NCBI RefSeq assembly: GCF_030542965.1
Contig: NZ_JAUAOA010000005.1
Span: 62,001-126,000, forward strand
DNA length: 64,000 nt
Origin: Azotosporobacter soli
Lineage (GTDB): Bacteria; Bacillota; Negativicutes; SG130
Direction: 5' to 3'
The position numbers and the translations under genes are program-made. Under the pieces are notes generated by a model. It had not been told where the DNA came from. It worked only from the letters and a program-made list of their open reading frames with translations, and ran no database searches. This document shows, piece by piece, positions 1 through 64,000 of the stretch. Position 1 is the first letter of the stretch. Each line of letters begins with the position of its first letter.

Positions 1-677
1 TGAAACCATTCACCATTGCCATTGACGGACCGGCTGGCGCAGGCAAGAGTACAATCGCCCGCCTGGTAGCCGCCGCATTGCAATATATTTATATTGACAC
101 CGGTGCGATGTATCGCGCCGTAGCCTGGAAAGTTCAGGCAGAAAAGATAGCACTAACTAATGAAGCCCGCATTATCTCATTAGTGGAAAAACTTTCGCTT
201 CGCCTTACAAGTATTGACGGTAAAACTCGTGTTTTCGCCGACGGCAACGATATCAGCGAAACCATTCGCAATCCGGAAATTTCCAGACTGGTTCCCGTCG
301 TTGCCGCGATTGCAGGCGTACGTAAAATTTTGCTCGCAATGCAACAGGAAATGGCTGAATGCGGCGGCGTCGTGATGGACGGACGCGATATTGGAACAGC
401 CGTTCTTCCAAACGCCGAAATCAAAATTTTTCTTACCGCTTCAATCGAAGAACGAGCAAAGCGCCGTTGGCTTGAGCTGACTAATAACGGCTTTACTTGT
501 TCGCTCGAAGAATTGATGCAGGAAATCGCAGCACGCGACAAGCAAGACTATGAGCGTGAAACGGCGCCGCTGCGTCAGGCCGAAGATGCTGTACTGATTG
601 ACACAACCGGCTTGACGATTAAAGAGGTTACGGCTGCTATTTTAGGCGTCGCAGAAAGGCGGGAAAATCTTGTATAA
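1..677 (+). CDS. cmk: Cytidylate kinase, first base outside window
   Basis: CMP/dCMP kinase: transfers phosphate from ATP to (d)CMP for nucleotide supply. Reading from base 3 gives KPFTIAIDGPAGAGKSTIAR, the P-loop that opens this family, and the window begins with TG, so only the A of the ATG seems to lie outside; that is inferred. Later landmarks are IDTGAMYRAVAW and the MDGRDIGTAV segment that binds the CMP base. About 225 residues, the usual length. Its last 8 bases overlap the start of plsC, so the two genes are translationally coupled; cmk-plsC is also a common pairing in Firmicutes ahead of ispH/rpsA. Confidence 0.95.
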   Translation, partial: KPFTIAIDGPAGAGKSTIARLVAAALQYIYIDTGAMYRAVAWKVQAEKIALTNEARIISLVEKLSLRLTSIDGKTRVFADGNDISETIRNPEISRLVPVVAAIAGVRKILLAMQQEMAECGGVVMDGRDIGTAVLPNAEIKIFLTASIEERAKRRWLELTNNGFTCSLEELMQEIAARDKQDYERETAPLRQAEDAVLIDTTGLTIKEVTAAILGVAERRENLV

Positions 678-1272
678 TCTTGCCCGCGCTTTTTTCTTTC
701 TCATCTTTCGCTTCCTCTTTCGCTGGAAAGTGGAAGGGTTGCAAAATATTCCCGCACAAGGCGGCGCAATCATTGCCGCTAATCACATCAGTCTCTGGGA
801 TCCGCCGCTGCTCGGAACGGCACTTGAACGCCCGATCCATTTTATGGCCAAGGAAGAATTATTTAAAAATAGCTTACTGCGCATGATCATTTCTGCATTG
901 AATGCCTTCCCTGTCAAGCGCGGAAGCGCAGACCGCAATGCGATTCGCAACGCCCTCTCCCTGTTAGAACGCGGCCAATTATTGGGACTATTTCCAGAAG
1001 GCACGCGCAGCAAAACCGGAGAGCTAGGAAAAGCGGAAGCCGGCATCTCTATGATTGCCCTCAAAGCAAATGTGCCGATCATTCCCACGGCAATTATCGG
1101 CACGAATAAGGTGTTTTCCGGCACTTCATGGCTGCCTGTTTTTGTGATTCGTTTTGGTCCCGCTATTTATCCAGATGCCAATCCTGAGTATCGTAAAAAT
1201 TCAGCAACTCTGGGAGAAAAAATCATGGCGGAAATCGCTGTGCAACAAGCGAATGCCGCAAATAAAAGCTAA
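670..1272 (+). CDS. plsC: 1-acyl-sn-glycerol-3-phosphate acyltransferase (PlsC family)
   Basis: Membrane-associated acyltransferase that converts lysophosphatidic acid to phosphatidic acid in phospholipid synthesis. The two family blocks are clear: NHISLWDPPL (HX4D catalytic pair, about residue 39) and FPEGTRSKTGEL (about residue 109, phosphate binding). The protein has 200 residues, normal for the short bacterial form. Start is TTG at 670, overlapping the cmk stop by 8 bases; no better downstream start preserves the hydrophobic N-terminus. PlsY, which makes its substrate, is encoded about 9 kb downstream on the same strand. Confidence 0.93.
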   Translation: MYNLARAFFFLIFRFLFRWKVEGLQNIPAQGGAIIAANHISLWDPPLLGTALERPIHFMAKEELFKNSLLRMIISALNAFPVKRGSADRNAIRNALSLLERGQLLGLFPEGTRSKTGELGKAEAGISMIALKANVPIIPTAIIGTNKVFSGTSWLPVFVIRFGPAIYPDANPEYRKNSATLGEKIMAEIAVQQANAANKS

Positions 1273-1280
1273 GTTAAACG

Positions 1281-1324
1281 CCCCCGCTGAGTGGACAGAA
1301 CAGTCTACCCTGTGGGGGAACTTT
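1281..1324 (+). terminator. Probable terminator after cmk-plsC
   Basis: CCCCCGC (1281-1287) can pair with GTGGGGG (1312-1318), with one G.T pair, around an inner TGGAC/GTCTA helix, followed by AACTTTT. The U-run is short, so efficiency is uncertain. Confidence 0.5.
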
Positions 1325-1386
1325 TAATTTATAGCCTGTTTGTTTTTTTATTATGGTAAAATCTTTAAACTATTGTCTACTTGATG

Positions 1387-1440
1387 TATACTATATTTGG
1401 ACAATGGTAGTATAATTATTACTCTTCGTAGGAGGTGTTC
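1387..1440 (+). promoter_or_regulatory. cstA leader: dyad plus strong unused Shine-Dalgarno
   Basis: TATACTA (1387-1393) and TAGTATA (1408-1414) form a 7-bp inverted repeat with a 14-base gap, plausible as an operator. A perfect AGGAGGTG lies at 1430-1437, but the TTG placed correctly behind it (1441) is followed at once by TAA. The real cstA ribosome site is 40 bases further on. Function is unknown. Confidence 0.35.
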
Positions 1441-1487
1441 TTGTAAAAATCAAGTTGTAAGACAAACAAAAAGGAGATGACTTGATA

Positions 1488-3329
1488 ATGAATTCGGTCA
1501 CATTGCTCATCATCGCCGCGTGTTTTTTTGTACTTGCCTATCGGTATTACTCCGCATTTATCACTACAAAAATCTTATTCCTGAACGATGCTAATATTAC
1601 TCCGGCTTATCGCTGCAACGACGGACGCGAATTTGTCCCAACAAACAAATGGGTTTTGTTTGGACATCATTTTGCCGCAATTGCTGGTGCAGGACCTCTA
1701 GTAGGTCCTGTTTTAGCCGCTCAATATGGTTGGGGTCCCGGCTTCATGTGGATCTTACTCGGTTCGGTTTTTGCCGGCGCAGTCCATGATCTGATCATTT
1801 TGTTTGCTTCGGTGCGCCATAACGGCCAGTCTCTGGCAACAATTGCTCGGCGTGAAGTAGGGCCGCTGACTGGCGTAACCACGTCATTTGCCATTTTGTT
1901 CATTATCATTGTCGCTTTGGCGGGTCTTGCAATCGTGGTAGTGAACGCATTGTTTAACAATCCATGGGGAGTTTATACGCTCTTCATGACAATTCCGATC
2001 GCAATTGTCATTGGCTTATACATGTTTAAAATTGCTCCCGGTTCGATACGTTCCGGTTCAATCGTCGGTTTTTTACTCGTCCTTGGCGCAGTGTTTACCG
2101 GAAGCTATATACCCGCGTCTTCCTGGGCTCCACACTTCACACTTACGCGTAATGAACTGGCGCTGGCGCTGCCCACCTACGGTTTCTTTGCCGCCGTATT
2201 ACCGGTCTGGCTGTTACTTGCGCCGCGCGATTATCTCAGTTCCTATATGAAAATCGGCACGGTCGCAGCGTTAGCACTTGGCATACTAGTTGTCCAACCG
2301 ACGATTAACATGCCGTTTACAACGCAATTCGTCGATGGCGGTGGACCGATCATTCCCGGACCGGTTTGGCCGTTCGTCTTCATCACCATTGCTTGCGGCG
2401 CAATTTCCGGCTTCCATTCGCTGATTAGTTCCGGCACAACGCCCAAAATGATCGAACGCGAAACGCAAGCCAGGGCAATTGCTTACGGCGGTATGCTCAC
2501 CGAAGGATTCGTCGCGGTCATGGCTCTTATTTCGGCTGTCGTACTGATGCCTGGTGATTATTTTGCCATCAATACGCCTCCAGCTGTATTTGCCAAACTA
2601 AACATTCCTCCGGTAAGCTTAAAAGAATTATCCGGTCTCGTTGGCATGGATGTCGCCGGACGACCAGGTGGTGCGGTTTCTTTAGCCGTCGGCATGGCAA
2701 AAATATTCTCCAGCATCGGCGGTATGGGGCATCTGATGAATTACTGGTATCAGTTCGCCATCATGTTTGAAGCACTCTTTATCCTAACAACGATTGACGC
2801 GGGAACCCGCGTAGCCCGTTACATTCTACAGGATATTATCGGCACTTATCTCTACGAGCCGATGAAACGGCCCAACTGGTGGCCGGGCATTCTTTTCACC
2901 AGCGCATTAGTCACTCTTTGCTGGGGCTATCTGCTATACAGCGGCGACGTTGCGAGCATCTGGCCGTTGTTTGGCGTGGCAAACCAATTGCTTGCCGTAG
3001 TCGCACTCGCGATTGGCACGACTATTATCTTGAAAGTGTCCGACAATAAACTTCATTCGCTAGTGACGTTGCTGCCAATGATATTCTTAGCCTTCACCGT
3101 CATCATTGCCGGCGTGATGAATATTCAAATGTTTTTCAAACGCGGTGATATGCTGGGAAATATTAACGGTTCGGTCAGCGTTGTCTTGATTGTCTTAGTT
3201 GTGATTACCTTGCTAGATTCGATACGTAAATGGAATGAACTTTATCGGACCGATAAAGCTGTCGGCATGAATACGGAAATTGAGGCCGTGTGTCGATATG
3301 GTGAAACAAAACCAAACATTCCAAGTTAG
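1488..3329 (+). CDS. cstA: Carbon starvation protein CstA family transporter
   Basis: Polytopic inner-membrane carrier of the CstA/BtsT family, whose studied members import pyruvate and were earlier linked to peptide uptake. About 613 residues, very hydrophobic throughout, with family blocks near the N-terminus (NKWVLFGHHFAAIAGAGPLV, FAGAVHDLIILFASVRHNGQ) and the SGFHSLISSGTTPKMI segment mid-protein. ATG at 1488 is preferred to the in-frame TTG at 1482, because AAGGAG (1471-1476) lies 11 bases from the ATG but only 5 from the TTG; both are possible. It stands alone, with its own leader and a strong terminator. Substrate cannot be told from sequence. Confidence 0.93.
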   Translation: MNSVTLLIIAACFFVLAYRYYSAFITTKILFLNDANITPAYRCNDGREFVPTNKWVLFGHHFAAIAGAGPLVGPVLAAQYGWGPGFMWILLGSVFAGAVHDLIILFASVRHNGQSLATIARREVGPLTGVTTSFAILFIIIVALAGLAIVVVNALFNNPWGVYTLFMTIPIAIVIGLYMFKIAPGSIRSGSIVGFLLVLGAVFTGSYIPASSWAPHFTLTRNELALALPTYGFFAAVLPVWLLLAPRDYLSSYMKIGTVAALALGILVVQPTINMPFTTQFVDGGGPIIPGPVWPFVFITIACGAISGFHSLISSGTTPKMIERETQARAIAYGGMLTEGFVAVMALISAVVLMPGDYFAINTPPAVFAKLNIPPVSLKELSGLVGMDVAGRPGGAVSLAVGMAKIFSSIGGMGHLMNYWYQFAIMFEALFILTTIDAGTRVARYILQDIIGTYLYEPMKRPNWWPGILFTSALVTLCWGYLLYSGDVASIWPLFGVANQLLAVVALAIGTTIILKVSDNKLHSLVTLLPMIFLAFTVIIAGVMNIQMFFKRGDMLGNINGSVSVVLIVLVVITLLDSIRKWNELYRTDKAVGMNTEIEAVCRYGETKPNIPS

Positions 3330-3340
3330 CAAATTCTGCC

Positions 3341-3377
3341 AAAAAAGCAATCCACAACAACGTGGATTGCTTTTTTT
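3341..3377 (+). terminator. Rho-independent terminator after cstA
   Basis: GCAATCCAC (3347-3355) and GTGGATTGC (3362-3370) form a perfect 9-bp stem with a 6-base loop, flanked by A6 and T7, so the hairpin is extended by A-U pairs. Confidence 0.93.
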
Positions 3378-3445
3378 CACGTCAATAAAGGTTTTTTTTA
3401 TTTTTCGTCGAATTTATTATTGGTTAAAAAATAGGAGGTCTTTCT

Positions 3446-5437
3446 ATGCAAATTCTTACAGCGAAGCATTGCGGCTTTTGTTACGGAGTAAAAAGGGCCG
3501 TCTCGTTGGCATTAGATCAGGCCGCTCAGACTCCTGGATCAACCGTTTACACACTGGGACCGATTATTCATAACCCCCAGGTCGTATCCAATTTACATGC
3601 TAACGGAATTATCGCCGTTGACGATATTGATCAGATCCCTTCCGGCAGCACGGTTATCATCCGTTCACACGGCGTAGGCCCTCAGATATATAAGGCCGCA
3701 GAAATAAGAGGACTGAAGGTCGTTGATGCGACCTGCCCTCACGTTAAAAAAGCGCAACAAGCTGCAAAAGAACTATTTGACTCCGGCTGCCAGGTTATCG
3801 TCATCGGCGAAGCCAAGCATCCTGAAGTGAAAGGCATCGTAGCCTGGACTGATAACCAGGCATTGACGGTAGAAAATGCGGCGGAGGCAGAGGATGTCGC
3901 ATTATTTTCACGCATTGGCTTAGTCGCACAAACAACGTTTTCGGAACAGGCCTTTGCCGAACTGACAGCTATTTTGCAAAACAAAACACCTGAACTCGTG
4001 GTAAAAAAAACAATTTGCACAGCCACCGAACAGCGTCAGCAAGCTGCAGCAGAATTGGCCCAAATTGTTGATGTCATGTTGGTCATCGGAGGCAAAAATA
4101 GTGCTAACACGGCCCACCTGGTCGAAATTTGCGCACAGTATGCCACACGAACCCTCCATATCGAAACTGCTGAAGAACTAAAATTCTCCGAACTGAAAGG
4201 CAAGGACAGGATAGGTATCACCGCTGGCGCATCTACGCCAGATTGGATTATTGAGGAGGTCTTGGAAAGAATGCAAAATTTTAATGAAATGTTGGAAAAT
4301 CACCTGCAAAATGTGAAATCAGTTGAAGTTGGTTCGCTTCTGCGCGGTAAAGTAGTAGCCATCCGCGAAACAGACGTGTTTGTCGATATCGGTTTTAAAG
4401 GTGAAGCGGTTATCGAATTGAGTGAGCTGGCTTATCCGACGCCTGAGCGCCCGGAACAAATCGTCCAGCTCGGCGAAGAACTGAGCCTGCTGGTCCTATC
4501 TGACGGCAGCAGTGACGGCAGTATCAAACTGTCGCGCAAGCGAATTCAGGAACGTTTGGCTTGGGAAGAAATCTTGGCCGCGCAAGAAAATCATCTGCCA
4601 CTCGAAGCACATGTCACTGAAGCTGTCAAAGGAGGGGTGCGCGTCGCCGTGAACGGAGTTTCCGGTTTCATCCCTGCTTCCCATGTTGCGCTAGGTTCGG
4701 TATCCGACCTGAACACTTACGTCGGACAGACCCTGACGGTATTTGTCATTGAAGCTTTTGAATCCAGTAAAAAGCTAGTTTTATCGCACAAAACACATCT
4801 GCGGCAGCAGCAGGAACTGCAGGCTCAAAAGACGTTGCAATCGTTGACGGTTGGCTCTGATGTGACCGGCACAGTTAGACGACTGGCCGATTTCGGTGCA
4901 TTCGTCGATCTTGGCGGCATCGACGGTTTAATCCACATTTCCGATTTGGCTTGGCAAAGGGTCAAGTCGCCCAGTGAAGTGCTCAATGAAGGAGACAATG
5001 TCAAAGTTCGCATCCTCAAGGTGGATCTGGAAAGCAAGCGAATTTCGTTGAGTCTAAAGGATCTGCAACCCGATCCTTGGTTGGCTTCCGCTGCCGCGCT
5101 GAAAGCCGGTATGATTGTTGACGTCACTGTCACACGGCTTGCTAAATTCGGTGCATTCGTAAAAGTTCTTGATGGGGTAGAGGGATTGATCCGCCTCGCC
5201 GAATTGAGCGAAAAAACGATTCATACTGCTGACGAAGCCGTAACGCTCGGTCAGACATTTCCGGCTAAGATTCTTGAAATTGAACCGGCTACCAAACGCC
5301 TGACACTAAGTGTTACGCAGATCAAACTTGACGCCGAACGCGCCGAATATCAAGATTATCTTACTGAACAGCAGTCAGACGTCCCGACGCTCGGCGATAA
5401 ATTCGCTCATTTGTTCAGCCAATTGGAGAAAAAATAG
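3446..5437 (+). CDS. ispH-rpsA: Bifunctional IspH / ribosomal protein S1 fusion
   Basis: Two proteins in one reading frame of 663 residues. Residues 1-280 are IspH (LytB), the [4Fe-4S] enzyme that ends the MEP pathway by reducing HMBPP to IPP and DMAPP; the three cluster cysteines fit C12 (CGFCYGV), C96 (ATCPHV) and C191 (TICTATEQ). Residues about 295-630 hold four S1 RNA-binding repeats, at roughly 295, 380, 470 and 554; the third is the most canonical (GAFVDLGGIDGLIHISDL). AGGAGG precedes the ATG at a good distance. Such fusions are known in Clostridia and Negativicutes. E. coli S1 has six repeats, so this is a short S1. fni follows after 2 bases. Confidence 0.96.
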   Translation: MQILTAKHCGFCYGVKRAVSLALDQAAQTPGSTVYTLGPIIHNPQVVSNLHANGIIAVDDIDQIPSGSTVIIRSHGVGPQIYKAAEIRGLKVVDATCPHVKKAQQAAKELFDSGCQVIVIGEAKHPEVKGIVAWTDNQALTVENAAEAEDVALFSRIGLVAQTTFSEQAFAELTAILQNKTPELVVKKTICTATEQRQQAAAELAQIVDVMLVIGGKNSANTAHLVEICAQYATRTLHIETAEELKFSELKGKDRIGITAGASTPDWIIEEVLERMQNFNEMLENHLQNVKSVEVGSLLRGKVVAIRETDVFVDIGFKGEAVIELSELAYPTPERPEQIVQLGEELSLLVLSDGSSDGSIKLSRKRIQERLAWEEILAAQENHLPLEAHVTEAVKGGVRVAVNGVSGFIPASHVALGSVSDLNTYVGQTLTVFVIEAFESSKKLVLSHKTHLRQQQELQAQKTLQSLTVGSDVTGTVRRLADFGAFVDLGGIDGLIHISDLAWQRVKSPSEVLNEGDNVKVRILKVDLESKRISLSLKDLQPDPWLASAAALKAGMIVDVTVTRLAKFGAFVKVLDGVEGLIRLAELSEKTIHTADEAVTLGQTFPAKILEIEPATKRLTLSVTQIKLDAERAEYQDYLTEQQSDVPTLGDKFAHLFSQLEKK

Positions 5438-5439
5438 GC

Positions 5440-6525
5440 ATGGGTGAACAACCTTCACGCCAGTCGCGCAAGTTAGACCACCTGCATCATGCGTTGGAAC
5501 TGCCTGATGGTCCGATATCCGCCGGTTTTTCTGATATTCATTTAATTCACAACTGTCTGCCCTCCATAGATTGGCAGGAGATTACACTTGAAACAAAACT
5601 GCTCGATTGGACTTTGCCGCAACCACTTCTTTTAAACGCCATTACCGGCGGCGCAGAAGACGTTCTCTCCGTCAATGGACTGCTGGCGACTTTTGCAGCA
5701 AAAACCAAAATGCCGATGGCAGTAGGCTCGCAGTATGCGGCACTCGAAGACAGCCATTTTATTGAATCCTATCGAATTGTCCGCAAAAAAAATCCAGACG
5801 GAATCATCTTTGCCAACCTTGGTGCGCATGCCAATGTGAAACAGGCCGAGCTTGCAGTCAAAATGCTTGAAGCACAGGCGCTGCAAATTCATTTGAATCC
5901 GGCCCAAGAACTGCTGATGCCGGAAGGAGATCGCGATTTCAGTCGTTACCTGAATAACATTGCTGAAATCGCCGCTGCATTGGCAGTTCCGGTCATCGTA
6001 AAAGAAGTCGGTTTCGGAATGGCGCGCGAACAAGTCAGAGAATTGCTTTCCACCGGAATTCGGGCAATTGACATCGGAGGCGCTGGCGGCACCAATTTTG
6101 CGGCCATTGAATCAAGCCGCCAATATCCTCAACCACACGAAGATTTTTTACGCTGGGGAATCCCTACCGTAATCAGCGCCGTAGAAACATTACAAACCGT
6201 CTCTGACAAACTTCCCGTCATCGTTTCCGGCGGCGTGCGCACACCGCTTGATGCGGTCAAGGCTTTATCGCTCGGCGCTGCCTCCGTCGCACTTGCGACG
6301 CCTTTTTTGCAACAAATACTGCAAGAAAGCATTCAAGAAACATATCAAACATTCCAACGCTTTCTCCATGATATGAAGACAATTATGCTGTTGACCGGCG
6401 CGAGCAAACCGCAGGGCCTAACGCAAAAACCGTTGATCATCAGCGGTTTTTGCGCCGAATGGCTCAAGCAACGGGGCTTTTCACTGCACGGTTATGCCAA
6501 TCGCACTACGCTTGCTATTGACTAA
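5440..6525 (+). CDS. fni: Type 2 isopentenyl-diphosphate delta-isomerase
   Basis: FMN-dependent enzyme (IDI-2) that interconverts IPP and DMAPP, the products of IspH encoded just upstream. Family features: RKLDHLHHAL near the N-terminus, LLLNAITGGAEDV (FMN-barrel entry), VIVKEVGFGM, the glycine-rich DIGGAGGTNFAAIE phosphate-binding loop around residue 210, and IVSGGVRTPLDAVKAL. About 361 residues, slightly longer than the usual 330-350. ATG lies 2 bases after the ispH-rpsA stop, with GGAG inside the end of that gene, so the two are co-translated. Because IspH already gives both isomers, this enzyme balances the pool. Confidence 0.95.
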   Translation: MGEQPSRQSRKLDHLHHALELPDGPISAGFSDIHLIHNCLPSIDWQEITLETKLLDWTLPQPLLLNAITGGAEDVLSVNGLLATFAAKTKMPMAVGSQYAALEDSHFIESYRIVRKKNPDGIIFANLGAHANVKQAELAVKMLEAQALQIHLNPAQELLMPEGDRDFSRYLNNIAEIAAALAVPVIVKEVGFGMAREQVRELLSTGIRAIDIGGAGGTNFAAIESSRQYPQPHEDFLRWGIPTVISAVETLQTVSDKLPVIVSGGVRTPLDAVKALSLGAASVALATPFLQQILQESIQETYQTFQRFLHDMKTIMLLTGASKPQGLTQKPLIISGFCAEWLKQRGFSLHGYANRTTLAID

Positions 6526-6561
6526 AGGCATAACTTTTCTCATAATAGATATGATGGCGGT

Positions 6562-6592
6562 ATAGAGAGTGGTGTTCTTCATCACTCTCTAT
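6562..6592 (+). terminator. Long hairpin after fni, weak U-run
   Basis: ATAGAGAGTGGTG (6562-6574) pairs with CATCACTCTCTAT (6580-6592) with one G.T, loop TTCTT. It is followed by CTGTTTGTTTGG rather than a clean U-tract, so it may be a terminator or an mRNA stabiliser. Confidence 0.6.
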
Positions 6593-6642
6593 CTGTTTGT
6601 TTGGTAAAACGTCAAAATTTGAAAGAAGTGAGGTGTTCCCCT

Positions 6643-7953
6643 ATGAGTCCCCAGGGCATTATTTCCAAGGTCCATCCTGATAGTTTGGGAGAAGAGATTG
6701 GGCTGGCGGCTGGTGATCGCCTTTTAAAAGTAAATGATCAAAACGTTTCTGATATTATTGATCTCAGCTTTGCCTTGGCTGATGAATATCTCGAACTGCT
6801 CATTGAAAAATCGAATGGCGATCAAGAAATTATCGAACTTGAAAAAGAATATCACGAAGACTTAGGCGTCGAATTTGAAAGCGCAGTCTTTGATTCGGTT
6901 CGCCGTTGCGCAAATCGTTGCGTTTTTTGCTTTGTCGATCAAATGCCGAAAGGAATGCGAGAAAGTTTATATGTGAAAGATGACGATTATCGTTTGTCTT
7001 TTCTGTATGGTAATTTTGTAACCTTAACGAATTTGACGCCGAAAGACATGCAGCGGATCCAGTCGTTCCATTTAACACCGCTTTACATATCGGTTCATGC
7101 GACCGATCCTGAAGTACGTTCCAGCCTGCTTAACAACAAGAATGCCTCCCGACTTCCGGATCAGCTCAAAGAATTGATTGATGCAGGAATCGAACTGCAT
7201 ACGCAAATCGTCCTCTGCCCGGGTTTGAATGACGGCGACGTCCTTGAGCAGACGCTTGGCGATCTGTATAAGCTCAAACCGTCCGTCCTCTCTGTCGCCA
7301 TCGTACCGGTAGGCTTGACGCAATATCGCGACGACTGCCCTGAACTGGAAACCTTCAACGCCGAATCGGCCAAACACGTCATCCAGCAGGTTGAAGCATG
7401 GCGAAGCAAGTGTCGCGAGCAAAGCGGCGATTCCTTTATCCATTTGGCGGATGAATTTTATCTGATGGCCGGCATTGATTTACCTCCAGCCGCACATTAC
7501 GACGGCTTTCCGCAGTTGGAAAACGGCGTCGGCCTGGTTCGCTCCTTTCTCGATGACTGGCAGGAAACGCTAAGACAAAAGCAACCTGCACCTTATGCTA
7601 CGCAGCGCGTAATCGACGTCGTCTGCGGCATGTCAGCAGCGAAGGTTCTCACTCCGTTACTGGACGACCTCAGCGTGCCAAACCTGCTGCTTCGACTGCA
7701 GCCGGTCGCTAACCGTTTCTTTGGTCCGAAAATTACTGTTAGCGGATTGTTGACTGGTAGTGATATACTGGATTCATTACCGCCTTGCGAAAATCGCGAC
7801 GGTATTATCATTCCTGGCGTTTCGTTGCGCAAAGGAGAAAGCGTCTTTTTGGACGGCATGACGCTGGAGGAACTGTCAAGCAAGCTAAACAGCAAAGTCT
7901 ACCCAGCCTATTCGGCACAAGAGCTTCATACTTTGTTGACTGCCTGGAGGTAA
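6643..7953 (+). CDS. DUF512 family PDZ / radical-SAM-like protein
   Basis: 436-residue cytosolic protein with an N-terminal PDZ-like domain (IISKVHPDSLGEEIGLAAGD, residues 5-60). A cysteine cluster RRCANRCVFCFVDQMPKGMR (about residues 86-105, CX3CX2C spacing) typical of radical-SAM [4Fe-4S] binding follows. The C-terminal DUF512 region holds MSAAKVLTPLL and a GLLTGSDIL motif. ATG at 6643 is chosen because GAGGTG stands 8 bases before it; an in-frame TTG 42 bases upstream lacks a site. The family is widely conserved, usually next to der as here, but its reaction is not known to me. Confidence 0.88.
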   Translation: MSPQGIISKVHPDSLGEEIGLAAGDRLLKVNDQNVSDIIDLSFALADEYLELLIEKSNGDQEIIELEKEYHEDLGVEFESAVFDSVRRCANRCVFCFVDQMPKGMRESLYVKDDDYRLSFLYGNFVTLTNLTPKDMQRIQSFHLTPLYISVHATDPEVRSSLLNNKNASRLPDQLKELIDAGIELHTQIVLCPGLNDGDVLEQTLGDLYKLKPSVLSVAIVPVGLTQYRDDCPELETFNAESAKHVIQQVEAWRSKCREQSGDSFIHLADEFYLMAGIDLPPAAHYDGFPQLENGVGLVRSFLDDWQETLRQKQPAPYATQRVIDVVCGMSAAKVLTPLLDDLSVPNLLLRLQPVANRFFGPKITVSGLLTGSDILDSLPPCENRDGIIIPGVSLRKGESVFLDGMTLEELSSKLNSKVYPAYSAQELHTLLTAWR

Positions 7954-7959
7954 TGAAAA

Positions 7960-8499
7960 GTGACGGAATTAGGACTGCTTCAGGTTTATACAGGCGACGG
8001 AAAAGGGAAGACAACTGCGGCTCTCGGTCTTGCGCTACGCGCATGCGGACACGGTTTTCGCGTCTGCATGATCCAATTTATGAAAGAGAGCGACGATTAC
8101 GGCGAAGCAAAACTGAAGGGACTTTTACCCAACTTCACCTTGCTGCAGGTAGGACGCAATGACTTTGTCAACCTCGCCGCGCCGGAACAAATTGACATTA
8201 AGCTGGCACAAAATGGCTGGCATCAGGCTAAGGAGATTATTCTGTCCGGTAAATTTGATATTGTCATTTTAGATGAAATTAACGTCGCAATGGCATGCAA
8301 GCTTTTGGATACCAATAGCGTAGTCGCCTTTTTAAAGGATTTTTGTTCAACCGCACAACCTAAGCCTGAATTGATCCTTACCGGCCGTTATGCGCCGGAA
8401 GAAATATGCGCCATAGCGCATTTGGTAACCGAAATGCGCGAAATCAAGCATCCGTATGCCCTGCATCAGACTGCCGCACGCTGCGGCAGCGAATTTTAA
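7960..8499 (+). CDS. cobO: Corrinoid adenosyltransferase, CobO/BtuR type
   Basis: Transfers the adenosyl group of ATP to cob(I)alamin or cobinamide to give the coenzyme form. The P-loop GDGKGKTTAALGLALRACGH (residues about 12-31) and VILDEINVAM (Walker B) are characteristic; QFMKESDDYGE is a family signature. GTG start at 7960, six bases after the DUF512 stop, with GGAGG just upstream. 179 residues, normal. It sits between DUF512 and der, so no other B12 gene adjoins. An unrelated enzyme with the same reaction (PduO type) is encoded at 15387. Confidence 0.94.
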   Translation: MTELGLLQVYTGDGKGKTTAALGLALRACGHGFRVCMIQFMKESDDYGEAKLKGLLPNFTLLQVGRNDFVNLAAPEQIDIKLAQNGWHQAKEIILSGKFDIVILDEINVAMACKLLDTNSVVAFLKDFCSTAQPKPELILTGRYAPEEICAIAHLVTEMREIKHPYALHQTAARCGSEF

Positions 8500-8520
8500 A
8501 ACAGTTAGGTGTGAATAAAA

Positions 8521-9846
8521 ATGAGTAAACCAATCTTGGCCATTGTTGGTCGACCCAACGTGGGAAAATCGACTCTTTTTAATTATCTTGGCAGTCAACG
8601 GGTTTCTATCGTCGAAGATATGCCCGGCGTAACCCGCGACCGGATTTATATGGACGCCGAATGGCTTGATCAAAAGTTCACAATGATCGATACTGGCGGC
8701 ATCGAATTAGAAAGCTCGGACAAAATCCTGACTGCAATGCGCTATCAGGCACAGTTGGCCATAGAAGAAGCCGATGCTATTCTTTTTATGGTTGATGCGA
8801 AAGCCGGCATGACTACCGCTGATGAAGAAATCGCAACCATCTTACGCGGCACGCGCAAACCTGTCCTGCTTGCAGTTAACAAAGCCGATAGCCCTAAGGA
8901 TATGACCGATGTCTATGAGTTTTATGGTCTCGGCCTAGGGGATCCGATGCCGATTTCTAGCGCTAATGCACTCAACATCGGCGATTTACTCGATGAAATC
9001 ATAAAAATATTGCCGACCAATCAGGACGAAGAACGCGACGACGATCAAATCCGTGTCGCAGTCATCGGTCGCCCGAATGTCGGCAAATCATCACTTGTTA
9101 ACGCTGTACTTGGTGAGGATCGCGTCATCGTCAGCGATATTCCCGGTACGACACGCGACGCCATCGACACTCACTTCCAAAAAGAAGGCACATCCTATGT
9201 GCTGATTGATACGGCTGGTATGCGTCGCAAAGCAAAGATAGACTTGCCGGTTGAACGTTACAGCGTCATTCGCTCGCTGCGTGCCGTCGACCGCAGTGAC
9301 GTCGTATTGATGGTCATCGATGCCCTTGATGGCGTTACCGAACAGGATAAGAAGATTGCTGGTTACGCGCACGAAGCAGGCAAAGGCATTGTCATTATTG
9401 TCAACAAATGGGATCTGGTCGAGAAAGATACCAAGACATCACTGCGCTTTACGGAAGAAATTCGCAGCGAACTGATTTTCATGCAATATGCGCCGATCAT
9501 GTTCCTGTCGGCACTAACAAAGCAGCGTGTGCACCGCGTCACCGAACTCATCAAATTTGTCGCCGACCAGAACGCGATGCGAGTCTCGACTAGCGTCTTG
9601 AATCAGGTTATTGAAGATGCGGTTGCCATCAATCCGCCTCCGTCGCATCGCGGTCGCCGTTTAAAGATTTATTTCTCGACTCAAGCGAATGTAAAACCAC
9701 CAACATTTGTCTTCTTTGTTAACGAACCGGAAATCATGCATTTTTCCTATTTGCGCTTTCTGGAGAATAAATTGCGTGAGAGCTTCGGCTTTGAAGGTAC
9801 GCCATTGAAGCTGGTCGTTCGTGGTCGCAAAGAAGAAACTGAATAA
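8521..9846 (+). CDS. der: Ribosome-assembly GTPase Der (EngA)
   Basis: Essential GTPase with two tandem G domains, required for late 50S subunit assembly. G1 of domain 1 is GRPNVGKSTLFNYLG (about residue 9) with DTGGIE and NKAD following; G1 of domain 2 is GRPNVGKSSLVNAVLG (about residue 183) with DTAGMRRK and NKWDLVEK. The C-terminal 80 residues form the KH-like domain ending LVVRGRKEE. 441 residues, the usual length. ATG start 21 bases after cobO, so it belongs to the same transcript; plsY follows 35 bases later. Confidence 0.98.
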   Translation: MSKPILAIVGRPNVGKSTLFNYLGSQRVSIVEDMPGVTRDRIYMDAEWLDQKFTMIDTGGIELESSDKILTAMRYQAQLAIEEADAILFMVDAKAGMTTADEEIATILRGTRKPVLLAVNKADSPKDMTDVYEFYGLGLGDPMPISSANALNIGDLLDEIIKILPTNQDEERDDDQIRVAVIGRPNVGKSSLVNAVLGEDRVIVSDIPGTTRDAIDTHFQKEGTSYVLIDTAGMRRKAKIDLPVERYSVIRSLRAVDRSDVVLMVIDALDGVTEQDKKIAGYAHEAGKGIVIIVNKWDLVEKDTKTSLRFTEEIRSELIFMQYAPIMFLSALTKQRVHRVTELIKFVADQNAMRVSTSVLNQVIEDAVAINPPPSHRGRRLKIYFSTQANVKPPTFVFFVNEPEIMHFSYLRFLENKLRESFGFEGTPLKLVVRGRKEETE

Positions 9847-9881
9847 ACCGCTAGTACAGAGATAGAAGAGAGGTATACTAG

Positions 9882-10502
9882 ATGGATTCCACGTGGCTCA
9901 TTTTATTGCTTTTCGGTTACCTTTTAGGCGCGATTCCTAATGGATTGCTGATTGGCCGGCATCTTTACGGCATTGATTTGCGCGAGCATGGCAGCAAAAA
10001 TATCGGCGCCACTAATGCATTTCGAACGTTGGGCTATAAACCTGCGTTACTCGTCTTTCTCACTGACACCGGCAAAGGCATTTTCGCTGTTTATGGCGCG
10101 ATGCAGGTGACTACATCGCCATTGATTTTATTATCAGTAGGAATAGCCGCCATTGTCGGTCACAACTGGTCGATTTTCTTGCATTTTAAAGGCGGACGTG
10201 GCGTCGCTACAGGCCTTGGCATCATCACGGTTGTCATTCCTAAAATCACCATTGTGGTCTTTCTGGCTTGGTGCCTGATCGTCTATTTTACGCGCTATGT
10301 CTCACTGGCTTCAATTATCGGAGCCGCGCTAGTACCTCTTCTGGTCTGGCTCATGAACGAAAAGGTAGAGTACCTCTATTTCGGTTATATTGCGGCAACG
10401 TTTGTTATTGTACGGCACACCGCCAACATCAAACGCTTGTTAAGCGGCACTGAGCTGAAAATAAAAATGGGCCATGCAAGCGCTCCGTCAGACAGGCGTT
10501 AA
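9882..10502 (+). CDS. plsY: Glycerol-3-phosphate acyltransferase PlsY
   Basis: Integral membrane enzyme that acylates glycerol-3-phosphate from acyl-phosphate, the first step of phospholipid synthesis in this pathway. The three PlsY motifs are present: GSKNIGATNAFRTLG (about 37-51), GHNWSIFLHFKGGRGVATG (about 94-112) and VRHTANIKRLLSGTE near the C-terminus. About five hydrophobic segments; 206 residues, normal. AGAGAGG precedes the ATG. der-plsY adjacency is common in Firmicutes. Transcription ends just after it. Confidence 0.96.
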   Translation: MDSTWLILLLFGYLLGAIPNGLLIGRHLYGIDLREHGSKNIGATNAFRTLGYKPALLVFLTDTGKGIFAVYGAMQVTTSPLILLSVGIAAIVGHNWSIFLHFKGGRGVATGLGIITVVIPKITIVVFLAWCLIVYFTRYVSLASIIGAALVPLLVWLMNEKVEYLYFGYIAATFVIVRHTANIKRLLSGTELKIKMGHASAPSDRR

Positions 10503-10508
10503 ACCCGC

Positions 10509-10540
10509 AAGGACTCACAACGTGAGTCCTTGTCATTTTT
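10509..10540 (+). terminator. Terminator of the DUF512-cobO-der-plsY unit
   Basis: AAGGACTCAC (10509-10518) pairs perfectly with GTGAGTCCTT (10522-10531), 3-base loop, then GTCATTTTT. Confidence 0.88.
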
Positions 10541-10551
10541 CGTTCTAGCCC

Positions 10552-10579
10552 TTGTCTTTTTCAAAATTAGTGATATAAT
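10552..10579 (+). promoter_or_regulatory. Sigma-A type promoter for ACT-hom-thrB
   Basis: TTGTCT (10552-10557), 16-base spacer, perfect TATAAT (10574-10579), about 50 bases before the GTG start of the ACT gene. No T-box or riboswitch fold was seen in this short leader. Confidence 0.7.
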
Positions 10580-10631
10580 GTCTTCTATGAACAGATAATT
10601 ATCCATATGTGCAATACTGGGAGGCGAGATT

Positions 10632-11078
10632 GTGGTAAGTCAAAAATCAGTTTTTTATTTGGTCCGAGAAGAAATTTTGCCCGAGGCAATCAAAAAAACC
10701 ATTAAGGTCAAGGACATGCTGAAACGCGGCGAAGCTCGTACTATCAATGAGGCTGTCGAAAAAATGGAATTGAGCCGTAGTGCCTATTATAAGTACAAAG
10801 ATTATGTGTTTCCTTTTTATGAAGCAAGTAAAGAAAAAATTGTAACCTTGGCTTTATTACTAGAACACAAGCAAGGCGTCCTGTCGCGTGTCTTAAACAC
10901 GATTGCCGCCGATCACGGCAGTGTTCTGACGATTAACCAAGGAATCCCTCTGCAAGGCGTTGCCAACGCCACGGTTTCGCTGGAAACGGCTGAACTCGTC
11001 ATTGACTTGGAAGCATTGCTGGATAAATTGCGGATGGTCGAAGGCGTCAAACGCCTGGAAGTATTGGGACAGGCTTAG
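10632..11078 (+). CDS. ACT domain protein, UPF0735 (PheB-like)
   Basis: 148-residue protein of the UPF0735/PheB family. Residues 1-60 look like a helical DNA-binding region (RSAYYKYKDYVFPF); residues about 72-145 form an ACT domain (TLALLLEHKQGVLSRVLNTI), the fold that senses amino acids. It stands before homoserine dehydrogenase and homoserine kinase, which suggests amino-acid-dependent control of the threonine branch; this is an inference, as the family has no firm function. Start is GTG at 10632, with GGGAGG about 8 bases upstream. Confidence 0.88.
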   Translation: MVSQKSVFYLVREEILPEAIKKTIKVKDMLKRGEARTINEAVEKMELSRSAYYKYKDYVFPFYEASKEKIVTLALLLEHKQGVLSRVLNTIAADHGSVLTINQGIPLQGVANATVSLETAELVIDLEALLDKLRMVEGVKRLEVLGQA

Positions 11079-11112
11079 ACCTGGAACGACTATAGAAGGA
11101 GGATGGCGCTAT

Positions 11113-12405
11113 ATGACGGAAAAGACGATAATAAACGTAGGACTGCTGGGAATGGGAACCGTTGGTACGGGCGTTGTCAAACTCCTTACTGCTAATGGAC
11201 CTTCTATTGCAAGAAAGACCGGACTGCCGATTAACGTTAAAACGATTTTAGTGCGTAATCTTGAAAAGCACCGCGCTCTCGCCGCGACGACAAAACTGAC
11301 TGCATCATTTGAAGACATTCTCAATGATGCAGACATCGACATTGTCGTCGAATTGATGGGTGGAGAAGATCCGGCAAAGGACTACATGTTGCGCGCCATG
11401 AAATCCGGCAAACATGTTATCACAGCCAATAAAGATGCCGTCGCAAAATACGGCAAGGAACTGTATGCTGCTGCGGAAGAAAATCAAGTGGATTTTCTCT
11501 TTGAAGCAAGCGTCGGCGGCGGTATTCCAATCATCCGGCCGTTAAAACAGTGCCTGGCTGCCAATGAAATCAGCGAAGTGATGGGGATCGTGAACGGCAC
11601 GACCAACTATATGCTGACCAAAATGACCCAGGAAGGCGTTGATTTTGCTTCCGTCCTGGCGGAAGCGCAAGCCAAAGGCTATGCTGAATCAGACCCGACA
11701 GCGGACGTCGGTGGTCTTGATGCAGCGCGCAAAGCGGCTATTTTAGCATCCATCGCCTTTGGCACACGCGTTTCTATCGACGATGTGCATACTGAAGGCA
11801 TTACCTCCATTACGCCAGAAGATATTGCCTATGCCAAAGAACTTGGCTTTGTCATCAAGCTACTGGCCATTGCTAAAGACACGCCAGAAGGCATCGACGT
11901 CCGTGTGCATCCCTCATTCATTCCAGTCAGCCATCCGCTGGCCTCTGTAAATGATGTCTATAACGCAATTTATGTTCGCGGCGACGCAGTCGGCGAAACA
12001 ATGTTTTACGGACGCGGCGCTGGCGAAATGCCGACTGCAAGCGCCGTCGTTGCTGATATCATAGATGCGGCGCGCGACATCTATCACGGCTGTAGCGGAC
12101 GAATTTTATGCACTTGCTTCAATCAGAAGAATTTTCTGACGCCAGAACAAACTGAATCGCCGTACTATATCCGCCTCTTAGTCGAGGATAAACCTGGCGT
12201 GTTGGCAGCAATCGCTGGTGCGTTCGGCGCACAGCAAGTCAGTCTGCATTCGGTCATTCAAAAACGAAAAGTGGATGCCTGTTCAGAACTTGTCTTGCTT
12301 ACTTATAAAGTCAGCGATGCCAATATCCGTCTGGCCATGAGCACCATCGGCGGTATGTCTGTCGTCAGCCAAATCCGTGGCGTAATCCGCGTAGTAGGAC
12401 AATAA
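11113..12405 (+). CDS. hom: Homoserine dehydrogenase
   Basis: NAD(P)-dependent reduction of aspartate semialdehyde to homoserine, branch point to threonine and methionine. The Rossmann motif GLLGMGTVGTGVVKLL starts at about residue 9; catalytic-domain blocks are EASVGGGIPIIRPL, GIVNGTTNYMLTKM and AESDPTADVGGLDAARKAAI. The C-terminal 80 residues form an ACT domain (DKPGVLAAIAGAFG) for threonine feedback. ATG at 11113 follows AGGAGGATGG; an in-frame extension further upstream would run through the ACT gene and is rejected. 430 residues, typical. thrB follows 18 bases later. Confidence 0.97.
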   Translation: MTEKTIINVGLLGMGTVGTGVVKLLTANGPSIARKTGLPINVKTILVRNLEKHRALAATTKLTASFEDILNDADIDIVVELMGGEDPAKDYMLRAMKSGKHVITANKDAVAKYGKELYAAAEENQVDFLFEASVGGGIPIIRPLKQCLAANEISEVMGIVNGTTNYMLTKMTQEGVDFASVLAEAQAKGYAESDPTADVGGLDAARKAAILASIAFGTRVSIDDVHTEGITSITPEDIAYAKELGFVIKLLAIAKDTPEGIDVRVHPSFIPVSHPLASVNDVYNAIYVRGDAVGETMFYGRGAGEMPTASAVVADIIDAARDIYHGCSGRILCTCFNQKNFLTPEQTESPYYIRLLVEDKPGVLAAIAGAFGAQQVSLHSVIQKRKVDACSELVLLTYKVSDANIRLAMSTIGGMSVVSQIRGVIRVVGQ

Positions 12406-12423
12406 CACTGGGAGATTGCTATT

Positions 12424-13332
12424 ATGGCAAACACTTTTTCTGTACGTGTTCCGGGAACAACTGCAAACTGTGGTCCTGGCTTCGATACGTTAGGAATTGC
12501 ATGTACCATTTACAATGAGTTAGACTTAACGCTTTCTGCGACTGGCGAGCTCGCAATCGTTAATCAAGGCGAAGGGGCAGCCGATCTGACAACCGATGAA
12601 AGCAACATCGTCTTTCAGGCAGTGAAAATGGTGTATGACACGGTCGGTAAAACCTTGCCTGGATTCCGACTGACCTTACGTAACGCAATTCCGCTTGCGC
12701 GCGGCCTAGGCAGCAGCGCCGCTGCGATCGTCGGCGGTTTAGTCGCTGCAAATGCCAGTTTGAACAGCCCGCTAAGCAATCAAAAACTGCTGGAGCTTGC
12801 CACAAGAATGGAAGGTCATCCTGACAATGTTGCCCCGGCATTATTCGGCGGCATTACAGTAAGCACGCTAGAGGAGGACGGCACAATCAGCGCCCTTCAT
12901 TTTCTCCCTGCCAAGCCGTTGTTCCTCGCAGTCGCTGTACCGGCGTTCGAACTGTCGACTCGTAAAGCACGTGCGGTAATGCCTAGCGAAGTCTCGATGA
13001 AAGACGCCCTATTCAATGTTTCGCACAGCTCACTCCTTGCTGCAGCGTTATGTAGCGGACAATATCAATATCTGCCGCTCGCATTACAGGATCGTTTGCA
13101 TCAACCCTATCGTAGTCAACTAATTCCAGCTATGGAGGCGGTTTTTGCCGCTGCAATTTCTGCCGGTGCCTTAGGCGCCGTTATCAGCGGTGCCGGTCCA
13201 ACATTGCTTGCCTTTTGTGACCGATTCGACGCAGCAATTGCCGATGCTATGGTAACTGCATTTTCAAAGGCTGGAATTGCCGCCCAAGCTCATATTCTTG
13301 AAATTGACGCTCGTGGTGCGCAGGTTATCTAG
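12424..13332 (+). CDS. thrB: Homoserine kinase
   Basis: GHMP-family kinase that phosphorylates homoserine on the way to threonine. Motif 1 is VPGTTANCGPGFDTLGIA at the N-terminus; the ATP loop ARGLGSSAAAIVGGLVAAN lies about residue 90; motif 3 is GAVISGAGPTLLAFC near residue 255. 302 residues, usual length. GGGAG stands 8 bases before the ATG. Threonine synthase (thrC) is not in the window. A new promoter for tRNA-Pro begins immediately after the stop. Confidence 0.96.
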   Translation: MANTFSVRVPGTTANCGPGFDTLGIACTIYNELDLTLSATGELAIVNQGEGAADLTTDESNIVFQAVKMVYDTVGKTLPGFRLTLRNAIPLARGLGSSAAAIVGGLVAANASLNSPLSNQKLLELATRMEGHPDNVAPALFGGITVSTLEEDGTISALHFLPAKPLFLAVAVPAFELSTRKARAVMPSEVSMKDALFNVSHSSLLAAALCSGQYQYLPLALQDRLHQPYRSQLIPAMEAVFAAAISAGALGAVISGAGPTLLAFCDRFDAAIADAMVTAFSKAGIAAQAHILEIDARGAQVI

Positions 13333-13339
13333 AATCTTG

Positions 13340-13368
13340 TTGACAGAATGAGCGTTTTTGTGTAAAAT
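13340..13368 (+). promoter_or_regulatory. Promoter of tRNA-Pro(GGG)
   Basis: Consensus TTGACA (13340-13345), 17-base spacer, TAAAAT (13363-13368), 13 bases before the tRNA 5' end. Confidence 0.85.
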
Positions 13369-13381
13369 TATAAATGTCAGT

Positions 13382-13458
13382 CGGGGCGTAGCTCAGCTTG
13401 GTAGAGCGCTACCTTGGGGTGGTAGAGGCCGCACGTTCAAGTCGTGTCGCTCCGACCA
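13382..13458 (+). tRNA. tRNA-Pro, anticodon GGG
   Basis: 77 bases folding as a cloverleaf. The acceptor arm CGGGGCG pairs with CGCTCCG (one G.T). The anticodon stem CTACC/GGTAG carries loop TTGGGGT (anticodon GGG), and the T arm has TTCAAGT. Discriminator A and CCA are encoded. It reads proline CCC/CCU. Two tRNA-Pro(CGG) copies lie near 18.3 and 18.7 kb. Confidence 0.97.
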
Positions 13459-13479
13459 GTTTAACTTAATAAATATTTA

Positions 13480-13510
13480 AACTCACAGGTTTAGGCCTGT
13501 GAGTTTTTTT
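13480..13510 (+). terminator. Terminator of tRNA-Pro(GGG)
   Basis: AACTCACAGG (13480-13489) pairs with CCTGTGAGTT (13496-13505), 6-base loop, followed by further T's. Confidence 0.9.
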
Positions 13511-13648
13511 ATACTGTCACTACAAATCAAATATCTCTGGATAAATCATAAATTAATTTACGAAACTATAACAGGAAATAGCTCTCGTCAGCGCGAAGAA
13601 GCTTATTATGCATTTACTTTTTTATTGCAAGCAATAAAGGGGGTTCAT

Positions 13649-14419
13649 ATGAAAATCATTTACTATGCTGATTTATCCGGGTCAAAAGCGTGGGGATTTT
13701 TGAATGAAGCACACGTATTTCCACTCCTTACGAGCCCCTACACCAAACCGTTGCAATGGAGCGATGCATATCTGAACATTGATGACGTCACTCTACTGGC
13801 TCCGTGTCAGCCAAGTAAGATCGTTTGCGTCGGGCTCAATTACCATGATCATGCAGTAGAAATGAAATTACCACTACCGAAAGAGCCTTTACTTTTTTTG
13901 AAACCGCCGTCGTCGCTGATCGGTCCTGGTGACGCAATCATCTCACCACGCCAGACGAACAATCTGCATTATGAAGCAGAACTGGCAATCGTCATCGGCC
14001 AAAGAGCAAAGCACGCCACGCTGGAGCAGGCATCTGCCGCCATACTGGGCTATACATGCGCCAATGACGTGACGGCCCGCGATCTCCAATTCAAAGACGG
14101 ACAGTGGACACGCGGCAAGTCGTTCGATACGTTTTTGCCCCTCGGTCCCTGGATCGAAACCGAAATTGACACAAGTCAGCTGACAATTTCTCTGCTCTTG
14201 AATCAAACGATGCGTCAGCAGAGCAATACGAAAAATCTGATTTTTTCGCCGCAGCAACTCGTGTCTTATATTTCTCAGATCATGACACTAGAAGCGGGCG
14301 ATCTAATTTTAACCGGTACACCAGCAGGCGTCGGAGCGATGCAGATCGGCGATTGCGTTGAAGTCTGCATCGACGGGATAGGTTGTTTGAAAAATATCGT
14401 AGCGCAGCAGGAGGGGTGA
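13649..14419 (+). CDS. Fumarylacetoacetate hydrolase family protein
   Basis: 256-residue member of the FAH superfamily, which includes fumarylpyruvate and acylpyruvate hydrolases, oxaloacetate decarboxylases and related isomerases. Metal-site motifs are visible: HYEAELAIVIG (E-x-E ligands), YTCANDVTARDLQ (Asp ligand) and the closing LILTGTPAGVG. GKSFDTFLPLGPWI is the substrate-loop block. ATG at 13649 is chosen because AAAGGGGG lies 5-9 bases before it; the longer in-frame extension would start in the tRNA terminator. The exact substrate cannot be assigned. A gamma-carbonic anhydrase gene follows after 3 bases. Confidence 0.88.
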   Translation: MKIIYYADLSGSKAWGFLNEAHVFPLLTSPYTKPLQWSDAYLNIDDVTLLAPCQPSKIVCVGLNYHDHAVEMKLPLPKEPLLFLKPPSSLIGPGDAIISPRQTNNLHYEAELAIVIGQRAKHATLEQASAAILGYTCANDVTARDLQFKDGQWTRGKSFDTFLPLGPWIETEIDTSQLTISLLLNQTMRQQSNTKNLIFSPQQLVSYISQIMTLEAGDLILTGTPAGVGAMQIGDCVEVCIDGIGCLKNIVAQQEG

Positions 14420-14422
14420 ACA

Positions 14423-14932
14423 GTGCACTCAAGACTCTTAGCCTATAAAGGACATTTTCCTAAACTGGAAGCGGATGTCTTTGTCGCCCCTGGCGCATGG
14501 ATCATCGGTAAAGCTACTATCGCCAAACAGGCTAATATCTGGTTTAATAGCGTCATTCGCGCCGATGTGAACGAAATTGTAATCGGTAGCCGCACCAATA
14601 TCCAAGATAACTGTACAATTCATGTTATGCCTGATGGCGCGGCCCTAATCGGGGCAGACGTTACCGTCGGGCATGGTGCAATTATCCATGCCTGTAGCAT
14701 CGGCGACAACTGTTTGATCGGCATGGGGGCCATCCTATTAAATTACTGCCAAATTGGCAATAATTGTATCATTGCCGCTGGATCACTGATTCCGGAACAT
14801 AAAATTATCCCTGACAACTCTTTGGTTATCGGTTCGCCAGGAAAAGTCATCCGCTTGCTTAGCGATGCAGAGCACGCACTGATTCGCGAGTCAGCCGTGT
14901 CATATTGTGAAGAAGCTGCCAACTATCGTTAA
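14423..14932 (+). CDS. Gamma-class carbonic anhydrase-like protein
   Basis: Left-handed beta-helix protein with hexapeptide repeats (169 residues), YrdA/PaaY/CamH type. The three zinc-ligand histidines fit IHVMPDGA, VGHGAI and IHACSIGDN; GMGAILL and IAAGSLIPE are also family blocks. Members bind a metal at the trimer interface and may hydrate CO2, but many lack measurable activity. GTG start at 14423, with AGGAGGGG upstream, 3 bases after the FAH gene. Its 3' end lies just before ndk, so these genes probably share a transcript. Confidence 0.87.
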   Translation: MHSRLLAYKGHFPKLEADVFVAPGAWIIGKATIAKQANIWFNSVIRADVNEIVIGSRTNIQDNCTIHVMPDGAALIGADVTVGHGAIIHACSIGDNCLIGMGAILLNYCQIGNNCIIAAGSLIPEHKIIPDNSLVIGSPGKVIRLLSDAEHALIRESAVSYCEEAANYR

Positions 14933-14948
14933 TAAGGAGGATTCTTCG

Positions 14949-15365
14949 ATGGAACAAACGCTGGTGTTGTTAAAACCGGATGCCATAGAGCGCGGGTTAT
15001 GCGGCCAACTGATCGGACGCATTGAACGTAAAGGGTTTCGGATTGTAGCGCTAAAAATGATGCTCTTGCCACACGAAGTCGCGCTAAAGCATTATTCAGA
15101 ACATCGTGAAAAGGACTTTTTTACTGAATTGGTCGCCTTCATTACTTCAGGCCCGCTTGCCGCCTTAGTCGTCGAGGGTGATAACGTCGTCCAACTAATG
15201 CGTAGTATCATGGGTGCAACAGATCCCGCTAAAGCTGCACCTGGCACAATCCGCAGCGATTATGCGACAAGCGTCCGATACAATGTCATCCACGGCTCAG
15301 ACTCGCTCGATAGCGCTAAACGCGAAATTGCGCTATTTTTCAAGCCAGAAGAAATTTGCCACTAA
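14949..15365 (+). CDS. ndk: Nucleoside diphosphate kinase
   Basis: Equalises NTP and dNTP pools by phosphate transfer through a histidine. TLVLLKPDAIERGL opens the protein; YNVIHGSDS holds the phosphorylated His. 138 residues, about the usual length. ATG at 14949 has AAGGAGGA upstream; a longer in-frame form would overlap the carbonic anhydrase gene. NDK acts on the products of Cmk, encoded at the left edge. Confidence 0.97.
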   Translation: MEQTLVLLKPDAIERGLCGQLIGRIERKGFRIVALKMMLLPHEVALKHYSEHREKDFFTELVAFITSGPLAALVVEGDNVVQLMRSIMGATDPAKAAPGTIRSDYATSVRYNVIHGSDSLDSAKREIALFFKPEEICH

Positions 15366-15386
15366 AGAAGCAGAGGAGGATTTTTT

Positions 15387-15893
15387 GTGAAAGTTTATAC
15401 CAAAACAGGCGATAAAGGATTCACCAGTTTATATACCGGTGAGCGAATTGAAAAGAACAGTCAACGTGTCGAAGCTTACGGCACAATCGACGAACTGACC
15501 TCTTCACTAGGACTTGCCCGCAGTTTGGCGCAACAGGAAGAAGTTCGCGATGCAATCTTGGCCTTACAGAAACAGTTAATGTCGCTGATGGCCGAACTGG
15601 CCAGCAGCGACAGTGTAGAAAAATATATCCAAGATATCCATGTCACCACTCTTGAGACAACAATTGATGTCGTGGAAGCGCAACTTCCACCGTTGCGCGA
15701 ATTTATCATCCCCGGCGACAACCCAGCAGCAGCAGCGCTTAACATTGCACGCACGGTCGCGCGTCGTGCAGAAAGAGAAATCCTACGCCTGTCAAGCACA
15801 GAGCCAGTAGGGGAGCCACTGTTGAAAATGGTAAACCGAATCTCCGACTATTGTTTTGTTCTTGGCCGTCTGACGGCTATCCCTAATACATAA
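15387..15893 (+). CDS. Cob(I)alamin adenosyltransferase, PduO type
   Basis: Trimeric ATP:corrinoid adenosyltransferase of the PduO family, unrelated in fold to CobO. The N-terminal ATP loop TKTGDKGFTSLYTGERIEKN and the following RVEAYGTIDELTSSLG are diagnostic; the C-terminal block RRAEREILRL...NRISDYCFVLGR completes the site. 168 residues. GTG start with AGAGGAGG upstream, 21 bases after ndk. Having both classes suggests separate roles, for example synthesis versus repair or salvage of B12 bound to enzymes; no B12-dependent enzyme is in the window. Confidence 0.93.
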   Translation: MKVYTKTGDKGFTSLYTGERIEKNSQRVEAYGTIDELTSSLGLARSLAQQEEVRDAILALQKQLMSLMAELASSDSVEKYIQDIHVTTLETTIDVVEAQLPPLREFIIPGDNPAAAALNIARTVARRAEREILRLSSTEPVGEPLLKMVNRISDYCFVLGRLTAIPNT

Positions 15894-15903
15894 ATGAAGA
15901 CAT

Positions 15904-15949
15904 AAAAAACAGTCAGCGAAGCTCAACAATAATTCGCTGGCTGTTTTTT
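15904..15949 (+). terminator. Terminator after the PduO-type gene
   Basis: A6 + CAGTCAGCGAA (15904-15920) pairs with TTCGCTGGCTG + T6 (15933-15949), one G.T pair. Confidence 0.92.
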
Positions 15950-16054
15950 ATTTATTCAACGCTTAGCAAAAGAAGGAATATCATCATTTAACAGAGAATT
16001 CGAACAACAGTGTCTAGTCGGGTAGATTTAACATAAGAATAGGGGGGTTTGATG

Positions 16055-18118
16055 ATGAAAGAGTACAGGAGTGATCGTATCAGAAACCTTGCCGTGGTGT
16101 CCCATGGCGGTGCTGGAAAAACCAGTCTGACGGAAGCCTTGCTTTTTTCAGCAGGAGCTGTTAACCGCCTGGGACGTGTTGATGACGGAACCTCGACAAC
16201 GGATTTTGAGCCAGAAGAAATTAAACGAAAAATCACGATTTCTACCGGACTTGCTCCTTGCGAATGGCAGGAGAACAAGATCAATTTTCTTGACACGCCA
16301 GGTTATTCTGATTTTAGCGGCGAAATCAAAGGAGCGCTCCGCGCCGTGGAAGCAGCGTTGGTCGTAATTTGCGCAGCATCCGGAATCGAAGTGGACAGCG
16401 AAAAAGTCTGGACATATTCTTCTGAACTCGGACTGCCGCGAATTTTATTCATTAATAAAATGGATCGCGAAAATGCCGATTTTTTTAATACGGTAAGTGC
16501 ATTGCAATCTCGTTTCGGCAAAGGAATATTGCCTCTATGTTTGCCAATCGGCAGCGAAGAATCATTCAGTGGCATTATTGATCTTTTGACACAGACAGCT
16601 TATGCCGGACAAAATGAGATTGCCATTCCTGCAGAGTACGTACAACAGGTGGAAGAGTGGCGGCAAACGCTGCTGGAAACAATCGCCGAAACGGATGATG
16701 TCTTATTAAACAAATATCTTGACGGTCAAGAACTGACCACGGATGAAATTCATTCTGCACTGATCAAAGGAATTATCAATCGAAAACTCTATCCGCTACT
16801 GTGCGGCTCTGCTTACAAAAACATCGGTATACGCCAATTGTTGGATTTTATCGTTTCCTATGCGCCGCCGGCAAGTACCTTGTCGGCGATTGGAACACAT
16901 CCTATTTCACAAGATCCAGAAGAGCGGACTATTGAGCAACCATTCTCCGCTCTCATTTTCAAAACAACCGCCGATCCTTTCGTCGGCCGCCTAAGTTTTA
17001 TCAAAGTCTTCTCCGGTAGCCTAAAGCCAGACTCTACGTTATATAATGTTTCCAAAGAAAAGAGCGAACGTATTTCTACGCTCTTTACCTTGCGCGGCAA
17101 ACATCAAGATACGCTGCCTCTCGTCCATGCCGGCGACATCACCGTGGTCGCTAAGCTCCAAGATACTACGACCGGTGATACTTTGGCCCTCAAAGACCAT
17201 CCGATTGTCTATGATCCGATCGACTATCCTAAATCCATGTTTACATTATGTGTGGAAGCGAAGAATAAAGGCGATGAAGACAAAATCGGTACTGCATTGG
17301 CCCGTATCATCGATGAAGACCCAACTTTCCATCTGGCTAAGAATACGGAAACAAACCAATTATTGATCAGCGGCCTGGGAGAGCTTCATCTTGAAATCAT
17401 GACGGAAAAAATAAAACGTAAATTCGGCGTCGATGTCATACTTTCCTCGCCGAAAGTTCCATATCGTGAAACGATTCGCAGTTCAGTAAAAATTGAAGGA
17501 AAGCACAAAAAACAGACCGGCGGTCATGGGCAGTTTGGCCACGTCTGGCTTCAAATTGAACCCTTGCCAGCAGGTAGCCACTTTGAATTTGTCGATTCCA
17601 TCTTTGGTGGAGCCGTACCTCGTCAATACATTCCGGCCGTTGAAAAAGGTGTAAAGGAGGCCATGTCCACTGGGATTTTGGCCGGCTATCCGATGGTCGA
17701 CATTAAAGTCACTTTGCTCGATGGTTCCTATCATACGGTGGATTCTTCGGAAATGGCCTTCAAGATTGCCAGCACGATGGCAATTCGCAAAGGAGTATTG
17801 CAAGCTAAGCCCGTCTTACTGGAGCCGGTTTGTGCCGTCGAAGTCCATGTACCTGATAGTTGTATGGGCGACGTGATTGCCGATTTGAACAGCAAACGAG
17901 GGCGCATCCAGGGCATGGAACCTAACGGGAAGGGAATTGGCCTGATTCGCGCGCAAGTTCCGATGTCTGAAATGTTACGCTATGCGATTGACCTGCGTTC
18001 CATTACGCAGGGACGAGGCTGCTACGAACTTACCTTTTCCCATTATGAAGAAATGCCGCAACGCATGGCAGAGAACCTTATCGCTACGACAAAGAAAGAA
18101 AAGGTAGAAGAGGCATAA
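16055..18118 (+). CDS. Elongation factor G-like GTPase (EF-G paralogue)
   Basis: 687-residue translational GTPase with full EF-G layout: G domain, domain II, and domains III-V (closing on PMSEMLRYAIDLRSITQGRG). The G1 loop is HGGAGKTSL instead of the AHIDAGKTT of true EF-G, with DTPGYSDF (G3) and NKMD (G4) intact. These mark the EF-G-like/FusA2 group, present beside the canonical factor in many bacteria. Its role is unsettled; some relatives lack normal translocation activity. AGGGGGG (16041-16047) precedes ATGs at 16052 and 16055; the second has the better spacing. No rpsL/rpsG/tuf nearby, which also argues against the main fusA. Confidence 0.92.
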   Translation: MKEYRSDRIRNLAVVSHGGAGKTSLTEALLFSAGAVNRLGRVDDGTSTTDFEPEEIKRKITISTGLAPCEWQENKINFLDTPGYSDFSGEIKGALRAVEAALVVICAASGIEVDSEKVWTYSSELGLPRILFINKMDRENADFFNTVSALQSRFGKGILPLCLPIGSEESFSGIIDLLTQTAYAGQNEIAIPAEYVQQVEEWRQTLLETIAETDDVLLNKYLDGQELTTDEIHSALIKGIINRKLYPLLCGSAYKNIGIRQLLDFIVSYAPPASTLSAIGTHPISQDPEERTIEQPFSALIFKTTADPFVGRLSFIKVFSGSLKPDSTLYNVSKEKSERISTLFTLRGKHQDTLPLVHAGDITVVAKLQDTTTGDTLALKDHPIVYDPIDYPKSMFTLCVEAKNKGDEDKIGTALARIIDEDPTFHLAKNTETNQLLISGLGELHLEIMTEKIKRKFGVDVILSSPKVPYRETIRSSVKIEGKHKKQTGGHGQFGHVWLQIEPLPAGSHFEFVDSIFGGAVPRQYIPAVEKGVKEAMSTGILAGYPMVDIKVTLLDGSYHTVDSSEMAFKIASTMAIRKGVLQAKPVLLEPVCAVEVHVPDSCMGDVIADLNSKRGRIQGMEPNGKGIGLIRAQVPMSEMLRYAIDLRSITQGRGCYELTFSHYEEMPQRMAENLIATTKKEKVEEA

Positions 18119-18124
18119 CGTTTT

Positions 18125-18171
18125 ATGCAAAAAGGCCGAAGTGTAAAAACTTCGGCCTTTTTGCATAAAAA
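18125..18171 (+). terminator. Long perfect terminator after EF-G-like gene
   Basis: An 18-bp perfect stem (18125-18142 with 18149-18166), loop GTAAAA. Its arms carry A5 and T5, so it can act from either side. Confidence 0.92.
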
Positions 18172-18196
18172 AAAGAGCATCATAAGATTGCTCTTT
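18167..18196 (-). terminator. Terminator of tRNA cassette 1
   Basis: On the - strand AAAGAGCA (18196-18189) pairs with TGCTCTTT (18179-18172), followed by a run of T's. Confidence 0.85.
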
Positions 18197-18207
18197 GGAA
18201 AACGGAA

Positions 18208-18282
18208 TGGCAGGGGTGGCTGGATTCGAACCAACGAATGCGGGAGTCAAAGTCCCGTGCCTTACCGCTTGGCGACACCCCT
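18208..18282 (-). tRNA. tRNA-Gln, anticodon TTG (copy 1)
   Basis: 75 bases including CCA. Acceptor AGGGGTG/CACCCCT, anticodon stem CGGGA/TCCCG with loop CTTTGAC, T loop TTCGAAT, discriminator G. Identical to the copy at 18608. Confidence 0.97.
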
Positions 18283-18297
18283 ATGAAATTAGAAAGA

Positions 18298-18374
18298 TGG
18301 TCGGGGCGACAGGATTCGAACCTGCGGCCTCTTAGTCCCGAACCAAGCGCGCTACCAAACTGCGCTACGCCCCG
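18298..18374 (-). tRNA. tRNA-Pro, anticodon CGG (copy 1)
   Basis: 77 bases including CCA. Acceptor CGGGGCG/CGCCCCG, anticodon stem CTTGG/CTAAG with loop TTCGGGA, T loop TTCGAAT. First gene of the cassette, 15 bases before tRNA-Gln. Confidence 0.97.
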
Positions 18375-18389
18375 CTGCATCACTTTTGT

Positions 18390-18419
18390 ATTATAACAAA
18401 AAACTCCGATTATTGTCAA
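18390..18419 (-). promoter_or_regulatory. Promoter of tRNA cassette 1
   Basis: - strand: perfect TTGACA (18419-18414), 18-base spacer, perfect TATAAT (18395-18390), 15 bases before the tRNA-Pro 5' end. Confidence 0.88.
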
Positions 18420-18571
18420 CCTGTTGAGAGAAGGAAAAAGTAAAAAAGGAAAGAGACGGATTCCAAATGTGCTTATCAAGAGAAAAACAAGCCTAGCTGC
18501 GATACCTGCAGCCACATTCCGCAGGAGAAGCACCCTATGTTTTTCTAGAAAGACAACATGCAACAAACAAA

Positions 18572-18596
18572 AAACGCAACATCAAATGTTGCGTTT
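18572..18596 (-). terminator. Terminator of tRNA cassette 2
   Basis: - strand AAACGCAACAT pairs with ATGTTGCGTTT, loop TTG, then TTTGTTTG. It closes cassette 2 before the 155-base filler that separates it from cassette 1; nothing else is evident in that filler. Confidence 0.88.
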
Positions 18597-18607
18597 CATA
18601 AACGGAA

Positions 18608-18682
18608 TGGCAGGGGTGGCTGGATTCGAACCAACGAATGCGGGAGTCAAAGTCCCGTGCCTTACCGCTTGGCGACACCCCT
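18608..18682 (-). tRNA. tRNA-Gln, anticodon TTG (copy 2)
   Basis: Identical in all 75 bases to the tRNA-Gln at 18208; CCA encoded. Confidence 0.97.
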
Positions 18683-18697
18683 ATGAAATTAGAAAGA

Positions 18698-18774
18698 TGG
18701 TCGGGGCGACAGGATTCGAACCTGCGGCCTCTTAGTCCCGAACCAAGCGCGCTACCAAACTGCGCTACGCCCCG
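18698..18774 (-). tRNA. tRNA-Pro, anticodon CGG (copy 2)
   Basis: Identical in all 77 bases to the tRNA-Pro at 18298; CCA encoded. Confidence 0.97.
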
Positions 18775-18789
18775 CTGCATCACCTTTAT

Positions 18790-18819
18790 ATTATAACCAG
18801 CAACTCCGATTATTGTCAA
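18790..18819 (-). promoter_or_regulatory. Promoter of tRNA cassette 2
   Basis: - strand TTGACA (18819-18814), 18-base spacer, TATAAT (18795-18790). Both boxes are unchanged from copy 1; the spacer differs at three bases. Confidence 0.88.
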
Positions 18820-18940
18820 CATCATTTTTTCGAAAAATAAAAAGGATTTTTCAACTTTTTAACGAACTCTATCAACTGTAGTAAAATCGCATGTTATACC
18901 ACACTGCAATATAGAATGCGCACAAGGGAGATCACAGCTA

Positions 18941-19618
18941 TTGAGTAATGCAAGACGAGTATTTTTTATCGGAATCCTAGCAAGTCTATTTTTTTTGCCC
19001 GCCTCTGGTCAGGCAGCGCCTTTAAAACTGGGGATGACTGGTGACGAAGTTTCTTGGCTGCAGAGCAAACTGGTTGATCTTGGCTTTTATGCAGGAAGCG
19101 TAGACAACGTCTTCGGCCAGGACACGAAGCGCGCTGTAATCTCCTTTCAAAGCGCCTGTGGCTTGGATGCTGATGGAATTGTCGGCGAACAAACAAAGCA
19201 AATGTTGCGCGAATATAAAAATCGCGGTGCCGCGAGCCGCGGCGCCTTCCCGTCGCGCCGCGCCGCCGAACTGGTCAGTTATGCCCAGCAATTTTATGGA
19301 ACGCCCTATGCATGGGGCGGAACATCGCCCGGCGGCTTTGATTGTTCTGGTTTCATCTATCATGTCTTTAGTCGTTTCAATATCGCCATGCCACGCGTCG
19401 CCGATGCGCAATATTATTCCGGCATCAGCGTCAGCGACCCACAACCTGGCGATCTAGTTTTCTTCAGCACCTACGAACCGGGTCCGTCACATGTCGGAAT
19501 TTTCATTGGCAACGGTCAGTTTATCCACGCCAGTTCGGGCGCTGGCGAAGTGACAATCACGCCACTCTCGAAGCCTTATTATCAAAGTCGCTATCTGGGC
19601 GCAAAACGATTCTTATAA
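18941..19618 (+). CDS. Secreted NlpC/P60 peptidoglycan hydrolase
   Basis: 225-residue exported cell-wall hydrolase. Residues 1-26 form a signal peptide (hydrophobic GILASLFFLPA, cleavage likely after GQAA). Residues about 28-90 are a PG_binding_1 domain (LKLGMTGDEVSWLQSKLVDL). Residues about 110-225 are NlpC/P60 with catalytic Cys in FDCSGFIYH, His in SHVGIFIGN and the polar residue in FIHASS. Such enzymes cut the D-Glu-to-diamino-acid bond of stem peptides; in spore formers they may act in vegetative wall or spore processes. TTG start at 18941, AAGGGAG 10 bases upstream. Confidence 0.93.
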   Translation: MSNARRVFFIGILASLFFLPASGQAAPLKLGMTGDEVSWLQSKLVDLGFYAGSVDNVFGQDTKRAVISFQSACGLDADGIVGEQTKQMLREYKNRGAASRGAFPSRRAAELVSYAQQFYGTPYAWGGTSPGGFDCSGFIYHVFSRFNIAMPRVADAQYYSGISVSDPQPGDLVFFSTYEPGPSHVGIFIGNGQFIHASSGAGEVTITPLSKPYYQSRYLGAKRFL

Positions 19619-19656
19619 AAATGAGGCTGCCTCAATTTGAGACAGCCTCATTTTTA
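19618..19656. terminator. Bidirectional terminator between convergent genes
   Basis: ATGAGGCTG (19621-19629) pairs with CAGCCTCAT (19643-19651), with an inner CTCA/TGAG helix and A/T runs on both sides. It serves the hydrolase (+) and DUF4127 (-) genes. Confidence 0.88.
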
Positions 19657-21303
19657 TTTCTCCCAATTTCCAATTAGATCAAGTTTCACTTCGAAGCTGC
19701 GACGCCATGGCATGTCAACTTGGAGCAGTACATCTTCCAAACGCAGAACTTTCCCAGCTCGATCTTCTAGGGGATAGCTGCGCCAATTCCGTATCAGCTC
19801 TTTTTTTTGACGCCGCAAACATTTTTCTAGCCAGCGGCTGATTTCCGTCGCTTCTTTTTCCGATAAATTATTGGGATCCAATTGTTTTTCCCGTAGCTTT
19901 TTGTTCAGCAGAGGATGTTCCTTTTTTTGATAATAGGTGTCATCGATCATTCGCGCCAAGATAAATTCTTGATTTTGTTGATCGAGTCGAACATTTTCCG
20001 GTTGAAGTCGTTTGCGAAACTGATGCAGGGTGGCTTGCGTGACGGCGGTGCCGATTGAGTTGCTTGTCGTGTTCCAACCAGCATATGCGATCAATCGAGT
20101 CAATGGAGCTTTACGAGCCAGCAGATAAGGAAGCAATGTTTCTTTATTTTTAAAAGTTTCGCTTAAATCAACCAAAGCAATCGGTTTTCCTTCTGTCAAA
20201 AGAATCGTTAATTTTTCTGCGGCTTGCTCATATTTTAAAAAGAGCGGCGACCCTGCATGAACAAATAACATATAGTCAGCCTGCTCTTTTTCCGTCACAG
20301 AAACAGCACCGCTGATCCGCAGTTTCTCTTCGACGGTCGTCTGAATAGAATGCGGCATGAAAGGCATCGTCATATGTTTAACCATTTCGTCCGAATATAT
20401 GACATAGACTTTGGGCCGATAGTCAAATTCACGACTGCAGAGAAACCCAAGCAAAGTGAGCGCCACCTCATCCGTACCACGTGTCACAATCACCTTGTCA
20501 GCCAGCTCCGGGGCACGCAATCTCCTTTGTAAAAATTCCTGCTTCTTTTCGTTCGCAATTCCGAACGGAAATCCATCATCCTGACCGATTATCAAACCAT
20601 CCAGCACACCGCTTTTTGCCAAATCAAGCAACATTAGATTATTCGCCTGATTTTCTTCATATAAACGCATATATTTGTGAATCAGCACTTCTGGTATTTT
20701 CTCCGCCAATTTTTCTTTGCGCAGCAAATCATCTTCGTTATCAAACAGCTTTGCCTGCTCACTCAAGACGGAATATTGCATCATGTCAGCTTGAAAAGCA
20801 ATCGTTGCCGCATTATCCGCAATCAGAAGGCGTGGTATGATGTTGAACGCATATATTTTGAGTTGAGGCTGCGCCTTCTTTATCTCTTGCAGCAATTCCA
20901 GAACAGCCCGAACTTCAGACGGCTGGCCAAGTCCTTGCCTAGAAGGGACAAGACCACCATGAATAAGCGAATCAATTGCGATAATCGCCGAATCCGCTTG
21001 GGCTGCGTTTTGCCTTAGCCATAAACGCAATCCCTCTTTGTCGGCCCGCGTTTTGCTTTGCGCCAGCAATTCTTCCGGCGGAATTATTAGCGTAAAGCCG
21101 CCGATTTCTGCCAGCTGCGCAACAAATTGGACGCAGGGGGGACGACTGTCAAGCGGAATTAAGATTATTTTACGCTGATATTGCGGTACAACAGTATGAT
21201 TTTCTATAGCTGCCGAATCAAGCTCCAAACTTTGAGCAAAACAGAATCCGCCAAGAAGAATACAGCCTAACAAGAGTAACCCAAAAAAATTCTTCGCTTT
21301 CAT
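19654..21303 (-). CDS. DUF4127 family exported protein
   Basis: 549-residue protein of the DUF4127 family, function unknown. The N-terminus has a hydrophobic signal (FFGLLLLGCILLGGFCFAQ) that could be an ordinary signal peptide or a weak lipobox around LLGC. The mature part begins with the conserved KIILIPLDSRPPCVQFV and contains IIAIDSLIHGGLVPSRQG and LIIGQDDGFPFG, family blocks rich in Asp and Gly that look like an active site. Its C-terminal 120 residues are charged. It is alone on the - strand between two + genes, with rsmD divergent. The fold is not recognisable by eye. Confidence 0.8.
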   Translation of the reverse strand: MKAKNFFGLLLLGCILLGGFCFAQSLELDSAAIENHTVVPQYQRKIILIPLDSRPPCVQFVAQLAEIGGFTLIIPPEELLAQSKTRADKEGLRLWLRQNAAQADSAIIAIDSLIHGGLVPSRQGLGQPSEVRAVLELLQEIKKAQPQLKIYAFNIIPRLLIADNAATIAFQADMMQYSVLSEQAKLFDNEDDLLRKEKLAEKIPEVLIHKYMRLYEENQANNLMLLDLAKSGVLDGLIIGQDDGFPFGIANEKKQEFLQRRLRAPELADKVIVTRGTDEVALTLLGFLCSREFDYRPKVYVIYSDEMVKHMTMPFMPHSIQTTVEEKLRISGAVSVTEKEQADYMLFVHAGSPLFLKYEQAAEKLTILLTEGKPIALVDLSETFKNKETLLPYLLARKAPLTRLIAYAGWNTTSNSIGTAVTQATLHQFRKRLQPENVRLDQQNQEFILARMIDDTYYQKKEHPLLNKKLREKQLDPNNLSEKEATEISRWLEKCLRRQKKELIRNWRSYPLEDRAGKVLRLEDVLLQVDMPWRRSFEVKLDLIGNWEK

Positions 21304-21335
21304 GAGATCATCCTTTAATTGTTTTATGAAAAATT

Positions 21336-21365
21336 TTGTTTTGTATACAAAGAATATGCTAGAAT
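21336..21365 (+). promoter_or_regulatory. Probable promoter of rsmD-coaD
   Basis: TTGTTT (21336-21341), 18-base spacer, TAGAAT (21360-21365), in the divergent gap between the DUF4127 gene and rsmD. Confidence 0.45.
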
Positions 21366-21386
21366 AGTAGTGTAGAGGAGAATGTC

Positions 21387-21953
21387 ATGAGAATCATAAC
21401 AGGAAAAGCCAAAGGATGCAAATTGCAAGCCCCCAAAGGAATGCAAACGCGTCCGACCACCGACCGCGTAAAAGAATCGTTGTTTAATATCTTAGGCGAC
21501 GCAGTTGTTGATGCCGTTGTTCTCGATATTTTCGCCGGAAGCGGTGCCCTTGGACTGGAAGCGCTGAGCAGAGGAGCAACGCGCGCCGTATTCATAGATT
21601 CGAGTCGCGACAGTAATACGATTATCTCTCATAATGCGCGCCACACCCGCTTGGAAGGCCAGTGTACGTTGCTAAGCAGCGACGTTTTGATTGCGCTAAC
21701 AAAGTTGACAGTAAAGCGCCAACTTTTCGATCTGGTTTTTTGCGACCCACCTTACAACCAGGGTTTTGTGTCTAACGTTCTTGCAAAACTCGATGCTGGC
21801 GGGTTATTATCACCCGACTGTATTATCGTTATCGAACATTCGAGGCATGAAGTCCCTGCTCCAACATGGTCACATTTCTTATTGCGACGCAGTGAGCGAT
21901 ATGGCGAAACATTACTCAGTTTTTTCTCAGGGAGGAAAGCGAATGAAGCGTAG
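21387..21953 (+). CDS. rsmD: 16S rRNA (guanine-966-N2)-methyltransferase RsmD
   Basis: SAM-dependent methyltransferase that modifies G966 of 16S rRNA during 30S assembly. MRIITGKAKGCKLQAPKG is the family N-terminus, LDIFAGSGALGLEALSRGA the SAM loop (about residue 48) and DLVFCDPPYNQGF the catalytic DPPY (about residue 114). 188 residues, normal. GAGGAGAATGTC precedes the ATG. Its end overlaps coaD by 11 bases. The rsmD-coaD pair is widely conserved. Confidence 0.96.
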   Translation: MRIITGKAKGCKLQAPKGMQTRPTTDRVKESLFNILGDAVVDAVVLDIFAGSGALGLEALSRGATRAVFIDSSRDSNTIISHNARHTRLEGQCTLLSSDVLIALTKLTVKRQLFDLVFCDPPYNQGFVSNVLAKLDAGGLLSPDCIIVIEHSRHEVPAPTWSHFLLRRSERYGETLLSFFSGRKANEA

Positions 21954-22446
21954 TGCAATTTGTCCGGGAAGTTTTGATCCTGTTACCAATGGACACATCG
22001 ACATTTTTGAACGAGCCAGCAAAATGTTCGACGAGTTAATTGTTGCTGTTTTTCATAACCCCAACAAAAAACCGTTGTTTTCGATGGAAGAACGCGTCCG
22101 CTTGCTGTCCGATGCAACACAACACTTACCAAACATCCGAATTGACTGTTTCTCCGGCTTGTTGAACCAATATGCCCGCCAACAGGAAACCTACATTATC
22201 GTGCGCGGCCTGCGAGCGCTAAGTGATTTTGAGTATGAATTTCAACGTGCGTTGTTGATAAAGAAAGTAGATCCTTTGATTGAAACAGTTTTTATGATGA
22301 CTAGTAATGAGTATTCTTTTATTAGCTCGACCGGGATCAAAGAACTAGCTAAATTCGGCGGAAACATCAAAGGCCTGGTACCAGATTGCGTAGAAAACGT
22401 GATTCTTGAACGGATGCGTTATCTGGATCAACAGACAGAATGTTAA
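21943..22446 (+). CDS. coaD: Phosphopantetheine adenylyltransferase
   Basis: Penultimate step of CoA synthesis: 4'-phosphopantetheine + ATP gives dephospho-CoA. Nucleotidyltransferase motif CPGSFDPVTNGHIDIFERAS (T/HxGH type) at the start; YIIVRGLRALSDFEYE and EYSFISSTGIKELAKFGG (the ISST motif) follow. 167 residues, standard. ATG at 21943 has GGGAGGAAAGC upstream and overlaps rsmD by 11 bases; a longer in-frame reading inside rsmD is rejected. Confidence 0.97.
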   Translation: MKRSAICPGSFDPVTNGHIDIFERASKMFDELIVAVFHNPNKKPLFSMEERVRLLSDATQHLPNIRIDCFSGLLNQYARQQETYIIVRGLRALSDFEYEFQRALLIKKVDPLIETVFMMTSNEYSFISSTGIKELAKFGGNIKGLVPDCVENVILERMRYLDQQTEC

Positions 22447-22464
22447 AGGGGGATATAAAAAGTT

Positions 22465-22917
22465 ATGACAATTGAACGGTTATTAAACGAGATGGAAAAT
22501 ATGTTTTTGGATGGAGCACGTGTACCATTTACAAATAAACGAGTATTGGAAGAAGATGACTTCGCCCGGTTACTCGACGAGATCCGCGAGCATTTGCCCC
22601 AGGAAATCCAAGAGGCGAAGCGAATCATTTCTGACCGTCAACGCATTCTCGATGATGCGCAAAAAGAAGCGCAAACTGTAGTGGAACAAGCCAAAACTTA
22701 TATTTCAAAGATGACCGATGAAAACATCGTCACCAAGCAAGCACAAGAACGTGCCGGCGAAATTCTCGGTCAAGCGCAAAAAGATGCCGTGGCATTGCAA
22801 CACGATGCGCTGAACTATGCTAACGATGTTTTTTCCCATCTGGAAGAGCAGCTCGAAAATGCATTGGACGTCGTAAAAAAGGGACACGCCGATTTACACC
22901 ATACAAAAAAAGATTAA
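22465..22917 (+). CDS. Coiled-coil protein after coaD, ATP synthase B-like
   Basis: 150-residue, highly charged protein of unknown function. After a short N-terminal segment (LLNEMENMFLDGARVPF) nearly the whole chain is predicted helix with coiled-coil character (residues about 45-140; many QAQKEA/EQAKTY-like repeats), recalling the stalk of F-type ATPase subunit b or DivIVA. No membrane segment. Genes of this kind follow coaD in several Firmicutes, where they are loosely called ATPase; no ATP-binding motif is visible, so that name is not supported. AAGGGGG precedes the ATG, 18 bases after coaD. It ends 3 bases from the convergent tmcAL gene. Confidence 0.8.
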   Translation: MTIERLLNEMENMFLDGARVPFTNKRVLEEDDFARLLDEIREHLPQEIQEAKRIISDRQRILDDAQKEAQTVVEQAKTYISKMTDENIVTKQAQERAGEILGQAQKDAVALQHDALNYANDVFSHLEEQLENALDVVKKGHADLHHTKKD

Positions 22918-22920
22918 GCA

Positions 22921-24153
22921 TTACATCCGATGGTATATGGGGGACTGTTTAAAATCACAGCCTCCCATATGCCATTTTTCTTTTGGCATACCCAAGACAT
23001 AAATATCGCTGGCTTTAGCATCAAGCAACAACATCTTATCCCGCAATGCAGTAGGTTCATATTTCTGTGCTGTTTTTTTAAGCCAATTTGCCGGACGATC
23101 GATAATCGGTATCGAACTTGTCTTTTGCAGTAACTTTAGCGCTTCGCGTCCTGTATCATTGAATGCCAGCAACCTCGCATATTGCGGTCCGTATTGATCC
23201 GCTTGCGTCAATAGTTCCGCCTCAACGCCAAGCAATATCCAAAGCAAGGCACGTTGCAGACGCCCTCTGGTATAACGTTTGGTCATGCATCCGTCAACCA
23301 GACTTTTCCAGTCTGTGGCACTTGTTGCAGCTTGTTTAAGCCGATACTCTAAACCGTCGGCTGAGCCCAAAAGGCATCGCTTCAATTGTGCACAAGATTG
23401 TTGACGCAATAAGCAAAGCAACATGGGAGTAAAGGTCTCCTGAAAAACAGGCCCTTTCCCCAAATTTCGCTGCGCCTCAATCAATGACAGTAGTGAAGAC
23501 GGCATTGCCTTTTCAATTGATGCATTGTTCCTGATCGCCAGGCGAATTGCCGTGGCGCTGGCATAATGACCTTTTAGAGATGTTTCGTGATAAGCAGCCA
23601 TTTTTCGCTGAATCGCCAGCGGCAGTATACTTGGAGCAAATCGCTCGATGGCTCTAATATATTCAATGCCTAGAATATTGTTGGGATGGTAAGCGAGCGG
23701 ATTGGATTCTTCACACTGCAGCGCATCTCCGAGCGAACGTGCATATGAATGTCCTTTTTTCATTTCTGCGTGCAAGGCGGCAATCGCCGCCGAGCTGTCT
23801 GCTAAACGAGCCGCAGTCCGCAACAGCTCTACTTCTGGAGTCTCTGCGCCAAAACACAAATGTGATACCGCCCCAAGTGAGGCTAATAGTTGTACTGCGC
23901 CTGTCGCAAAAAACTGCGCGCTGCGGATTGCATATGCCGTCGGCAATTCGAATACCACATCAACGCCGCTTGAAACCGCCATTTGCGCTCGGGTCCATTT
24001 ATCAAAAAAAGCAGCCTCGCCGCGCTGAACAAATTGACCACTCATGACGCCGATTACCACATCTGCGTTACAAAGACGTCGTGTTTCTTTTGCATGCCAA
24101 TAATGACCATTATGAAAGGGATTGTATTCGACGACGATTCCTGCAATATTCAT
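22921..24153 (-). CDS. tmcAL: tRNA(Met) cytidine acetate ligase TmcAL (YlbM)
   Basis: Makes N4-acetylcytidine at the wobble base of elongator tRNA-Met from acetate and ATP in Firmicutes. The N-terminal nucleotidyltransferase motif NPFHNGHYWHAKET (about residues 11-24) and VIGVMSGQFVQRGEAAFFDK are diagnostic. 410 residues, usual length. ATG preceded by GAGGGAAC. Its neighbour ackA, divergent across about 185 bases, interconverts acetate and acetyl phosphate, so both use acetate; the pairing is commonly conserved. Confidence 0.94.
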   Translation of the reverse strand: MNIAGIVVEYNPFHNGHYWHAKETRRLCNADVVIGVMSGQFVQRGEAAFFDKWTRAQMAVSSGVDVVFELPTAYAIRSAQFFATGAVQLLASLGAVSHLCFGAETPEVELLRTAARLADSSAAIAALHAEMKKGHSYARSLGDALQCEESNPLAYHPNNILGIEYIRAIERFAPSILPLAIQRKMAAYHETSLKGHYASATAIRLAIRNNASIEKAMPSSLLSLIEAQRNLGKGPVFQETFTPMLLCLLRQQSCAQLKRCLLGSADGLEYRLKQAATSATDWKSLVDGCMTKRYTRGRLQRALLWILLGVEAELLTQADQYGPQYARLLAFNDTGREALKLLQKTSSIPIIDRPANWLKKTAQKYEPTALRDKMLLLDAKASDIYVLGMPKEKWHMGGCDFKQSPIYHRM

Positions 24154-24242
24154 AGTTCCCTCGCTCCTGTTAAGTGAACTTTCTTTTAATTAATAGTCAT
24201 AAAATTCGAAGAAGGAATTTGTATTACCTTGTCGAAAATCTG

Positions 24243-24270
24243 TTGAGGTAGCATATGTTAAGGATACAAT
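24243..24270 (+). promoter_or_regulatory. Probable ackA promoter
   Basis: TTGAGG (24243-24248), 16-base spacer, TACAAT (24265-24270), about 68 bases before the ackA start. Confidence 0.5.
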
Positions 24271-24337
24271 ATTCATTATATAGTGAATTCTGGCAATATG
24301 CATATCGAAATTTTTTACTATGAGGAGGAGTTGCAGA

Positions 24338-25534
24338 GTGAAAATCCTTGTCGTGAATTGCGGAAGCTCATCGCTAAAGTATCAATTATTCGACATGACC
24401 AATGAAGATGTACTGGCAAAAGGTTTGGTGGAGCGTATCGGTTTAAATGGCGCCTTGCTGACTCATCAACCAGCCGAAAAAGAAAAACATGTCATCACTA
24501 CCGACATCCCGAATCACAGCGTTGCAATCCGCTTGGTTTTGGAAGCATTGACAAATGCTTCACATGGAGTTATCAAGTCCATGGACGAAATAGTAGCTGT
24601 CGGGCATCGCGGCGTTCATGGTGGAGAAGCGTTCTCCGATTCCGTCATCATCACACCTGAAGTCATTAAAGCTATTGAGGCATGCAGTGAAATGGCGCCG
24701 CTTCACAATCCGCCGAACATTCTTGGCATCAATGCCTGCGCCGCCATAATGCCAAAGACGCCGCAAGCCGTGGTTTTTGATACCGCATTTCACCAAACAG
24801 TTCCAAAGTATGCTTTCATGTACGGACTTCCTTATGAAGCCTATGAAAAACATGGCATTCGTCGCTACGGTTTTCATGGAACGTCTCATAAATATGTCTC
24901 ACAGCGTGCTGCAGCCTTGCTCGGCAAAAAACCAAATGAAGTCAAGATCATCACCTGCCACCTTGGAAATGGTTCGAGCATTGCCGCCGTCCAAAACGGT
25001 AAGTGCGTCGATACCAGCATGGGTTTCACACCGCTTGAAGGCTTAATGATGGGAACGCGTTGCGGTGATATTGATCCTGCAATTTTGCCATACCTGATGA
25101 AAAAAGAGAATATGTCTCCAGATGACATCGATCAATATATTAATAAAAAATCGGGCGTACTTGGCATCTCTGGCGTATCAAGCGATTTCCGTGATATTGA
25201 AAAAGCAGCAGAGGCAGGAAATGAACGAGCACAACTTGCACTTGATATGTTTGCCTACAAGGTTCGCAAGTATGTCGGTAGTTATGCTGCAGCTATGAAT
25301 GGCGTAGACGCAATCGTTTTCACTGCAGGTCTTGGTGAAAACTCTACTTCTATGCGTGCCGACATTACTGCCGGTTTGGAATATCTCGGCACCAAATTAG
25401 ATCCAGAACGCAACAATGTTCGTGGTCAAGAGCGTGAGATTAGCGTTCCTGGTTCCCGCGTAAAACTCTTTATTATTCCAACAAACGAAGAACTGGTAAT
25501 CGCTCGCGACACAAAGGATTTGTGCAACGCATAA
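24338..25534 (+). CDS. ackA: Acetate kinase
   Basis: Acetyl phosphate + ADP to acetate + ATP, substrate-level ATP formation in fermentation, reversible. The ASKHA-fold signature [17 protein letters not shown] opens the protein; [33 protein letters not shown] and GLGENS are all family blocks. 398 residues, usual. GTG at 24338 is chosen because AGGAGGAG (24323-24330) is 7 bases away. Phosphotransacetylase is not adjacent here. Confidence 0.97.
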
Positions 25535-25536
25535 GA

Positions 25537-25583
25537 TTACGACATGAAAAAGAAGCCCTCGGGGCTTCTTTTTCATGTCGTAA
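25537..25583 (+). terminator. Very long terminator hairpin after ackA
   Basis: A 22-bp perfect inverted repeat (25537-25558 with 25562-25583), loop TCG, with an internal CTTCTTTTTC right arm. Confidence 0.9.
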
Positions 25584-25671
25584 AAATTCAGAATCATCTT
25601 TCACTGACAAAATTTCAAAAAAGCCAATAAAATTCTGGCTACACCAACAACAATGTGATATTATGTTCTGA

Positions 25672-27168
<1,497 letters not shown>

Positions 27169-27171
27169 TTT

Positions 27172-27203
27172 AAAGCCCCGTCATAGTGATGGGGCTTTTT
27201 TAC
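27172..27203 (+). terminator. Terminator after guaB
   Basis: AAAGCCCCGTCA (27172-27183) pairs with TGATGGGGCTTT (27187-27198), one G.T, loop TAG, followed by T's. Confidence 0.92.
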
Positions 27204-27322
27204 GCCCGTTAACTTTACATAAAAATAGATTTCTCGTAAGGTAACGTAACGCGACTATGACGCCCTTCGCCTTGATTTTCAAGAGAGTTTCCTGTATAGT
27301 GAATCCCGTGTCAATAAACTGT

Positions 27323-27373
27323 AATTGAAGAAAGGCTTCTTCAATTGCTCCATTTCGTATAATATGATAAAAT
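27323..27373 (+). promoter_or_regulatory. Candidate promoter with overlapping dyad, wecG/tagA-like gene
   Basis: TTGCTC (27345-27350), 17-base spacer, TAAAAT (27368-27373). Immediately upstream and overlapping the -35 is a perfect 10-bp dyad, AATTGAAGAA / TTCTTCAATT (27323-27332, 27337-27346). With no U-run it is more likely an operator than a terminator. Confidence 0.4.
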
Positions 27374-27417
27374 AGAGTCGGTGTTTATTTACAAAATAGT
27401 ATAGGAGCTATTGATCC

Positions 27418-28143
27418 GTGTCTGATAAATCATACGTCTTAAACGTCGGTGTCGACCGTCTTTCAATGAAGCAAGCCGTACAAAGAGCAGAAAACATAAT
27501 ACGTGGACTGGAACCTGCGGGCATCGTAGTGACTGCGAATGCAGAAATGGTTATGCTAGCTCAAAAAGATGCTGATTTTGCTGCGATTATGCGGAATGCC
27601 GCTTTGGTTGTTCCCGATGGCGCCGGTGTCGTTTGGGCCGCGAAATACTTAGGCATGCCATTAACAGAACGCGTAGCAGGTTATGACTTAACGCAACAAT
27701 TGCTAGCCAGAGCAGCAGCCTCTGGTTATCGAGTTTTTTTTCTTGGCGCTGGTCCTGACGTAGCCAATCAAGCCAAAGCGGCAGCTGAATCACGTTATCC
27801 CGGGATTAATGTGGTCGGAACGCAGGATGGTTTTTTTACTTCACAAGAAGAAGGGCCTCTCATCCGGCGGATTGCAGAATTGAAGCCGGATATTCTCTTT
27901 GTCGCACTGGGCGTTCCTCGCCAAGAGAAATGGCTGACACGCCATTTTTCAGAGTTAACAACGCCGCTTTGCATCGGTGTTGGCGGAACGTTTGATGTTA
28001 TGGCCGGTCGAGTTAAACGTGCACCTGTTTGGATGCAGCGTGCAGGCCTCGAATGGTTATTTCGTCTTCTTTGCCAACCGGAACGCTTATTTAGAATGGC
28101 GGCCTTGCCTAAATTTGTCTTGCATGTTCTGCGCAGTAAATAA
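27418..28143 (+). CDS. WecG/TagA/CpsF family glycosyltransferase
   Basis: GT26-family enzyme that transfers N-acetylmannosamine (or a related sugar) to undecaprenyl-diphospho-GlcNAc, an early step of wall teichoic acid or envelope polysaccharide synthesis. Family blocks: VVTANAEMVMLAQKD, VPDGAGVVWAAKYLG, RVAGYDLTQQL, VFFLGAGPDVANQA and GVGGTFDVMAGRVKRAPVW. 241 residues, normal. GTG start at 27418, with AGGAG 10 bases upstream. The acceptor polymer cannot be told; no other polysaccharide cluster adjoins. psd-pssA follow, so it sits among envelope genes. Confidence 0.92.
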   Translation: MSDKSYVLNVGVDRLSMKQAVQRAENIIRGLEPAGIVVTANAEMVMLAQKDADFAAIMRNAALVVPDGAGVVWAAKYLGMPLTERVAGYDLTQQLLARAAASGYRVFFLGAGPDVANQAKAAAESRYPGINVVGTQDGFFTSQEEGPLIRRIAELKPDILFVALGVPRQEKWLTRHFSELTTPLCIGVGGTFDVMAGRVKRAPVWMQRAGLEWLFRLLCQPERLFRMAALPKFVLHVLRSK

Positions 28144-28173
28144 GTACCACATTTTGTAAATTGAGGTGAACCC

Positions 28174-28809
28174 ATGATTAAAGCTCCCATTGTCAAAGAA
28201 GGCTACATTTATGTTGTCAGTCTTTCTTTGTTGTCTTTCGCTGTTTACTGGGCTTTCGGTCTATATTGGAGTATTTTACCGGTCGTCTTGACCGCTTTTA
28301 TTGCCTTTTTTTTCCGCAATCCTGACAGAAGCATACCTGATGATACGCGGTTGATTGTCTCTCCGGCGGACGGGCGCGTCATGAGCGTAACTGAAGTTCA
28401 TGACGATCAGTTTTTGAATGCCGAAGGGACTAAAGTAACCATCTTTCTTTCCGTATTCGATGTTCATGTAAATCGTAGTCCGATTGCCGGTGAGATCAAA
28501 TATCAACAATATACCTGTGGTCGCTTTCGTCCAGCCTATAAACCCACCGTTGGCTGTGAAAACGAACGTCATTCGATTGGCTTGGAAAACGATGACATTC
28601 GTATTGTAGTGACGCAAATTGCCGGACTGCTGGCTCGCCGTATTGTCTCCTGGGTCACACTCGGATCGATACTTGAGCGAGGCGAACGTTATGGTTTGAT
28701 AAAATTTGCATCTTGCACTGAAGTGATTGTGCCTAAAAATGTTATTGTCACAGTAAAAAAAGGTGATCGCGTAAAGGGTGGGGAAACGATAATTGGGAGG
28801 CTAGCATAA
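28174..28809 (+). CDS. psd: Phosphatidylserine decarboxylase, short type
   Basis: Pyruvoyl enzyme that converts phosphatidylserine to phosphatidylethanolamine. About 211 residues, matching the short (type A) form. An N-terminal hydrophobic hairpin (residues 11-47) anchors it in the membrane; then FFRNPDRSIP, IVSPADGRV, FLSVFDVHVNRSPIAG and GLLARRIVSW are family blocks. The self-cleavage serine should be S180 in GLIKFASCTE; most relatives have Gly-Ser here but this one has Ala-Ser. GAGGTGAACCC lies before the ATG. pssA begins directly after its stop (TAAATG). Confidence 0.93.
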   Translation: MIKAPIVKEGYIYVVSLSLLSFAVYWAFGLYWSILPVVLTAFIAFFFRNPDRSIPDDTRLIVSPADGRVMSVTEVHDDQFLNAEGTKVTIFLSVFDVHVNRSPIAGEIKYQQYTCGRFRPAYKPTVGCENERHSIGLENDDIRIVVTQIAGLLARRIVSWVTLGSILERGERYGLIKFASCTEVIVPKNVIVTVKKGDRVKGGETIIGRLA

Positions 28810-29475
28810 ATGAAATCTTGGATACCAAATGGTTTTACCGCTGCTAATTTAGTATTTGGCATGGGTTCACTGCTTGCAACATTCCACGCCGAATACCAGT
28901 GGGCAGCTCTCTTGGTTTTTATTGCAGCGCTTAGCGATGCACTTGACGGCCGAGTAGCACGTTATCTGAATGTAAGCAGTGATTTCGGCAAGGAACTTGA
29001 TTCACTTTGCGATCTCGTTTCCTTCGGCGTCGCACCGGCTTTTTTAGCGTATTCCTTTCTTCTGAAAGATTTTCACTTAATCGGCATAGCCGTTGCCATC
29101 TTTTTCCCGGTTTGCGGTGCATTCCGCTTGGCACGTTTCAATGTCAACACGAGTGTCGTAAAAGGATATTTCATGGGCATGCCGATTCCCGCCGCCGGTT
29201 GTGCAGTGGCATCGTTCATTCTAATGGGGATTAGACCAGAAAATTATTTATTCCCAGCATTTGTTGCTCTATTCGGTTATCTAATGGTCAGCACAATCCG
29301 CTATCCTGACTTCAAAGGGAAAGAGGGGGAGCCACTGCGCGTGTTGCCGGCAATTGTCGCTTTGCTCACTGGCGGTTGTCTTTTGTATTTACTGCCCAAT
29401 GCGTATGTATTCGCCCCTTTTGCTGCATATGCTCTCTTTGGTCTACTAAATACCTTGGCTAGGAAACTCACCTAA
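28810..29475 (+). CDS. pssA: CDP-diacylglycerol-serine O-phosphatidyltransferase
   Basis: Membrane enzyme that makes phosphatidylserine from CDP-diacylglycerol and serine, giving Psd its substrate. The CDP-alcohol phosphotransferase motif is complete: DALDGRVARYLNVSSDFGKE then LDSLCD (about residues 38-63, with the four Asp). About six to eight hydrophobic segments; 221 residues. The ATG follows the psd stop with no gap, and GGGAGG lies inside the end of psd, so translation is coupled. PE as a main lipid suits a two-membrane Negativicute. Confidence 0.95.
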   Translation: MKSWIPNGFTAANLVFGMGSLLATFHAEYQWAALLVFIAALSDALDGRVARYLNVSSDFGKELDSLCDLVSFGVAPAFLAYSFLLKDFHLIGIAVAIFFPVCGAFRLARFNVNTSVVKGYFMGMPIPAAGCAVASFILMGIRPENYLFPAFVALFGYLMVSTIRYPDFKGKEGEPLRVLPAIVALLTGGCLLYLLPNAYVFAPFAAYALFGLLNTLARKLT

Positions 29476-29528
29476 ACTTCGCCTTAGTTCTATATCTGGA
29501 ATAGTTTCTTAATAAATCATTTTGTGCC

Positions 29529-29557
29529 TTGACAAAGCAAGCCTTAAATTTTAGAAT
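29529..29557 (+). promoter_or_regulatory. Promoter of the GT2 gene
   Basis: Consensus TTGACA (29529-29534), 17-base spacer, TAGAAT (29552-29557), 50 bases before the ATG. Confidence 0.78.
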
Positions 29558-29607
29558 ATTATCTGGTATTCTAAAGTGTATTCATCTTGGCTAAAGGAGT
29601 ATCATCG

Positions 29608-30882
29608 ATGAATCATATATCTGACTTAATCATGATCCCATTGCAAGTTTTAATTTTGTTTTTTACATTGTACTATTTCGTTATTGCCTTTTTTGGTTTT
29701 TGGCGTCGCAAAGAAAAGAAACACCTCACTCCAAAACACTCTTTTGCTATTATCGTTGCGGCCCATAACGAAGAACAGGTCATTTCTCATCTGATTGAAA
29801 ACTTACAAATGTTGAATTACCCCCGCAGTTTATACGATATCTTTGTCATCGCGGACAATTGCAAAGACAAGACTGCGGAGATCGCGCGCGCCGCTGGAGC
29901 TATCGTGCATGAACGCTTTAACTTGGAACAGCGTGGTAAAGGTTTTGCAATGGAATGGATGTTTGCACGCCTGTTCAAATTACAGCGCAAATATGATTCC
30001 GTAGCAATTTTTGATGCAGACAATCTAGTACATCCCGATTTTCTTCTTGAAATGAACAGCCGTTTCTGCAAAGGTGAAAAAGTAGTCCAAGGTTATTTGG
30101 ATTCTAAAAATCCAGATGACACTTGGGTTTCTGGCACTTTTGCCATCAATTTTTGGGTCACGAATCACATCTGGCATTTGGCTAAATATAACCTTGGTTT
30201 ATCGAGCGCACTTGGTGGTACCGGCATGTGCATTTCGACGGACGTCTTGGAGGAATTTGGCTGGGGCGCAACCTGTCTTACCGAGGATCTTGAATTCAGC
30301 ATGAAGATTTTAGTCAAGGGAATCCCTACTACTTGGGCTCATGACGCGATCGTTTATGATGAAAAGCCGCTAACCTTCAAACAGTCTTGGGATCAACGTC
30401 AACGTTGGGCTCAAGGACACTTTGACATTGCTGGCCGCTACCTCTTCAAAATGATCTACGAAGGCATCAAACAACGAGATCTCCGCGTCCTTGATGGTGT
30501 TTTTCACTTATTGCAGCCTTATATGTTGCTTTTGTCGACAACTTTTGTTATTTCAAGCTACCTATATAATTTTGCACCGTTTTATACCAATATCTTGTAT
30601 GACTGGTTGCCTTGGCAAGTATGGCAAATCATTGGCGTCGGTCAATATGTTTTCCCAATGATAATTTTGGCTAAGATCAATGCCAGCAAAACATCGTGGC
30701 GCAACATGATCCTATACCCGTTATTCATTTACAGCTGGATCCCGATCACGGTTCTCGGTTTCATTTACCGGAATCATCGTGTCTGGAGTCATACGCAACA
30801 TACGCGTGCCATCAGTTACCAGGATATTATGGGCGATCCAAACGCGCCGTTCAGTAAAATGACAAAGCAGGCAATTAAGTAA
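29608..30882 (+). CDS. Membrane glycosyltransferase, GT2 family
   Basis: 424-residue membrane enzyme. One N-terminal membrane segment (residues about 8-30), then a GT2 domain with AIIVAAHNEEQVISHLIENL, DADN (about residue 138, nucleotide-sugar/metal), TEDLEFSMK (acid) and QRQRWAQGH, the Q-x-x-RW motif of processive synthases such as cellulose, chitin or hyaluronan synthase. Three or four C-terminal membrane segments follow. It therefore probably makes or starts an extracellular polysaccharide, but the sugar is unknown. ATG at 29608 with AAAGGAG upstream. Single-gene unit with own promoter and terminator. Confidence 0.9.
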   Translation: MNHISDLIMIPLQVLILFFTLYYFVIAFFGFWRRKEKKHLTPKHSFAIIVAAHNEEQVISHLIENLQMLNYPRSLYDIFVIADNCKDKTAEIARAAGAIVHERFNLEQRGKGFAMEWMFARLFKLQRKYDSVAIFDADNLVHPDFLLEMNSRFCKGEKVVQGYLDSKNPDDTWVSGTFAINFWVTNHIWHLAKYNLGLSSALGGTGMCISTDVLEEFGWGATCLTEDLEFSMKILVKGIPTTWAHDAIVYDEKPLTFKQSWDQRQRWAQGHFDIAGRYLFKMIYEGIKQRDLRVLDGVFHLLQPYMLLLSTTFVISSYLYNFAPFYTNILYDWLPWQVWQIIGVGQYVFPMIILAKINASKTSWRNMILYPLFIYSWIPITVLGFIYRNHRVWSHTQHTRAISYQDIMGDPNAPFSKMTKQAIK

Positions 30883-30908
30883 AAGGTGAGTTTACACTCA
30901 CCTTTTTT
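30881..30908 (+). terminator. Terminator after GT2 gene
   Basis: AAAAGGTGAGT (30881-30891) pairs with ACTCACCTTTT (30896-30906), loop TTAC, then more T's. Confidence 0.92.
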
Positions 30909-30949
30909 TCTAAAAAATTTTCCGACTAACGATAAGAGGAGCGTACCAT

Positions 30950-31324
30950 ATGTTTGAACTGACAACCATCGTTGACTTTGAAGCCGCACATTGCCTACGT
31001 AACTATCCTGGAAAGTGCAGTCGTCTGCATGGACACAACTGGCAGGTCGAAGTAACTGTCTGCGGCACAAAACTTAATGAGCTGGGTTTGTTAATTGATT
31101 TTCGTGATTTAAAGGCGGCAGTTCAGGAAATTTTGGGCCAACTGGATCATTATTACTTAAATGAATTGCCGGCATTTCAGGAAATCAATCCCAGTGCGGA
31201 AAACATTGCAAAATATTTATACGACGAATTGACGGCTGCGCCTGCCTGCAATGGACTTCATTTAAAATCGATCAAAGTTTGGGAATCGCCGCGTTCGGCG
31301 GTAACCTATTTCCCCGAGGCGTAA
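30950..31324 (+). CDS. queD: 6-carboxytetrahydropterin synthase QueD
   Basis: Second step of queuosine/7-deazaguanine synthesis: dihydroneopterin triphosphate to 6-carboxytetrahydropterin. Zinc histidines in FEAAHCL and RLHGHNW, with the catalytic Cys in GKCSRLHGHNW. 124 residues, normal. AAGAGGAGCG precedes the ATG. queE follows with almost no gap; queC and queF are not in the window. Confidence 0.95.
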   Translation: MFELTTIVDFEAAHCLRNYPGKCSRLHGHNWQVEVTVCGTKLNELGLLIDFRDLKAAVQEILGQLDHYYLNELPAFQEINPSAENIAKYLYDELTAAPACNGLHLKSIKVWESPRSAVTYFPEA

Positions 31325-31326
31325 CG

Positions 31327-32067
31327 ATGGCAAACAATACGGCTTCATTAATTGAAATATTCACCTCCGTACAAGGCGAAGGAAAATATGCCGGTTGTCG
31401 GCAAATATTTATCCGTTTTGCCGGTTGTAACCTGGCCTGTGCATATTGTGACACTCCAGATTCACGAACGCTGCAAACCTTTGCGCAGGTAGAAACAATG
31501 CCAGGTTCGCGAAATTTTAAACCAGTCATGAACCCGGTCACAGTTGACGACTTTTTGCAAATCCTAACGCCGCTGACGGCAGTGCCGCATCATTCGCTCA
31601 GTTTTACTGGCGGTGAACCACTTTGCCACGCCCCGTTCATCCGCGCTGTCGGCGAACGTCTCCACAGTAAACGCTACCTTGAAACAAACGGCACCTTAGT
31701 GAACGAGCTGAAGGAAGTGCTTTCCGTTATCGACATCATCAGCATGGACATCAAACTCCCTCGTCACACTGGCATCGATTTATGGACACAACATGCTGCG
31801 TTTCTGTCAGTTGCTGCTAAAAAGGACGTCTATGTAAAACTGGTGGTCGACAACGCACTTAGCCGTAATGAACTCGCAGAAGCAGTCCATTGTATCGCCT
31901 CTGTTGACCCGGCTATTCCATTATATCTGCAGCCAGTCACACCGACCGTACCGCAATTCATTGCACCGAGTCCTGACGCCATCTTGCGCTTTCAAGCTCA
32001 GGCTTTGGAACAATTGCAAGATGTACGAATTCTACCGCAAACCCATAAATACCTCGGCCAATTATAG
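31327..32067 (+). CDS. queE: 7-carboxy-7-deazaguanine synthase QueE
   Basis: Radical-SAM enzyme that turns the QueD product into 7-carboxy-7-deazaguanine. FTSVQGEGKYAGCRQIFIRF is typical, and the cluster cysteines lie in AGCNLACAYCDT (CX3CX2C). SFTGGEPL binds SAM. 246 residues. ATG at 31327 is 2 bases after the queD stop with GAGG inside queD; a longer in-frame version overlapping queD is rejected. Confidence 0.95.
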   Translation: MANNTASLIEIFTSVQGEGKYAGCRQIFIRFAGCNLACAYCDTPDSRTLQTFAQVETMPGSRNFKPVMNPVTVDDFLQILTPLTAVPHHSLSFTGGEPLCHAPFIRAVGERLHSKRYLETNGTLVNELKEVLSVIDIISMDIKLPRHTGIDLWTQHAAFLSVAAKKDVYVKLVVDNALSRNELAEAVHCIASVDPAIPLYLQPVTPTVPQFIAPSPDAILRFQAQALEQLQDVRILPQTHKYLGQL

Positions 32068-32093
32068 TATGAACGATGAAAGGGGAGAGGACT

Positions 32094-32876
32094 TTGAAAA
32101 TATTGCTTACCAACGATGATGGAATCCAGGCGCGCGGTATTCAAGCACTGTGGCAGGAACTTGCGACGTTGCCGGCAGCCGAAATAACGATTGCTGCACC
32201 AGACCGAGAACGTAGCGCCATGAGTCAGGCAATCACAATGCATCATCCAATCCGGGTCGATGAATATCCTGTCAGCAGCCCAAACATAAAAGCTTGGAGC
32301 ATTGGCGGAACACCGGCCGATTGCGTGAAAATTGCAATTGAGGCCTTGATGAAAACTCCCCCTGACCTTGTCATTTCTGGTATTAACCATGGACCAAATT
32401 TAGGTACAGACGTACTTTATTCGGGAACTGTCAGCGCCGCAATTGAAGGCGCTTTGCATGGTTTGCCTGCAATCGCAGTCTCGCTGGATTCCTGGCAGTC
32501 GAGAAATTTTTCCGCAGCCGTTTCATTCATCCGTGCTTTGTCACTTCATATTCATGCCAATCCGCTACCGCCAAACACCTTACTGAACGTTAATGTGCCT
32601 GCGCTTGAAATTTCAGAAATTAGCGGCATGTCGATTACAAAACTGGGCGTTCGCAAGTACGAAAATATTTTTGAACGACGTAGTGATCCGCGCGGCCGCA
32701 CTTATTATTGGATGGGCGGCAATCTTGTCGATAACGACAATGATGACGACAGCGATATCGTTGCACTGCAGGAAGGTCGGATATCGGTTACTCCAATTCA
32801 TTTTGATCTCACCAGTTATGACTTGATGAGTCAGATGGAACAATTGCCTAACATCCTTGCTTGGAACAAGTCGTGA
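32094..32876 (+). CDS. surE: 5'/3'-nucleotidase SurE
   Basis: Metal-dependent nucleoside monophosphate phosphatase and exopolyphosphatase. ILLTNDDGIQARGIQAL gives the Asp-Asp metal ligands, SGINHGPNLGTDVLYSGTV the Asn and Ser ligands. 260 residues. TTG start at 32094, with AGGGGAGAGG 3-10 bases upstream. The stop overlaps the start of the HAD gene by TGA within GTGA, so translation is coupled. Confidence 0.95.
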   Translation: MKILLTNDDGIQARGIQALWQELATLPAAEITIAAPDRERSAMSQAITMHHPIRVDEYPVSSPNIKAWSIGGTPADCVKIAIEALMKTPPDLVISGINHGPNLGTDVLYSGTVSAAIEGALHGLPAIAVSLDSWQSRNFSAAVSFIRALSLHIHANPLPPNTLLNVNVPALEISEISGMSITKLGVRKYENIFERRSDPRGRTYYWMGGNLVDNDNDDDSDIVALQEGRISVTPIHFDLTSYDLMSQMEQLPNILAWNKS

Positions 32877-33514
32877 CGATCAAAGGGATTTTATTTGATC
32901 TAGACGGTACCCTGCTGGAAACGACGCCGTTAATTATCTGCTCATTCCAGCATGCCTTTACAACCGTCTATAACCGGCCTATTGCCGAGTCGGATGTGTT
33001 TTCCTTCTTTGGCAAACCTTTGCGCGCTGCGATGGAGGCACTGGGACCGGATAAGCCGGAAGAATTGCTGCAGGCATTTCGCGAATACAACCTGGCGCAC
33101 CACGACGAGATGGTGACGATTTTTCCCGACATTGAGACGACACTTGCCGAATTAGAGGCGGCGGGTCTTAAACTGGCAATTGTGACATCTAAAGTATCTA
33201 AAACCGCTCGACGAGGCCTAGCTTTATTCGATCTAGAAAAATACTTCAGCCTCATTATCGGCTTAGAAGATTCCCTTCACCACAAACCGGATCCAGAACC
33301 AGTATTGACGGCTCTGTCTCTTCTGGGCCTTGCACCGGAAGAATGTTTAATGGTTGGCGACAGTCCGTTCGACATTCTTAGCGCGCACCGCGCCGGCGTA
33401 GAAGCCGCCGCAGTCTGTTGGAGCCATGTCGATTGGAACGAAGTCCTCGCAGCCAAGCCGGAATACATTCTCAGCAATATTAGGCAATTGAAAGAAATTT
33501 GCAAGCTCTTGTAA
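32873..33514 (+). CDS. HAD-superfamily phosphatase (PpaX/Gph-like)
   Basis: 213-residue HAD hydrolase with all four motifs: DLDGTLLETT (nucleophile Asp, motif I), IVTSK (II), HKPDPEP (III, Lys) and MVGDSPFDILSA (IV). A helical cap domain (residues about 15-80) makes it class I, as in pyrophosphatase PpaX and phosphoglycolate phosphatase; no substrate can be fixed. Start taken as GTG at 32873, which overlaps the surE stop; a TTG 12 bases earlier is also possible. Its pairing with surE suggests a role in phosphomonoester clean-up. Confidence 0.88.
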   Translation: MTIKGILFDLDGTLLETTPLIICSFQHAFTTVYNRPIAESDVFSFFGKPLRAAMEALGPDKPEELLQAFREYNLAHHDEMVTIFPDIETTLAELEAAGLKLAIVTSKVSKTARRGLALFDLEKYFSLIIGLEDSLHHKPDPEPVLTALSLLGLAPEECLMVGDSPFDILSAHRAGVEAAAVCWSHVDWNEVLAAKPEYILSNIRQLKEICKLL

Positions 33515-33523
33515 ACAGCATCT

Positions 33524-33558
33524 GAGTTGCTTATTCGCCGGAATAAGCAACTCCTTTT
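33524..33558 (+). terminator. Terminator after surE-HAD
   Basis: GAGTTGCTTATTC (33524-33536) pairs perfectly with GAATAAGCAACTC (33541-33553), loop GCCG, then CTTTT. The 210 bases from here to ahcY are AT-rich; no riboswitch was recognised in them. Confidence 0.88.
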
Positions 33559-33768
33559 ATCTACTACACAACAACCATGATGTGACTTTTATTGTCTCAT
33601 TAGTCCATACAATACATTTAGGCGCTGTATGCTTTTAAAAAGTTTCAGTAGTCTTCTTGTTTTTTCGCCATTTAGACAGGATTTTTTTTTTTTGAGACGA
33701 ATTTAATTAAAGTTATGTTTATGCAATACTGAGTACACATACTATCAACTTTTCAGGAGGGTTATTTC

Positions 33769-35010
33769 ATGGAATCGATTATCCGCGATATCAACTTAGC
33801 TCCACAGGGCCACGATAAGATTAATTGGGTCAAGCAATTCATGCCCGTTCTCAACAAACTTAATGATGAATTGAGCCAAACGAAACCCCTGCTCGGGCAA
33901 AACTTAGTCGTTACGATGCACTTGGAAGCAAAGACAGCCTACTTAGCCATTGTTTTAAAAAACGCCGGTGCCAACGTCACTGTTACCGGTAGTAATCCAT
34001 TATCCACACAAGACGATGTTGCTGCCGCCTTGGTAGAGCAGGGCATCACAGTCTTTGCCTGGTACAATACCACCGCTGAAGAATATGAAAGTTTCTTACA
34101 CAAGGCACTCGACACCAAGCCCAGCATCATTGTCGATGACGGAGGCGATCTTGTTTCGCTGCTACACGGCGCACGTAAGGAGCTGGCCTCCAATATTCTT
34201 GGCGGCTCTGAAGAAACAACCACCGGCGTTCTGCGTCTCAAAGCTCTCGCCGCTGAAAAAAGACTCACCTTTCCTATGATCGCGGTAAACGATGCCTATT
34301 GCAAATATCTATTTGACAATCGCTACGGTACTGGCCAATCAACCTGGGACGGCATTATGCGCACAACCAACCTTACCGTAACCGGAAAAACTGCAGTTAT
34401 CGCAGGCTATGGTTGGTGCGGCAAAGGCGTTGCAATGCGGGCTAAAGGACTCGGTGCGAATGTTATCGTAACGGAAGTTGATCCGATCAAAGCCATTGAA
34501 GCAGTCTTTGATGGTTTCCAAGTCATGCCGATGGAGGAAGCCGCTAAAGTCGGTGATATTTTCGTCACATTGACCGGTTGCAGCGACGTGATCCGCCGTG
34601 AGCATTTCGCGGTCATGAAAACAGGGGCAATTCTTGCTAATGCCGGTCACTTCGATTGTGAGATCAGCAAAGCCGACCTGAGTGTTTTAGCAGCCAGTCG
34701 CAAAATTGTTAGAAAAAACATTGAAGAATTTACCATGACTGACGGACGAAGAGTTTATTTGCTGGCTGAAGGCCGTTTAGTCAATTTGGCTGCCGGTGAC
34801 GGACATCCGACTGAAATCATGGATCTGTCGTTTGCCATGCAGGCACTGGCCGTTCTTCATATTCTCAACCATCACAAAAATTTAGCGCCGGAAGTCTACA
34901 CTTTGCCCAATGAATTAAACGAACGAGTTGCACTGCTGAAACTGGCAGGCATGGGCATTGCGATTGATACGCTCAGCGACGAGCAGCGCAAGTACCTGCT
35001 GCAAGCTTAA
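33769..35010 (+). CDS. ahcY: S-adenosylhomocysteine (or S-inosylhomocysteine) hydrolase
   Basis: NAD-dependent hydrolase that splits S-adenosylhomocysteine to homocysteine and a nucleoside. AAKTAYLAIVLKNAGANV, VDDGGDLV, the NAD loop GYGWCGKGVAMRAKGLGANV (about residue 205) and TGCSDVI are family blocks. 413 residues, so it is the short form without the insert near the centre, as in Thermotoga and archaea. AGGAGGG precedes the ATG. The next gene is an SAH/MTA deaminase; in Methanocaldococcus a similar pair works as deaminase plus S-inosylhomocysteine hydrolase, so the true substrate is open. Confidence 0.93.
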   Translation: MESIIRDINLAPQGHDKINWVKQFMPVLNKLNDELSQTKPLLGQNLVVTMHLEAKTAYLAIVLKNAGANVTVTGSNPLSTQDDVAAALVEQGITVFAWYNTTAEEYESFLHKALDTKPSIIVDDGGDLVSLLHGARKELASNILGGSEETTTGVLRLKALAAEKRLTFPMIAVNDAYCKYLFDNRYGTGQSTWDGIMRTTNLTVTGKTAVIAGYGWCGKGVAMRAKGLGANVIVTEVDPIKAIEAVFDGFQVMPMEEAAKVGDIFVTLTGCSDVIRREHFAVMKTGAILANAGHFDCEISKADLSVLAASRKIVRKNIEEFTMTDGRRVYLLAEGRLVNLAAGDGHPTEIMDLSFAMQALAVLHILNHHKNLAPEVYTLPNELNERVALLKLAGMGIAIDTLSDEQRKYLLQA

Positions 35011-35040
35011 TAATTTGGTAATGCAAGGAGTTTAGTTACA

Positions 35041-36324
35041 ATGGATCATGCAACTTTATTACTCAAAGATTGTGAATTCCTGACCGCCGAAGGAACGGTC
35101 CAACAAGGTGACATCGGCATTCAAGCCGATCGCCTTCTCTTTGTCGGAACACCTCCAGCTGATTGGCAGGCGGATCGTACACTAGATTGCAGTGATAAGC
35201 TGGTAATACCAGGCCTTGTCAACACACATTCGCATGCTGCGATGTCCCTTTTCCGCGGCTACGCCGATGACATGGCACTGATGGACTGGTTGGAAACGAA
35301 AATCTGGCCTGCAGAGGGGAAGATGGACGCGGAAGATGTCTACTGGGGTTCGATGCTGGCAATTGCTGAAATGCTGCGGAGCGGCACGACCACATTTTCC
35401 GACATGTATATCCATATGGATCAAGTGGCCCATGCCGTCCAAGCGTCTGGTATCCGTGCAGTTCTTGCGCGCGGCATGTCGAGCCTGCCAAACGGTGATC
35501 GAGGCCTGCGCGAAGCGGAAGAGTTGTTCACAACTTATCACGGCACTGCCGACGGACGTCTCAGTGTAATGCTCGGACCACATGCACCTTATACCTGCCC
35601 GCCAGATTATTTGAAAAAAGTCCTCGCACTGGCCGAAAAATTAGACGCAGAAATCCATATTCATCTGGCTGAAACCGAGTGGGAGATAGGCGAGTGTCAG
35701 AAAGAATATGGCAAGACACCCTTTGCATTGATGAAGGATGCCGGTCTTTTTGAACGTGGCGTACTAGCCGCGCACTGCGTGCATATGACCGATGCTGACA
35801 TTGAAATCCTTCAGCAATATAATGTTCGGGTTGCACACAATCCCGCCAGTAACATGAAACTGGCCAGTGGCATTGCGCCGGTTCCGAAACTCCTTGACGC
35901 CGGCATCTGTGTTGCACTCGGTACCGATGGTGCGGCCAGCAACAATAACCTTGACCTAATTGAGGAAATGCGTCTGGCTGCATTGTTGCACAAAGTTCAC
36001 GGCAACAACCCCCAAGCGATTCCCGCAAAGCAAGCTTTCTCTATGGCAACCCAAAACGGCGCTACGGCGTTAGGGCTGCAGGCTTCCATCGGCGTAATCG
36101 CACCTGGTTTCAAGGCCGATCTGGCCATCCTCAGCCTCAGGGAACCACATCTTTATCCGCGCTTTGATCGCCTTTCACTCTTAACATATGCTGCCAGCGG
36201 TCGCGATGTTGATTCGCTGATCGTCAATGGTTCATTGTTGATGGAGAATCGCAAGCTGACTACGATTGATGAAGAACAGCTTTTTTATGAAGTCCAAAAG
36301 CGTGCCACACGTTTGACTTCATAA
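35041..36324 (+). CDS. mtaD: 5'-methylthioadenosine/S-adenosylhomocysteine deaminase
   Basis: Amidohydrolase-superfamily deaminase of adenine nucleosides (MtaD/DadD/SsnA group). Metal ligands: NTHSHAAMSLFRG (HxH), IHIHLAETEWEI, AAHCVHM and the Asp in LGTDGAASNNN. 427 residues. AAGGAG is 10 bases before the ATG, and ahcY lies 30 bases upstream, so the two are one operon acting on the by-product of SAM-dependent methylation. Preferred substrate (SAH, MTA, 5'-deoxyadenosine or adenosine) is not readable from sequence. Confidence 0.92.
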   Translation: MDHATLLLKDCEFLTAEGTVQQGDIGIQADRLLFVGTPPADWQADRTLDCSDKLVIPGLVNTHSHAAMSLFRGYADDMALMDWLETKIWPAEGKMDAEDVYWGSMLAIAEMLRSGTTTFSDMYIHMDQVAHAVQASGIRAVLARGMSSLPNGDRGLREAEELFTTYHGTADGRLSVMLGPHAPYTCPPDYLKKVLALAEKLDAEIHIHLAETEWEIGECQKEYGKTPFALMKDAGLFERGVLAAHCVHMTDADIEILQQYNVRVAHNPASNMKLASGIAPVPKLLDAGICVALGTDGAASNNNLDLIEEMRLAALLHKVHGNNPQAIPAKQAFSMATQNGATALGLQASIGVIAPGFKADLAILSLREPHLYPRFDRLSLLTYAASGRDVDSLIVNGSLLMENRKLTTIDEEQLFYEVQKRATRLTS

Positions 36325-36401
36325 AAAAACAGCTGTTTCCACAGGATTTATTCCTTGGCAACGCGAAGATAGCATGAAATTAACTTGTAGGGGGAGTACA
36401 T

Positions 36402-36749
36402 GTGAAAGCCCTAAACTTTTACTCATCCAACTATCACAGTCAATTGGTCTGCCGCCGAAAGACCTGCACTATTCGCCTTGGCGATAAATCTGCCAAATAT
36501 CAAGAAGGTGATATCGTCTGGGTTACGGTCGGCAAACGCTTTGCACAAAAGAAAAAAATTTACACCGGCGTGCTCGATCGTGTGCTCGTCAAACCGATTG
36601 CGCAGCTAAATAAAGAGGATCTTCAGGGTGAAAACCCTGACCTCAATTCGGTGGAAGATCTGATGGTCTTTTTGCAGTCTATTTATGATCGCAGCTTTAC
36701 ACCTACGGATACTGTTACTGTGGTCTATTTTTCAGAAATAATAGAATAA
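36402..36749 (+). CDS. ASCH domain protein
   Basis: 115-residue protein made up of one ASCH domain, a PUA-like beta-barrel thought to bind RNA or nucleotides. KTCTIRLGDKSAKYQEGDIV (about residues 20-39) and TVGKRF are the family signature; the C-terminal TVVYFSEII strand closes the barrel. GTG at 36402 with GGGGGAG upstream. Conserved in anaerobic Firmicutes; no assigned function. It stands alone between mtaD and the kor cluster. Confidence 0.82.
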   Translation: MKALNFYSSNYHSQLVCRRKTCTIRLGDKSAKYQEGDIVWVTVGKRFAQKKKIYTGVLDRVLVKPIAQLNKEDLQGENPDLNSVEDLMVFLQSIYDRSFTPTDTVTVVYFSEIIE

Positions 36750-36750
36750 T

Positions 36751-36793
36751 CACTCAACGGCATTCGCGGTCACAGTCACCGTTGAGTGCCGTT
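36751..36793 (+). terminator. Two alternative hairpins after the ASCH gene
   Basis: CACTCAACGG (36751-36760) pairs with CCGTTGAGTG (36779-36788), or AACGGCA (36756-36762) with TGCCGTT (36787-36793). The two are mutually exclusive and the U-run is poor, so this may be a weak terminator or a control element. Confidence 0.4.
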
Positions 36794-36952
36794 GTTTATT
36801 GCTTGAATAAAGCATTGAAAGAAAATTTTGCAAAAAGAAGTGTTTTCATAGCAGGATTTTATGACTCTCTTGCGAATCTAAAGAGTTAGGTTTATTTCGC
36901 ACTCTACAAAAGTACAAAAATCTAAAAAGTCCATTACACAAGGAGGTTCGCT

Positions 36953-37156
36953 ATGCCAAAACCAATATTTAGAGAAGATCGTTGCAAAGGTTGTGAATTG
37001 TGTACGACCGTCTGTCCGAAAAAAATCGTCGTCATGGCTACTCACTTCAACGTGAAAGGCTATCATCCGGCCACTTGTTCTGATGAAACACTGTGTATCG
37101 GCTGTGCTTTATGCGCCAAGATGTGTCCCGATGTAGTTATTGAAATTCACAAATAG
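36953..37156 (+). CDS. korD: 2-oxoacid:ferredoxin oxidoreductase, delta (2[4Fe-4S]) subunit
   Basis: 67-residue ferredoxin subunit with two CX2CX2CX3CP motifs: CKGCELCTTVCPKK and CIGCALCAKMCPDV, binding two [4Fe-4S] clusters. It passes electrons from the thiamine site to free ferredoxin. AAGGAGG precedes the ATG. First gene of the four-gene cluster korDABC, 19 bases before the alpha subunit. Naming as kor rather than vor is by convention; see the alpha subunit. Confidence 0.94.
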   Translation: MPKPIFREDRCKGCELCTTVCPKKIVVMATHFNVKGYHPATCSDETLCIGCALCAKMCPDVVIEIHK

Positions 37157-37175
37157 GCAAGGAGGAACAACTATC

Positions 37176-38243
37176 GTGGCTGAAAAGGTCTTAATGAAAG
37201 GGAATGAAGCCATTGGCGAAGCAGCTATCGTGGCTGGTTGCCGGCATTATTTTGGCTATCCCATTACACCTCAGACAGAGCTCACCGAATATATGGCTAA
37301 ACGCATGCCGAAAATTGAGGGCGTATTTGTTCAGGCAGAGAGTGAAGTGGCTGCAATTAACATGGTCTACGGCGCAGCCGGAGCTGGCGCTCGCGTTCTT
37401 ACTTCATCCTCGAGTCCGGGCATCAGCTTAAAACAGGAAGGTATCTCTTATATTGCCGGTGCAGAATTGCCTTGCGTAATTGTCAATATCGTTCGCGGCG
37501 GTCCTGGTCTCGGAACGATTCAACCTTCGCAGTGCGACTATTTCCAAGCCACTAAAGGCGGCGGACATGGCGATTATCGTAATATCGTTTTGGCGCCCAA
37601 TTCGGTGCAGGAGATGGTCGACATCACATTGCTGTCATTTGATCTTGCCGACAAATATAGAAATCCGGTTATGCTTTTAGGTGATGGAGCACTCGGCCAA
37701 ATGATGGAGCCGGTATCTTTTAATCCGCCTGAAAATAAAATTGTTGAAAAACCTTGGGCTGCTACCGGCTTGCGTGGCCGTACAAAGCCAAACATCATCA
37801 ATTCGCTGCATTTAAAGCCGGAAAATTTAGAAAAGCACAATATTCATCTCCAAGAAAAATATGCTACGATAACAGCCAATGAAGTCCGCTATGAATCACT
37901 GCATACGGAGGATGCCGATTTAATCCTGGTTTCTTACGGCATCACTTCGCGCATTGTTCGGACCGCAGTCGAAAAAGCCCGTCAAGAAGGCTTTAAAGTC
38001 GGCCTGTTTAGACCGATTTCACTCTGGCCATTCCCAAGCGAGCCACTTGCTGCTCTGGCTAAAACAGCCAAAGCGTTTATGTCTGTCGAGCTAAGTGCCG
38101 GACAGATGGTCGAAGATGTTCGCTTAGCAGTTAATGGCGCCAAACCAGTTTATTTTTACGGACGAATGGGCGGCATGATGCCTAATCCAAATGAAATATA
38201 TGAGCAAATTCTTGCCGTTCTGCAGGCGAAAGGGGATAAGTGA
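37176..38243 (+). CDS. korA: 2-oxoacid:ferredoxin oxidoreductase, alpha subunit (KorA/VorB)
   Basis: Holds the pyrimidine half of the thiamine site and the CoA-side domain. [20 protein letters not shown] and [15 protein letters not shown] open it; [20 protein letters not shown] carries the conserved Glu that activates thiamine; [20 protein letters not shown] follows. 355 residues. GTG at 37176 with AAGGAGG 9 bases upstream. Such enzymes link 2-oxoglutarate or branched-chain 2-oxoacids with ferredoxin and acyl-CoA, in either direction; which substrate is uncertain, and database names vary between KorA and VorB. Confidence 0.93.
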
Positions 38244-38245
38244 GC

Positions 38246-38998
38246 ATGTCTGAAATAGTTTTTAAAGCGCCTGCATCGTTATGTGATGTTTCGACGCATT
38301 ATTGCCCTGGATGTCATCATGGCATCATTCATCGCTTAGTTGCAGAAGTCATCGATGAACTTGGCCTGCAAGACAAAGCTATCGGCGTTGCACCAGTCGG
38401 CTGTTCCGTGTTGGCCTATGACTACTTTAACATTGATATGTTTGAAGCGGCACACGGCCGTGCACCTGCAGTAGCTACCGGCATCAAACGCGTCCACAAA
38501 GATTCGGCAGTGTTTACTTATCAAGGCGATGGCGACTTAGCCGCAATCGGCTGTGCTGAAATCGTTCACGCCGCAGCACGTGGCGAAAAAATTACAACCA
38601 TCTTTGTCAATAACGCCATTTATGGTATGACTGGTGGTCAAATGGCACCGACTACGCTGCTTGAGCAAGTCACTACGACTTCACCTTATGGCAGAAAAGA
38701 AGATCAGGCCGGTATGCCCATTCGGGTATCGGAGATGTTATCTACACTTGATGGCGCGAAATTCATTGCCCGTGTTGCAGTGAATACGCCCGGCAATATG
38801 GCTAAAGCTAAGCTGGCGATCAAAAAAGCTTTTGAAATTCAGCTCCGTGGTGAGGGCTTCACTTTAGTTGAAGTATTGTCCACCTGCCCGACAAATTGGG
38901 GTATGAGTCCGGTAGCTTCCATGACTTGGTTGGAGAAGAACATGATGCCATATTTCCCGCTTGGCACATTCAAAACTCCGGAAGAGGTGGTAAAATGA
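38246..38998 (+). CDS. korB: 2-oxoacid:ferredoxin oxidoreductase, beta (thiamine-binding) subunit
   Basis: Binds thiamine diphosphate and the proximal cluster. [13 protein letters not shown] gives cluster cysteines, [17 protein letters not shown] the GDG...N diphosphate/Mg site, [16 protein letters not shown] the rest. 250 residues. ATG at 38246 (AGGGG 10 bases upstream) is preferred to a GTG at 38240 that overlaps the alpha stop. The gamma subunit starts inside its stop codon (ATGA). Confidence 0.95.
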
Positions 38999-39537
38999 CA
39001 CAGGAAATCATTATGTCCGGTTTCGGCGGCCAGGGCGTCATGGTTATGGGACAGCTGTTAACCTATGCAGGCATGCTGGAAGATAAACAGGTATCCTGGA
39101 TTCCCTCTTATGGACCAGAAATGCGCGGCGGTACCGCAAACTGTTCCATCATCGTTTCTGATTTAGCGATTGGCGCACCGATCGTCAGCGAACCGCATGC
39201 GGTTGTCGCAATGAATTTGCCTTCAATTGCTAAGTTTGCTCCCTCAATTCTTCCTGGTGGCGTGTTGGTCATCAACAGCTCCTTGGTTGACCAAGGCTGT
39301 GATCGTGCCGACATCAAGACTTATATGGTCCCAGCCAACGAAATTGCAGCCGAGTTAGGCAATGGTAAGGTCGCCAATATGATTATTCTTGGCGCTCTAG
39401 TAGCTGCAACTGGTATTGTAACTGTTGATTCGCTAATCAAAGCGTTTGCTAAAGTATTTGCCAGCAAACCTGCTTTACTGACGATCAACGAACAAGCAAT
39501 TCGTCGTGGCATGGAGTTCATTGAAAAACTTAAATAA
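38995..39537 (+). CDS. korC: 2-oxoacid:ferredoxin oxidoreductase, gamma subunit
   Basis: 180-residue subunit that completes the active complex. [19 protein letters not shown] is the family N-terminus and [19 protein letters not shown] the conserved middle. ATG at 38995 shares ATGA with the beta stop, so all four subunits are translated in series. Last + strand gene before the orientation switch. Confidence 0.95.
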
Positions 39538-39564
39538 GGAAATACGCTTAGAAGAGACAAAGCG

Positions 39565-39608
39565 AAAGAAGGGCGATTGCTTTATAATGAAGCGGTCGCC
39601 CTTCTTTT
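39565..39608. terminator. Terminator at the strand-switch junction
   Basis: AAAGAAGGGCGA (39565-39576) pairs with TCGCCCTTCTTT (39596-39607), with an inner GCTT/AAGC helix. A's and T's flank both sides, so it can end korC (+) and the recombinase (-). Confidence 0.88.
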
Positions 39609-39616
39609 GTTATTGC

Positions 39617-40606
39617 CTAAAACATTTTATTTAGCGGATTATCTTTAAACAAGTTCCCTTGCTCAATATAGCGTCTCACCATTTTTTCTGATTTATGGCG
39701 CGTTTGCTGCATTATTGAACGTTCATCAATATCATATTGAGCCGCACTTGTCGCAAAACCACGCCGCAGACTATGACCTGCAAAGTAATTGGGATTTAAG
39801 CCTGCAAGTTTTGCATACTTTTTTACAATGATTGCCACAGACTGATTCGTTAATCGACTATTCCTTATTTGCTTATGCTTATTTAAAGGACGGAAGAGGG
39901 GACCTGCAATCAAGTGCGCTTCTTGTATCCAGCTATTTAATGCCCTCACTGCACAAATATCAGGATTTGAACAACTATAGGGGATTGCAACTTGCTCACC
40001 TTGTCCTTCTTGGTCGCCTTTAGAATGTGCTAAAAAAACAACTACTCCATCAGGCGTAAAGTTTAAATCCTCAAGGTCAATCCCTACTAATTCCGAACGT
40101 CTAAACGCTCCCATAAAACCTAATAATAGTAAGGCTTTATCTCGAATACCAGCAATGTCATTGCAATCAAAATGGAGTGAAATATTTCTCAAATCATCCG
40201 CTAAAATTGGAGCTTTACCGCGTTGAAGAGTGCCATATTCGCGTTTTATAGCATCTAACGCATTGCGAACAAGACCAGTACGGCAAGGATTATTATTGAT
40301 AAAGCCTGCCGATTTGTGATTTTCTGAAATAGCACTCAAACGGCGTGATACCGTATTCGCTTTGGCATGATCAGCCAGGTCGTTAATATAATTAACAATT
40401 GTTTCTGGCTCAGAGGGCAATATTTTAAGCTTATGGTGCGTGCACCAATCATAATAATCATTCCAGTCGGCCTCATAGGCGCGCAAGGTGTTTTCAGCTT
40501 TAGATTTCTGCAAACGTTTTTTACTTTTTACTGAAAGCTTATCATTATTTTCGACTAATTTATTATTGCGAAGCAGAAAATCCTTGTTTTGTCGGTTCAT
40601 AATCAC
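39617..40606 (-). CDS. Solitary tyrosine recombinase/integrase
   Basis: 329-residue site-specific recombinase. Residues about 35-125 form the SAM-like core-binding domain (ENTLRAYEADWNDYYDWC). The catalytic domain shows all usual residues: R169 (AFRRSELVG), K196 (AHSKG), H278 and R281 (HSLRRGFATS), H304 (QTRHKSEKM) and nucleophile Y313 (VRRYIEQGN). So it should be active. GTG at 40604-40606 or ATG at 40598-40600, with AAAGGAG upstream. No excisionase, transposase or phage gene adjoins. It is shorter than XerS or XerH but of similar layout; XerC/XerD (about 300 residues) are also near in size. Lower GC than neighbours by eye. Confidence 0.92.
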   Translation of the reverse strand: MIMNRQNKDFLLRNNKLVENNDKLSVKSKKRLQKSKAENTLRAYEADWNDYYDWCTHHKLKILPSEPETIVNYINDLADHAKANTVSRRLSAISENHKSAGFINNNPCRTGLVRNALDAIKREYGTLQRGKAPILADDLRNISLHFDCNDIAGIRDKALLLLGFMGAFRRSELVGIDLEDLNFTPDGVVVFLAHSKGDQEGQGEQVAIPYSCSNPDICAVRALNSWIQEAHLIAGPLFRPLNKHKQIRNSRLTNQSVAIIVKKYAKLAGLNPNYFAGHSLRRGFATSAAQYDIDERSIMQQTRHKSEKMVRRYIEQGNLFKDNPLNKMF

Positions 40607-40628
40607 AGTTTCTCCTTTAAAAAAACGT

Positions 40629-40663
40629 CTAACTAGTGATAACTATAAATTATCGTTAGTTAG
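40629..40663. other. dif-like inverted repeat upstream of the recombinase
   Basis: CTAACTAGTGATAA (40629-40642), centre CTATAAA, TTATCGTTAGTTAG (40650-40663); arms match at 12 of 14 positions. The inner ATAA-n7-TTAT resembles the layout of Xer dif sites (11-bp arms, 6-8 bp centre). It overlaps the recombinase promoter, so it could also be an operator. Confidence 0.5.
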
Positions 40664-40670
40664 AAATCAA
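40642..40670 (-). promoter_or_regulatory. Promoter of the recombinase gene
   Basis: - strand TTGATT (40670-40665), 17-base spacer, TATAGT (40647-40642), 36 bases before the start codon. The inverted repeat 40629-40663 covers the spacer, -10 and start region. Confidence 0.6.
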
Positions 40671-41040
40671 GACTAAAATATTATTATTATTAAACCTCGG
40701 TTTTTCATGATTCGGCAGATTCGCCGTCTGAACTTATCGTTGTATGTTTTAGGGGCTATCATAGCATGACATCATTTTTTCTGTACGATTAAGTGTAGCC
40801 TATCAGAGACGCCTATATCAAAATAAACTTACGCAGCACGACAGGATACAGGCTATTTGTGGCCCATCACGCTACTAAATAAAAAACAGGCAAAGGAAAA
40901 ACGTACAATAAAAACTGCCTTCGATCGTCTCAATTCTGATTTTGAAATGGCTCCATTTGCCAGCAACAGAGCTATTTTAAAATTTACGCATTTTTTTCGG
41001 AGCTAAGAGTTTCACCCCACCCTTGACTTTACATAAATAA
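40671..41040. other. AT-rich stretch without a recognisable gene
   Basis: About 370 bases with no convincing reading frame, tRNA or repeat. Only weak dyads are seen (for example TAGCCTATC near 40797 and GATACAGGCTA near 40845). It could be decayed DNA left by the event that placed the recombinase here. Confidence 0.5.
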
Positions 41041-41058
41041 AATTATCAGACGTCAATT

Positions 41059-41373
41059 CTATCGAGTTCCATTTATTGCAACGCGACAGGGAACTTTCAA
41101 TTGTTGTCCAGGATATAAACTAATTTCTTTGCCTAATAATTGATTTGCTTCACGTATATCATAAATTACATTTCGTATGTCTTGATCATTTTTCATATGT
41201 TGTTTGGCGATCTTCCATAAAGAGTCACCCTCTTCCACCGTTACAATTATTATATTTTTTTCCTCACCCTTTTGTTCATTATTGCTAAAACCCGTCATAA
41301 AAAAAACTGCCACGATGCAAAGAATTAAAACAAGCACCAGTCTTTCCTTATTTCTGCATGAATACCGCTTCAT
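41059..41373 (-). CDS. yneA: LysM protein, YneA/SosA-like SOS division inhibitor
   Basis: 104-residue protein with one N-terminal membrane segment (LVLVLILCIVAVFFMTGF) and an extracytoplasmic LysM domain (VEEGDSLWKIAKQHMKND ... YPGQQLKV). This layout and size match Bacillus YneA, which delays septation during the SOS response and is likewise divergent from lexA. A perfect LexA box lies between its promoter and its start. GGGAGG precedes the ATG. Assignment rests on architecture and place, because LysM proteins are widespread. Confidence 0.82.
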   Translation of the reverse strand: MKRYSCRNKERLVLVLILCIVAVFFMTGFSNNEQKGEEKNIIIVTVEEGDSLWKIAKQHMKNDQDIRNVIYDIREANQLLGKEISLYPGQQLKVPCRVAINGTR

Positions 41374-41409
41374 TTCAAATACCTCCCGTCAAAGAACTAA
41401 AATCAAATG

Positions 41410-41423
41410 CGAACATACGTTCC
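41410..41423. promoter_or_regulatory. LexA (SOS) box 1
   Basis: CGAACATACGTTCC matches the Gram-positive consensus CGAACRNRYGTTYC at every position. It lies downstream of the yneA-like -10, where bound LexA would block transcription. Confidence 0.92.
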
Positions 41424-41433
41424 TTTTCTTTTA

Positions 41434-41462
41434 ATTTTATGCGTATTCAAAAACTTTGTCAA
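41434..41462 (-). promoter_or_regulatory. Promoter of the yneA-like gene
   Basis: - strand TTGACA (41462-41457), 17-base spacer, TAAAAT (41439-41434). Confidence 0.8.
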
Positions 41463-41469
41463 GTTTTTC

Positions 41470-41483
41470 CGAACATTTGTTTG
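41470..41483. promoter_or_regulatory. LexA (SOS) box 2
   Basis: CGAACATTTGTTTG has two mismatches to the consensus. It touches the lexA -35, suggesting weaker self-repression of lexA than of the yneA-like gene. Confidence 0.7.
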
Positions 41484-41509
41484 CTTTTTTCTCGATGAAT
41501 TGCTATAAT
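41481..41509 (+). promoter_or_regulatory. lexA promoter
   Basis: TTGCTT (41481-41486), 17-base spacer, perfect TATAAT (41504-41509), 43 bases before the lexA ATG. Confidence 0.8.
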
Positions 41510-41551
41510 TTAAAGTAATTCATTGAATTTATGCTAAGGGAGAACGTTATT

Positions 41552-42181
41552 ATGCAAGCTCCAATTAAACTTAGTCCACGGCAGCAACAAATTTTAGATT
41601 ACATCAAGGAAAATCTGCGTGCTAAAGGTTATCCCCCCTCAGTTCGTGAAATAGGTGCTGCTGTCGGCCTTAGTTCAAGTTCAACCGTTCATAACCACTT
41701 ATCCAAATTAGAAACATTAGGTCTGCTCCGCCGTGATCCAACAAAACCCCGCGCCATCGACGTCACCGATACTCTCTCTTGGTGGCATAACGAAGATGTT
41801 GTCCCTGTTCCGATGCTCGGAAAAGTGACGGCCGGTCAACCTATTTTAGCGGTTGAAAATATTGAAGAAACTCATGCCATGCCAAAATCATTACTGGGTT
41901 CTACTGCTGCTGACCGAATTTTTATGCTCGAGGTCAAGGGTGATAGTATGGTTAATGCAGGCATCTTCAGCGGTGATTATGTTTTGGTTCGCGAACAATC
42001 TACCGCTCAAAACGGCGATATTGTTGTAGCATTACTAGACAGTGAAGAGGCAACAGTAAAGCGTTTCTTTAAAGAAAAGGAGTATGTTCGCCTACAACCG
42101 GAAAATGACAGCATGGCACCAATCTTTACCCGCAACATCCAGATCCTGGGTAAGGTCATGAGTCTATATCGGAATATCTAA
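41552..42181 (+). CDS. lexA: SOS repressor LexA
   Basis: Represses DNA-damage genes until RecA filaments trigger self-cleavage. Winged helix N-terminus (LSPRQQQILDYIKENLRAKG; SSSSTVHNHLSKLE recognition helix), cleavage site Ala-Gly in GKVTAGQPI, catalytic Ser in GDSMVNAG and Lys in ATVKRF. 209 residues, usual. ATG at 41552 with AAGGGAGAA upstream; an earlier in-frame ATG at 41531 overlaps that site and is rejected. The only + strand gene in the right part. Confidence 0.97.
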   Translation: MQAPIKLSPRQQQILDYIKENLRAKGYPPSVREIGAAVGLSSSSTVHNHLSKLETLGLLRRDPTKPRAIDVTDTLSWWHNEDVVPVPMLGKVTAGQPILAVENIEETHAMPKSLLGSTAADRIFMLEVKGDSMVNAGIFSGDYVLVREQSTAQNGDIVVALLDSEEATVKRFFKEKEYVRLQPENDSMAPIFTRNIQILGKVMSLYRNI

Positions 42182-42183
42182 AA

Positions 42184-42232
42184 ATAGAACTGACGGGTTG
42201 CCTATTCGGCAAGCCCGTCAGTTCTATTTTTT
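42184..42232. terminator. Bidirectional terminator, lexA / VanW gene
   Basis: AATAGAACTGACGGG pairs with CCCGTCAGTTCTATT, with an inner TTGCC/GGCAA helix and T/A runs on both sides. It overlaps the end of the VanW coding region. Confidence 0.88.
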
Positions 42233-43591
42233 ACCGCGATATGCTTTTGTCCCGACGCGAACGATTTTTTCTTCTACAGGAAATTCATCCGTTGAAAGAA
42301 TTTCACGCTTTATCTGTTTGCCATCCTGGCTAGTAATTCTAATTAGCGTAACCGCATAACCACATGCGCCGTCATTTTCAATTATTTCACGCCCGAATTC
42401 CAATTGTTCATCCTGACGAATAATAACCGTCGGCTCGACAACTCTCTTGTCGACAGCCATGATTTTGGTTTCATATCCTGCTGGCAAACGCCGACCATAA
42501 ATGTCGACGCTCAGCTGCGAAGCGCTAATTGATACCGCAATATACAACGGACTTTCCATACTATTTTTAAATTTAAGATCTAGTAGTCCATAGGCAACAG
42601 CCGCATCATAACCGAGTGGCACATAACCGGGCGGTCGATAATGAGAGCTACGTTCTTCAATCTCAAGATCAGCCAGCAGTGCAGCGTTATAAATAGTGGT
42701 ACTGACCTGACAGACACCGCCCCCAACGTCAACGGCCAATTTTCCATTAATATAAACTGGCGCATCCAGATAACCGTTTTCTGCGCTACGCGGTCCTACC
42801 AACTCATTAAAAGAAAAAATTCCATCTGGCTTTATCAATACACCCGCCAGTTTTTCTGCCGCAAGAGCGATATTCTTTTGCCGATTGTAATCATTTAAAT
42901 CGAACTGCGTCGTATATCGAGCTAAGCGGTCATCAATCCCTTGCAAATCGATCGCCTTAATGCTCGGTTCAACAACATCCGCCGCCAATTTAATCGATAA
43001 CGGCGGAATGGTGTATTTCAATGCCTGCTCAATTTGCCCCTCTAAAGTTGACGTATTAATGTGATAGCCGATTTCTTCTTTAGTTACTTTCACTCTGTCA
43101 TTTTCATAGCTTAGATATGCATTTAGCGGCGGTCTCTCAATTCGTTTCGCAATCGCCTTTAGCTGCTCATTTAATTTTTCCCGATCATATTGAGCATGAA
43201 GTGGTAAAATAATTTGATTATTCGCCGCTATATAGCGATCCTTCACACGGTTGATTATCCCTCCACTACGCCCTATGGCATAAGCAGCATTTGCCAGCGC
43301 ATCTGGATCAATCTGCAATGCAATATCTTGCGCCTGAATGTTCCATGTGCCATGCTCATCACTAGCCAATTGCAACGTTTGCACCGCGCCAGATGCAAAG
43401 GATTCTCTTATCCGGTTTGCCGCCTCCTGTTTATTAAGCCCTCCGACCGGTATATTACCGACTCGAACGCCTTCATAAACCGTATCTGAAATCTGAAAAA
43501 ACACATTGGCGGCGACGAGACTCGTTCCGCTTAGCAACAAGATCAACGTCCAAAAAAGAATGGTTTTTTTCACCTGGCCTGATTTAGACAA
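42224..43591 (-). CDS. VanW-family, G5-domain envelope protein
   Basis: 455-residue surface protein. N-terminal membrane anchor or signal (residues 9-31). Then a YoaR-like/PG_binding_4 region (VYEGVRVGNIPVGGLNKQEA, and a second repeat). The VanW domain follows at about 240-370 (FSFNELVGPRSAENGYLDAP; VGGGVCQVSTTIYNAAL), and a C-terminal G5 domain ends the chain. Such proteins occur in spore-forming Firmicutes and are thought to act on peptidoglycan; VanW itself has no known enzyme activity. It precedes no gene on the same transcript. Confidence 0.88.
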   Translation of the reverse strand: MSKSGQVKKTILFWTLILLLSGTSLVAANVFFQISDTVYEGVRVGNIPVGGLNKQEAANRIRESFASGAVQTLQLASDEHGTWNIQAQDIALQIDPDALANAAYAIGRSGGIINRVKDRYIAANNQIILPLHAQYDREKLNEQLKAIAKRIERPPLNAYLSYENDRVKVTKEEIGYHINTSTLEGQIEQALKYTIPPLSIKLAADVVEPSIKAIDLQGIDDRLARYTTQFDLNDYNRQKNIALAAEKLAGVLIKPDGIFSFNELVGPRSAENGYLDAPVYINGKLAVDVGGGVCQVSTTIYNAALLADLEIEERSSHYRPPGYVPLGYDAAVAYGLLDLKFKNSMESPLYIAVSISASQLSVDIYGRRLPAGYETKIMAVDKRVVEPTVIIRQDEQLEFGREIIENDGACGYAVTLIRITSQDGKQIKREILSTDEFPVEEKIVRVGTKAYRGKK

Positions 43592-43632
43592 AAAGTTATC
43601 TCCTTCCTGGACTTAAAGTCTTATAGCGTAAG

Positions 43633-43660
43633 GAAATCCCCGCAATACTGCGGGGATTTC
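43633..43660 (-). terminator. Terminator of the PRC-barrel gene
   Basis: GAAATCCCCGCA (43633-43644) and TGCGGGGATTTC (43649-43660), 12-bp perfect stem, loop of 4. On the - strand it is followed by CTTACGC, so the U-run is weak. Confidence 0.75.
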
Positions 43661-43662
43661 AA

Positions 43663-44493
43663 TTATTGAATATTCATCGACAGCTCTACAAATTTGCCTG
43701 CCAATTTTGCCTTTTGCAGCACTTCTTCAGTAATTTCGCCGCCTTGATCTACAATCAACATGCCATTGTCCGTTTCAATTTTACGGCTAGCTTTCTTGCC
43801 TAACAAATATTTGCGGTGTTTGTCATCAAATTTTTTGCCGCCTTCTTCAGCTGCCGGGGGCGATTTTTCCAGATCGGCAGGTGCTTCAGATGCTTCCACT
43901 GCTACCGTCTTTTCAGCTTCTTCTTTTTCCGCAACAACGGCTTTTGAAGTTTCTGCAGCCGGCGTCGCTACCGGTACTGCTACAGGTGTCGGTACTGCAG
44001 CAAGAACTGGTTTTACATCAACGACCTCATCGCCATTATCAGTCATGATCAAGACATCTTTACCAAACGTAATTACTTGCTGTGCCGGCAAATTCGTCAG
44101 ATTACCGGTCGACTCTTCGATTTCGCAGGCCACAATTTTACCGCCGATATCAATGATAATTTCTGTAACCTTGCCTTGGATGCGTCCTGTACGTGTCAGA
44201 ACTTTTGTGCCAATAATTTTCACTTCATCTTCTAATAATTTTTCCAATTCAGGAACCGATTCTACGTTTTGAAGTGAATTGCAGCTTTCAACGATAATCG
44301 CCGATTCGCCCAGGCCGGTAATAGAAGTAAAAGGTAGGAATTTAGCGCCCCAGTACCATTTTCCGTCATCTACCAATAAAGCTGCCGCCGTACGCGCATT
44401 CGGATCAATCAGGATCGATTTTGCAATACCAAGCTCTCTACCTTCCGTGATGCTGACAATTGGCAGACCTACAATCTCAATGCTTTTTTTCAT
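43663..44493 (-). CDS. PRC-barrel domain protein
   Basis: 276-residue protein with two PRC-barrel domains: residues about 1-80 (IVGLPIVSITEGRELGIAKS) and about 90-165 (IIGTKVLTRTGRIQGKVTEI). A low-complexity Pro/Val/Ala linker (about 170-215) follows, then a basic tail (DDKHRKYLLGKKASRK). PRC barrels occur in RimM and photosynthetic proteins and mediate binding; here no enzyme domain is attached. ATG at 44493 is preferred, as AGGAGGG lies 11 bases before it and only 2 before an in-frame TTG. Its partner is unknown. Confidence 0.82.
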   Translation of the reverse strand: MKKSIEIVGLPIVSITEGRELGIAKSILIDPNARTAAALLVDDGKWYWGAKFLPFTSITGLGESAIIVESCNSLQNVESVPELEKLLEDEVKIIGTKVLTRTGRIQGKVTEIIIDIGGKIVACEIEESTGNLTNLPAQQVITFGKDVLIMTDNGDEVVDVKPVLAAVPTPVAVPVATPAAETSKAVVAEKEEAEKTVAVEASEAPADLEKSPPAAEEGGKKFDDKHRKYLLGKKASRKIETDNGMLIVDQGGEITEEVLQKAKLAGKFVELSMNIQ

Positions 44494-44544
44494 AAATGCC
44501 AAACCCTCCTATTTTTCTTCAAAAATTATTATTGCTAATTAAGG

Positions 44545-45828
44545 TCAAGCTAACTTCCGCCACTCCTTAAACTCCGAATCAATCTCATGCAAGATTTCCT
44601 CTGGAATGTTGCGAAACGGCATGAATCCCAAGCGATTTTGCACCAAGATATTTTTTACAATTCGCAGATACGCAATTGCCACAATAAATTCTTGCTCCAT
44701 AGGAGCATCTTCCCTTATTGCAGGCAACGTTCGCGCCTCTGAAAACAAATTGATCGCTTCGTCATATAGACCGTCATTTTTCAAAAGGTTAGCCGCCTCA
44801 ATGGCGACCAGTGAAACCAGGTCACTTTCAGGAAACCTGCGTAAAATAGCCCTAAAACAACCGAGCGCTAAGGCAAAGGCCTTTTCTTCCTTATGTGTAA
44901 GCGCCATATCCCACAGCATCTCTAAATCTAACGTTTCCCATTGGGCATTATCAGCTTGCACAATTTCACCATCCCTGCCAATATCGTCCCCTGGTTCTAC
45001 TGGTAACTGCGACGCAGCTTCGCGTTCTTCTGGCGTGATGACATCTTCTAACTCGAGTGAAAGCTCAACGTCTACACTCGCCCCCGTCTCCGCCGCTGCT
45101 TCTAGCGTTACGTTTACTTCTTTATCCGTTCTTAGTTCGACTTCTCCGTCATCGTATTGCTCTACAACAATATTTCTCGCCTCTGATTGCAATCTTAGGT
45201 CAACACGATCGTCTTCAGTCGTTCGACACTCGTCTTTCACCGGTTCAAGTTCCGGCTCAGATTCGATCGTTTCTTCTTTTTGATCAGATTTTCTCTTCAA
45301 ATCACTGGCTTCCAGAGCCATTTCAGCCACATCTTCAAGCGCAAAAGAAACTTCCTCAAATGCAACGCTTTCATCTACAGCAACAAACGGTTCCGGCATT
45401 TGAACCGCAACCTCAACTTCTTTCTCAGGAAACGTTTCGGGAATCTCAGCAATAGATTCGCACTTCGGCAATTCTTGACGCTGACTTGGTTCAACATCCT
45501 TCGCTAGGGGTTGAACGAGCGGTTCATCGACTATTATCTTTCCAGATGTAACTTCGCATTCATCACTATCCGTAGCCGGTTTATCACAATGATATGCAAT
45601 CAAATAGGCAAAAATCACGGCACAAACCAACAAAATGCCGAATGTTCCTGCCAAACCGACCATACCGACAGCTAGGCGCGGCAAAACAACGCTAATTAGT
45701 ATCGCGCAAGCCGCACAAATGAGCAGAGGCTTTAAACGAATCGCAATCTTGAACACATGGTTAGCAAAAAAATAAACCATCAGCGTCGAAAACGATATCG
45801 TCATCAGCGTTATTAATACATATTCCAT
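44545..45828 (-). CDS. Acidic membrane protein with TPR-like C-terminus
   Basis: 427-residue protein I do not recognise. Residues 1-80 contain three hydrophobic segments. Residues about 85-290 are strikingly acidic and low in complexity (repeated E, V, D; no cysteines or fold motif), probably disordered. Residues about 295-427 look helical and TPR-like (ALGCFRAILRRFPESDLVSL, KNDGLYDEAINLFSEA). A membrane-tethered protein-interaction scaffold is an inference. The next gene, 52 bases on, is the PRC-barrel gene. Confidence 0.75.
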   Translation of the reverse strand: MEYVLITLMTISFSTLMVYFFANHVFKIAIRLKPLLICAACAILISVVLPRLAVGMVGLAGTFGILLVCAVIFAYLIAYHCDKPATDSDECEVTSGKIIVDEPLVQPLAKDVEPSQRQELPKCESIAEIPETFPEKEVEVAVQMPEPFVAVDESVAFEEVSFALEDVAEMALEASDLKRKSDQKEETIESEPELEPVKDECRTTEDDRVDLRLQSEARNIVVEQYDDGEVELRTDKEVNVTLEAAAETGASVDVELSLELEDVITPEEREAASQLPVEPGDDIGRDGEIVQADNAQWETLDLEMLWDMALTHKEEKAFALALGCFRAILRRFPESDLVSLVAIEAANLLKNDGLYDEAINLFSEARTLPAIREDAPMEQEFIVAIAYLRIVKNILVQNRLGFMPFRNIPEEILHEIDSEFKEWRKLA

Positions 45829-45953
45829 CAACTAACACCACAGTTCCTGGTTTGTGATTTACCAATCATTTTTTCTATATTCGCCACAATGATTACTTTT
45901 CCTGTCAACAAGATTAAATTATTACATTTTTTTATACTTTCATTTCATTTACC

Positions 45954-47189
45954 CTATTCAAGCGAATTTGCCGCACCCAAAACTCCAATCAGCGCATGTT
46001 CAAAAGTCAGTCCACCCTGCAAATAAACAATATACGGCTCCCGTAGCGGACCATCTGCACTCAACTCAATTGATGCGCCTTGTACAAACGTTCCCGCCGC
46101 CATGATGACCTGGTCTTGGTAGCCAGGCATTCCACTCGGTTCCGGCTTCACATGTGCATCGACCGGTGAATAATGCTGTAATCCCTGGCAAAAAGCCGTC
46201 ATTTTTTCCGGACTGCCTAGTTCGATCGCTTGAATGATGTCACTGCGTTCCGCCGTCCATTTCGGATACACGCTGTAGCCTAACTCTTCAAACAAAGCCG
46301 CCGCAAAGATTGCTCCTTTTACTGCTTGCGCTGTCACATGCGGCGCTAAAAACAATCCCTGGAACAGCAAACGCGGTTCACCGAGCGACGCTCCAACTTC
46401 GCCGCCGATTCCCGGCGCGGTGAGACGATAGGCCGCCAGTTCGACCAATTCCTTAGCTCCGGCGATATAACCGCCAGTTGGGGCGATGCCGCCGCCGGGA
46501 TTTTTTATCAGCGAACCGGCCATAATATCCGCGCCTACGGCCGTCGGCTCCCGGTCTTCGACGAATTCGCCATAGCAATTGTCGACAAAGCAGAAACAGT
46601 CCGGCTTGACCGCTTTGATTTCGCGACACAGCCGTTCAATTTCAGCAATCGTCAGCGTCGGCCGCATGCTGTAGCCGCGCGAACGCTGGATCAGGACAAC
46701 CTTGGTCTGCGGCATGATTGCCGCTGCCAGATTATCATAATCAATTCCCGTTTCGCATAATTCCAACTGACTGTAGCTAACGCCAAAATCCTTCAACGAC
46801 CCGGGGACCGGCTCGTCGGTACTATGTCCGATTACCGTCTGCATCGTATCATACGGATTTCCCGTGACCGACAGCAAATGGTCGCCCGGCCGCAAGATAC
46901 CAAACAGGACCGTCGCCAGTGCATGCGTCCCGGATACGAACTGAGTCCGCACCAACGCTGCCTCACATTGACATACCTCAGCCCAAATTTCTTCCAACTT
47001 TTCCCGCCCCGGATCGTTGTACGCATAGCCGGATGTGCTGCGGAAATGAAAATCCGCCAGTTTATGGTTCCGGAACGCGGTGAGTATCCTGAGCGTGTTT
47101 CGAAATGAAACATCCTCGATCTTTTGAAAACAGGGTTGGATTTTTTCCAATACTTCTTGCTTCATCGCCAACAGGCGCTGATTGGTCAT
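45954..47189 (-). CDS. ynbB: YnbB-type PLP protein (methionine gamma-lyase family)
   Basis: 411-residue PLP-dependent protein of the family once called aluminium resistance and now methionine gamma-lyase family. LVRTQFVSGTHALATVLFGI binds cofactor phosphate, FCFVDNCYGEFVEDREP has the Asp that contacts the ring nitrogen, and SLIKNPGGGIAPTGGYIAG holds the Schiff-base Lys. It lies just after hflX, as in Bacillus and many Clostridia. True substrate is not established. Confidence 0.9.
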   Translation of the reverse strand: MTNQRLLAMKQEVLEKIQPCFQKIEDVSFRNTLRILTAFRNHKLADFHFRSTSGYAYNDPGREKLEEIWAEVCQCEAALVRTQFVSGTHALATVLFGILRPGDHLLSVTGNPYDTMQTVIGHSTDEPVPGSLKDFGVSYSQLELCETGIDYDNLAAAIMPQTKVVLIQRSRGYSMRPTLTIAEIERLCREIKAVKPDCFCFVDNCYGEFVEDREPTAVGADIMAGSLIKNPGGGIAPTGGYIAGAKELVELAAYRLTAPGIGGEVGASLGEPRLLFQGLFLAPHVTAQAVKGAIFAAALFEELGYSVYPKWTAERSDIIQAIELGSPEKMTAFCQGLQHYSPVDAHVKPEPSGMPGYQDQVIMAAGTFVQGASIELSADGPLREPYIVYLQGGLTFEHALIGVLGAANSLE

Positions 47190-47216
47190 AAGCGATTCCA
47201 GATTGAATTCCTCCTC

Positions 47217-49016
47217 TTAGTGCATACCGTTAGATAAATAGGCTGCAAACATTGCCGTATATTCTTTAGGGACAAGCGCGATAACCCTTGTGCCGTTCTC
47301 ATCATGCGTCAGCTTTTTCACCTGCGCCACCTTGTACAAATTCGTCAAGCTGGCTGTTTCCTGATACGGGATCAACAGCTCCATCTCTTCCATTACGCCG
47401 GTCAGACACACTTCCGTCTGCCGCAGCAGTTGCATCATTCCTTCACCGGTCAACGCCGAGATCGCCACACTGTTTTCATCGCGCAGCATGCGATTCACTT
47501 CCGCCTGATTTACGACAAGATCGGTCTTATTATAAACCATCAGCATCGCTTTCGTCTCGGCTTTTAGTTCTTTTAAAACCTTGAACACCTCTTCACGCTG
47601 CTCTTCCCACTGCGGATGGCTCGCATCCACGACATGCAAGAGCAGATCCGCCTCGACGACTTCTTCGAGCGTGGCCCGAAACGCTGCAATCAATTGATGC
47701 GGCAGCTTTTGAATGAAGCCTACCGTATCGGTGAACAGAACCTCTTTCCCTTCCGGCAGTTTCACCATCCGCGTCGTCGGATCAAGCGTGGCAAACAGCT
47801 TGTCTTCCGCGAGAACGCCGGCTTGCGTCAAATAATTGAGCAACGTCGATTTTCCCGCATTCGTATAACCGACCAGCGCTACGGTCGGCGTATTGGCGGC
47901 CTGACGTGCCTTACGATGCAGTGCCCGTTGCTTGCGCACATTACCAATCGAAGTCTCGATCTCACTGATCCGCGCGCGTATCCGCCGCCGATCGACTTCC
48001 AGTTTGGTCTCGCCCGGCCCGCGAGTCCCGATGCCGCCGCCGAGGCGCGATAAGACCAGGCCCTGTCCGCCGAGCCGAGGCAGACGATATTTAAGCTGAG
48101 CCAGCTCGACTTGCATCTTTCCCTCATGCGAACGGGCGCGCTGCGCAAAGATATCGAGAATCAGTGCGGCGCGATCAACAACTTTCACGCCCAGTACCTG
48201 CTCCAGATTACGCTGCTGCGCCGGACTTAAGACATCGTCAAAAATAATAATTGACGCTTCGACTTCCTGTCGCAACATCGCGACTTCCTGCGCCTTGCCC
48301 TTGCCGATGAACAGAGCGGCATCCGGCTTCTCGCGCTTTTGCCAGAACCGTCCGACAACTTCCGCACCCGCCGTCTCGGCCAATAAGCCAAGCTCGGCTA
48401 AGGATTCTTCCGCCCCCCAGCCTCCCTGCCATTCCATACCGACTAAGATTGCCCGTTCTTTACCAGTCGCAACCAGGTTGGAAGCGTTTCGCCCTAGTGC
48501 ACCTTCAATCTGCTGAATCAGTATGGAAATGTCAGTGGCAAACAACTCTTCCGCTGAAACTGGGTAATGCGAACTCACCGAAAAACCTCCGTCCACATCC
48601 CGCCCTGCCAAAAACGCCACGCCGAATTCCATTTCTCCGCTGCGTTGTCCGACCGATACCATCACGTCAAAGCGTAATTCGCGCAGCGCTGCGGTATCAA
48701 GCGTGCTCAATTGACCGCTCTGACCTGGATGGGTATGGATGCAGCGAACGCCGCAGAGGTTTTGCTGTGAGCGCTTTTGATTCTGTTCCGGCAGTGATAC
48801 GCTGGCAATATCGCCAATCACTACGGCCAGCACTTTTCCATGCCGACTTATATACACGGCAATTTCCCGTTGTATCAGTTCACTTACCTCGACGATTTCC
48901 TGCAGCAATTCTTCAGCGATGATCTTTCGCTTATCCATGCTGTGATTGTAAAAATTCTTGATTCGTTCCAGCATCGTCTTTCTAATTCCGCTGGTATCGC
49001 CCAATATTTCCGGCAT
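47217..49016 (-). CDS. hflX: GTPase HflX with N-terminal JAMM/RadC-like extension
   Basis: 599 residues, about 180 longer than E. coli HflX. The C-terminal part is normal: HflX helical region (GKGKAQEVAMLR, GGIGTRGPGETKLEVDRR) and a G domain with GYTNAGKSTLLN (G1), DTVGFIQKLP (G3), NKTD (G4). HflX splits stalled or hibernating ribosomes. The N-terminal 200 residues contain HTHP...S..D (H94, H96, S104, D107), the spacing of JAMM metalloproteases and RadC, with a Glu (E51) before a strand. ATG at 49016 is chosen: an upstream in-frame ATG would place the hfq terminator inside the coding region. Confidence 0.93.
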   Translation of the reverse strand: MPEILGDTSGIRKTMLERIKNFYNHSMDKRKIIAEELLQEIVEVSELIQREIAVYISRHGKVLAVVIGDIASVSLPEQNQKRSQQNLCGVRCIHTHPGQSGQLSTLDTAALRELRFDVMVSVGQRSGEMEFGVAFLAGRDVDGGFSVSSHYPVSAEELFATDISILIQQIEGALGRNASNLVATGKERAILVGMEWQGGWGAEESLAELGLLAETAGAEVVGRFWQKREKPDAALFIGKGKAQEVAMLRQEVEASIIIFDDVLSPAQQRNLEQVLGVKVVDRAALILDIFAQRARSHEGKMQVELAQLKYRLPRLGGQGLVLSRLGGGIGTRGPGETKLEVDRRRIRARISEIETSIGNVRKQRALHRKARQAANTPTVALVGYTNAGKSTLLNYLTQAGVLAEDKLFATLDPTTRMVKLPEGKEVLFTDTVGFIQKLPHQLIAAFRATLEEVVEADLLLHVVDASHPQWEEQREEVFKVLKELKAETKAMLMVYNKTDLVVNQAEVNRMLRDENSVAISALTGEGMMQLLRQTEVCLTGVMEEMELLIPYQETASLTNLYKVAQVKKLTHDENGTRVIALVPKEYTAMFAAYLSNGMH

Positions 49017-49046
49017 AATAACACCTACCTTACTTTCAAACGCATT

Positions 49047-49074
49047 AAAAGAGGCCTCCAGTGAAGCCTCTTTG
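49047..49074 (-). terminator. Hairpin between hfq and hflX
   Basis: - strand AAAGAGGC pairs with GCCTCTTT, 10-base loop, then TTTTAATG. The four-U run makes a weak terminator that would lower hflX relative to hfq. Confidence 0.6.
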
Positions 49075-49085
49075 TTATGATACAC

Positions 49086-49343
49086 TCATTCTGGTTTTGT
49101 CGCTTCTTCGCGACGCTCGTTCCAGTTGGCGGCAAAGGGTCGTGTCGGCGTAATCGTCGATATGGCATGCTTATATACCAGCTGCTGTTTTCCTTCGTGT
49201 TCGATAATAACCGTAAAGCTATCGAAGCCTTTGACGATACCGCGTATCTGAAATCCGTTCACTAAGTAAATAACAACCGGCAAATTTGTTTCCTTGCGAA
49301 TCTGGTTTAGAAAACTGTCTTGCAAATTAAGCTTACCTGTCAT
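49086..49343 (-). CDS. hfq: RNA chaperone Hfq
   Basis: Sm-like hexamer that binds U-rich sRNA and A-rich mRNA. Sm1 block [22 protein letters not shown], with Q at the base pocket, and Sm2 with YKHAISTI, the position of the proximal-face YKH motif. 85 residues. ATG at 49343, with AGGAGG 9-10 bases upstream, is preferred to a start nine codons earlier. C-terminal tail ([11 protein letters not shown]) is short, as usual outside Gammaproteobacteria. miaA lies directly upstream. Confidence 0.96.
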
Positions 49344-49391
49344 TCGCAACCGCCCTCCTGCACGCCTCATTTTACATTAAAATTCGCCTCT

Positions 49392-50327
49392 TCATAAGTA
49401 GTTTCCTGCAAACGTCTGGTAAAAAGATTCCAACAAGGATGCATATCCTTTCTTCGGCTGATACTCCAACCAATGCAGATAGGGCATTTTCCTAAACCAG
49501 GTCCATTGCCGCTTGGCAAACTGGCGTGTATGTGCCTTGACGTTTTCAACCGCTTCAGGCAAACTACACTCCCCTGCCAAATGTGCAACGAACTCCTTGT
49601 AGCCGATTCCCTGCATACATTGACTGTCTCTCTCGATGCCCCGACGCAGCAACTCCTCGACTTCAGCCAAAACACCAGCCTCAACCATACTGTCAACTCT
49701 ACCATTAATCCGCTGATGCAGTAGCGCACGTTCCATCGTGATCCCGACGACTACCGCATCATAACGCAGCAGTTGATCCGCCGCAAGCACCTGCGTCTCC
49801 GGAATCGTTTCACCGCCCAATTCCGCCACTTCGAGCGCGCGAATCATACGACGCACATTATTGGGGTGGATTCTTTCGGCGGCAGCCGGATCAACACACC
49901 GCAGCCGCTCATACAAATACTGGCTTCCTTTTTCTTCAGCCACGCCTTCCATTTCCTTGCGATAAGCCGCATTGCTTTCAGCCGCAACAAACGTATATCC
50001 TTCGAGCAACGCCTTAAGATACAAACCGGTTCCTCCGACAATAATAGGCGTCTTGCCGCGCGTCTGGATATCAAAGATCAGCTTTTCGGCAGCCTGCTGA
50101 AAGTCAACCGCGCTAAACGTTGCACCAGGCTCAATGATATCAATCAAATGATGCGGCACGCCTTTTCTTTCGACCAGACTCGGTTTGGCCGTCCCGATAT
50201 CCATTCCCCGGTAGACGAGCATCGAGTCACCCGATATGATTTCACCGCCACACTGCAGCGCAATATCGATGCCGAGCTGCGTTTTACCGACCGCCGTAGG
50301 ACCAGCAATCACCACTAATTTATTCAT
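49392..50327 (-). CDS. miaA: tRNA dimethylallyltransferase
   Basis: Adds dimethylallyl from DMAPP to A37 of tRNAs reading UNN codons. P-loop VIAGPTAVGKTQLGIDIA, DSMLVYRGMDIGTAK, VGGTGLYLKALLEG and ARRQ-type tail (HTRQFAKRQWTWFRK) are present. 311 residues. ATG at 50327, with GGTGATAAAG upstream, overlaps the end of the methyltransferase by 8 bases. Its DMAPP comes from IspH/Fni at the left of the window, and MiaB, encoded in this operon, methylthiolates its product. Confidence 0.96.
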   Translation of the reverse strand: MNKLVVIAGPTAVGKTQLGIDIALQCGGEIISGDSMLVYRGMDIGTAKPSLVERKGVPHHLIDIIEPGATFSAVDFQQAAEKLIFDIQTRGKTPIIVGGTGLYLKALLEGYTFVAAESNAAYRKEMEGVAEEKGSQYLYERLRCVDPAAAERIHPNNVRRMIRALEVAELGGETIPETQVLAADQLLRYDAVVVGITMERALLHQRINGRVDSMVEAGVLAEVEELLRRGIERDSQCMQGIGYKEFVAHLAGECSLPEAVENVKAHTRQFAKRQWTWFRKMPYLHWLEYQPKKGYASLLESFYQTFAGNYL

Positions 50328-51123
50328 CTTTATCACCTGCCTGCAAATCAATGACGCCGTATTGAACGCTGCTGTAGCGCCCGCCATAAATTTTCGTTAT
50401 TCCGAGCCGGCAAAATTCCTGGCTGCCGCTTATTTCCTTCACAACTACCCGGTGTTTCGCCACACGAATCGCCTCATTAAGCGCTGTTTCCGCTAAAGGC
50501 CGATGATCCGCCAAGCTGCGCATCGGTTTCAACTGAGAGCTGGAAGAAATAGGCTGACGAAACATCGGATCGAAGAAAACCACATCAAAAGACTTGTCAG
50601 GCAACTCGCATAAGAACTGTTCATAATCGACATTGAGTACTTCGATTGGTGCGACATTCTCCCGCGCGGCGAGGAATTGCTGCAGCCCAGCCTTGACAAT
50701 AAAAGCGGTCAACGGTGCAACTTCCAGGCCACAAACATAGCCCGTCGCTCCCGCCCCCCAGCTGGCAACAATCGCATCAGTTCCCAAGCCCAGCGTGCAG
50801 TCCAAGACCCGCATCCCAGGTTCGAGCGCCATCGCCGCAAGCATATGATCGGATTGGCCTCGTTTCAGCTGCAAGAGACGAAGTTCTGCCATACTGGGAT
50901 GAAAGAAGAATTCTCCGCCCGCTGTATGCAATACACATCCACTTTGCTTGACGACCAGAATGTTTTCCGCTTGATGCTGTTCCTGCAGCTGCGGCAATGA
51001 CAAATTGCTTCGCACCACATAAGCGCAGTGCAGGATATTGGCGGCTTCCTTTGCATAAGTTTCACGCTCGGCATGCGTTTTTCCGCTTGTCGTGACAATC
51101 ACATGTTTTTGCATTGTGGTCAT
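50320..51123 (-). CDS. Class I SAM-dependent methyltransferase (RsmJ-like)
   Basis: 267-residue methyltransferase related by motif to RsmJ (16S m2G1516). FFFHPSMAELRLLQLKRGQS, the SAM loop VLDCTLGLGTDAIVASWGA, DYEQFL and VVFFDPMFRQPI (catalytic DPMF, in place of DPPY) match that group. The first 60 residues are a separate domain. ATG at 51123 shares ATGA with the mutL stop, so it is co-translated. The gene is often found between mutL and miaA in Negativicutes and Clostridia; RNA target unproven here. Confidence 0.85.
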   Translation of the reverse strand: MTTMQKHVIVTTSGKTHAERETYAKEAANILHCAYVVRSNLSLPQLQEQHQAENILVVKQSGCVLHTAGGEFFFHPSMAELRLLQLKRGQSDHMLAAMALEPGMRVLDCTLGLGTDAIVASWGAGATGYVCGLEVAPLTAFIVKAGLQQFLAARENVAPIEVLNVDYEQFLCELPDKSFDVVFFDPMFRQPISSSSQLKPMRSLADHRPLAETALNEAIRVAKHRVVVKEISGSQEFCRLGITKIYGGRYSSVQYGVIDLQAGDKDE

Positions 51124-53018
51124 GTCCGCTTAAACAGCTTATCAATTTGTTCTGGCGTAAAGCGCAACATACAAGGCCGGCCATGCGGGCAGGCATAAGG
51201 GCGACTGGTCAAGCACAACTCATCGAGCAGGGCTTGCATTTGGCGCATATTGAGTCGCAGCCCCGCCTTGATTGCGCCGCGGCAGGACGCAATCTGCAGT
51301 GCATGATGACGCAGTTCCGCCGCCGTCGGCTGATGATAAGAAAGAAATGCGCCGAGAATCTCACGCAACATCAACTCCACTTCATCAACGCCAAGATCCC
51401 CCGGTACCTCGCTAATGCGAACCACCGACGGTCCCATCGCCTCGATTGAAAAGCCAAGTTCAATGAACAACGCACTTTCGCGTGAGATGATATCGATTTC
51501 ACGTTCACTCAGATCGGCATATACCGGCATTAATAATTGCTGCGCCGGAATTCGTTCGGCATGAGAACAAAGTTTATCATAGAGTATTCGTTCATGTGCT
51601 GCATGCTGATCAATCAAATACATCGACTTCGTATCCGTCGCTATGATATAACAATCATCAATCTGGCCTAGCGGGTATAACGCCAGTGCTTCATTCGCAT
51701 TGTCAAAGATTCGCTCCTCCGAAAAAGCCTCTCTACCTTCATGCGTTGACTCCTTGGGTTCGGGTTCGGGTTCGGCCGCGGCGCGTTCGCCAGTGAAGAT
51801 CATCTCGTCCTGCTGCTGCAATGCAGCACGCAGTTCTCCTGTATTAAAAGCAGCTTTATTTTCCTGCAGAGTCGGTAAAAACGATGGATTGCGCGGCGCA
51901 TAATCCGGACGTTGAAAAAGAGAAGGAAAAACATTTGTTCGCCCCATTTCTCCGACATCTGAACGCACCCGGTCGGAAATCACACTGTCGAGTGAAGTCG
52001 CAAGCTGCTGCGCTCCGCCGCTTGGCGTTATCGAAAGAGACTGGCCGACCGCCTTGTACACGGCGCGAAAAATCAATTGTTCATCGCTAAATTTGACTTC
52101 ACTCTTTTGCGGATGCACATTCACGTCGACAGTCTCGGCTGGCACAGTCAGGCGCAACACCGCAAGCGGGTAGCCGCTTTTCGGTAGCAACGAATGATAG
52201 GCATTGTCAAGCGCTTTGGCAATTGAACGATTACTGATGACGCGGCGATTGATGATATAGCTTTGCCAATGCCGACTGCCTTTGAGCAATGTCGGCTTAG
52301 ACAGATAGCCTTCAATCGCAATGCCGCGCTCTTCGTCCCGGTATTCGATCGGCAATAGCTCCGGCAGTACCTTGTGACCGTAAATATGACTGATCGTTTC
52401 CTTCAGGTCGGCATTACCCGGCGTCGACAGCACCAACCGACCATTATGGATCAAGCGGAAAGACACCTCCGGATAGGCCAGTGCCAGCTTGCACAGCGCG
52501 TCGTTAATATGACTGCCTTCTGAAGACGGCGTTTTGAGAAATTTAAGTCGGGCAGGAACATTATAAAACAGCTCTTCGACCGTCACCGTCGTGCCTACAG
52601 CACAGCCTGCTTCACGCAAATCCTGCAACTGACCGCCCTCAACCCGAACGTACGTTCCAATCTCATTGTCGACCACTCGCGTCGTCACGGAAAATTTAGC
52701 TACAGCGGCAATGCTTGGCAGCGCCTCGCCACGAAAACCGAGCGAAACAAGCGAATGCAAATCATCGGCCGAGCGAATCTTACTTGTGGCATGGCGCAAC
52801 AAGCAATTTTCTGCATCGCTGCGATCCATGCCGCTTCCGTCATCAGTAACGCGGATATATCGAATTCCGCCATCCATAATTTCCACTTCTATATTGCGGC
52901 TTTCGGCATCGATAGAGTTTTCCACCAATTCCTTGACGATCGATACCGGCCTTTCGACAACTTCTCCGGCCGCAATCTGGTTCGCAGTATGTTCATCCAA
53001 TAATTGAATTCTACTCAT
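51120..53018 (-). CDS. mutL: DNA mismatch repair protein MutL
   Basis: GHKL ATPase plus C-terminal endonuclease. N-terminus: IAAGEVVERPVSIVKELVENS (motif I), DDGSGM (II), GFRGEALPSIA (III). Linker about 350-440 is polar. The C-terminal domain has the metal motifs LIDQHAAHERILYD, SCRGAIKAG and CPHGRPC, so this MutL nicks DNA itself, as expected where MutH is absent. In the first motif the last Glu is Asp. 632 residues. Start overlaps mutS stop (ATGA). Confidence 0.97.
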   Translation of the reverse strand: MSRIQLLDEHTANQIAAGEVVERPVSIVKELVENSIDAESRNIEVEIMDGGIRYIRVTDDGSGMDRSDAENCLLRHATSKIRSADDLHSLVSLGFRGEALPSIAAVAKFSVTTRVVDNEIGTYVRVEGGQLQDLREAGCAVGTTVTVEELFYNVPARLKFLKTPSSEGSHINDALCKLALAYPEVSFRLIHNGRLVLSTPGNADLKETISHIYGHKVLPELLPIEYRDEERGIAIEGYLSKPTLLKGSRHWQSYIINRRVISNRSIAKALDNAYHSLLPKSGYPLAVLRLTVPAETVDVNVHPQKSEVKFSDEQLIFRAVYKAVGQSLSITPSGGAQQLATSLDSVISDRVRSDVGEMGRTNVFPSLFQRPDYAPRNPSFLPTLQENKAAFNTGELRAALQQQDEMIFTGERAAAEPEPEPKESTHEGREAFSEERIFDNANEALALYPLGQIDDCYIIATDTKSMYLIDQHAAHERILYDKLCSHAERIPAQQLLMPVYADLSEREIDIISRESALFIELGFSIEAMGPSVVRISEVPGDLGVDEVELMLREILGAFLSYHQPTAAELRHHALQIASCRGAIKAGLRLNMRQMQALLDELCLTSRPYACPHGRPCMLRFTPEQIDKLFKRT

Positions 53019-55615
53019 AATTTACCAGACTCCTGTCTAGCCAGCGTCTGCAAGCGATACAATGCATTCATCGCTTCGAGCGGCGTAATCGTCATCACGT
53101 CGACCGCCAAGAGTTCATCGATAGCTGCTGACGAAAAAAGCGATACGGCAGCCTGCGGCTTCACATCTCGCGAACGTTTGTTCGTTTCCCTTTGTTCGCC
53201 TGCCCCCGGCGCTTCAAGTTCCTGCAGCAATTCCTGTGCGCGCTGCGTGAGGCGCTTAGGCAGACCCGCCAGCTGCGCGACATGGATGCCGTAGCTCTTA
53301 TCCGCGCCTCCGGGAACGATGCGGCGCAGAAATACGACTTCTGTACCTCGTTCCTTGACCGCGACCGAATAATTGCGAATCAGCGGACTGTAATCTTCAA
53401 GCACGGTCAATTCATGATAATGCGTCGCGAACAACGTCTTTGCCTTGATTTTTTCGCGCAAATACTCAATCACCGCACGCGCAATACTCATACCGTCAAA
53501 TGTACTTGTGCCGCGACCGATCTCGTCAAGAATGATCAGGCTGTTGTGCGTCGCATGCTTTAAGATTTGCGCCACCTCGTTCATTTCCACCATAAACGTG
53601 CTTTGCCCGGTTGCCAGGTCGTCGCTCGCGCCGACGCGCGTAAAAATACGGTCGACCGGACAGATGCTAGCTTCGCGTGCTGGTATAAAGCTGCCCATCT
53701 GCGCCATCAACACCAACAGCGCTACCTGGCGCATGTACGTTGACTTGCCCGCCATGTTAGGGCCGGTGATCAGGATCACTTCGTTTTCATTATGGTCCAG
53801 CACCGTGTCGTTCGGTACAAACCGTTCCTTGACCAGCAATCGTTCCACGACCGGATGACGACCGTCGCGAATGATGATTTCTCGCTGATCATTGATCGTC
53901 GGACGGATATATTGGTTGCGAAATGCCGCTTCCGCCATGCTCTGCAGGACATCAAGCACCGCTAACTCCTGCGCCGTACGCTGAATTGCCTGCAACTCAG
54001 CCTTCACATGCTCGCGTAGCGATATGAACAACGCATATTCCAAATTAACGATCTTATCCTGCGCGCCGAGAATCTTCGTTTCAAATTCTTTCAGCTCCGG
54101 CGTAATATAGCGTTCCGCGTTCGCCAGCGTCTGTTTGCGGATATAGCTCGCCGGCGCGCTGGCCGCGTTGGCATGCGTGATTTCGATATAATAGCCGAAC
54201 ACCTTATTGTAGCCGACCTTGAGCGAACGGATGCCCGTCTGCTCACGTTCCCGGCTTTCGATGTCCTGGATGAACTGCTTCGTGTCGCGCGAAATCGCAT
54301 GCAGCTCATCGAGTTCCAGATCGTAGCCGCTTTTGATCATGCCGCCTTCACGTACCGAGAACGGCGGCGCGTCGACGATTGCGTTTTCGAGCAGGTTGGC
54401 CGTCTCGCTGTGCGTATCGAGTTTCAGATACGCATTGGCCAGCAGACTGCTTTCCGTCCCCTGCAGCTCTTCCTTGATCGCTGGCAGCGCCAGCAGCGAC
54501 GTCTTAAGCGCCACTAGATCGCGCGCATTGGCTGTTCCGACCTCGACGCGCGTCAGTATGCGTTCCAGGTCGTAAATGTCCGCCAGACAGGCTTGCAGGC
54601 GTTGGCGCAACACCGATTTGCCGATCAGCTCGGCCAACGCATCCTGGCGCTGCCGGATCGCATTCCTCTCGACCAGCGGATATTCCAGCCATTTTTTCAA
54701 CAGCCGACCGCCCATCGCCGTCTTTGTATAATCGAGCACCGACAGCAGCGTATCTTTCTTGCCGCCCTCGCGGATATTGCGGGTAATTTCCAGATTGCGC
54801 AGTGCGGTCGCATCAATGACCAAATGATCGCCTGATTCATAGCGGGTCAGCCGGTTCATATGGCTAAGATCGGACTTGACCGTATTATGGAGATAATACA
54901 GCAGGCTGCCAATCGCCTGGATCGCAACCTCCTGTGCCGGGATCAGCTCCTTGCTAAAGTGCTGCCGGTTCAATTCAGCAAGTCTTGCCGGCTCGAGCGC
55001 CGTCAACGTCGTCTGGGTGCAGCCCGACAACCGATTCGTTAAAAAGGACTCCAGTTCCTTCCACTCTTCAAGCTTCGAAGTGAAAATGATCTCGCGCGGC
55101 AGCAGACGGAACAGATGGTCGCACAGGCCGCTCGTCCGATAGGGCCCGGTCAGCACGGTCCAGGTGAACTCTCCGGTCGATATGTCCGCCGCGGCAAAGG
55201 CCAGCACGCCGTCCTCTTCGCATACTGCGACGAGAAAATTGTTGCCGTTGTCCGGCAGCAGCGAATCCGAAATGACCGTACCGGGAGTAATGATCCGCAC
55301 AACTTCGCGCCGCACGATCCCCTTAACTTGCTTGGGATCCTCGACTTGTTCGCAGATCGCGACTTTGAAGCCTTTTTGGATCAGTTTTGCAACATAGTTA
55401 TCCGCCGAATGATACGGGATGCCGCACATAGGGATCTTTTCCGTCTGTCCTCCGTCGCGCGCCGTCAGAGTGATTTCGAGTTCACGCGAAGCCAGTTTGG
55501 CATCTTCAAAAAACATTTCATAGAAATCGCCGAGGCGAAAGAATAGTATTTCATCAACATGCTGGCGTTTGACTTCCAGGTATTGTTCCAGCATCGGTGT
55601 GTATTTTACGGTCAT
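53015..55615 (-). CDS. mutS: DNA mismatch repair protein MutS
   Basis: Recognises mispairs and clamps DNA. Domain I motif FFRLGDFYEMFFEDA (mismatch-reading FxE, about residue 26); ATPase domain with GPNMAGKSTYMRQVALLVLM, SLIILDEIGRGTSTFDG and ATHYHELT. 866 residues, typical. ATG 15 bases after miaB; stop overlaps mutL by 4 bases, so the two are made together. Confidence 0.98.
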   Translation of the reverse strand: MTVKYTPMLEQYLEVKRQHVDEILFFRLGDFYEMFFEDAKLASRELEITLTARDGGQTEKIPMCGIPYHSADNYVAKLIQKGFKVAICEQVEDPKQVKGIVRREVVRIITPGTVISDSLLPDNGNNFLVAVCEEDGVLAFAAADISTGEFTWTVLTGPYRTSGLCDHLFRLLPREIIFTSKLEEWKELESFLTNRLSGCTQTTLTALEPARLAELNRQHFSKELIPAQEVAIQAIGSLLYYLHNTVKSDLSHMNRLTRYESGDHLVIDATALRNLEITRNIREGGKKDTLLSVLDYTKTAMGGRLLKKWLEYPLVERNAIRQRQDALAELIGKSVLRQRLQACLADIYDLERILTRVEVGTANARDLVALKTSLLALPAIKEELQGTESSLLANAYLKLDTHSETANLLENAIVDAPPFSVREGGMIKSGYDLELDELHAISRDTKQFIQDIESREREQTGIRSLKVGYNKVFGYYIEITHANAASAPASYIRKQTLANAERYITPELKEFETKILGAQDKIVNLEYALFISLREHVKAELQAIQRTAQELAVLDVLQSMAEAAFRNQYIRPTINDQREIIIRDGRHPVVERLLVKERFVPNDTVLDHNENEVILITGPNMAGKSTYMRQVALLVLMAQMGSFIPAREASICPVDRIFTRVGASDDLATGQSTFMVEMNEVAQILKHATHNSLIILDEIGRGTSTFDGMSIARAVIEYLREKIKAKTLFATHYHELTVLEDYSPLIRNYSVAVKERGTEVVFLRRIVPGGADKSYGIHVAQLAGLPKRLTQRAQELLQELEAPGAGEQRETNKRSRDVKPQAAVSLFSSAAIDELLAVDVMTITPLEAMNALYRLQTLARQESGKL

Positions 55616-55630
55616 ATGCAGTCTCTCCTG

Positions 55631-56962
55631 TCAACGTTTTACCCGCCCTTTGAGCAGCCATGTCTGCGCCTTTTCAATCTCAATGTCGATGCATTGTCCA
55701 ATTACTTCACTGCCGTCGCGTTTCCAAAGCACGAGCTTGTTGCCGTCAGTCCGGCCGACGAGACGGCTCGCATCATTTTTACTCTCACCTTCAACCATCA
55801 CCGCTACCGTTTTTCCCTCCAACAATCGATTGCGCTTCAAACTGATTTCATTCTGAAGATCCATCAGCTGCTGTAAGCGGGCCTTCTTCAGCGCGAGCGG
55901 AACCTGATCGGGCATCGTGGCCGCCGGCGTTCCCGAACGGCAGGAGAAAATGAACGTGTACGCCGCGTCAAACTCGACTTCGCGGAACAGGCGCAGCGTT
56001 TCAGAAAAATCTTCGTCCGTCTCACCAGGGAAGCCGACGATGACGTCGGTGCTGAGCGTCGCTTCCGGCAGATAACGCCGGATGATCGAAACCAGCTCCA
56101 GATAATCTTCGCGGCTGTAGCCGCGGTTCATCCGCTTCAACACGTCATTGCTGCCCGCCTGCACCGGCAGATGGAACTGGCGGCATATTCGCTTACTGTT
56201 CGCGATGACCTTGACGACGTCTTCATTCATGTCGCGCGGATGCGAAGTCATATAGCGAACGCGTTCGATTTCTTCCACCTCGTCGACCGCGGCCAACAGA
56301 TCGGCGAACGAATTGCCGACGCCGAGATCCTTGCCGTAGGAGTTGACGTTTTGACCAAGCAACGTGATCTCCTTGAACCCGTCCCGGCCCAGCTGGCGGA
56401 TTTCCGCGACGATTTCGTCCTTGCTGCGGCTGCGTTCCCGCCCGCGCACATACGGAACGATGCAATAAGTGCAAAAATTATTGCATCCATACATGATCGG
56501 TACCCAGGCGACGATTGAGCTCTTGCGCACAGACGGCACATCGGCCGTCATCTGTTCCGCCTGCTCCCAAACCGCTAGGATCGGTGCGCGGTTTTCCTGC
56601 CATTCGCGCACGACCTCGATCAGCGTATGCGTATTGTACGTTCCCAGCACGACGTCGATATGCGGCGCCTTTTTAAACAGCTTCTCCCGATCCTTCTGCG
56701 CCATGCAGCCGGCGACAATAACCAGCAGGTTCGGATTGAGCGTCTTATAGCGCTTCAGCTCGCCAATTTTGCCGTAAATCTTCTTTTCCGCGCTTTCTCT
56801 GACGCAGCAGGTATTGATGATCACGACATCGGCCTCATCCAAACCCTCCGTCGCCTCATAGCCAAGCGTCCTAAGCTGGCCGCTCAAGCGCTCCGAGTCG
56901 TTTTCGTTCATCTGACAGCCGTAAGTAATGTTGAGATACTTCTTCACACTAGATTCCGTCAT
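55631..56962 (-). CDS. miaB: tRNA-2-methylthio-N6-dimethylallyladenosine synthase MiaB
   Basis: Radical-SAM methylthiotransferase. N-terminal UPF0004 domain (TYGCQMNENDSERLSG; three cluster Cys with INTCCVRE and AGCMAQ); radical-SAM motif YGCNNFCTYCIVPYVRGRE (CX3CX2C); C-terminal TRAM domain (VEGESKNDASRLVGRTDGNK). 443 residues. First gene of the operon, with its own promoter about 50 bases upstream. With MiaA it makes ms2i6A37. Confidence 0.97.
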   Translation of the reverse strand: MTESSVKKYLNITYGCQMNENDSERLSGQLRTLGYEATEGLDEADVVIINTCCVRESAEKKIYGKIGELKRYKTLNPNLLVIVAGCMAQKDREKLFKKAPHIDVVLGTYNTHTLIEVVREWQENRAPILAVWEQAEQMTADVPSVRKSSIVAWVPIMYGCNNFCTYCIVPYVRGRERSRSKDEIVAEIRQLGRDGFKEITLLGQNVNSYGKDLGVGNSFADLLAAVDEVEEIERVRYMTSHPRDMNEDVVKVIANSKRICRQFHLPVQAGSNDVLKRMNRGYSREDYLELVSIIRRYLPEATLSTDVIVGFPGETDEDFSETLRLFREVEFDAAYTFIFSCRSGTPAATMPDQVPLALKKARLQQLMDLQNEISLKRNRLLEGKTVAVMVEGESKNDASRLVGRTDGNKLVLWKRDGSEVIGQCIDIEIEKAQTWLLKGRVKR

Positions 56963-57011
56963 TTATATAAGCACTCCTAAATTTTTATTATTAATAGTTA
57001 TTATCCAGTAT

Positions 57012-57040
57012 ATTATACAGGTATAACGCGCATAAACCAA
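57012..57040 (-). promoter_or_regulatory. Promoter of the miaB-mutS-mutL operon
   Basis: - strand TTGGTT (57040-57035), 17-base spacer, perfect TATAAT (57017-57012). The -35 lies inside a 10-bp inverted repeat (57033-57042 / 57053-57062) that may also end the DUF3870 transcript. Confidence 0.7.
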
Positions 57041-57152
57041 GCCCCTTCCAAAGCTTGGTTTATTAGAATCAGAGGATATCCTGTTTTTATCTTAAAGACT
57101 AGCGAAAAAACACGCCCTCTTCCTTTTCAGTTCTTGCCAGAAGTAAATTTTC

Positions 57153-57518
57153 TTATTTAACTGGCAGCGCCGGCACTTCCAGCGCAGCAAACTGATCTTC
57201 CAGAAAGCTACGGTATTTGTCGTGGATAATGCGCAACGCAGTGATAATTGCACGTTTAGCATTTCCCTGATAAATTCGCTCAATAACCTGTACCAACGGT
57301 TCAATTCCTTCCTGCAACGAATAGCCTCCAATTGCCTCGGCTACATGGCGGCGCGCCAGCTCAGTGGCCAGGGTACAATCCGCTTCGATGATGATTCCTT
57401 TTTCGACATCAATCACAGCCATTACTCCAACCACGCTTGATATTTCGCTGGCGGTAATTCCCGTCGGCAATTTTGCATAACCAGAAAATAGTATTCGCTG
57501 TTGCATAACGGTTTTCAT
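57153..57518 (-). CDS. DUF3870 protein
   Basis: 121-residue protein of the DUF3870 family, function unknown. ILFSGYAKLPTGITASE and VEKGIIIEADCTLATELARR (a conserved Cys in DADCTL-type block), with AIITALRIIHDKYR at the end, are the conserved parts. No signal or membrane segment. Start region ATGAAAACCG follows AAGAGGATG. It lies 9 bases after the P-loop/Asp23 gene, so both are probably one transcript. Confidence 0.85.
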   Translation of the reverse strand: MKTVMQQRILFSGYAKLPTGITASEISSVVGVMAVIDVEKGIIIEADCTLATELARRHVAEAIGGYSLQEGIEPLVQVIERIYQGNAKRAIITALRIIHDKYRSFLEDQFAALEVPALPVK

Positions 57519-57527
57519 CCTCTTTTC

Positions 57528-58352
57528 CTACTCTGTACTCAAACGTTTGACAGCAATATTGACTTCTCTAACCACCATGCCTGTCATTTGCTCTACCATT
57601 TTCTTAATCCTCTGCTGCGCCCGTTGCGCGACGTCCCAAATCGCATTACCGTAGCGAATTGTGATTTCCAGAGTAATCGAGATTCCTTTTTCCCTTTCGC
57701 GCGAATATTTGATGACAATATGACTGGTCCGAGTAAGCCCCGCTTCACTGGTTGCCACGTGGTCTACGATCCGGGCAATCGCTGAATCAGAGATTAGCAG
57801 TTTTCCATAATAACTGAAGGTCGGACGCACAATCGATTTTTCACCCAGCTTGCGTCGCGACGCCTTCGATTTCTTAAAGAAAATATCGAGGGGGTCGATT
57901 AGATATCCAGAAAAATGAGGCTTCAATTCGATTGTCGGTACTGGAATAATATGCTTGCCTTCTTTTAACCGACTTTCCCGCGCCTTAGCAATTTCAGCCG
58001 GAGTTGCAATCTCCTCAATCCTAACAATGTGGCTGATTTCAGGTAACTCGAGAATTTGTGCAATTTTACCTACCATATTGTCCGATGTCCCAAGAATCAG
58101 AATTCTCTCCGGCGTGACTTCCTTGATGGCTTCACGCACTTCGCGCGCATGTTCCTCTTCCATGAAAATAGCACGTCGCACCGCCATAATCTTGCTTGGT
58201 TCTTTTTTGGCAGATTTTCCCGCGACTATTTTACTATCCTTAATCAAAAGTCCATCATCAATGATTGTGTCCACCTTATGTTCATGCGCCACAATCAGTG
58301 CACGATGGCTCTTTCCAGTCCCGCTGGGTCCAACAAGGGCTATGACATCCAT
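57528..58352 (-). CDS. P-loop NTPase fused to Asp23/Gls24 domain
   Basis: 274 residues. N-terminal Walker A VALVGPSGTGKSHRALIVAH-like loop (GPSGTGKSHRA, residues 8-18) followed by a Rossmann-like domain to about residue 165 (ILILGTSDNMVGKIAQIL). The C-terminal 100 residues are an Asp23/Gls24 domain (LISDSAIARIVDHVATSEAG; GISITLEITIRYGN). Single Asp23 proteins help envelope stress responses in Gram-positives; the fusion occurs in anaerobic Firmicutes but its role is unknown to me. It should be cytosolic, as no membrane segment is seen. Confidence 0.87.
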   Translation of the reverse strand: MDVIALVGPSGTGKSHRALIVAHEHKVDTIIDDGLLIKDSKIVAGKSAKKEPSKIMAVRRAIFMEEEHAREVREAIKEVTPERILILGTSDNMVGKIAQILELPEISHIVRIEEIATPAEIAKARESRLKEGKHIIPVPTIELKPHFSGYLIDPLDIFFKKSKASRRKLGEKSIVRPTFSYYGKLLISDSAIARIVDHVATSEAGLTRTSHIVIKYSREREKGISITLEITIRYGNAIWDVAQRAQQRIKKMVEQMTGMVVREVNIAVKRLSTE

Positions 58353-58439
58353 ATTGATTCTCCTGCACCGTCATCTTATATATAAACATTACGGTCGTTT
58401 CTGATCCTTGTCAATAGCGTTTGCCAACAAAAACGATTG

Positions 58440-59252
58440 CTACCAAGGAAATCTGCGTAGCCATGCCTTTTCAATCCTAAATTCTCCCAAAGTCTCCGGA
58501 TAACGCCCGGGAATTGCATGATAATCTGAACCGCCACTGACAATCAGTCCGTATTGCTCTGCCAATTCCAGATAATGTTCTGATTCCATCCGGCTGTGTT
58601 TCGGATGATAGACTTCCAAGCCTTTTATCCCATCACGAATCAGTTGCATCACCACCGTATCACACCCCACCAGACCTGGATGCGCCAAAACCGGTACGCC
58701 GCCCGAATTTTTAATCAAGGCGATTACTTCCTGCGGCGTTAGCTTGTAATGTGGCACATAGGCCGACTTATTTTTGCCTAACACAGCTTCAAACGCCTCA
58801 TGCGAAGATGCGAAATACCCTTTGTCAACCAAGGCTTGCGCCACGTGCGGGCGTCCGAGCGAAATCGCCTTGCCGGCACATCTGGCTACATCGACTTCTT
58901 CGATCTCAAAGGAGAGCTTCTGCAGTTTGGCAATCATTTTCGCTACACGCCTCCGCCGCGACTCCGCCAGCAGCTCTATATAGCGGCATAATTCTGCATC
59001 TTTACTATTAATGCCGTAACCTAAGATATGCACCTCATGCTTGGGTAAGTCCGTGCTGAATTCTATCCCAGGAATAATCGTGACATCCGATTGTCCGCTT
59101 CTCTCAAGAGACAGATATCCGGCGAGCGTATCATGATCAGTGATCGCAATACAGCCAATGCCGCATTTTTTCGCCTGGTCAACAACTACGCGAGGTGACA
59201 ATCGACCATCCGAAGCCGTTGTGTGAATATGCAGGTCTACTAGCATGAGCAT
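58440..59252 (-). CDS. PHP-domain phosphoesterase (RNase AM/YciV-like)
   Basis: 270-residue metal-dependent phosphoesterase. VDLHIHTTASDGRLSP (HxH at the N-terminus), AITDHDTLAGY, GIEFSTD and GGSDYHAIPG give the usual trinuclear metal ligands; VLAHPGLVG also. Relatives hydrolyse 3',5'-nucleotide bisphosphates and trim 5' ends of small RNAs (YciV/TrpH). ATG at 59252 has AAAGGA 6 bases upstream and overlaps the pepA stop, so translation is coupled. Confidence 0.9.
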   Translation of the reverse strand: MLMLVDLHIHTTASDGRLSPRVVVDQAKKCGIGCIAITDHDTLAGYLSLERSGQSDVTIIPGIEFSTDLPKHEVHILGYGINSKDAELCRYIELLAESRRRRVAKMIAKLQKLSFEIEEVDVARCAGKAISLGRPHVAQALVDKGYFASSHEAFEAVLGKNKSAYVPHYKLTPQEVIALIKNSGGVPVLAHPGLVGCDTVVMQLIRDGIKGLEVYHPKHSRMESEHYLELAEQYGLIVSGGSDYHAIPGRYPETLGEFRIEKAWLRRFPW

Positions 59253-60706
59253 TCCATATCCTTTACCAGTTGAATCAGAGTCCGCGTACCAAACCCGGTT
59301 GCACCTTTAACACAGTAAGCGGATTGCTTATCACTCATTTCAAGGCCGGCAATATCAATATGTACCCAAGGAATTTCCTTGGCAAAGTGTTTGAGGAACA
59401 CGCCTGCCGTGATTGCTCCCCCCCAGCGGCCGCCAGTGTTCTTTAAATCTGCAATCGGACTCTTAATCATTTCGCCATATTCTTCATAACAAGGAAACTG
59501 CCACATTTTTTCACCACTTGTCTCGGCAGCACGCAGTAGCCTCTCCGCCCAAGCCGGTTCATTGCCAACCACACCTGCCGCCACTTTTCCAAGCGCAACC
59601 ATACAGGCACCGGTTAGCGTCGCAATGTCTACTATTTTTGTCGCACCAAGACGCTGTGCATAGCTGATTGCGTCTGCTAACAACAGGCGTCCTTCGGCAT
59701 CGGTATTGATAATTTCAATCGTCGTGCCGTCCATGGCCGTCACGATATCGCCCGGTCGGAACGCATTGCCGGAAGGCATATTTTCGGCGCAAGGAATCAA
59801 TGCTACGACGTTGCATTTTAATTCCAGCCTTGCAATTGCTTCAAGCGCGCCAAGCACCACAGCACCGCCAGCCATATCGCCTTTCATCGCTCCCATATTT
59901 TCGCCTGGTTTAAGCGACAAACCACCACTATCAAACGTGACTCCTTTGCCAATTAAAGCTAAAACTTCGCTTGTAGCTGGATTGCCCTGATAGCGTAAGA
60001 TAATCATACAGGAAGGATTTTTACTACCCTGTCCGACTGCCAAAATACCGCCCATTTTCTCCCTTTTCAAATCATCTTCCTTTAACAGTTCGGCTTCCAC
60101 AACACCATTCTTGAAACGCTCAAGAGCCGCCTTCCCCATCTGCAGCGGCAACAAATCGTTTCCCGGCGCATTCGCAAGATCGCGTGCCCACTTTACACTA
60201 TCCACAATGACGCCTGCGCGATCTAGCGCCGTTTTAACCATGCTCAGATCACTTGGAAAAACCGTCATGACAAGCGTCGTTACTAGTAGACTCTTCTGCT
60301 TCGTCTTATAACGGTCATACTCATAATCTCCCAGCAGCACGCCTTCGAAGAAACTCTGAAATGCATTCTCTTTCCCCTCGTTGATGGTGCCAACTGCCTG
60401 CAACGGACAGATTGCTTGCGCCACCTGTTGCGTTTTTAGTGCATGAGCCAATTTACCGCCACAACAACGTAATTCTTCGTTCGACAATGCTGCAGTCCCT
60501 TTATCCAAGCCAACAAGCATCGACTTGCGCATCTGACCTTCGCTCTCATAATAAAAAAAAGTCGTTTCGCCATACTTATAAAGCCGCTCATCTTCTTTTA
60601 GTACTCCCGGCAATTCAAGCGTTACTGTTAGCTTTTTCGTTAATAATGCCACGAGGCATTCAGCCTCTTTTACTTGCCGTTCAACTTCTATCGTTACTAT
60701 AATCAT
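59240..60706 (-). CDS. pepA: Leucyl aminopeptidase (M17)
   Basis: Cytosolic hexameric aminopeptidase with two metal ions. GKGVTFDSGGLSLKPGENMG and MKGDMAGGAVVLGAL hold Lys/Asp ligands; NTDAEGRLLLADAI holds the rest. 488 residues. A less conserved N-terminal macro-like domain (1-170). GGGAGGGTAAT precedes the ATG. Its 3' end overlaps the PHP gene by 13 bases. Confidence 0.96.
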   Translation of the reverse strand: MIIVTIEVERQVKEAECLVALLTKKLTVTLELPGVLKEDERLYKYGETTFFYYESEGQMRKSMLVGLDKGTAALSNEELRCCGGKLAHALKTQQVAQAICPLQAVGTINEGKENAFQSFFEGVLLGDYEYDRYKTKQKSLLVTTLVMTVFPSDLSMVKTALDRAGVIVDSVKWARDLANAPGNDLLPLQMGKAALERFKNGVVEAELLKEDDLKREKMGGILAVGQGSKNPSCMIILRYQGNPATSEVLALIGKGVTFDSGGLSLKPGENMGAMKGDMAGGAVVLGALEAIARLELKCNVVALIPCAENMPSGNAFRPGDIVTAMDGTTIEIINTDAEGRLLLADAISYAQRLGATKIVDIATLTGACMVALGKVAAGVVGNEPAWAERLLRAAETSGEKMWQFPCYEEYGEMIKSPIADLKNTGGRWGGAITAGVFLKHFAKEIPWVHIDIAGLEMSDKQSAYCVKGATGFGTRTLIQLVKDMECSC

Positions 60707-60750
60707 ATTACCCTCCCCAATTTCAACATAGCTTCAAAAATCTTTATAAA

Positions 60751-60774
60751 AAAAACCTGTTCAGTGAACAGGTT
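60751..60774 (-). terminator. Terminator after spoVS
   Basis: AACCTGTTCA / TGAACAGGTT (60754-60774); - strand T-run of eight follows. Confidence 0.92.
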
Positions 60775-60783
60775 ATTTTCGTC

Positions 60784-61044
60784 TTACCTCGGCTGAACAA
60801 TTAATTTCATTGCCGTTCGATCTTCGCCGTCAATCACAATGTCAGTAAATGCCGGGATACAGATCAAATCCACCCCGTGTGGAGCAACGAATCCCCTGGC
60901 AATGGCGACGGCCTTTACCGCCTGATTGAGAGCGCCTGCACCGATGGCTTGCATCTCGGCGCCGCCGCGCTCACGCAAAACTCCCGCTAATGCCCCTGCT
61001 ACAGAATTTGGATTTGATTTTGCTGACACTTTTAAGACTTCCAT
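60784..61044 (-). CDS. spoVS: Stage V sporulation protein S
   Basis: 86-residue, Alba-like nucleic-acid-binding protein needed for spore coat and cortex development in Bacillus. EVLKVSAKSNPNSVAGALAG at the N-terminus and AVAIARGFVAPHGVDL are diagnostic. GGAGGGCAC is just before the ATG. Presence supports a spore-forming (or recently spore-forming) host. rny-ymdB-spoVS is the usual order. Confidence 0.97.
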   Translation of the reverse strand: MEVLKVSAKSNPNSVAGALAGVLRERGGAEMQAIGAGALNQAVKAVAIARGFVAPHGVDLICIPAFTDIVIDGEDRTAMKLIVQPR

Positions 61045-61174
61045 GTTTTCATGTGCCCTCCTTTAATTGTTGCAAAGCAATAAAGATGAAGACTCAAGCC
61101 TATCAAGCCTATAGTGTCAGTTTATTCGGGATAGACCCAAAAAATCCCTGTTAATGTTTTAAATATTTTTAATA

Positions 61175-61954
61175 TTAAGTATTCACTTCTCTATTCACAC
61201 GTTTGATTCCACTTATCGTTTTGCGTTGCAGATCAAACTCCAACAGTACCGCATTAAAGCTCACCAAACCATCTGCTACTTCGAAACGCGTCGGCATACC
61301 TGTCAAAAATTTCCTCAACACGGCTTCCGATTTGACGCCAAGCACAGAATCCCGCGCTCCGACCATTCCAGCATCGGTCATGTAGGCCGTGCCGCCGGGA
61401 AGAATACGTTCATCTGCCGTTTGTACATGGGTATGCGTTCCGATTACCGCAGTAGCCCGACCAGCAAGATGCCAGGCTAACGCAATTTTTTCCGAAGTTG
61501 CTTCGGCATGAAAATCAACAAAAATCAGATCGCAGTCAGACAAATCAGCCATGATCAAGTCGGCCTGACGAAAAGGACAATCGACTGGCGGCATATAAAC
61601 ACGCCCCGCCAGATTGACAACGCCGATCGTCAAAGAACCGCAGGCATACCTTTCCCAACCGCGCCCCGGTGTGCCCGGAGGATAATTAGCCGGACGCAAA
61701 AGACGTGTTTCTGTCTCCATCGAAGGAATGATTTCCCGCTTATCCCAAATATGATTGCCCGTCGTGACCACATCGATTCCATAAGAACGCAATTCATCAA
61801 ATACCGGTTTGGTAATGCCTACGCCTCCTGCCGAATTTTCGCCATTCGCTATAATAAAATCAAGCGAAATTTCTCGGCGCAGCTCCGGCAGCAACGCAGC
61901 TACAGCCCTGCGCCCTGGATTACCGATAATATCCCCAATAAATAATATATTCAT
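61175..61954 (-). CDS. ymdB: Metallophosphoesterase YmdB (TIGR00282)
   Basis: 259-residue phosphodiesterase with hydrolysis of 2',3'-cyclic nucleotides shown for the Bacillus protein, where it affects biofilm and sporulation choice. FIGDIIGNPGRRA (Asp), NGENSAGGVGIT, TTGNHIWDKREI, DFHAEATSEK and GTHTHVQTADERI supply the metal ligands. Full length. 121 bases of gap separate it from spoVS. Confidence 0.96.
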   Translation of the reverse strand: MNILFIGDIIGNPGRRAVAALLPELRREISLDFIIANGENSAGGVGITKPVFDELRSYGIDVVTTGNHIWDKREIIPSMETETRLLRPANYPPGTPGRGWERYACGSLTIGVVNLAGRVYMPPVDCPFRQADLIMADLSDCDLIFVDFHAEATSEKIALAWHLAGRATAVIGTHTHVQTADERILPGGTAYMTDAGMVGARDSVLGVKSEAVLRKFLTGMPTRFEVADGLVSFNAVLLEFDLQRKTISGIKRVNREVNT

Positions 61955-61972
61955 TCCATATCACCTGATCAT

Positions 61973-62482
61973 TTATTTATTAAAAACCAGCACCCGACCT
62001 TCTTCGCGAATTCCAATCAGTCCCTGACCTCCATAGTTGCTCTTGATGCTGTTCAACATATTCTCAATTAATTCTTCATGAAACCCTGCTTCTTCAAGCT
62101 GCTGTTCTACGATATCCGAGACTAACAGGCCTTGAATCTGTTCACGCAAAATCGTAACCAGCAAAACAATTTCACTTTTACTAATTGTTGCAACATCACG
62201 TTCCACGTTCAGAACGGTTAGCTTCCCCTCGAATTCAAGCTGGATGTTGCAGAGCAGCGGTCGAACTTTCACCAGTTCATAAAACGCAGCCAATGATTCT
62301 TCTAAGAAATTCACACGCAACATTTCCTCGTCGGCCAACTGTAGAAAAAGAAATTTCATCGTTATCGAATTTCGCCGTGGTTCAAAAGCCAGACTTGCAA
62401 TTTCCGGATAACGGACTAGCAAAGACACTAACAAATTCACCCCATCCGAAGCAAATTCATCGTTTTGCATGTATGAAGGCAT
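61973..62482 (-). CDS. Unrecognised protein between ymdB and rny
   Basis: 169-residue protein with no family I recognise. N-terminal two thirds mix beta and helix (ITMKFLFLQLADEEMLRVNF), hydrophobic but without a membrane segment. The C-terminal third is helical and amphipathic (LVSDIVEQQLEEAGFHEELI) with a final basic strand IREEGRVLVFNK. ATG at 62482 is chosen because GAGGTG stands 6 bases before it; a longer frame would run into the rny terminator. Its place inside the rny-ymdB group suggests an RNA-linked or sporulation role, unproven. Confidence 0.75.
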   Translation of the reverse strand: MPSYMQNDEFASDGVNLLVSLLVRYPEIASLAFEPRRNSITMKFLFLQLADEEMLRVNFLEESLAAFYELVKVRPLLCNIQLEFEGKLTVLNVERDVATISKSEIVLLVTILREQIQGLLVSDIVEQQLEEAGFHEELIENMLNSIKSNYGGQGLIGIREEGRVLVFNK

Positions 62483-62513
62483 CAAATCACCTCTGTTATT
62501 CCCAAAGTGAAAG

Positions 62514-62549
62514 AGGAAAACGACCTCGCTCACTTGAGGTCGTTTTCCT
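62514..62549 (-). terminator. Terminator after rny
   Basis: AGGAAAACGACCTC (62514-62527) pairs with GAGGTCGTTTTCCT (62536-62549), 14-bp perfect stem with T-rich - strand arm. Confidence 0.85.
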
Positions 62550-62553
62550 ACAA

Positions 62554-64000
62554 TTATTTAGCGTAATCAACAGCACGCGTCTCGCGAATCACTGTCACTT
62601 TAATTTGACCTGGGTATTCCAGTTCATTTTCAATTTTCTTTACAATGTCACGCGCCATCAACGTAGCCGTGTCATCGTCAATCTTATCCGGCTTTACCAT
62701 GATGCGAACTTCACGTCCCGCTTGAATGGCAAAACATTTTTCAACGCCTTCAAAAGATTCTGCAATTTCCTCCAGACGAGTCAATCGCTTCAAGTAACTC
62801 TCAAGGCTTTCTCTGCGTGCACCCGGACGCGCCGCTGAAATAGCATCCGCCGCAGCAACCAGAACCGCTTGAACAGTCTTCGGTTCTTCATCGCCATGAT
62901 GTGCGCCAATTGCATTGACCACTTCGGCCGATTCGCGGTATTTCTTCGCTAAGTCAGCCCCCAATGTAACATGTGGGCCTTCCATTTCATGGTCAACCGC
63001 TTTGCCAAGGTCATGCAGCAAGCCTGCACGCTTGGCCAACATAATGTCGACGCCCAGTTCAGCTGCCATTACGCCTGATAAATGAGCAACTTCAACTGAA
63101 TGTTTCAGGACATTTTGACCATAGCTAGTGCGATATTTCAAGCGCCCCAGCAGACGAATCACTTCTGGATGCAAACCATGTACGCCGGTTTCAAATGTGG
63201 CTTGCTCGCCAGCTTCTTTAATTTTTTGTTCGACTTCCTTCTGTGCCTTTTCAACCATTTCTTCAATACGAGCAGGATGAATACGGCCGTCGGCAATCAA
63301 TTTCTCTAAAGCAACGCGCGCAACTTCTCTGCGCACCGGATCAAAGCCTGATAAAATAACGGCTTCAGGAGTATCATCAATGATTAAGTCAATGCCGGTC
63401 AACGTTTCCAATGTACGAATGTTGCGTCCTTCGCGTCCAATGATTCTGCCTTTCATTTCATCATTCGGCAGATTTACAACTGAAACAGTTGTTTCTGCAA
63501 CATGGTCGGCAGCAACTCTTTGTATCGCCAGCGAAATAACTTCGCGCGCCTTCTTGTCCGCATCTTCTTTGGCCTGTTGCTCTAAATCCTTAATCATGAT
63601 CGCCATCTCGTGCTTGATCTCTTCTTTGGCATTAGCCAAGAGTAAATTTCGCGCTTCTTCTGACGTCAAACTGGATAAACGTTCAAGCTCCGCCAACTGT
63701 TTGGCGTATAATTCATCAACCTTTTCCTGATTTTTATCCAACTCACTCTCTTTATACGCAAGAGTTTCTTCCTTCTTTTCAAGAGAATCCATTTTCCGAT
63801 CAAGGTTTTCCTCTTTTTGCACCAATCGGCGCTCTTGACGCTGCAGCTCCGAACGACGTTCTTTCGTTTCGCGTTCTACCTCACTGCGCAATCTGTGGAT
63901 TTCTTCCTTAGCCTCTACCAGAGCTTCTTTTTTCTTAGCTTCACTAGCCCGCTCTGATTCCATCATAATTTTCTTCGCCGCTTCTTCCGCTGATACAATC
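62554..64000 (-). CDS. rny: Ribonuclease Y, 5' end outside window
   Basis: Main endoribonuclease starting mRNA decay in Firmicutes. The part present has about 482 codons: a long coiled coil (first about 140 residues), KH domain ([15 protein letters not shown]) and HD domain ([13 protein letters not shown]), then the C-terminal [14 protein letters not shown]. Bases 63967-64000 continue in frame as [11 protein letters not shown], so the N-terminal membrane anchor and perhaps 30-40 residues are missing beyond the edge. Confidence 0.97.

Follow-up and report, generated by a model that had tools for sequence, protein, structure and literature searches.

A Cre-family tyrosine recombinase and a lox-like site as a probable chromosome dimer resolution module at the replication terminus of Negativicutes

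Introduction

Reliable cell division requires the resolution of chromosome dimers. To our knowledge, the XerCD/dif system is considered close to universal, and the exceptions are a small number of single-recombinase systems (XerS, XerH, XerL and XerA). The canonical system employs two recombinases, XerC and XerD, at an asymmetric site of 28 bp, of which 6 bp form the centre. In XerS/difSL of streptococci and XerH/difH of Helicobacter and Campylobacter, one recombinase is paired with a site that lies beside its gene at the terminus. The arms of difSL and difH are imperfect and unequal, and their centres measure 11 bp or 6-10 bp (PMC5357621). XerL/dif of the Legionellales also couples a single recombinase to a terminus site with long uninterrupted palindromic arms, and gene and site may be far apart (PMC9765430). 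Outside the Xer systems, Cre/loxP of phage P1 and Dre/rox of phage D6 combine one recombinase with a palindromic site near its gene. Finally, Pelagibacter ubique (SAR11) was reported in 2009 to be without a dif/Xer system, and no evidence was seen for loxP/Cre-like substitutes in such bacteria (PMC2731167).

The locus described here lies in a stretch of 64,000 nucleotides from Azotosporobacter soli (Negativicutes; positions 62,001 to 126,000 of contig NZ_JAUAOA010000005.1), referred to as the window, whose numbering is used unless contig coordinates are stated. It encodes a lone tyrosine recombinase with an inverted repeat upstream of its gene. A preliminary description proposed a single-recombinase Xer/dif-like module, an idea that is supported by the conservation of the site, by its position at the terminus and by a prediction made for two other genomes (G138 and G116). 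The module is very probably a chromosome dimer resolution system that consists of one Cre-family tyrosine recombinase and one lox-like terminus site and corresponds in function to Xer/dif. It would constitute a further exception to XerCD/dif, one that concerns a large bacterial class with gut, oral and environmental members and draws on a different recombinase lineage, that of Cre. No description of this system was found in the open-licence literature.

Several features are shared with the systems named above. The proposed function is that of XerC/XerD/dif, and a canonical dif-like site adjoins the module in transitional genomes, but one recombinase takes the place of two. XerL/dif, compared here by description only, is alike in its single recombinase, its arms and its terminus site and belongs to another host lineage. 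Cre/loxP and Dre/rox are alike in fold class, side of the tree, single recombinase and nearby palindromic site, whereas the pair considered here resides on the chromosome and, in many genera, has a fixed place at the replication terminus.

A complete tyrosine recombinase of the Cre lineage

The recombinase gene (39617-40606, minus strand) encodes 329 amino acids from a GTG start, with an alternative ATG at 40600, and its product contains PF00589 and an N-terminal SAM-like domain. The residues taken as catalytic (R169, K196, H278, R281, H304 and Y313) are all present and are invariant in 25 of 25 homologs, which bears out the early view of a catalytically complete enzyme on the minus strand, and a single copy is maintained through the lineage. 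Between the gene and the convergent upstream operon there is a hairpin with 16/18 arms (39566-39608), a probable bidirectional terminator.

An AlphaFold model of the recombinase (mean pLDDT 83) has its nearest solved folds among Cre complexes (Z about 25), followed by XerH and XerA (18.8), the integron integrase (17.7) and XerD (14-15). In the tree, the recombinase shares a clade with plasmid recombinases and Cre/Dre to the exclusion of XerC/XerD (support 100/99); branching within this clade is unresolved, and the Cre/Dre branch is long. By its predicted fold and its place in the tree, the recombinase is of the Cre lineage, with 18-20% identity to Cre in structural alignment. Scores on the NCBIfam models are far below their cut-offs, at 46.7 bits against 267 for XerS (NF003462) and, for the XerC and XerD equivalogs (TIGR02224 and TIGR02225), at 50.3 and 64.8 bits against 335.15 and 329.6, and XerH is absent among the phmmer hits of the recombinase. 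The likening to XerS and XerH in the preliminary description holds for the arrangement, a single recombinase with a dif-like site at the terminus, but probably not for the lineage, and neither the XerS score nor the lower Z of XerH compared with Cre supports membership of XerS/XerH. A phage integrase with att sites was rejected, as the genome has no second site and phage matches are only 24-32% identical.

Homologs were surveyed in 60 sampled genomes of the class Negativicutes at E <= 1e-20, and then by profile in 250 genomes of the class, each at least 90% complete. They were found in 30 of the 60 (44-79% identity) and in 123 of the 250. Named relatives within the class include Sporomusa (80-81%), Anaerospora, Selenomonas, Anaerovibrio, Mitsuokella, Schwartzia, Veillonella, Megasphaera, Dialister and Negativicoccus, and homologs outside it occur in Alicyclobacillus, Paenibacillus, Acidobacteria and Pelagibacteraceae.

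A conserved palindrome upstream of the gene

The predicted terminus recombination site spans 35 bp (40629-40663), with arms at 40629-40642 and 40650-40663 and a 7-bp centre at 40643-40649. On the plus strand it reads CTAACTAGTGATAA-CTATAAA-TTATCGTTAGTTAG, so the centre is TTTATAG in the orientation of the gene. Renewed measurement agreed with the preliminary description that the 14-bp arms match at 12 of 14 positions around the centre and that the repeat lies 22 bases from the GTG start. Symmetry alone is insufficient as evidence for a site, because the window contains six inverted repeats of like quality with a 7-bp gap against 0.15 expected from local shuffling, and at least one of these is the hairpin directly 3' of the recombinase gene. 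In the comparisons that follow, it is conservation rather than symmetry that gives the palindrome its significance. The sequence pattern of the site occurs once in the window, against 0 in 100 shuffles, and the rest of the genome contains no mismatch-free copy, the one further match having three mismatches. A pattern scan of the whole genome found no second site, no att duplication and no inverted pair of sites.

A palindrome of matching architecture is present directly upstream of many homolog genes, and a like architecture adjoins homologs that are 43-81% identical in Sporomusa, Anaerospora, Veillonella, Megasphaera, Dialister, Negativicoccus, the Pelosinus-like family and SAR11. From 60 distinct versions of the site, a consensus half-site of WTWACTTCCGATAA with 7-bp spacing was obtained, around a centre that is asymmetric, A/T-rich and variable. 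The arms co-vary by lineage, being ACTTCCGATAA/TTATCGGAAGT in Anaerospora and Veillonella and CAATATACGATAA/TTATCGTATATTG in the Pelosinus-like family; the labels Pelosinus-like (f6), Selenomonadaceae-like (f12) and Sporomusa (f23) were given from named relatives and family structure. The centre is TTTATAG in the window's group and CGATATA, CGTTAAA, TTTAATG or others elsewhere, and since it varies between genera, it is not retained as a -10 box. A CTTCC-type site occurs in 96 of the 123 recombinase-positive genomes compared with 6 of the 127 recombinase-negative ones (p about 5e-36, a value overstated because related genomes are not independent, while the pattern recurs in many families). Among the 27 recombinase-positive genomes without this type, several have other arm types and some more are close relatives of those. 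Across Negativicutes, SAR11 and plasmids, the repeat is conserved alongside the recombinase.

The predicted site has the make-up of a lox site, with palindromic arms of 13-14 bp and a short asymmetric spacer. Compared with the loxP arm, as confirmed in P1 records, the arms ATAACTTCCGATA of related genomes agree at 11 of 13 bases and the window's own arms at 8 of 13. The loxP spacer is 8 bp, while that of the window site is 9 bp if the arms are taken as 13 bp. In contrast to difSL and difH, the arms here are near-perfect and the centre is 7 bp.

As the preliminary description also stated, the repeat in the window genome overlaps a putative promoter on the minus strand (40642-40670), which has a -35 element TTGATT (40670-40665), a 17-bp spacer and a -10 element TATAGT (40647-40642). 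A site-bound recombinase would cover this putative promoter. The arms and spacing of the 35-bp sequence are conserved beyond the promoter boxes, and in Pelosinus-like relatives and at locus L029 the promoter-like pair, by inspection, apparently lies upstream of the site and not over it.

Fate of XerC, XerD and dif

Canonical Xer proteins were counted at E <= 1e-50, and a second copy was called intact when it scored above the NCBIfam cut-off. In the 123 recombinase-positive genomes, 99 have no canonical Xer, 15 have one and nine have two, and in the 127 recombinase-negative genomes the corresponding numbers are 63, three and 61. An intact second canonical Xer was found in 3 of 123 genomes with the recombinase versus 60 of 127 without it (Fisher p about 3e-18, overstated for the reason given above). 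In genome G013, the Cre-like recombinase is the sole PF00589 protein. FtsK-gamma is present in all 21 of the 21 genomes tested. Additionally, 63 of the 250 class genomes (G046, G056, G011, G038 and others) have neither the Cre-like recombinase nor canonical XerC/XerD and may use yet another resolution system; G056 encodes a tyrosine recombinase of 337 amino acids at about 47% from dnaA.

Whether xerC and xerD exist elsewhere in the window genome, a point raised in the preliminary description, has a mixed answer, and a normal XerC/XerD/dif set, which that description named as evidence against its idea, is present here in part. The xerD gene (L001) is intact and stands in a nudix-xerD context, and a canonical XerCD dif-like 28-mer, ACGTCTGATAA-TTTTAT-TTATGTAAAGT, is located 379 bp from the palindrome (41026-41053, minus strand). 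However, the xerC gene (L002, G000:C7), between trmFO and codY, is eroded: its product does not reach the cut-offs for XerC, XerD or the subfamily, and the His of its HxxR box is replaced by Gln. The 28-mer is degenerate as well, with an XerD-type half near consensus, a diverged XerC-type half and centre, and eight mismatches in a scan for canonical dif, a number equal to that of shuffles. Related 28-mers with the XerC-type half TCCGATAA occur within about 1.2 kb of the site in Sporomusa, Anaerospora and three other genomes (G014, G029 and G036), and a better-preserved example near the module reads GAGTCCGATAA-TATATA-TTATGTAAAGT. In G004, G017, G031, G039, G138 and G116, neither the surroundings of the module nor the terminus showed such a 28-mer. 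Because relatives have comparable 28-mers next to the module, that of the window is a probable remnant of the ancestral dif, and the replacement of XerCD/dif in this genome looks recent or incomplete. The form nnGTCCGATAA-TATATA-TTATGTAAAGT was seen at L057, L058, L073, L037, L038 and L041, and the XerC-type half TCCGATAA resembles the palindrome arms.

These remains bear on the alternative that, in the window genome, the module is a co-resident and perhaps mobile Cre-type element beside dif, with XerD and the diverged XerC resolving dimers at the 28-mer. The intact xerD, the persistence of a diverged xerC and the proximity of the 28-mer are all compatible with it, and genomes G094, G106 and G118 hold intact XerC and XerD beside the Cre-like module, so in some hosts, the window genome with its xerD and dif-like 28-mer included, the module is not the sole candidate. 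The erosion of XerC and of the XerC half and centre of the 28-mer argues against such a division of labour, as does the observation that module-bearing relatives are mostly without XerC and many also without XerD; nor is there a second site or att duplication in the genome. A co-resident element is rather unlikely in this genome.

Under the dimer resolution reading, we infer that the module was established beside dif, that XerC and dif then decayed and that XerD was lost thereafter; the presence of the module would have allowed these losses, of XerC, then dif, then XerD. It is reasonably probable, on present comparisons, that a plasmid-type Cre/lox-like module captured beside dif replaced XerC/XerD/dif in most Negativicutes, that a relative did likewise in SAR11, and that intermediates, the window genome among them, survive with both sites a few hundred bases apart. 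Such intermediates, which hold the two sites side by side, would show how one essential system displaces another. At locus L037 (about 6318-7139, G036:C41), the terminus carries, immediately upstream of the site and of the Cre-like gene, a gene for a divergent XerC-like tyrosine recombinase, which may have inserted there.

Position at the replication terminus

The GC-skew change point and coding-strand switch, taken as the replication terminus, fall at 40797-40810, the upper value being obtained from the window and the lower from 166 kb of the contig (C5). In the window alone, the change point at 40810 was found blind to the palindrome, and 0 of 2000 block permutations reach it. In contig coordinates, over the 166 kb, the change point is at 102797 and the palindrome centre at 102646, 151 bp apart (0/1000). 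Left of the terminus, coding bases on C5 amount to 81.2 kb on the plus strand versus 4.0 kb on the minus strand, and right of it to 0.66 kb versus 55.6 kb, so that the strands converge at the site.

Among 18 complete genomes, with dnaA taken as the origin and six chromosome lengths given to the nearest 0.1 Mb only, the distance from dnaA to the site is 50.6 +/- 2.6% of the chromosome length. At 1280215 in G080, or 49.8% from dnaA, it is consistent with a terminus position. In G023, the skew reverses its sign somewhere from 2572 to 2602 kb, an interval that includes the site (2587 kb) but neither the geometric antipode (2691 kb) nor xerD (2702 kb). The preliminary description had allowed that the gene might be confined to a few strains at varied loci with att duplications; instead, the family is found at the skew switch.

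Two genomes, G138 and G116, have a recombinase gene without an adjoining site, 240 and 225 kb from the skew switch, and it was predicted in advance that a lone site would be found at the switch. Each yielded one qualifying palindrome. That of G138, the only one in 427 kb, is at 1346505, where the skew differs in sign between the 2.5-kb bins that begin at 1343.5 and 1346.0 kb, and that of G116, the only one in 447 kb, is at 1012780, with the sign change at about 1009.9 kb. Both are within a few kb of the switch, which is the resolution of the skew profile. In Selenomonadaceae-like genomes, the site stays at the skew switch while the gene is 168-240 kb away, and the assumption that the gene itself is always at the terminus is wrong for these genomes, where it is the site that is. 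The site provides a simple sequence mark of the terminus in draft genomes.

These distant sites weigh heavily on the view, offered as an alternative in the preliminary description, that the palindrome is an operator only, through which the recombinase or another regulator represses a gene that is an integrase relic. The good -35/-10 pair over the repeat in the window genome would suit an operator, but a site kept at the terminus far from the gene, a centre that is no -10 box in most genera and the intact active site of all examined homologs have largely refuted this view, and it is now highly unlikely. It is also very improbable that the module owes its terminus position merely to synteny inherited together with lexA and other genes close to the terminus. 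At many loci and in many families lexA is only a few genes away from the recombinase, and synteny therefore contributes to gene position there, but other families and SAR11 have different neighbours with the same strand convergence, and the site is unmoved where the gene has moved.

In the window, lexA (plus strand) faces a gene for a small LysM protein (minus strand) at 41059-42181, an arrangement like lexA/yneA, and between the two are the LexA-box-like sequences CGAACATACGTTC (41410-41422) and CGAACATTTGTTTG (41470-41483).

Proposed mechanism and origin

By computation, the basis for a dimer resolution role is the conservation of recombinase and site, their terminus position, the loss of an intact XerC and the Cre-like fold; catalysis, the use of FtsK, the order of loss and the plasmid origin are what we infer. 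In the proposed mechanism, two recombinase monomers would bind the two arms of the site. Sister chromosomes fused by an odd number of crossovers would be the substrate, and both copies of the site would be brought into contact by FtsK at the septum. In the resulting synapse of four monomers, Tyr313 would cut where the asymmetric centre of roughly 7 bp meets the arms, and strand exchange via a Holliday junction would yield two monomeric chromosomes. The asymmetry of the centre would set the polarity of the site. In the window genome, binding would additionally cover the gene's own promoter and so could provide autoregulation.

The most plausible source of the module is a system for the resolution of plasmid multimers, from which it would have been inserted beside dif. 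Plasmid-borne 'site-specific integrases' of Alicyclobacillus, Paenibacillus, Sporosarcina and Chromobacterium are 37-47% identical to the window recombinase, and palindromes of the GATAA-n6/7-TTATC type lie upstream of several plasmid relatives (Alicyclobacillus, Sporosarcina and Chromobacterium), some of them beside toxin-antitoxin genes. These similar palindromes and toxin-antitoxin neighbours suggest that the module derived from plasmid multimer resolution. That it serves plasmid multimer resolution, or phase variation, with the chromosomal site incidental, is scarcely credible even with such close plasmid-borne relatives and with several sites beside another tyrosine recombinase in some genomes, given that genomes mostly have one chromosomal site, which in complete genomes is always near the dnaA antipode, and that the window genome has no inverted site pair. 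Together, the lineages that carry the module would be a source of many natural Cre-like recombinase/site pairs with differing specificities.

A related module in SAR11

Six single-cell genomes of Pelagibacteraceae encode a homolog 43-44% identical to the window recombinase, which is their only PF00589 match; these genomes are incomplete, and the absence of XerC/D from them is suggestive only. The SAR11 site, TACTAATGATAA-ttaattg-TTATCAATAGTA, is 26 bp upstream of the gene (L119-L125), and genes converge at it. In the three contigs examined, the cumulative-skew maximum falls within 2 kb of the site, while the strongest change point of the longest contig is away from it. A relative of the recombinase probably has the same un-linking role at the terminus in SAR11, judging from the sequences, and this would offer a testable answer for a group described as without dif/Xer.

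Additional sites and recombinase copies

Some genomes carry several sites. At L267, L269, L271 and L272 (G201, G215, G165 and G072), extra sites whose 7-bp centres are different adjoin a second tyrosine recombinase of about 312-316 amino acids, which is very divergent. On the far side of the extra site at L267 there is a large sensor histidine kinase, with an RmuC gene upstream. Extra sites at L268, L270 and L278 are located between a gene of 309-311 amino acids and one of 511-512 amino acids; at L268, Pfam gives no match for either flanking gene, and the next gene encodes a PfkB-family kinase. Two sites with different centres, 5.7 kb apart, flank an MFS transporter gene at L273 (G194:C1:2278326 and 2284054), a pair that is possibly an integrated element using the site. 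Furthermore, G027 and G010 each encode two divergent copies of the Cre-like recombinase, and in G027 the copies are ~6 kb apart on opposite strands, with the terminus site ~40 kb off.
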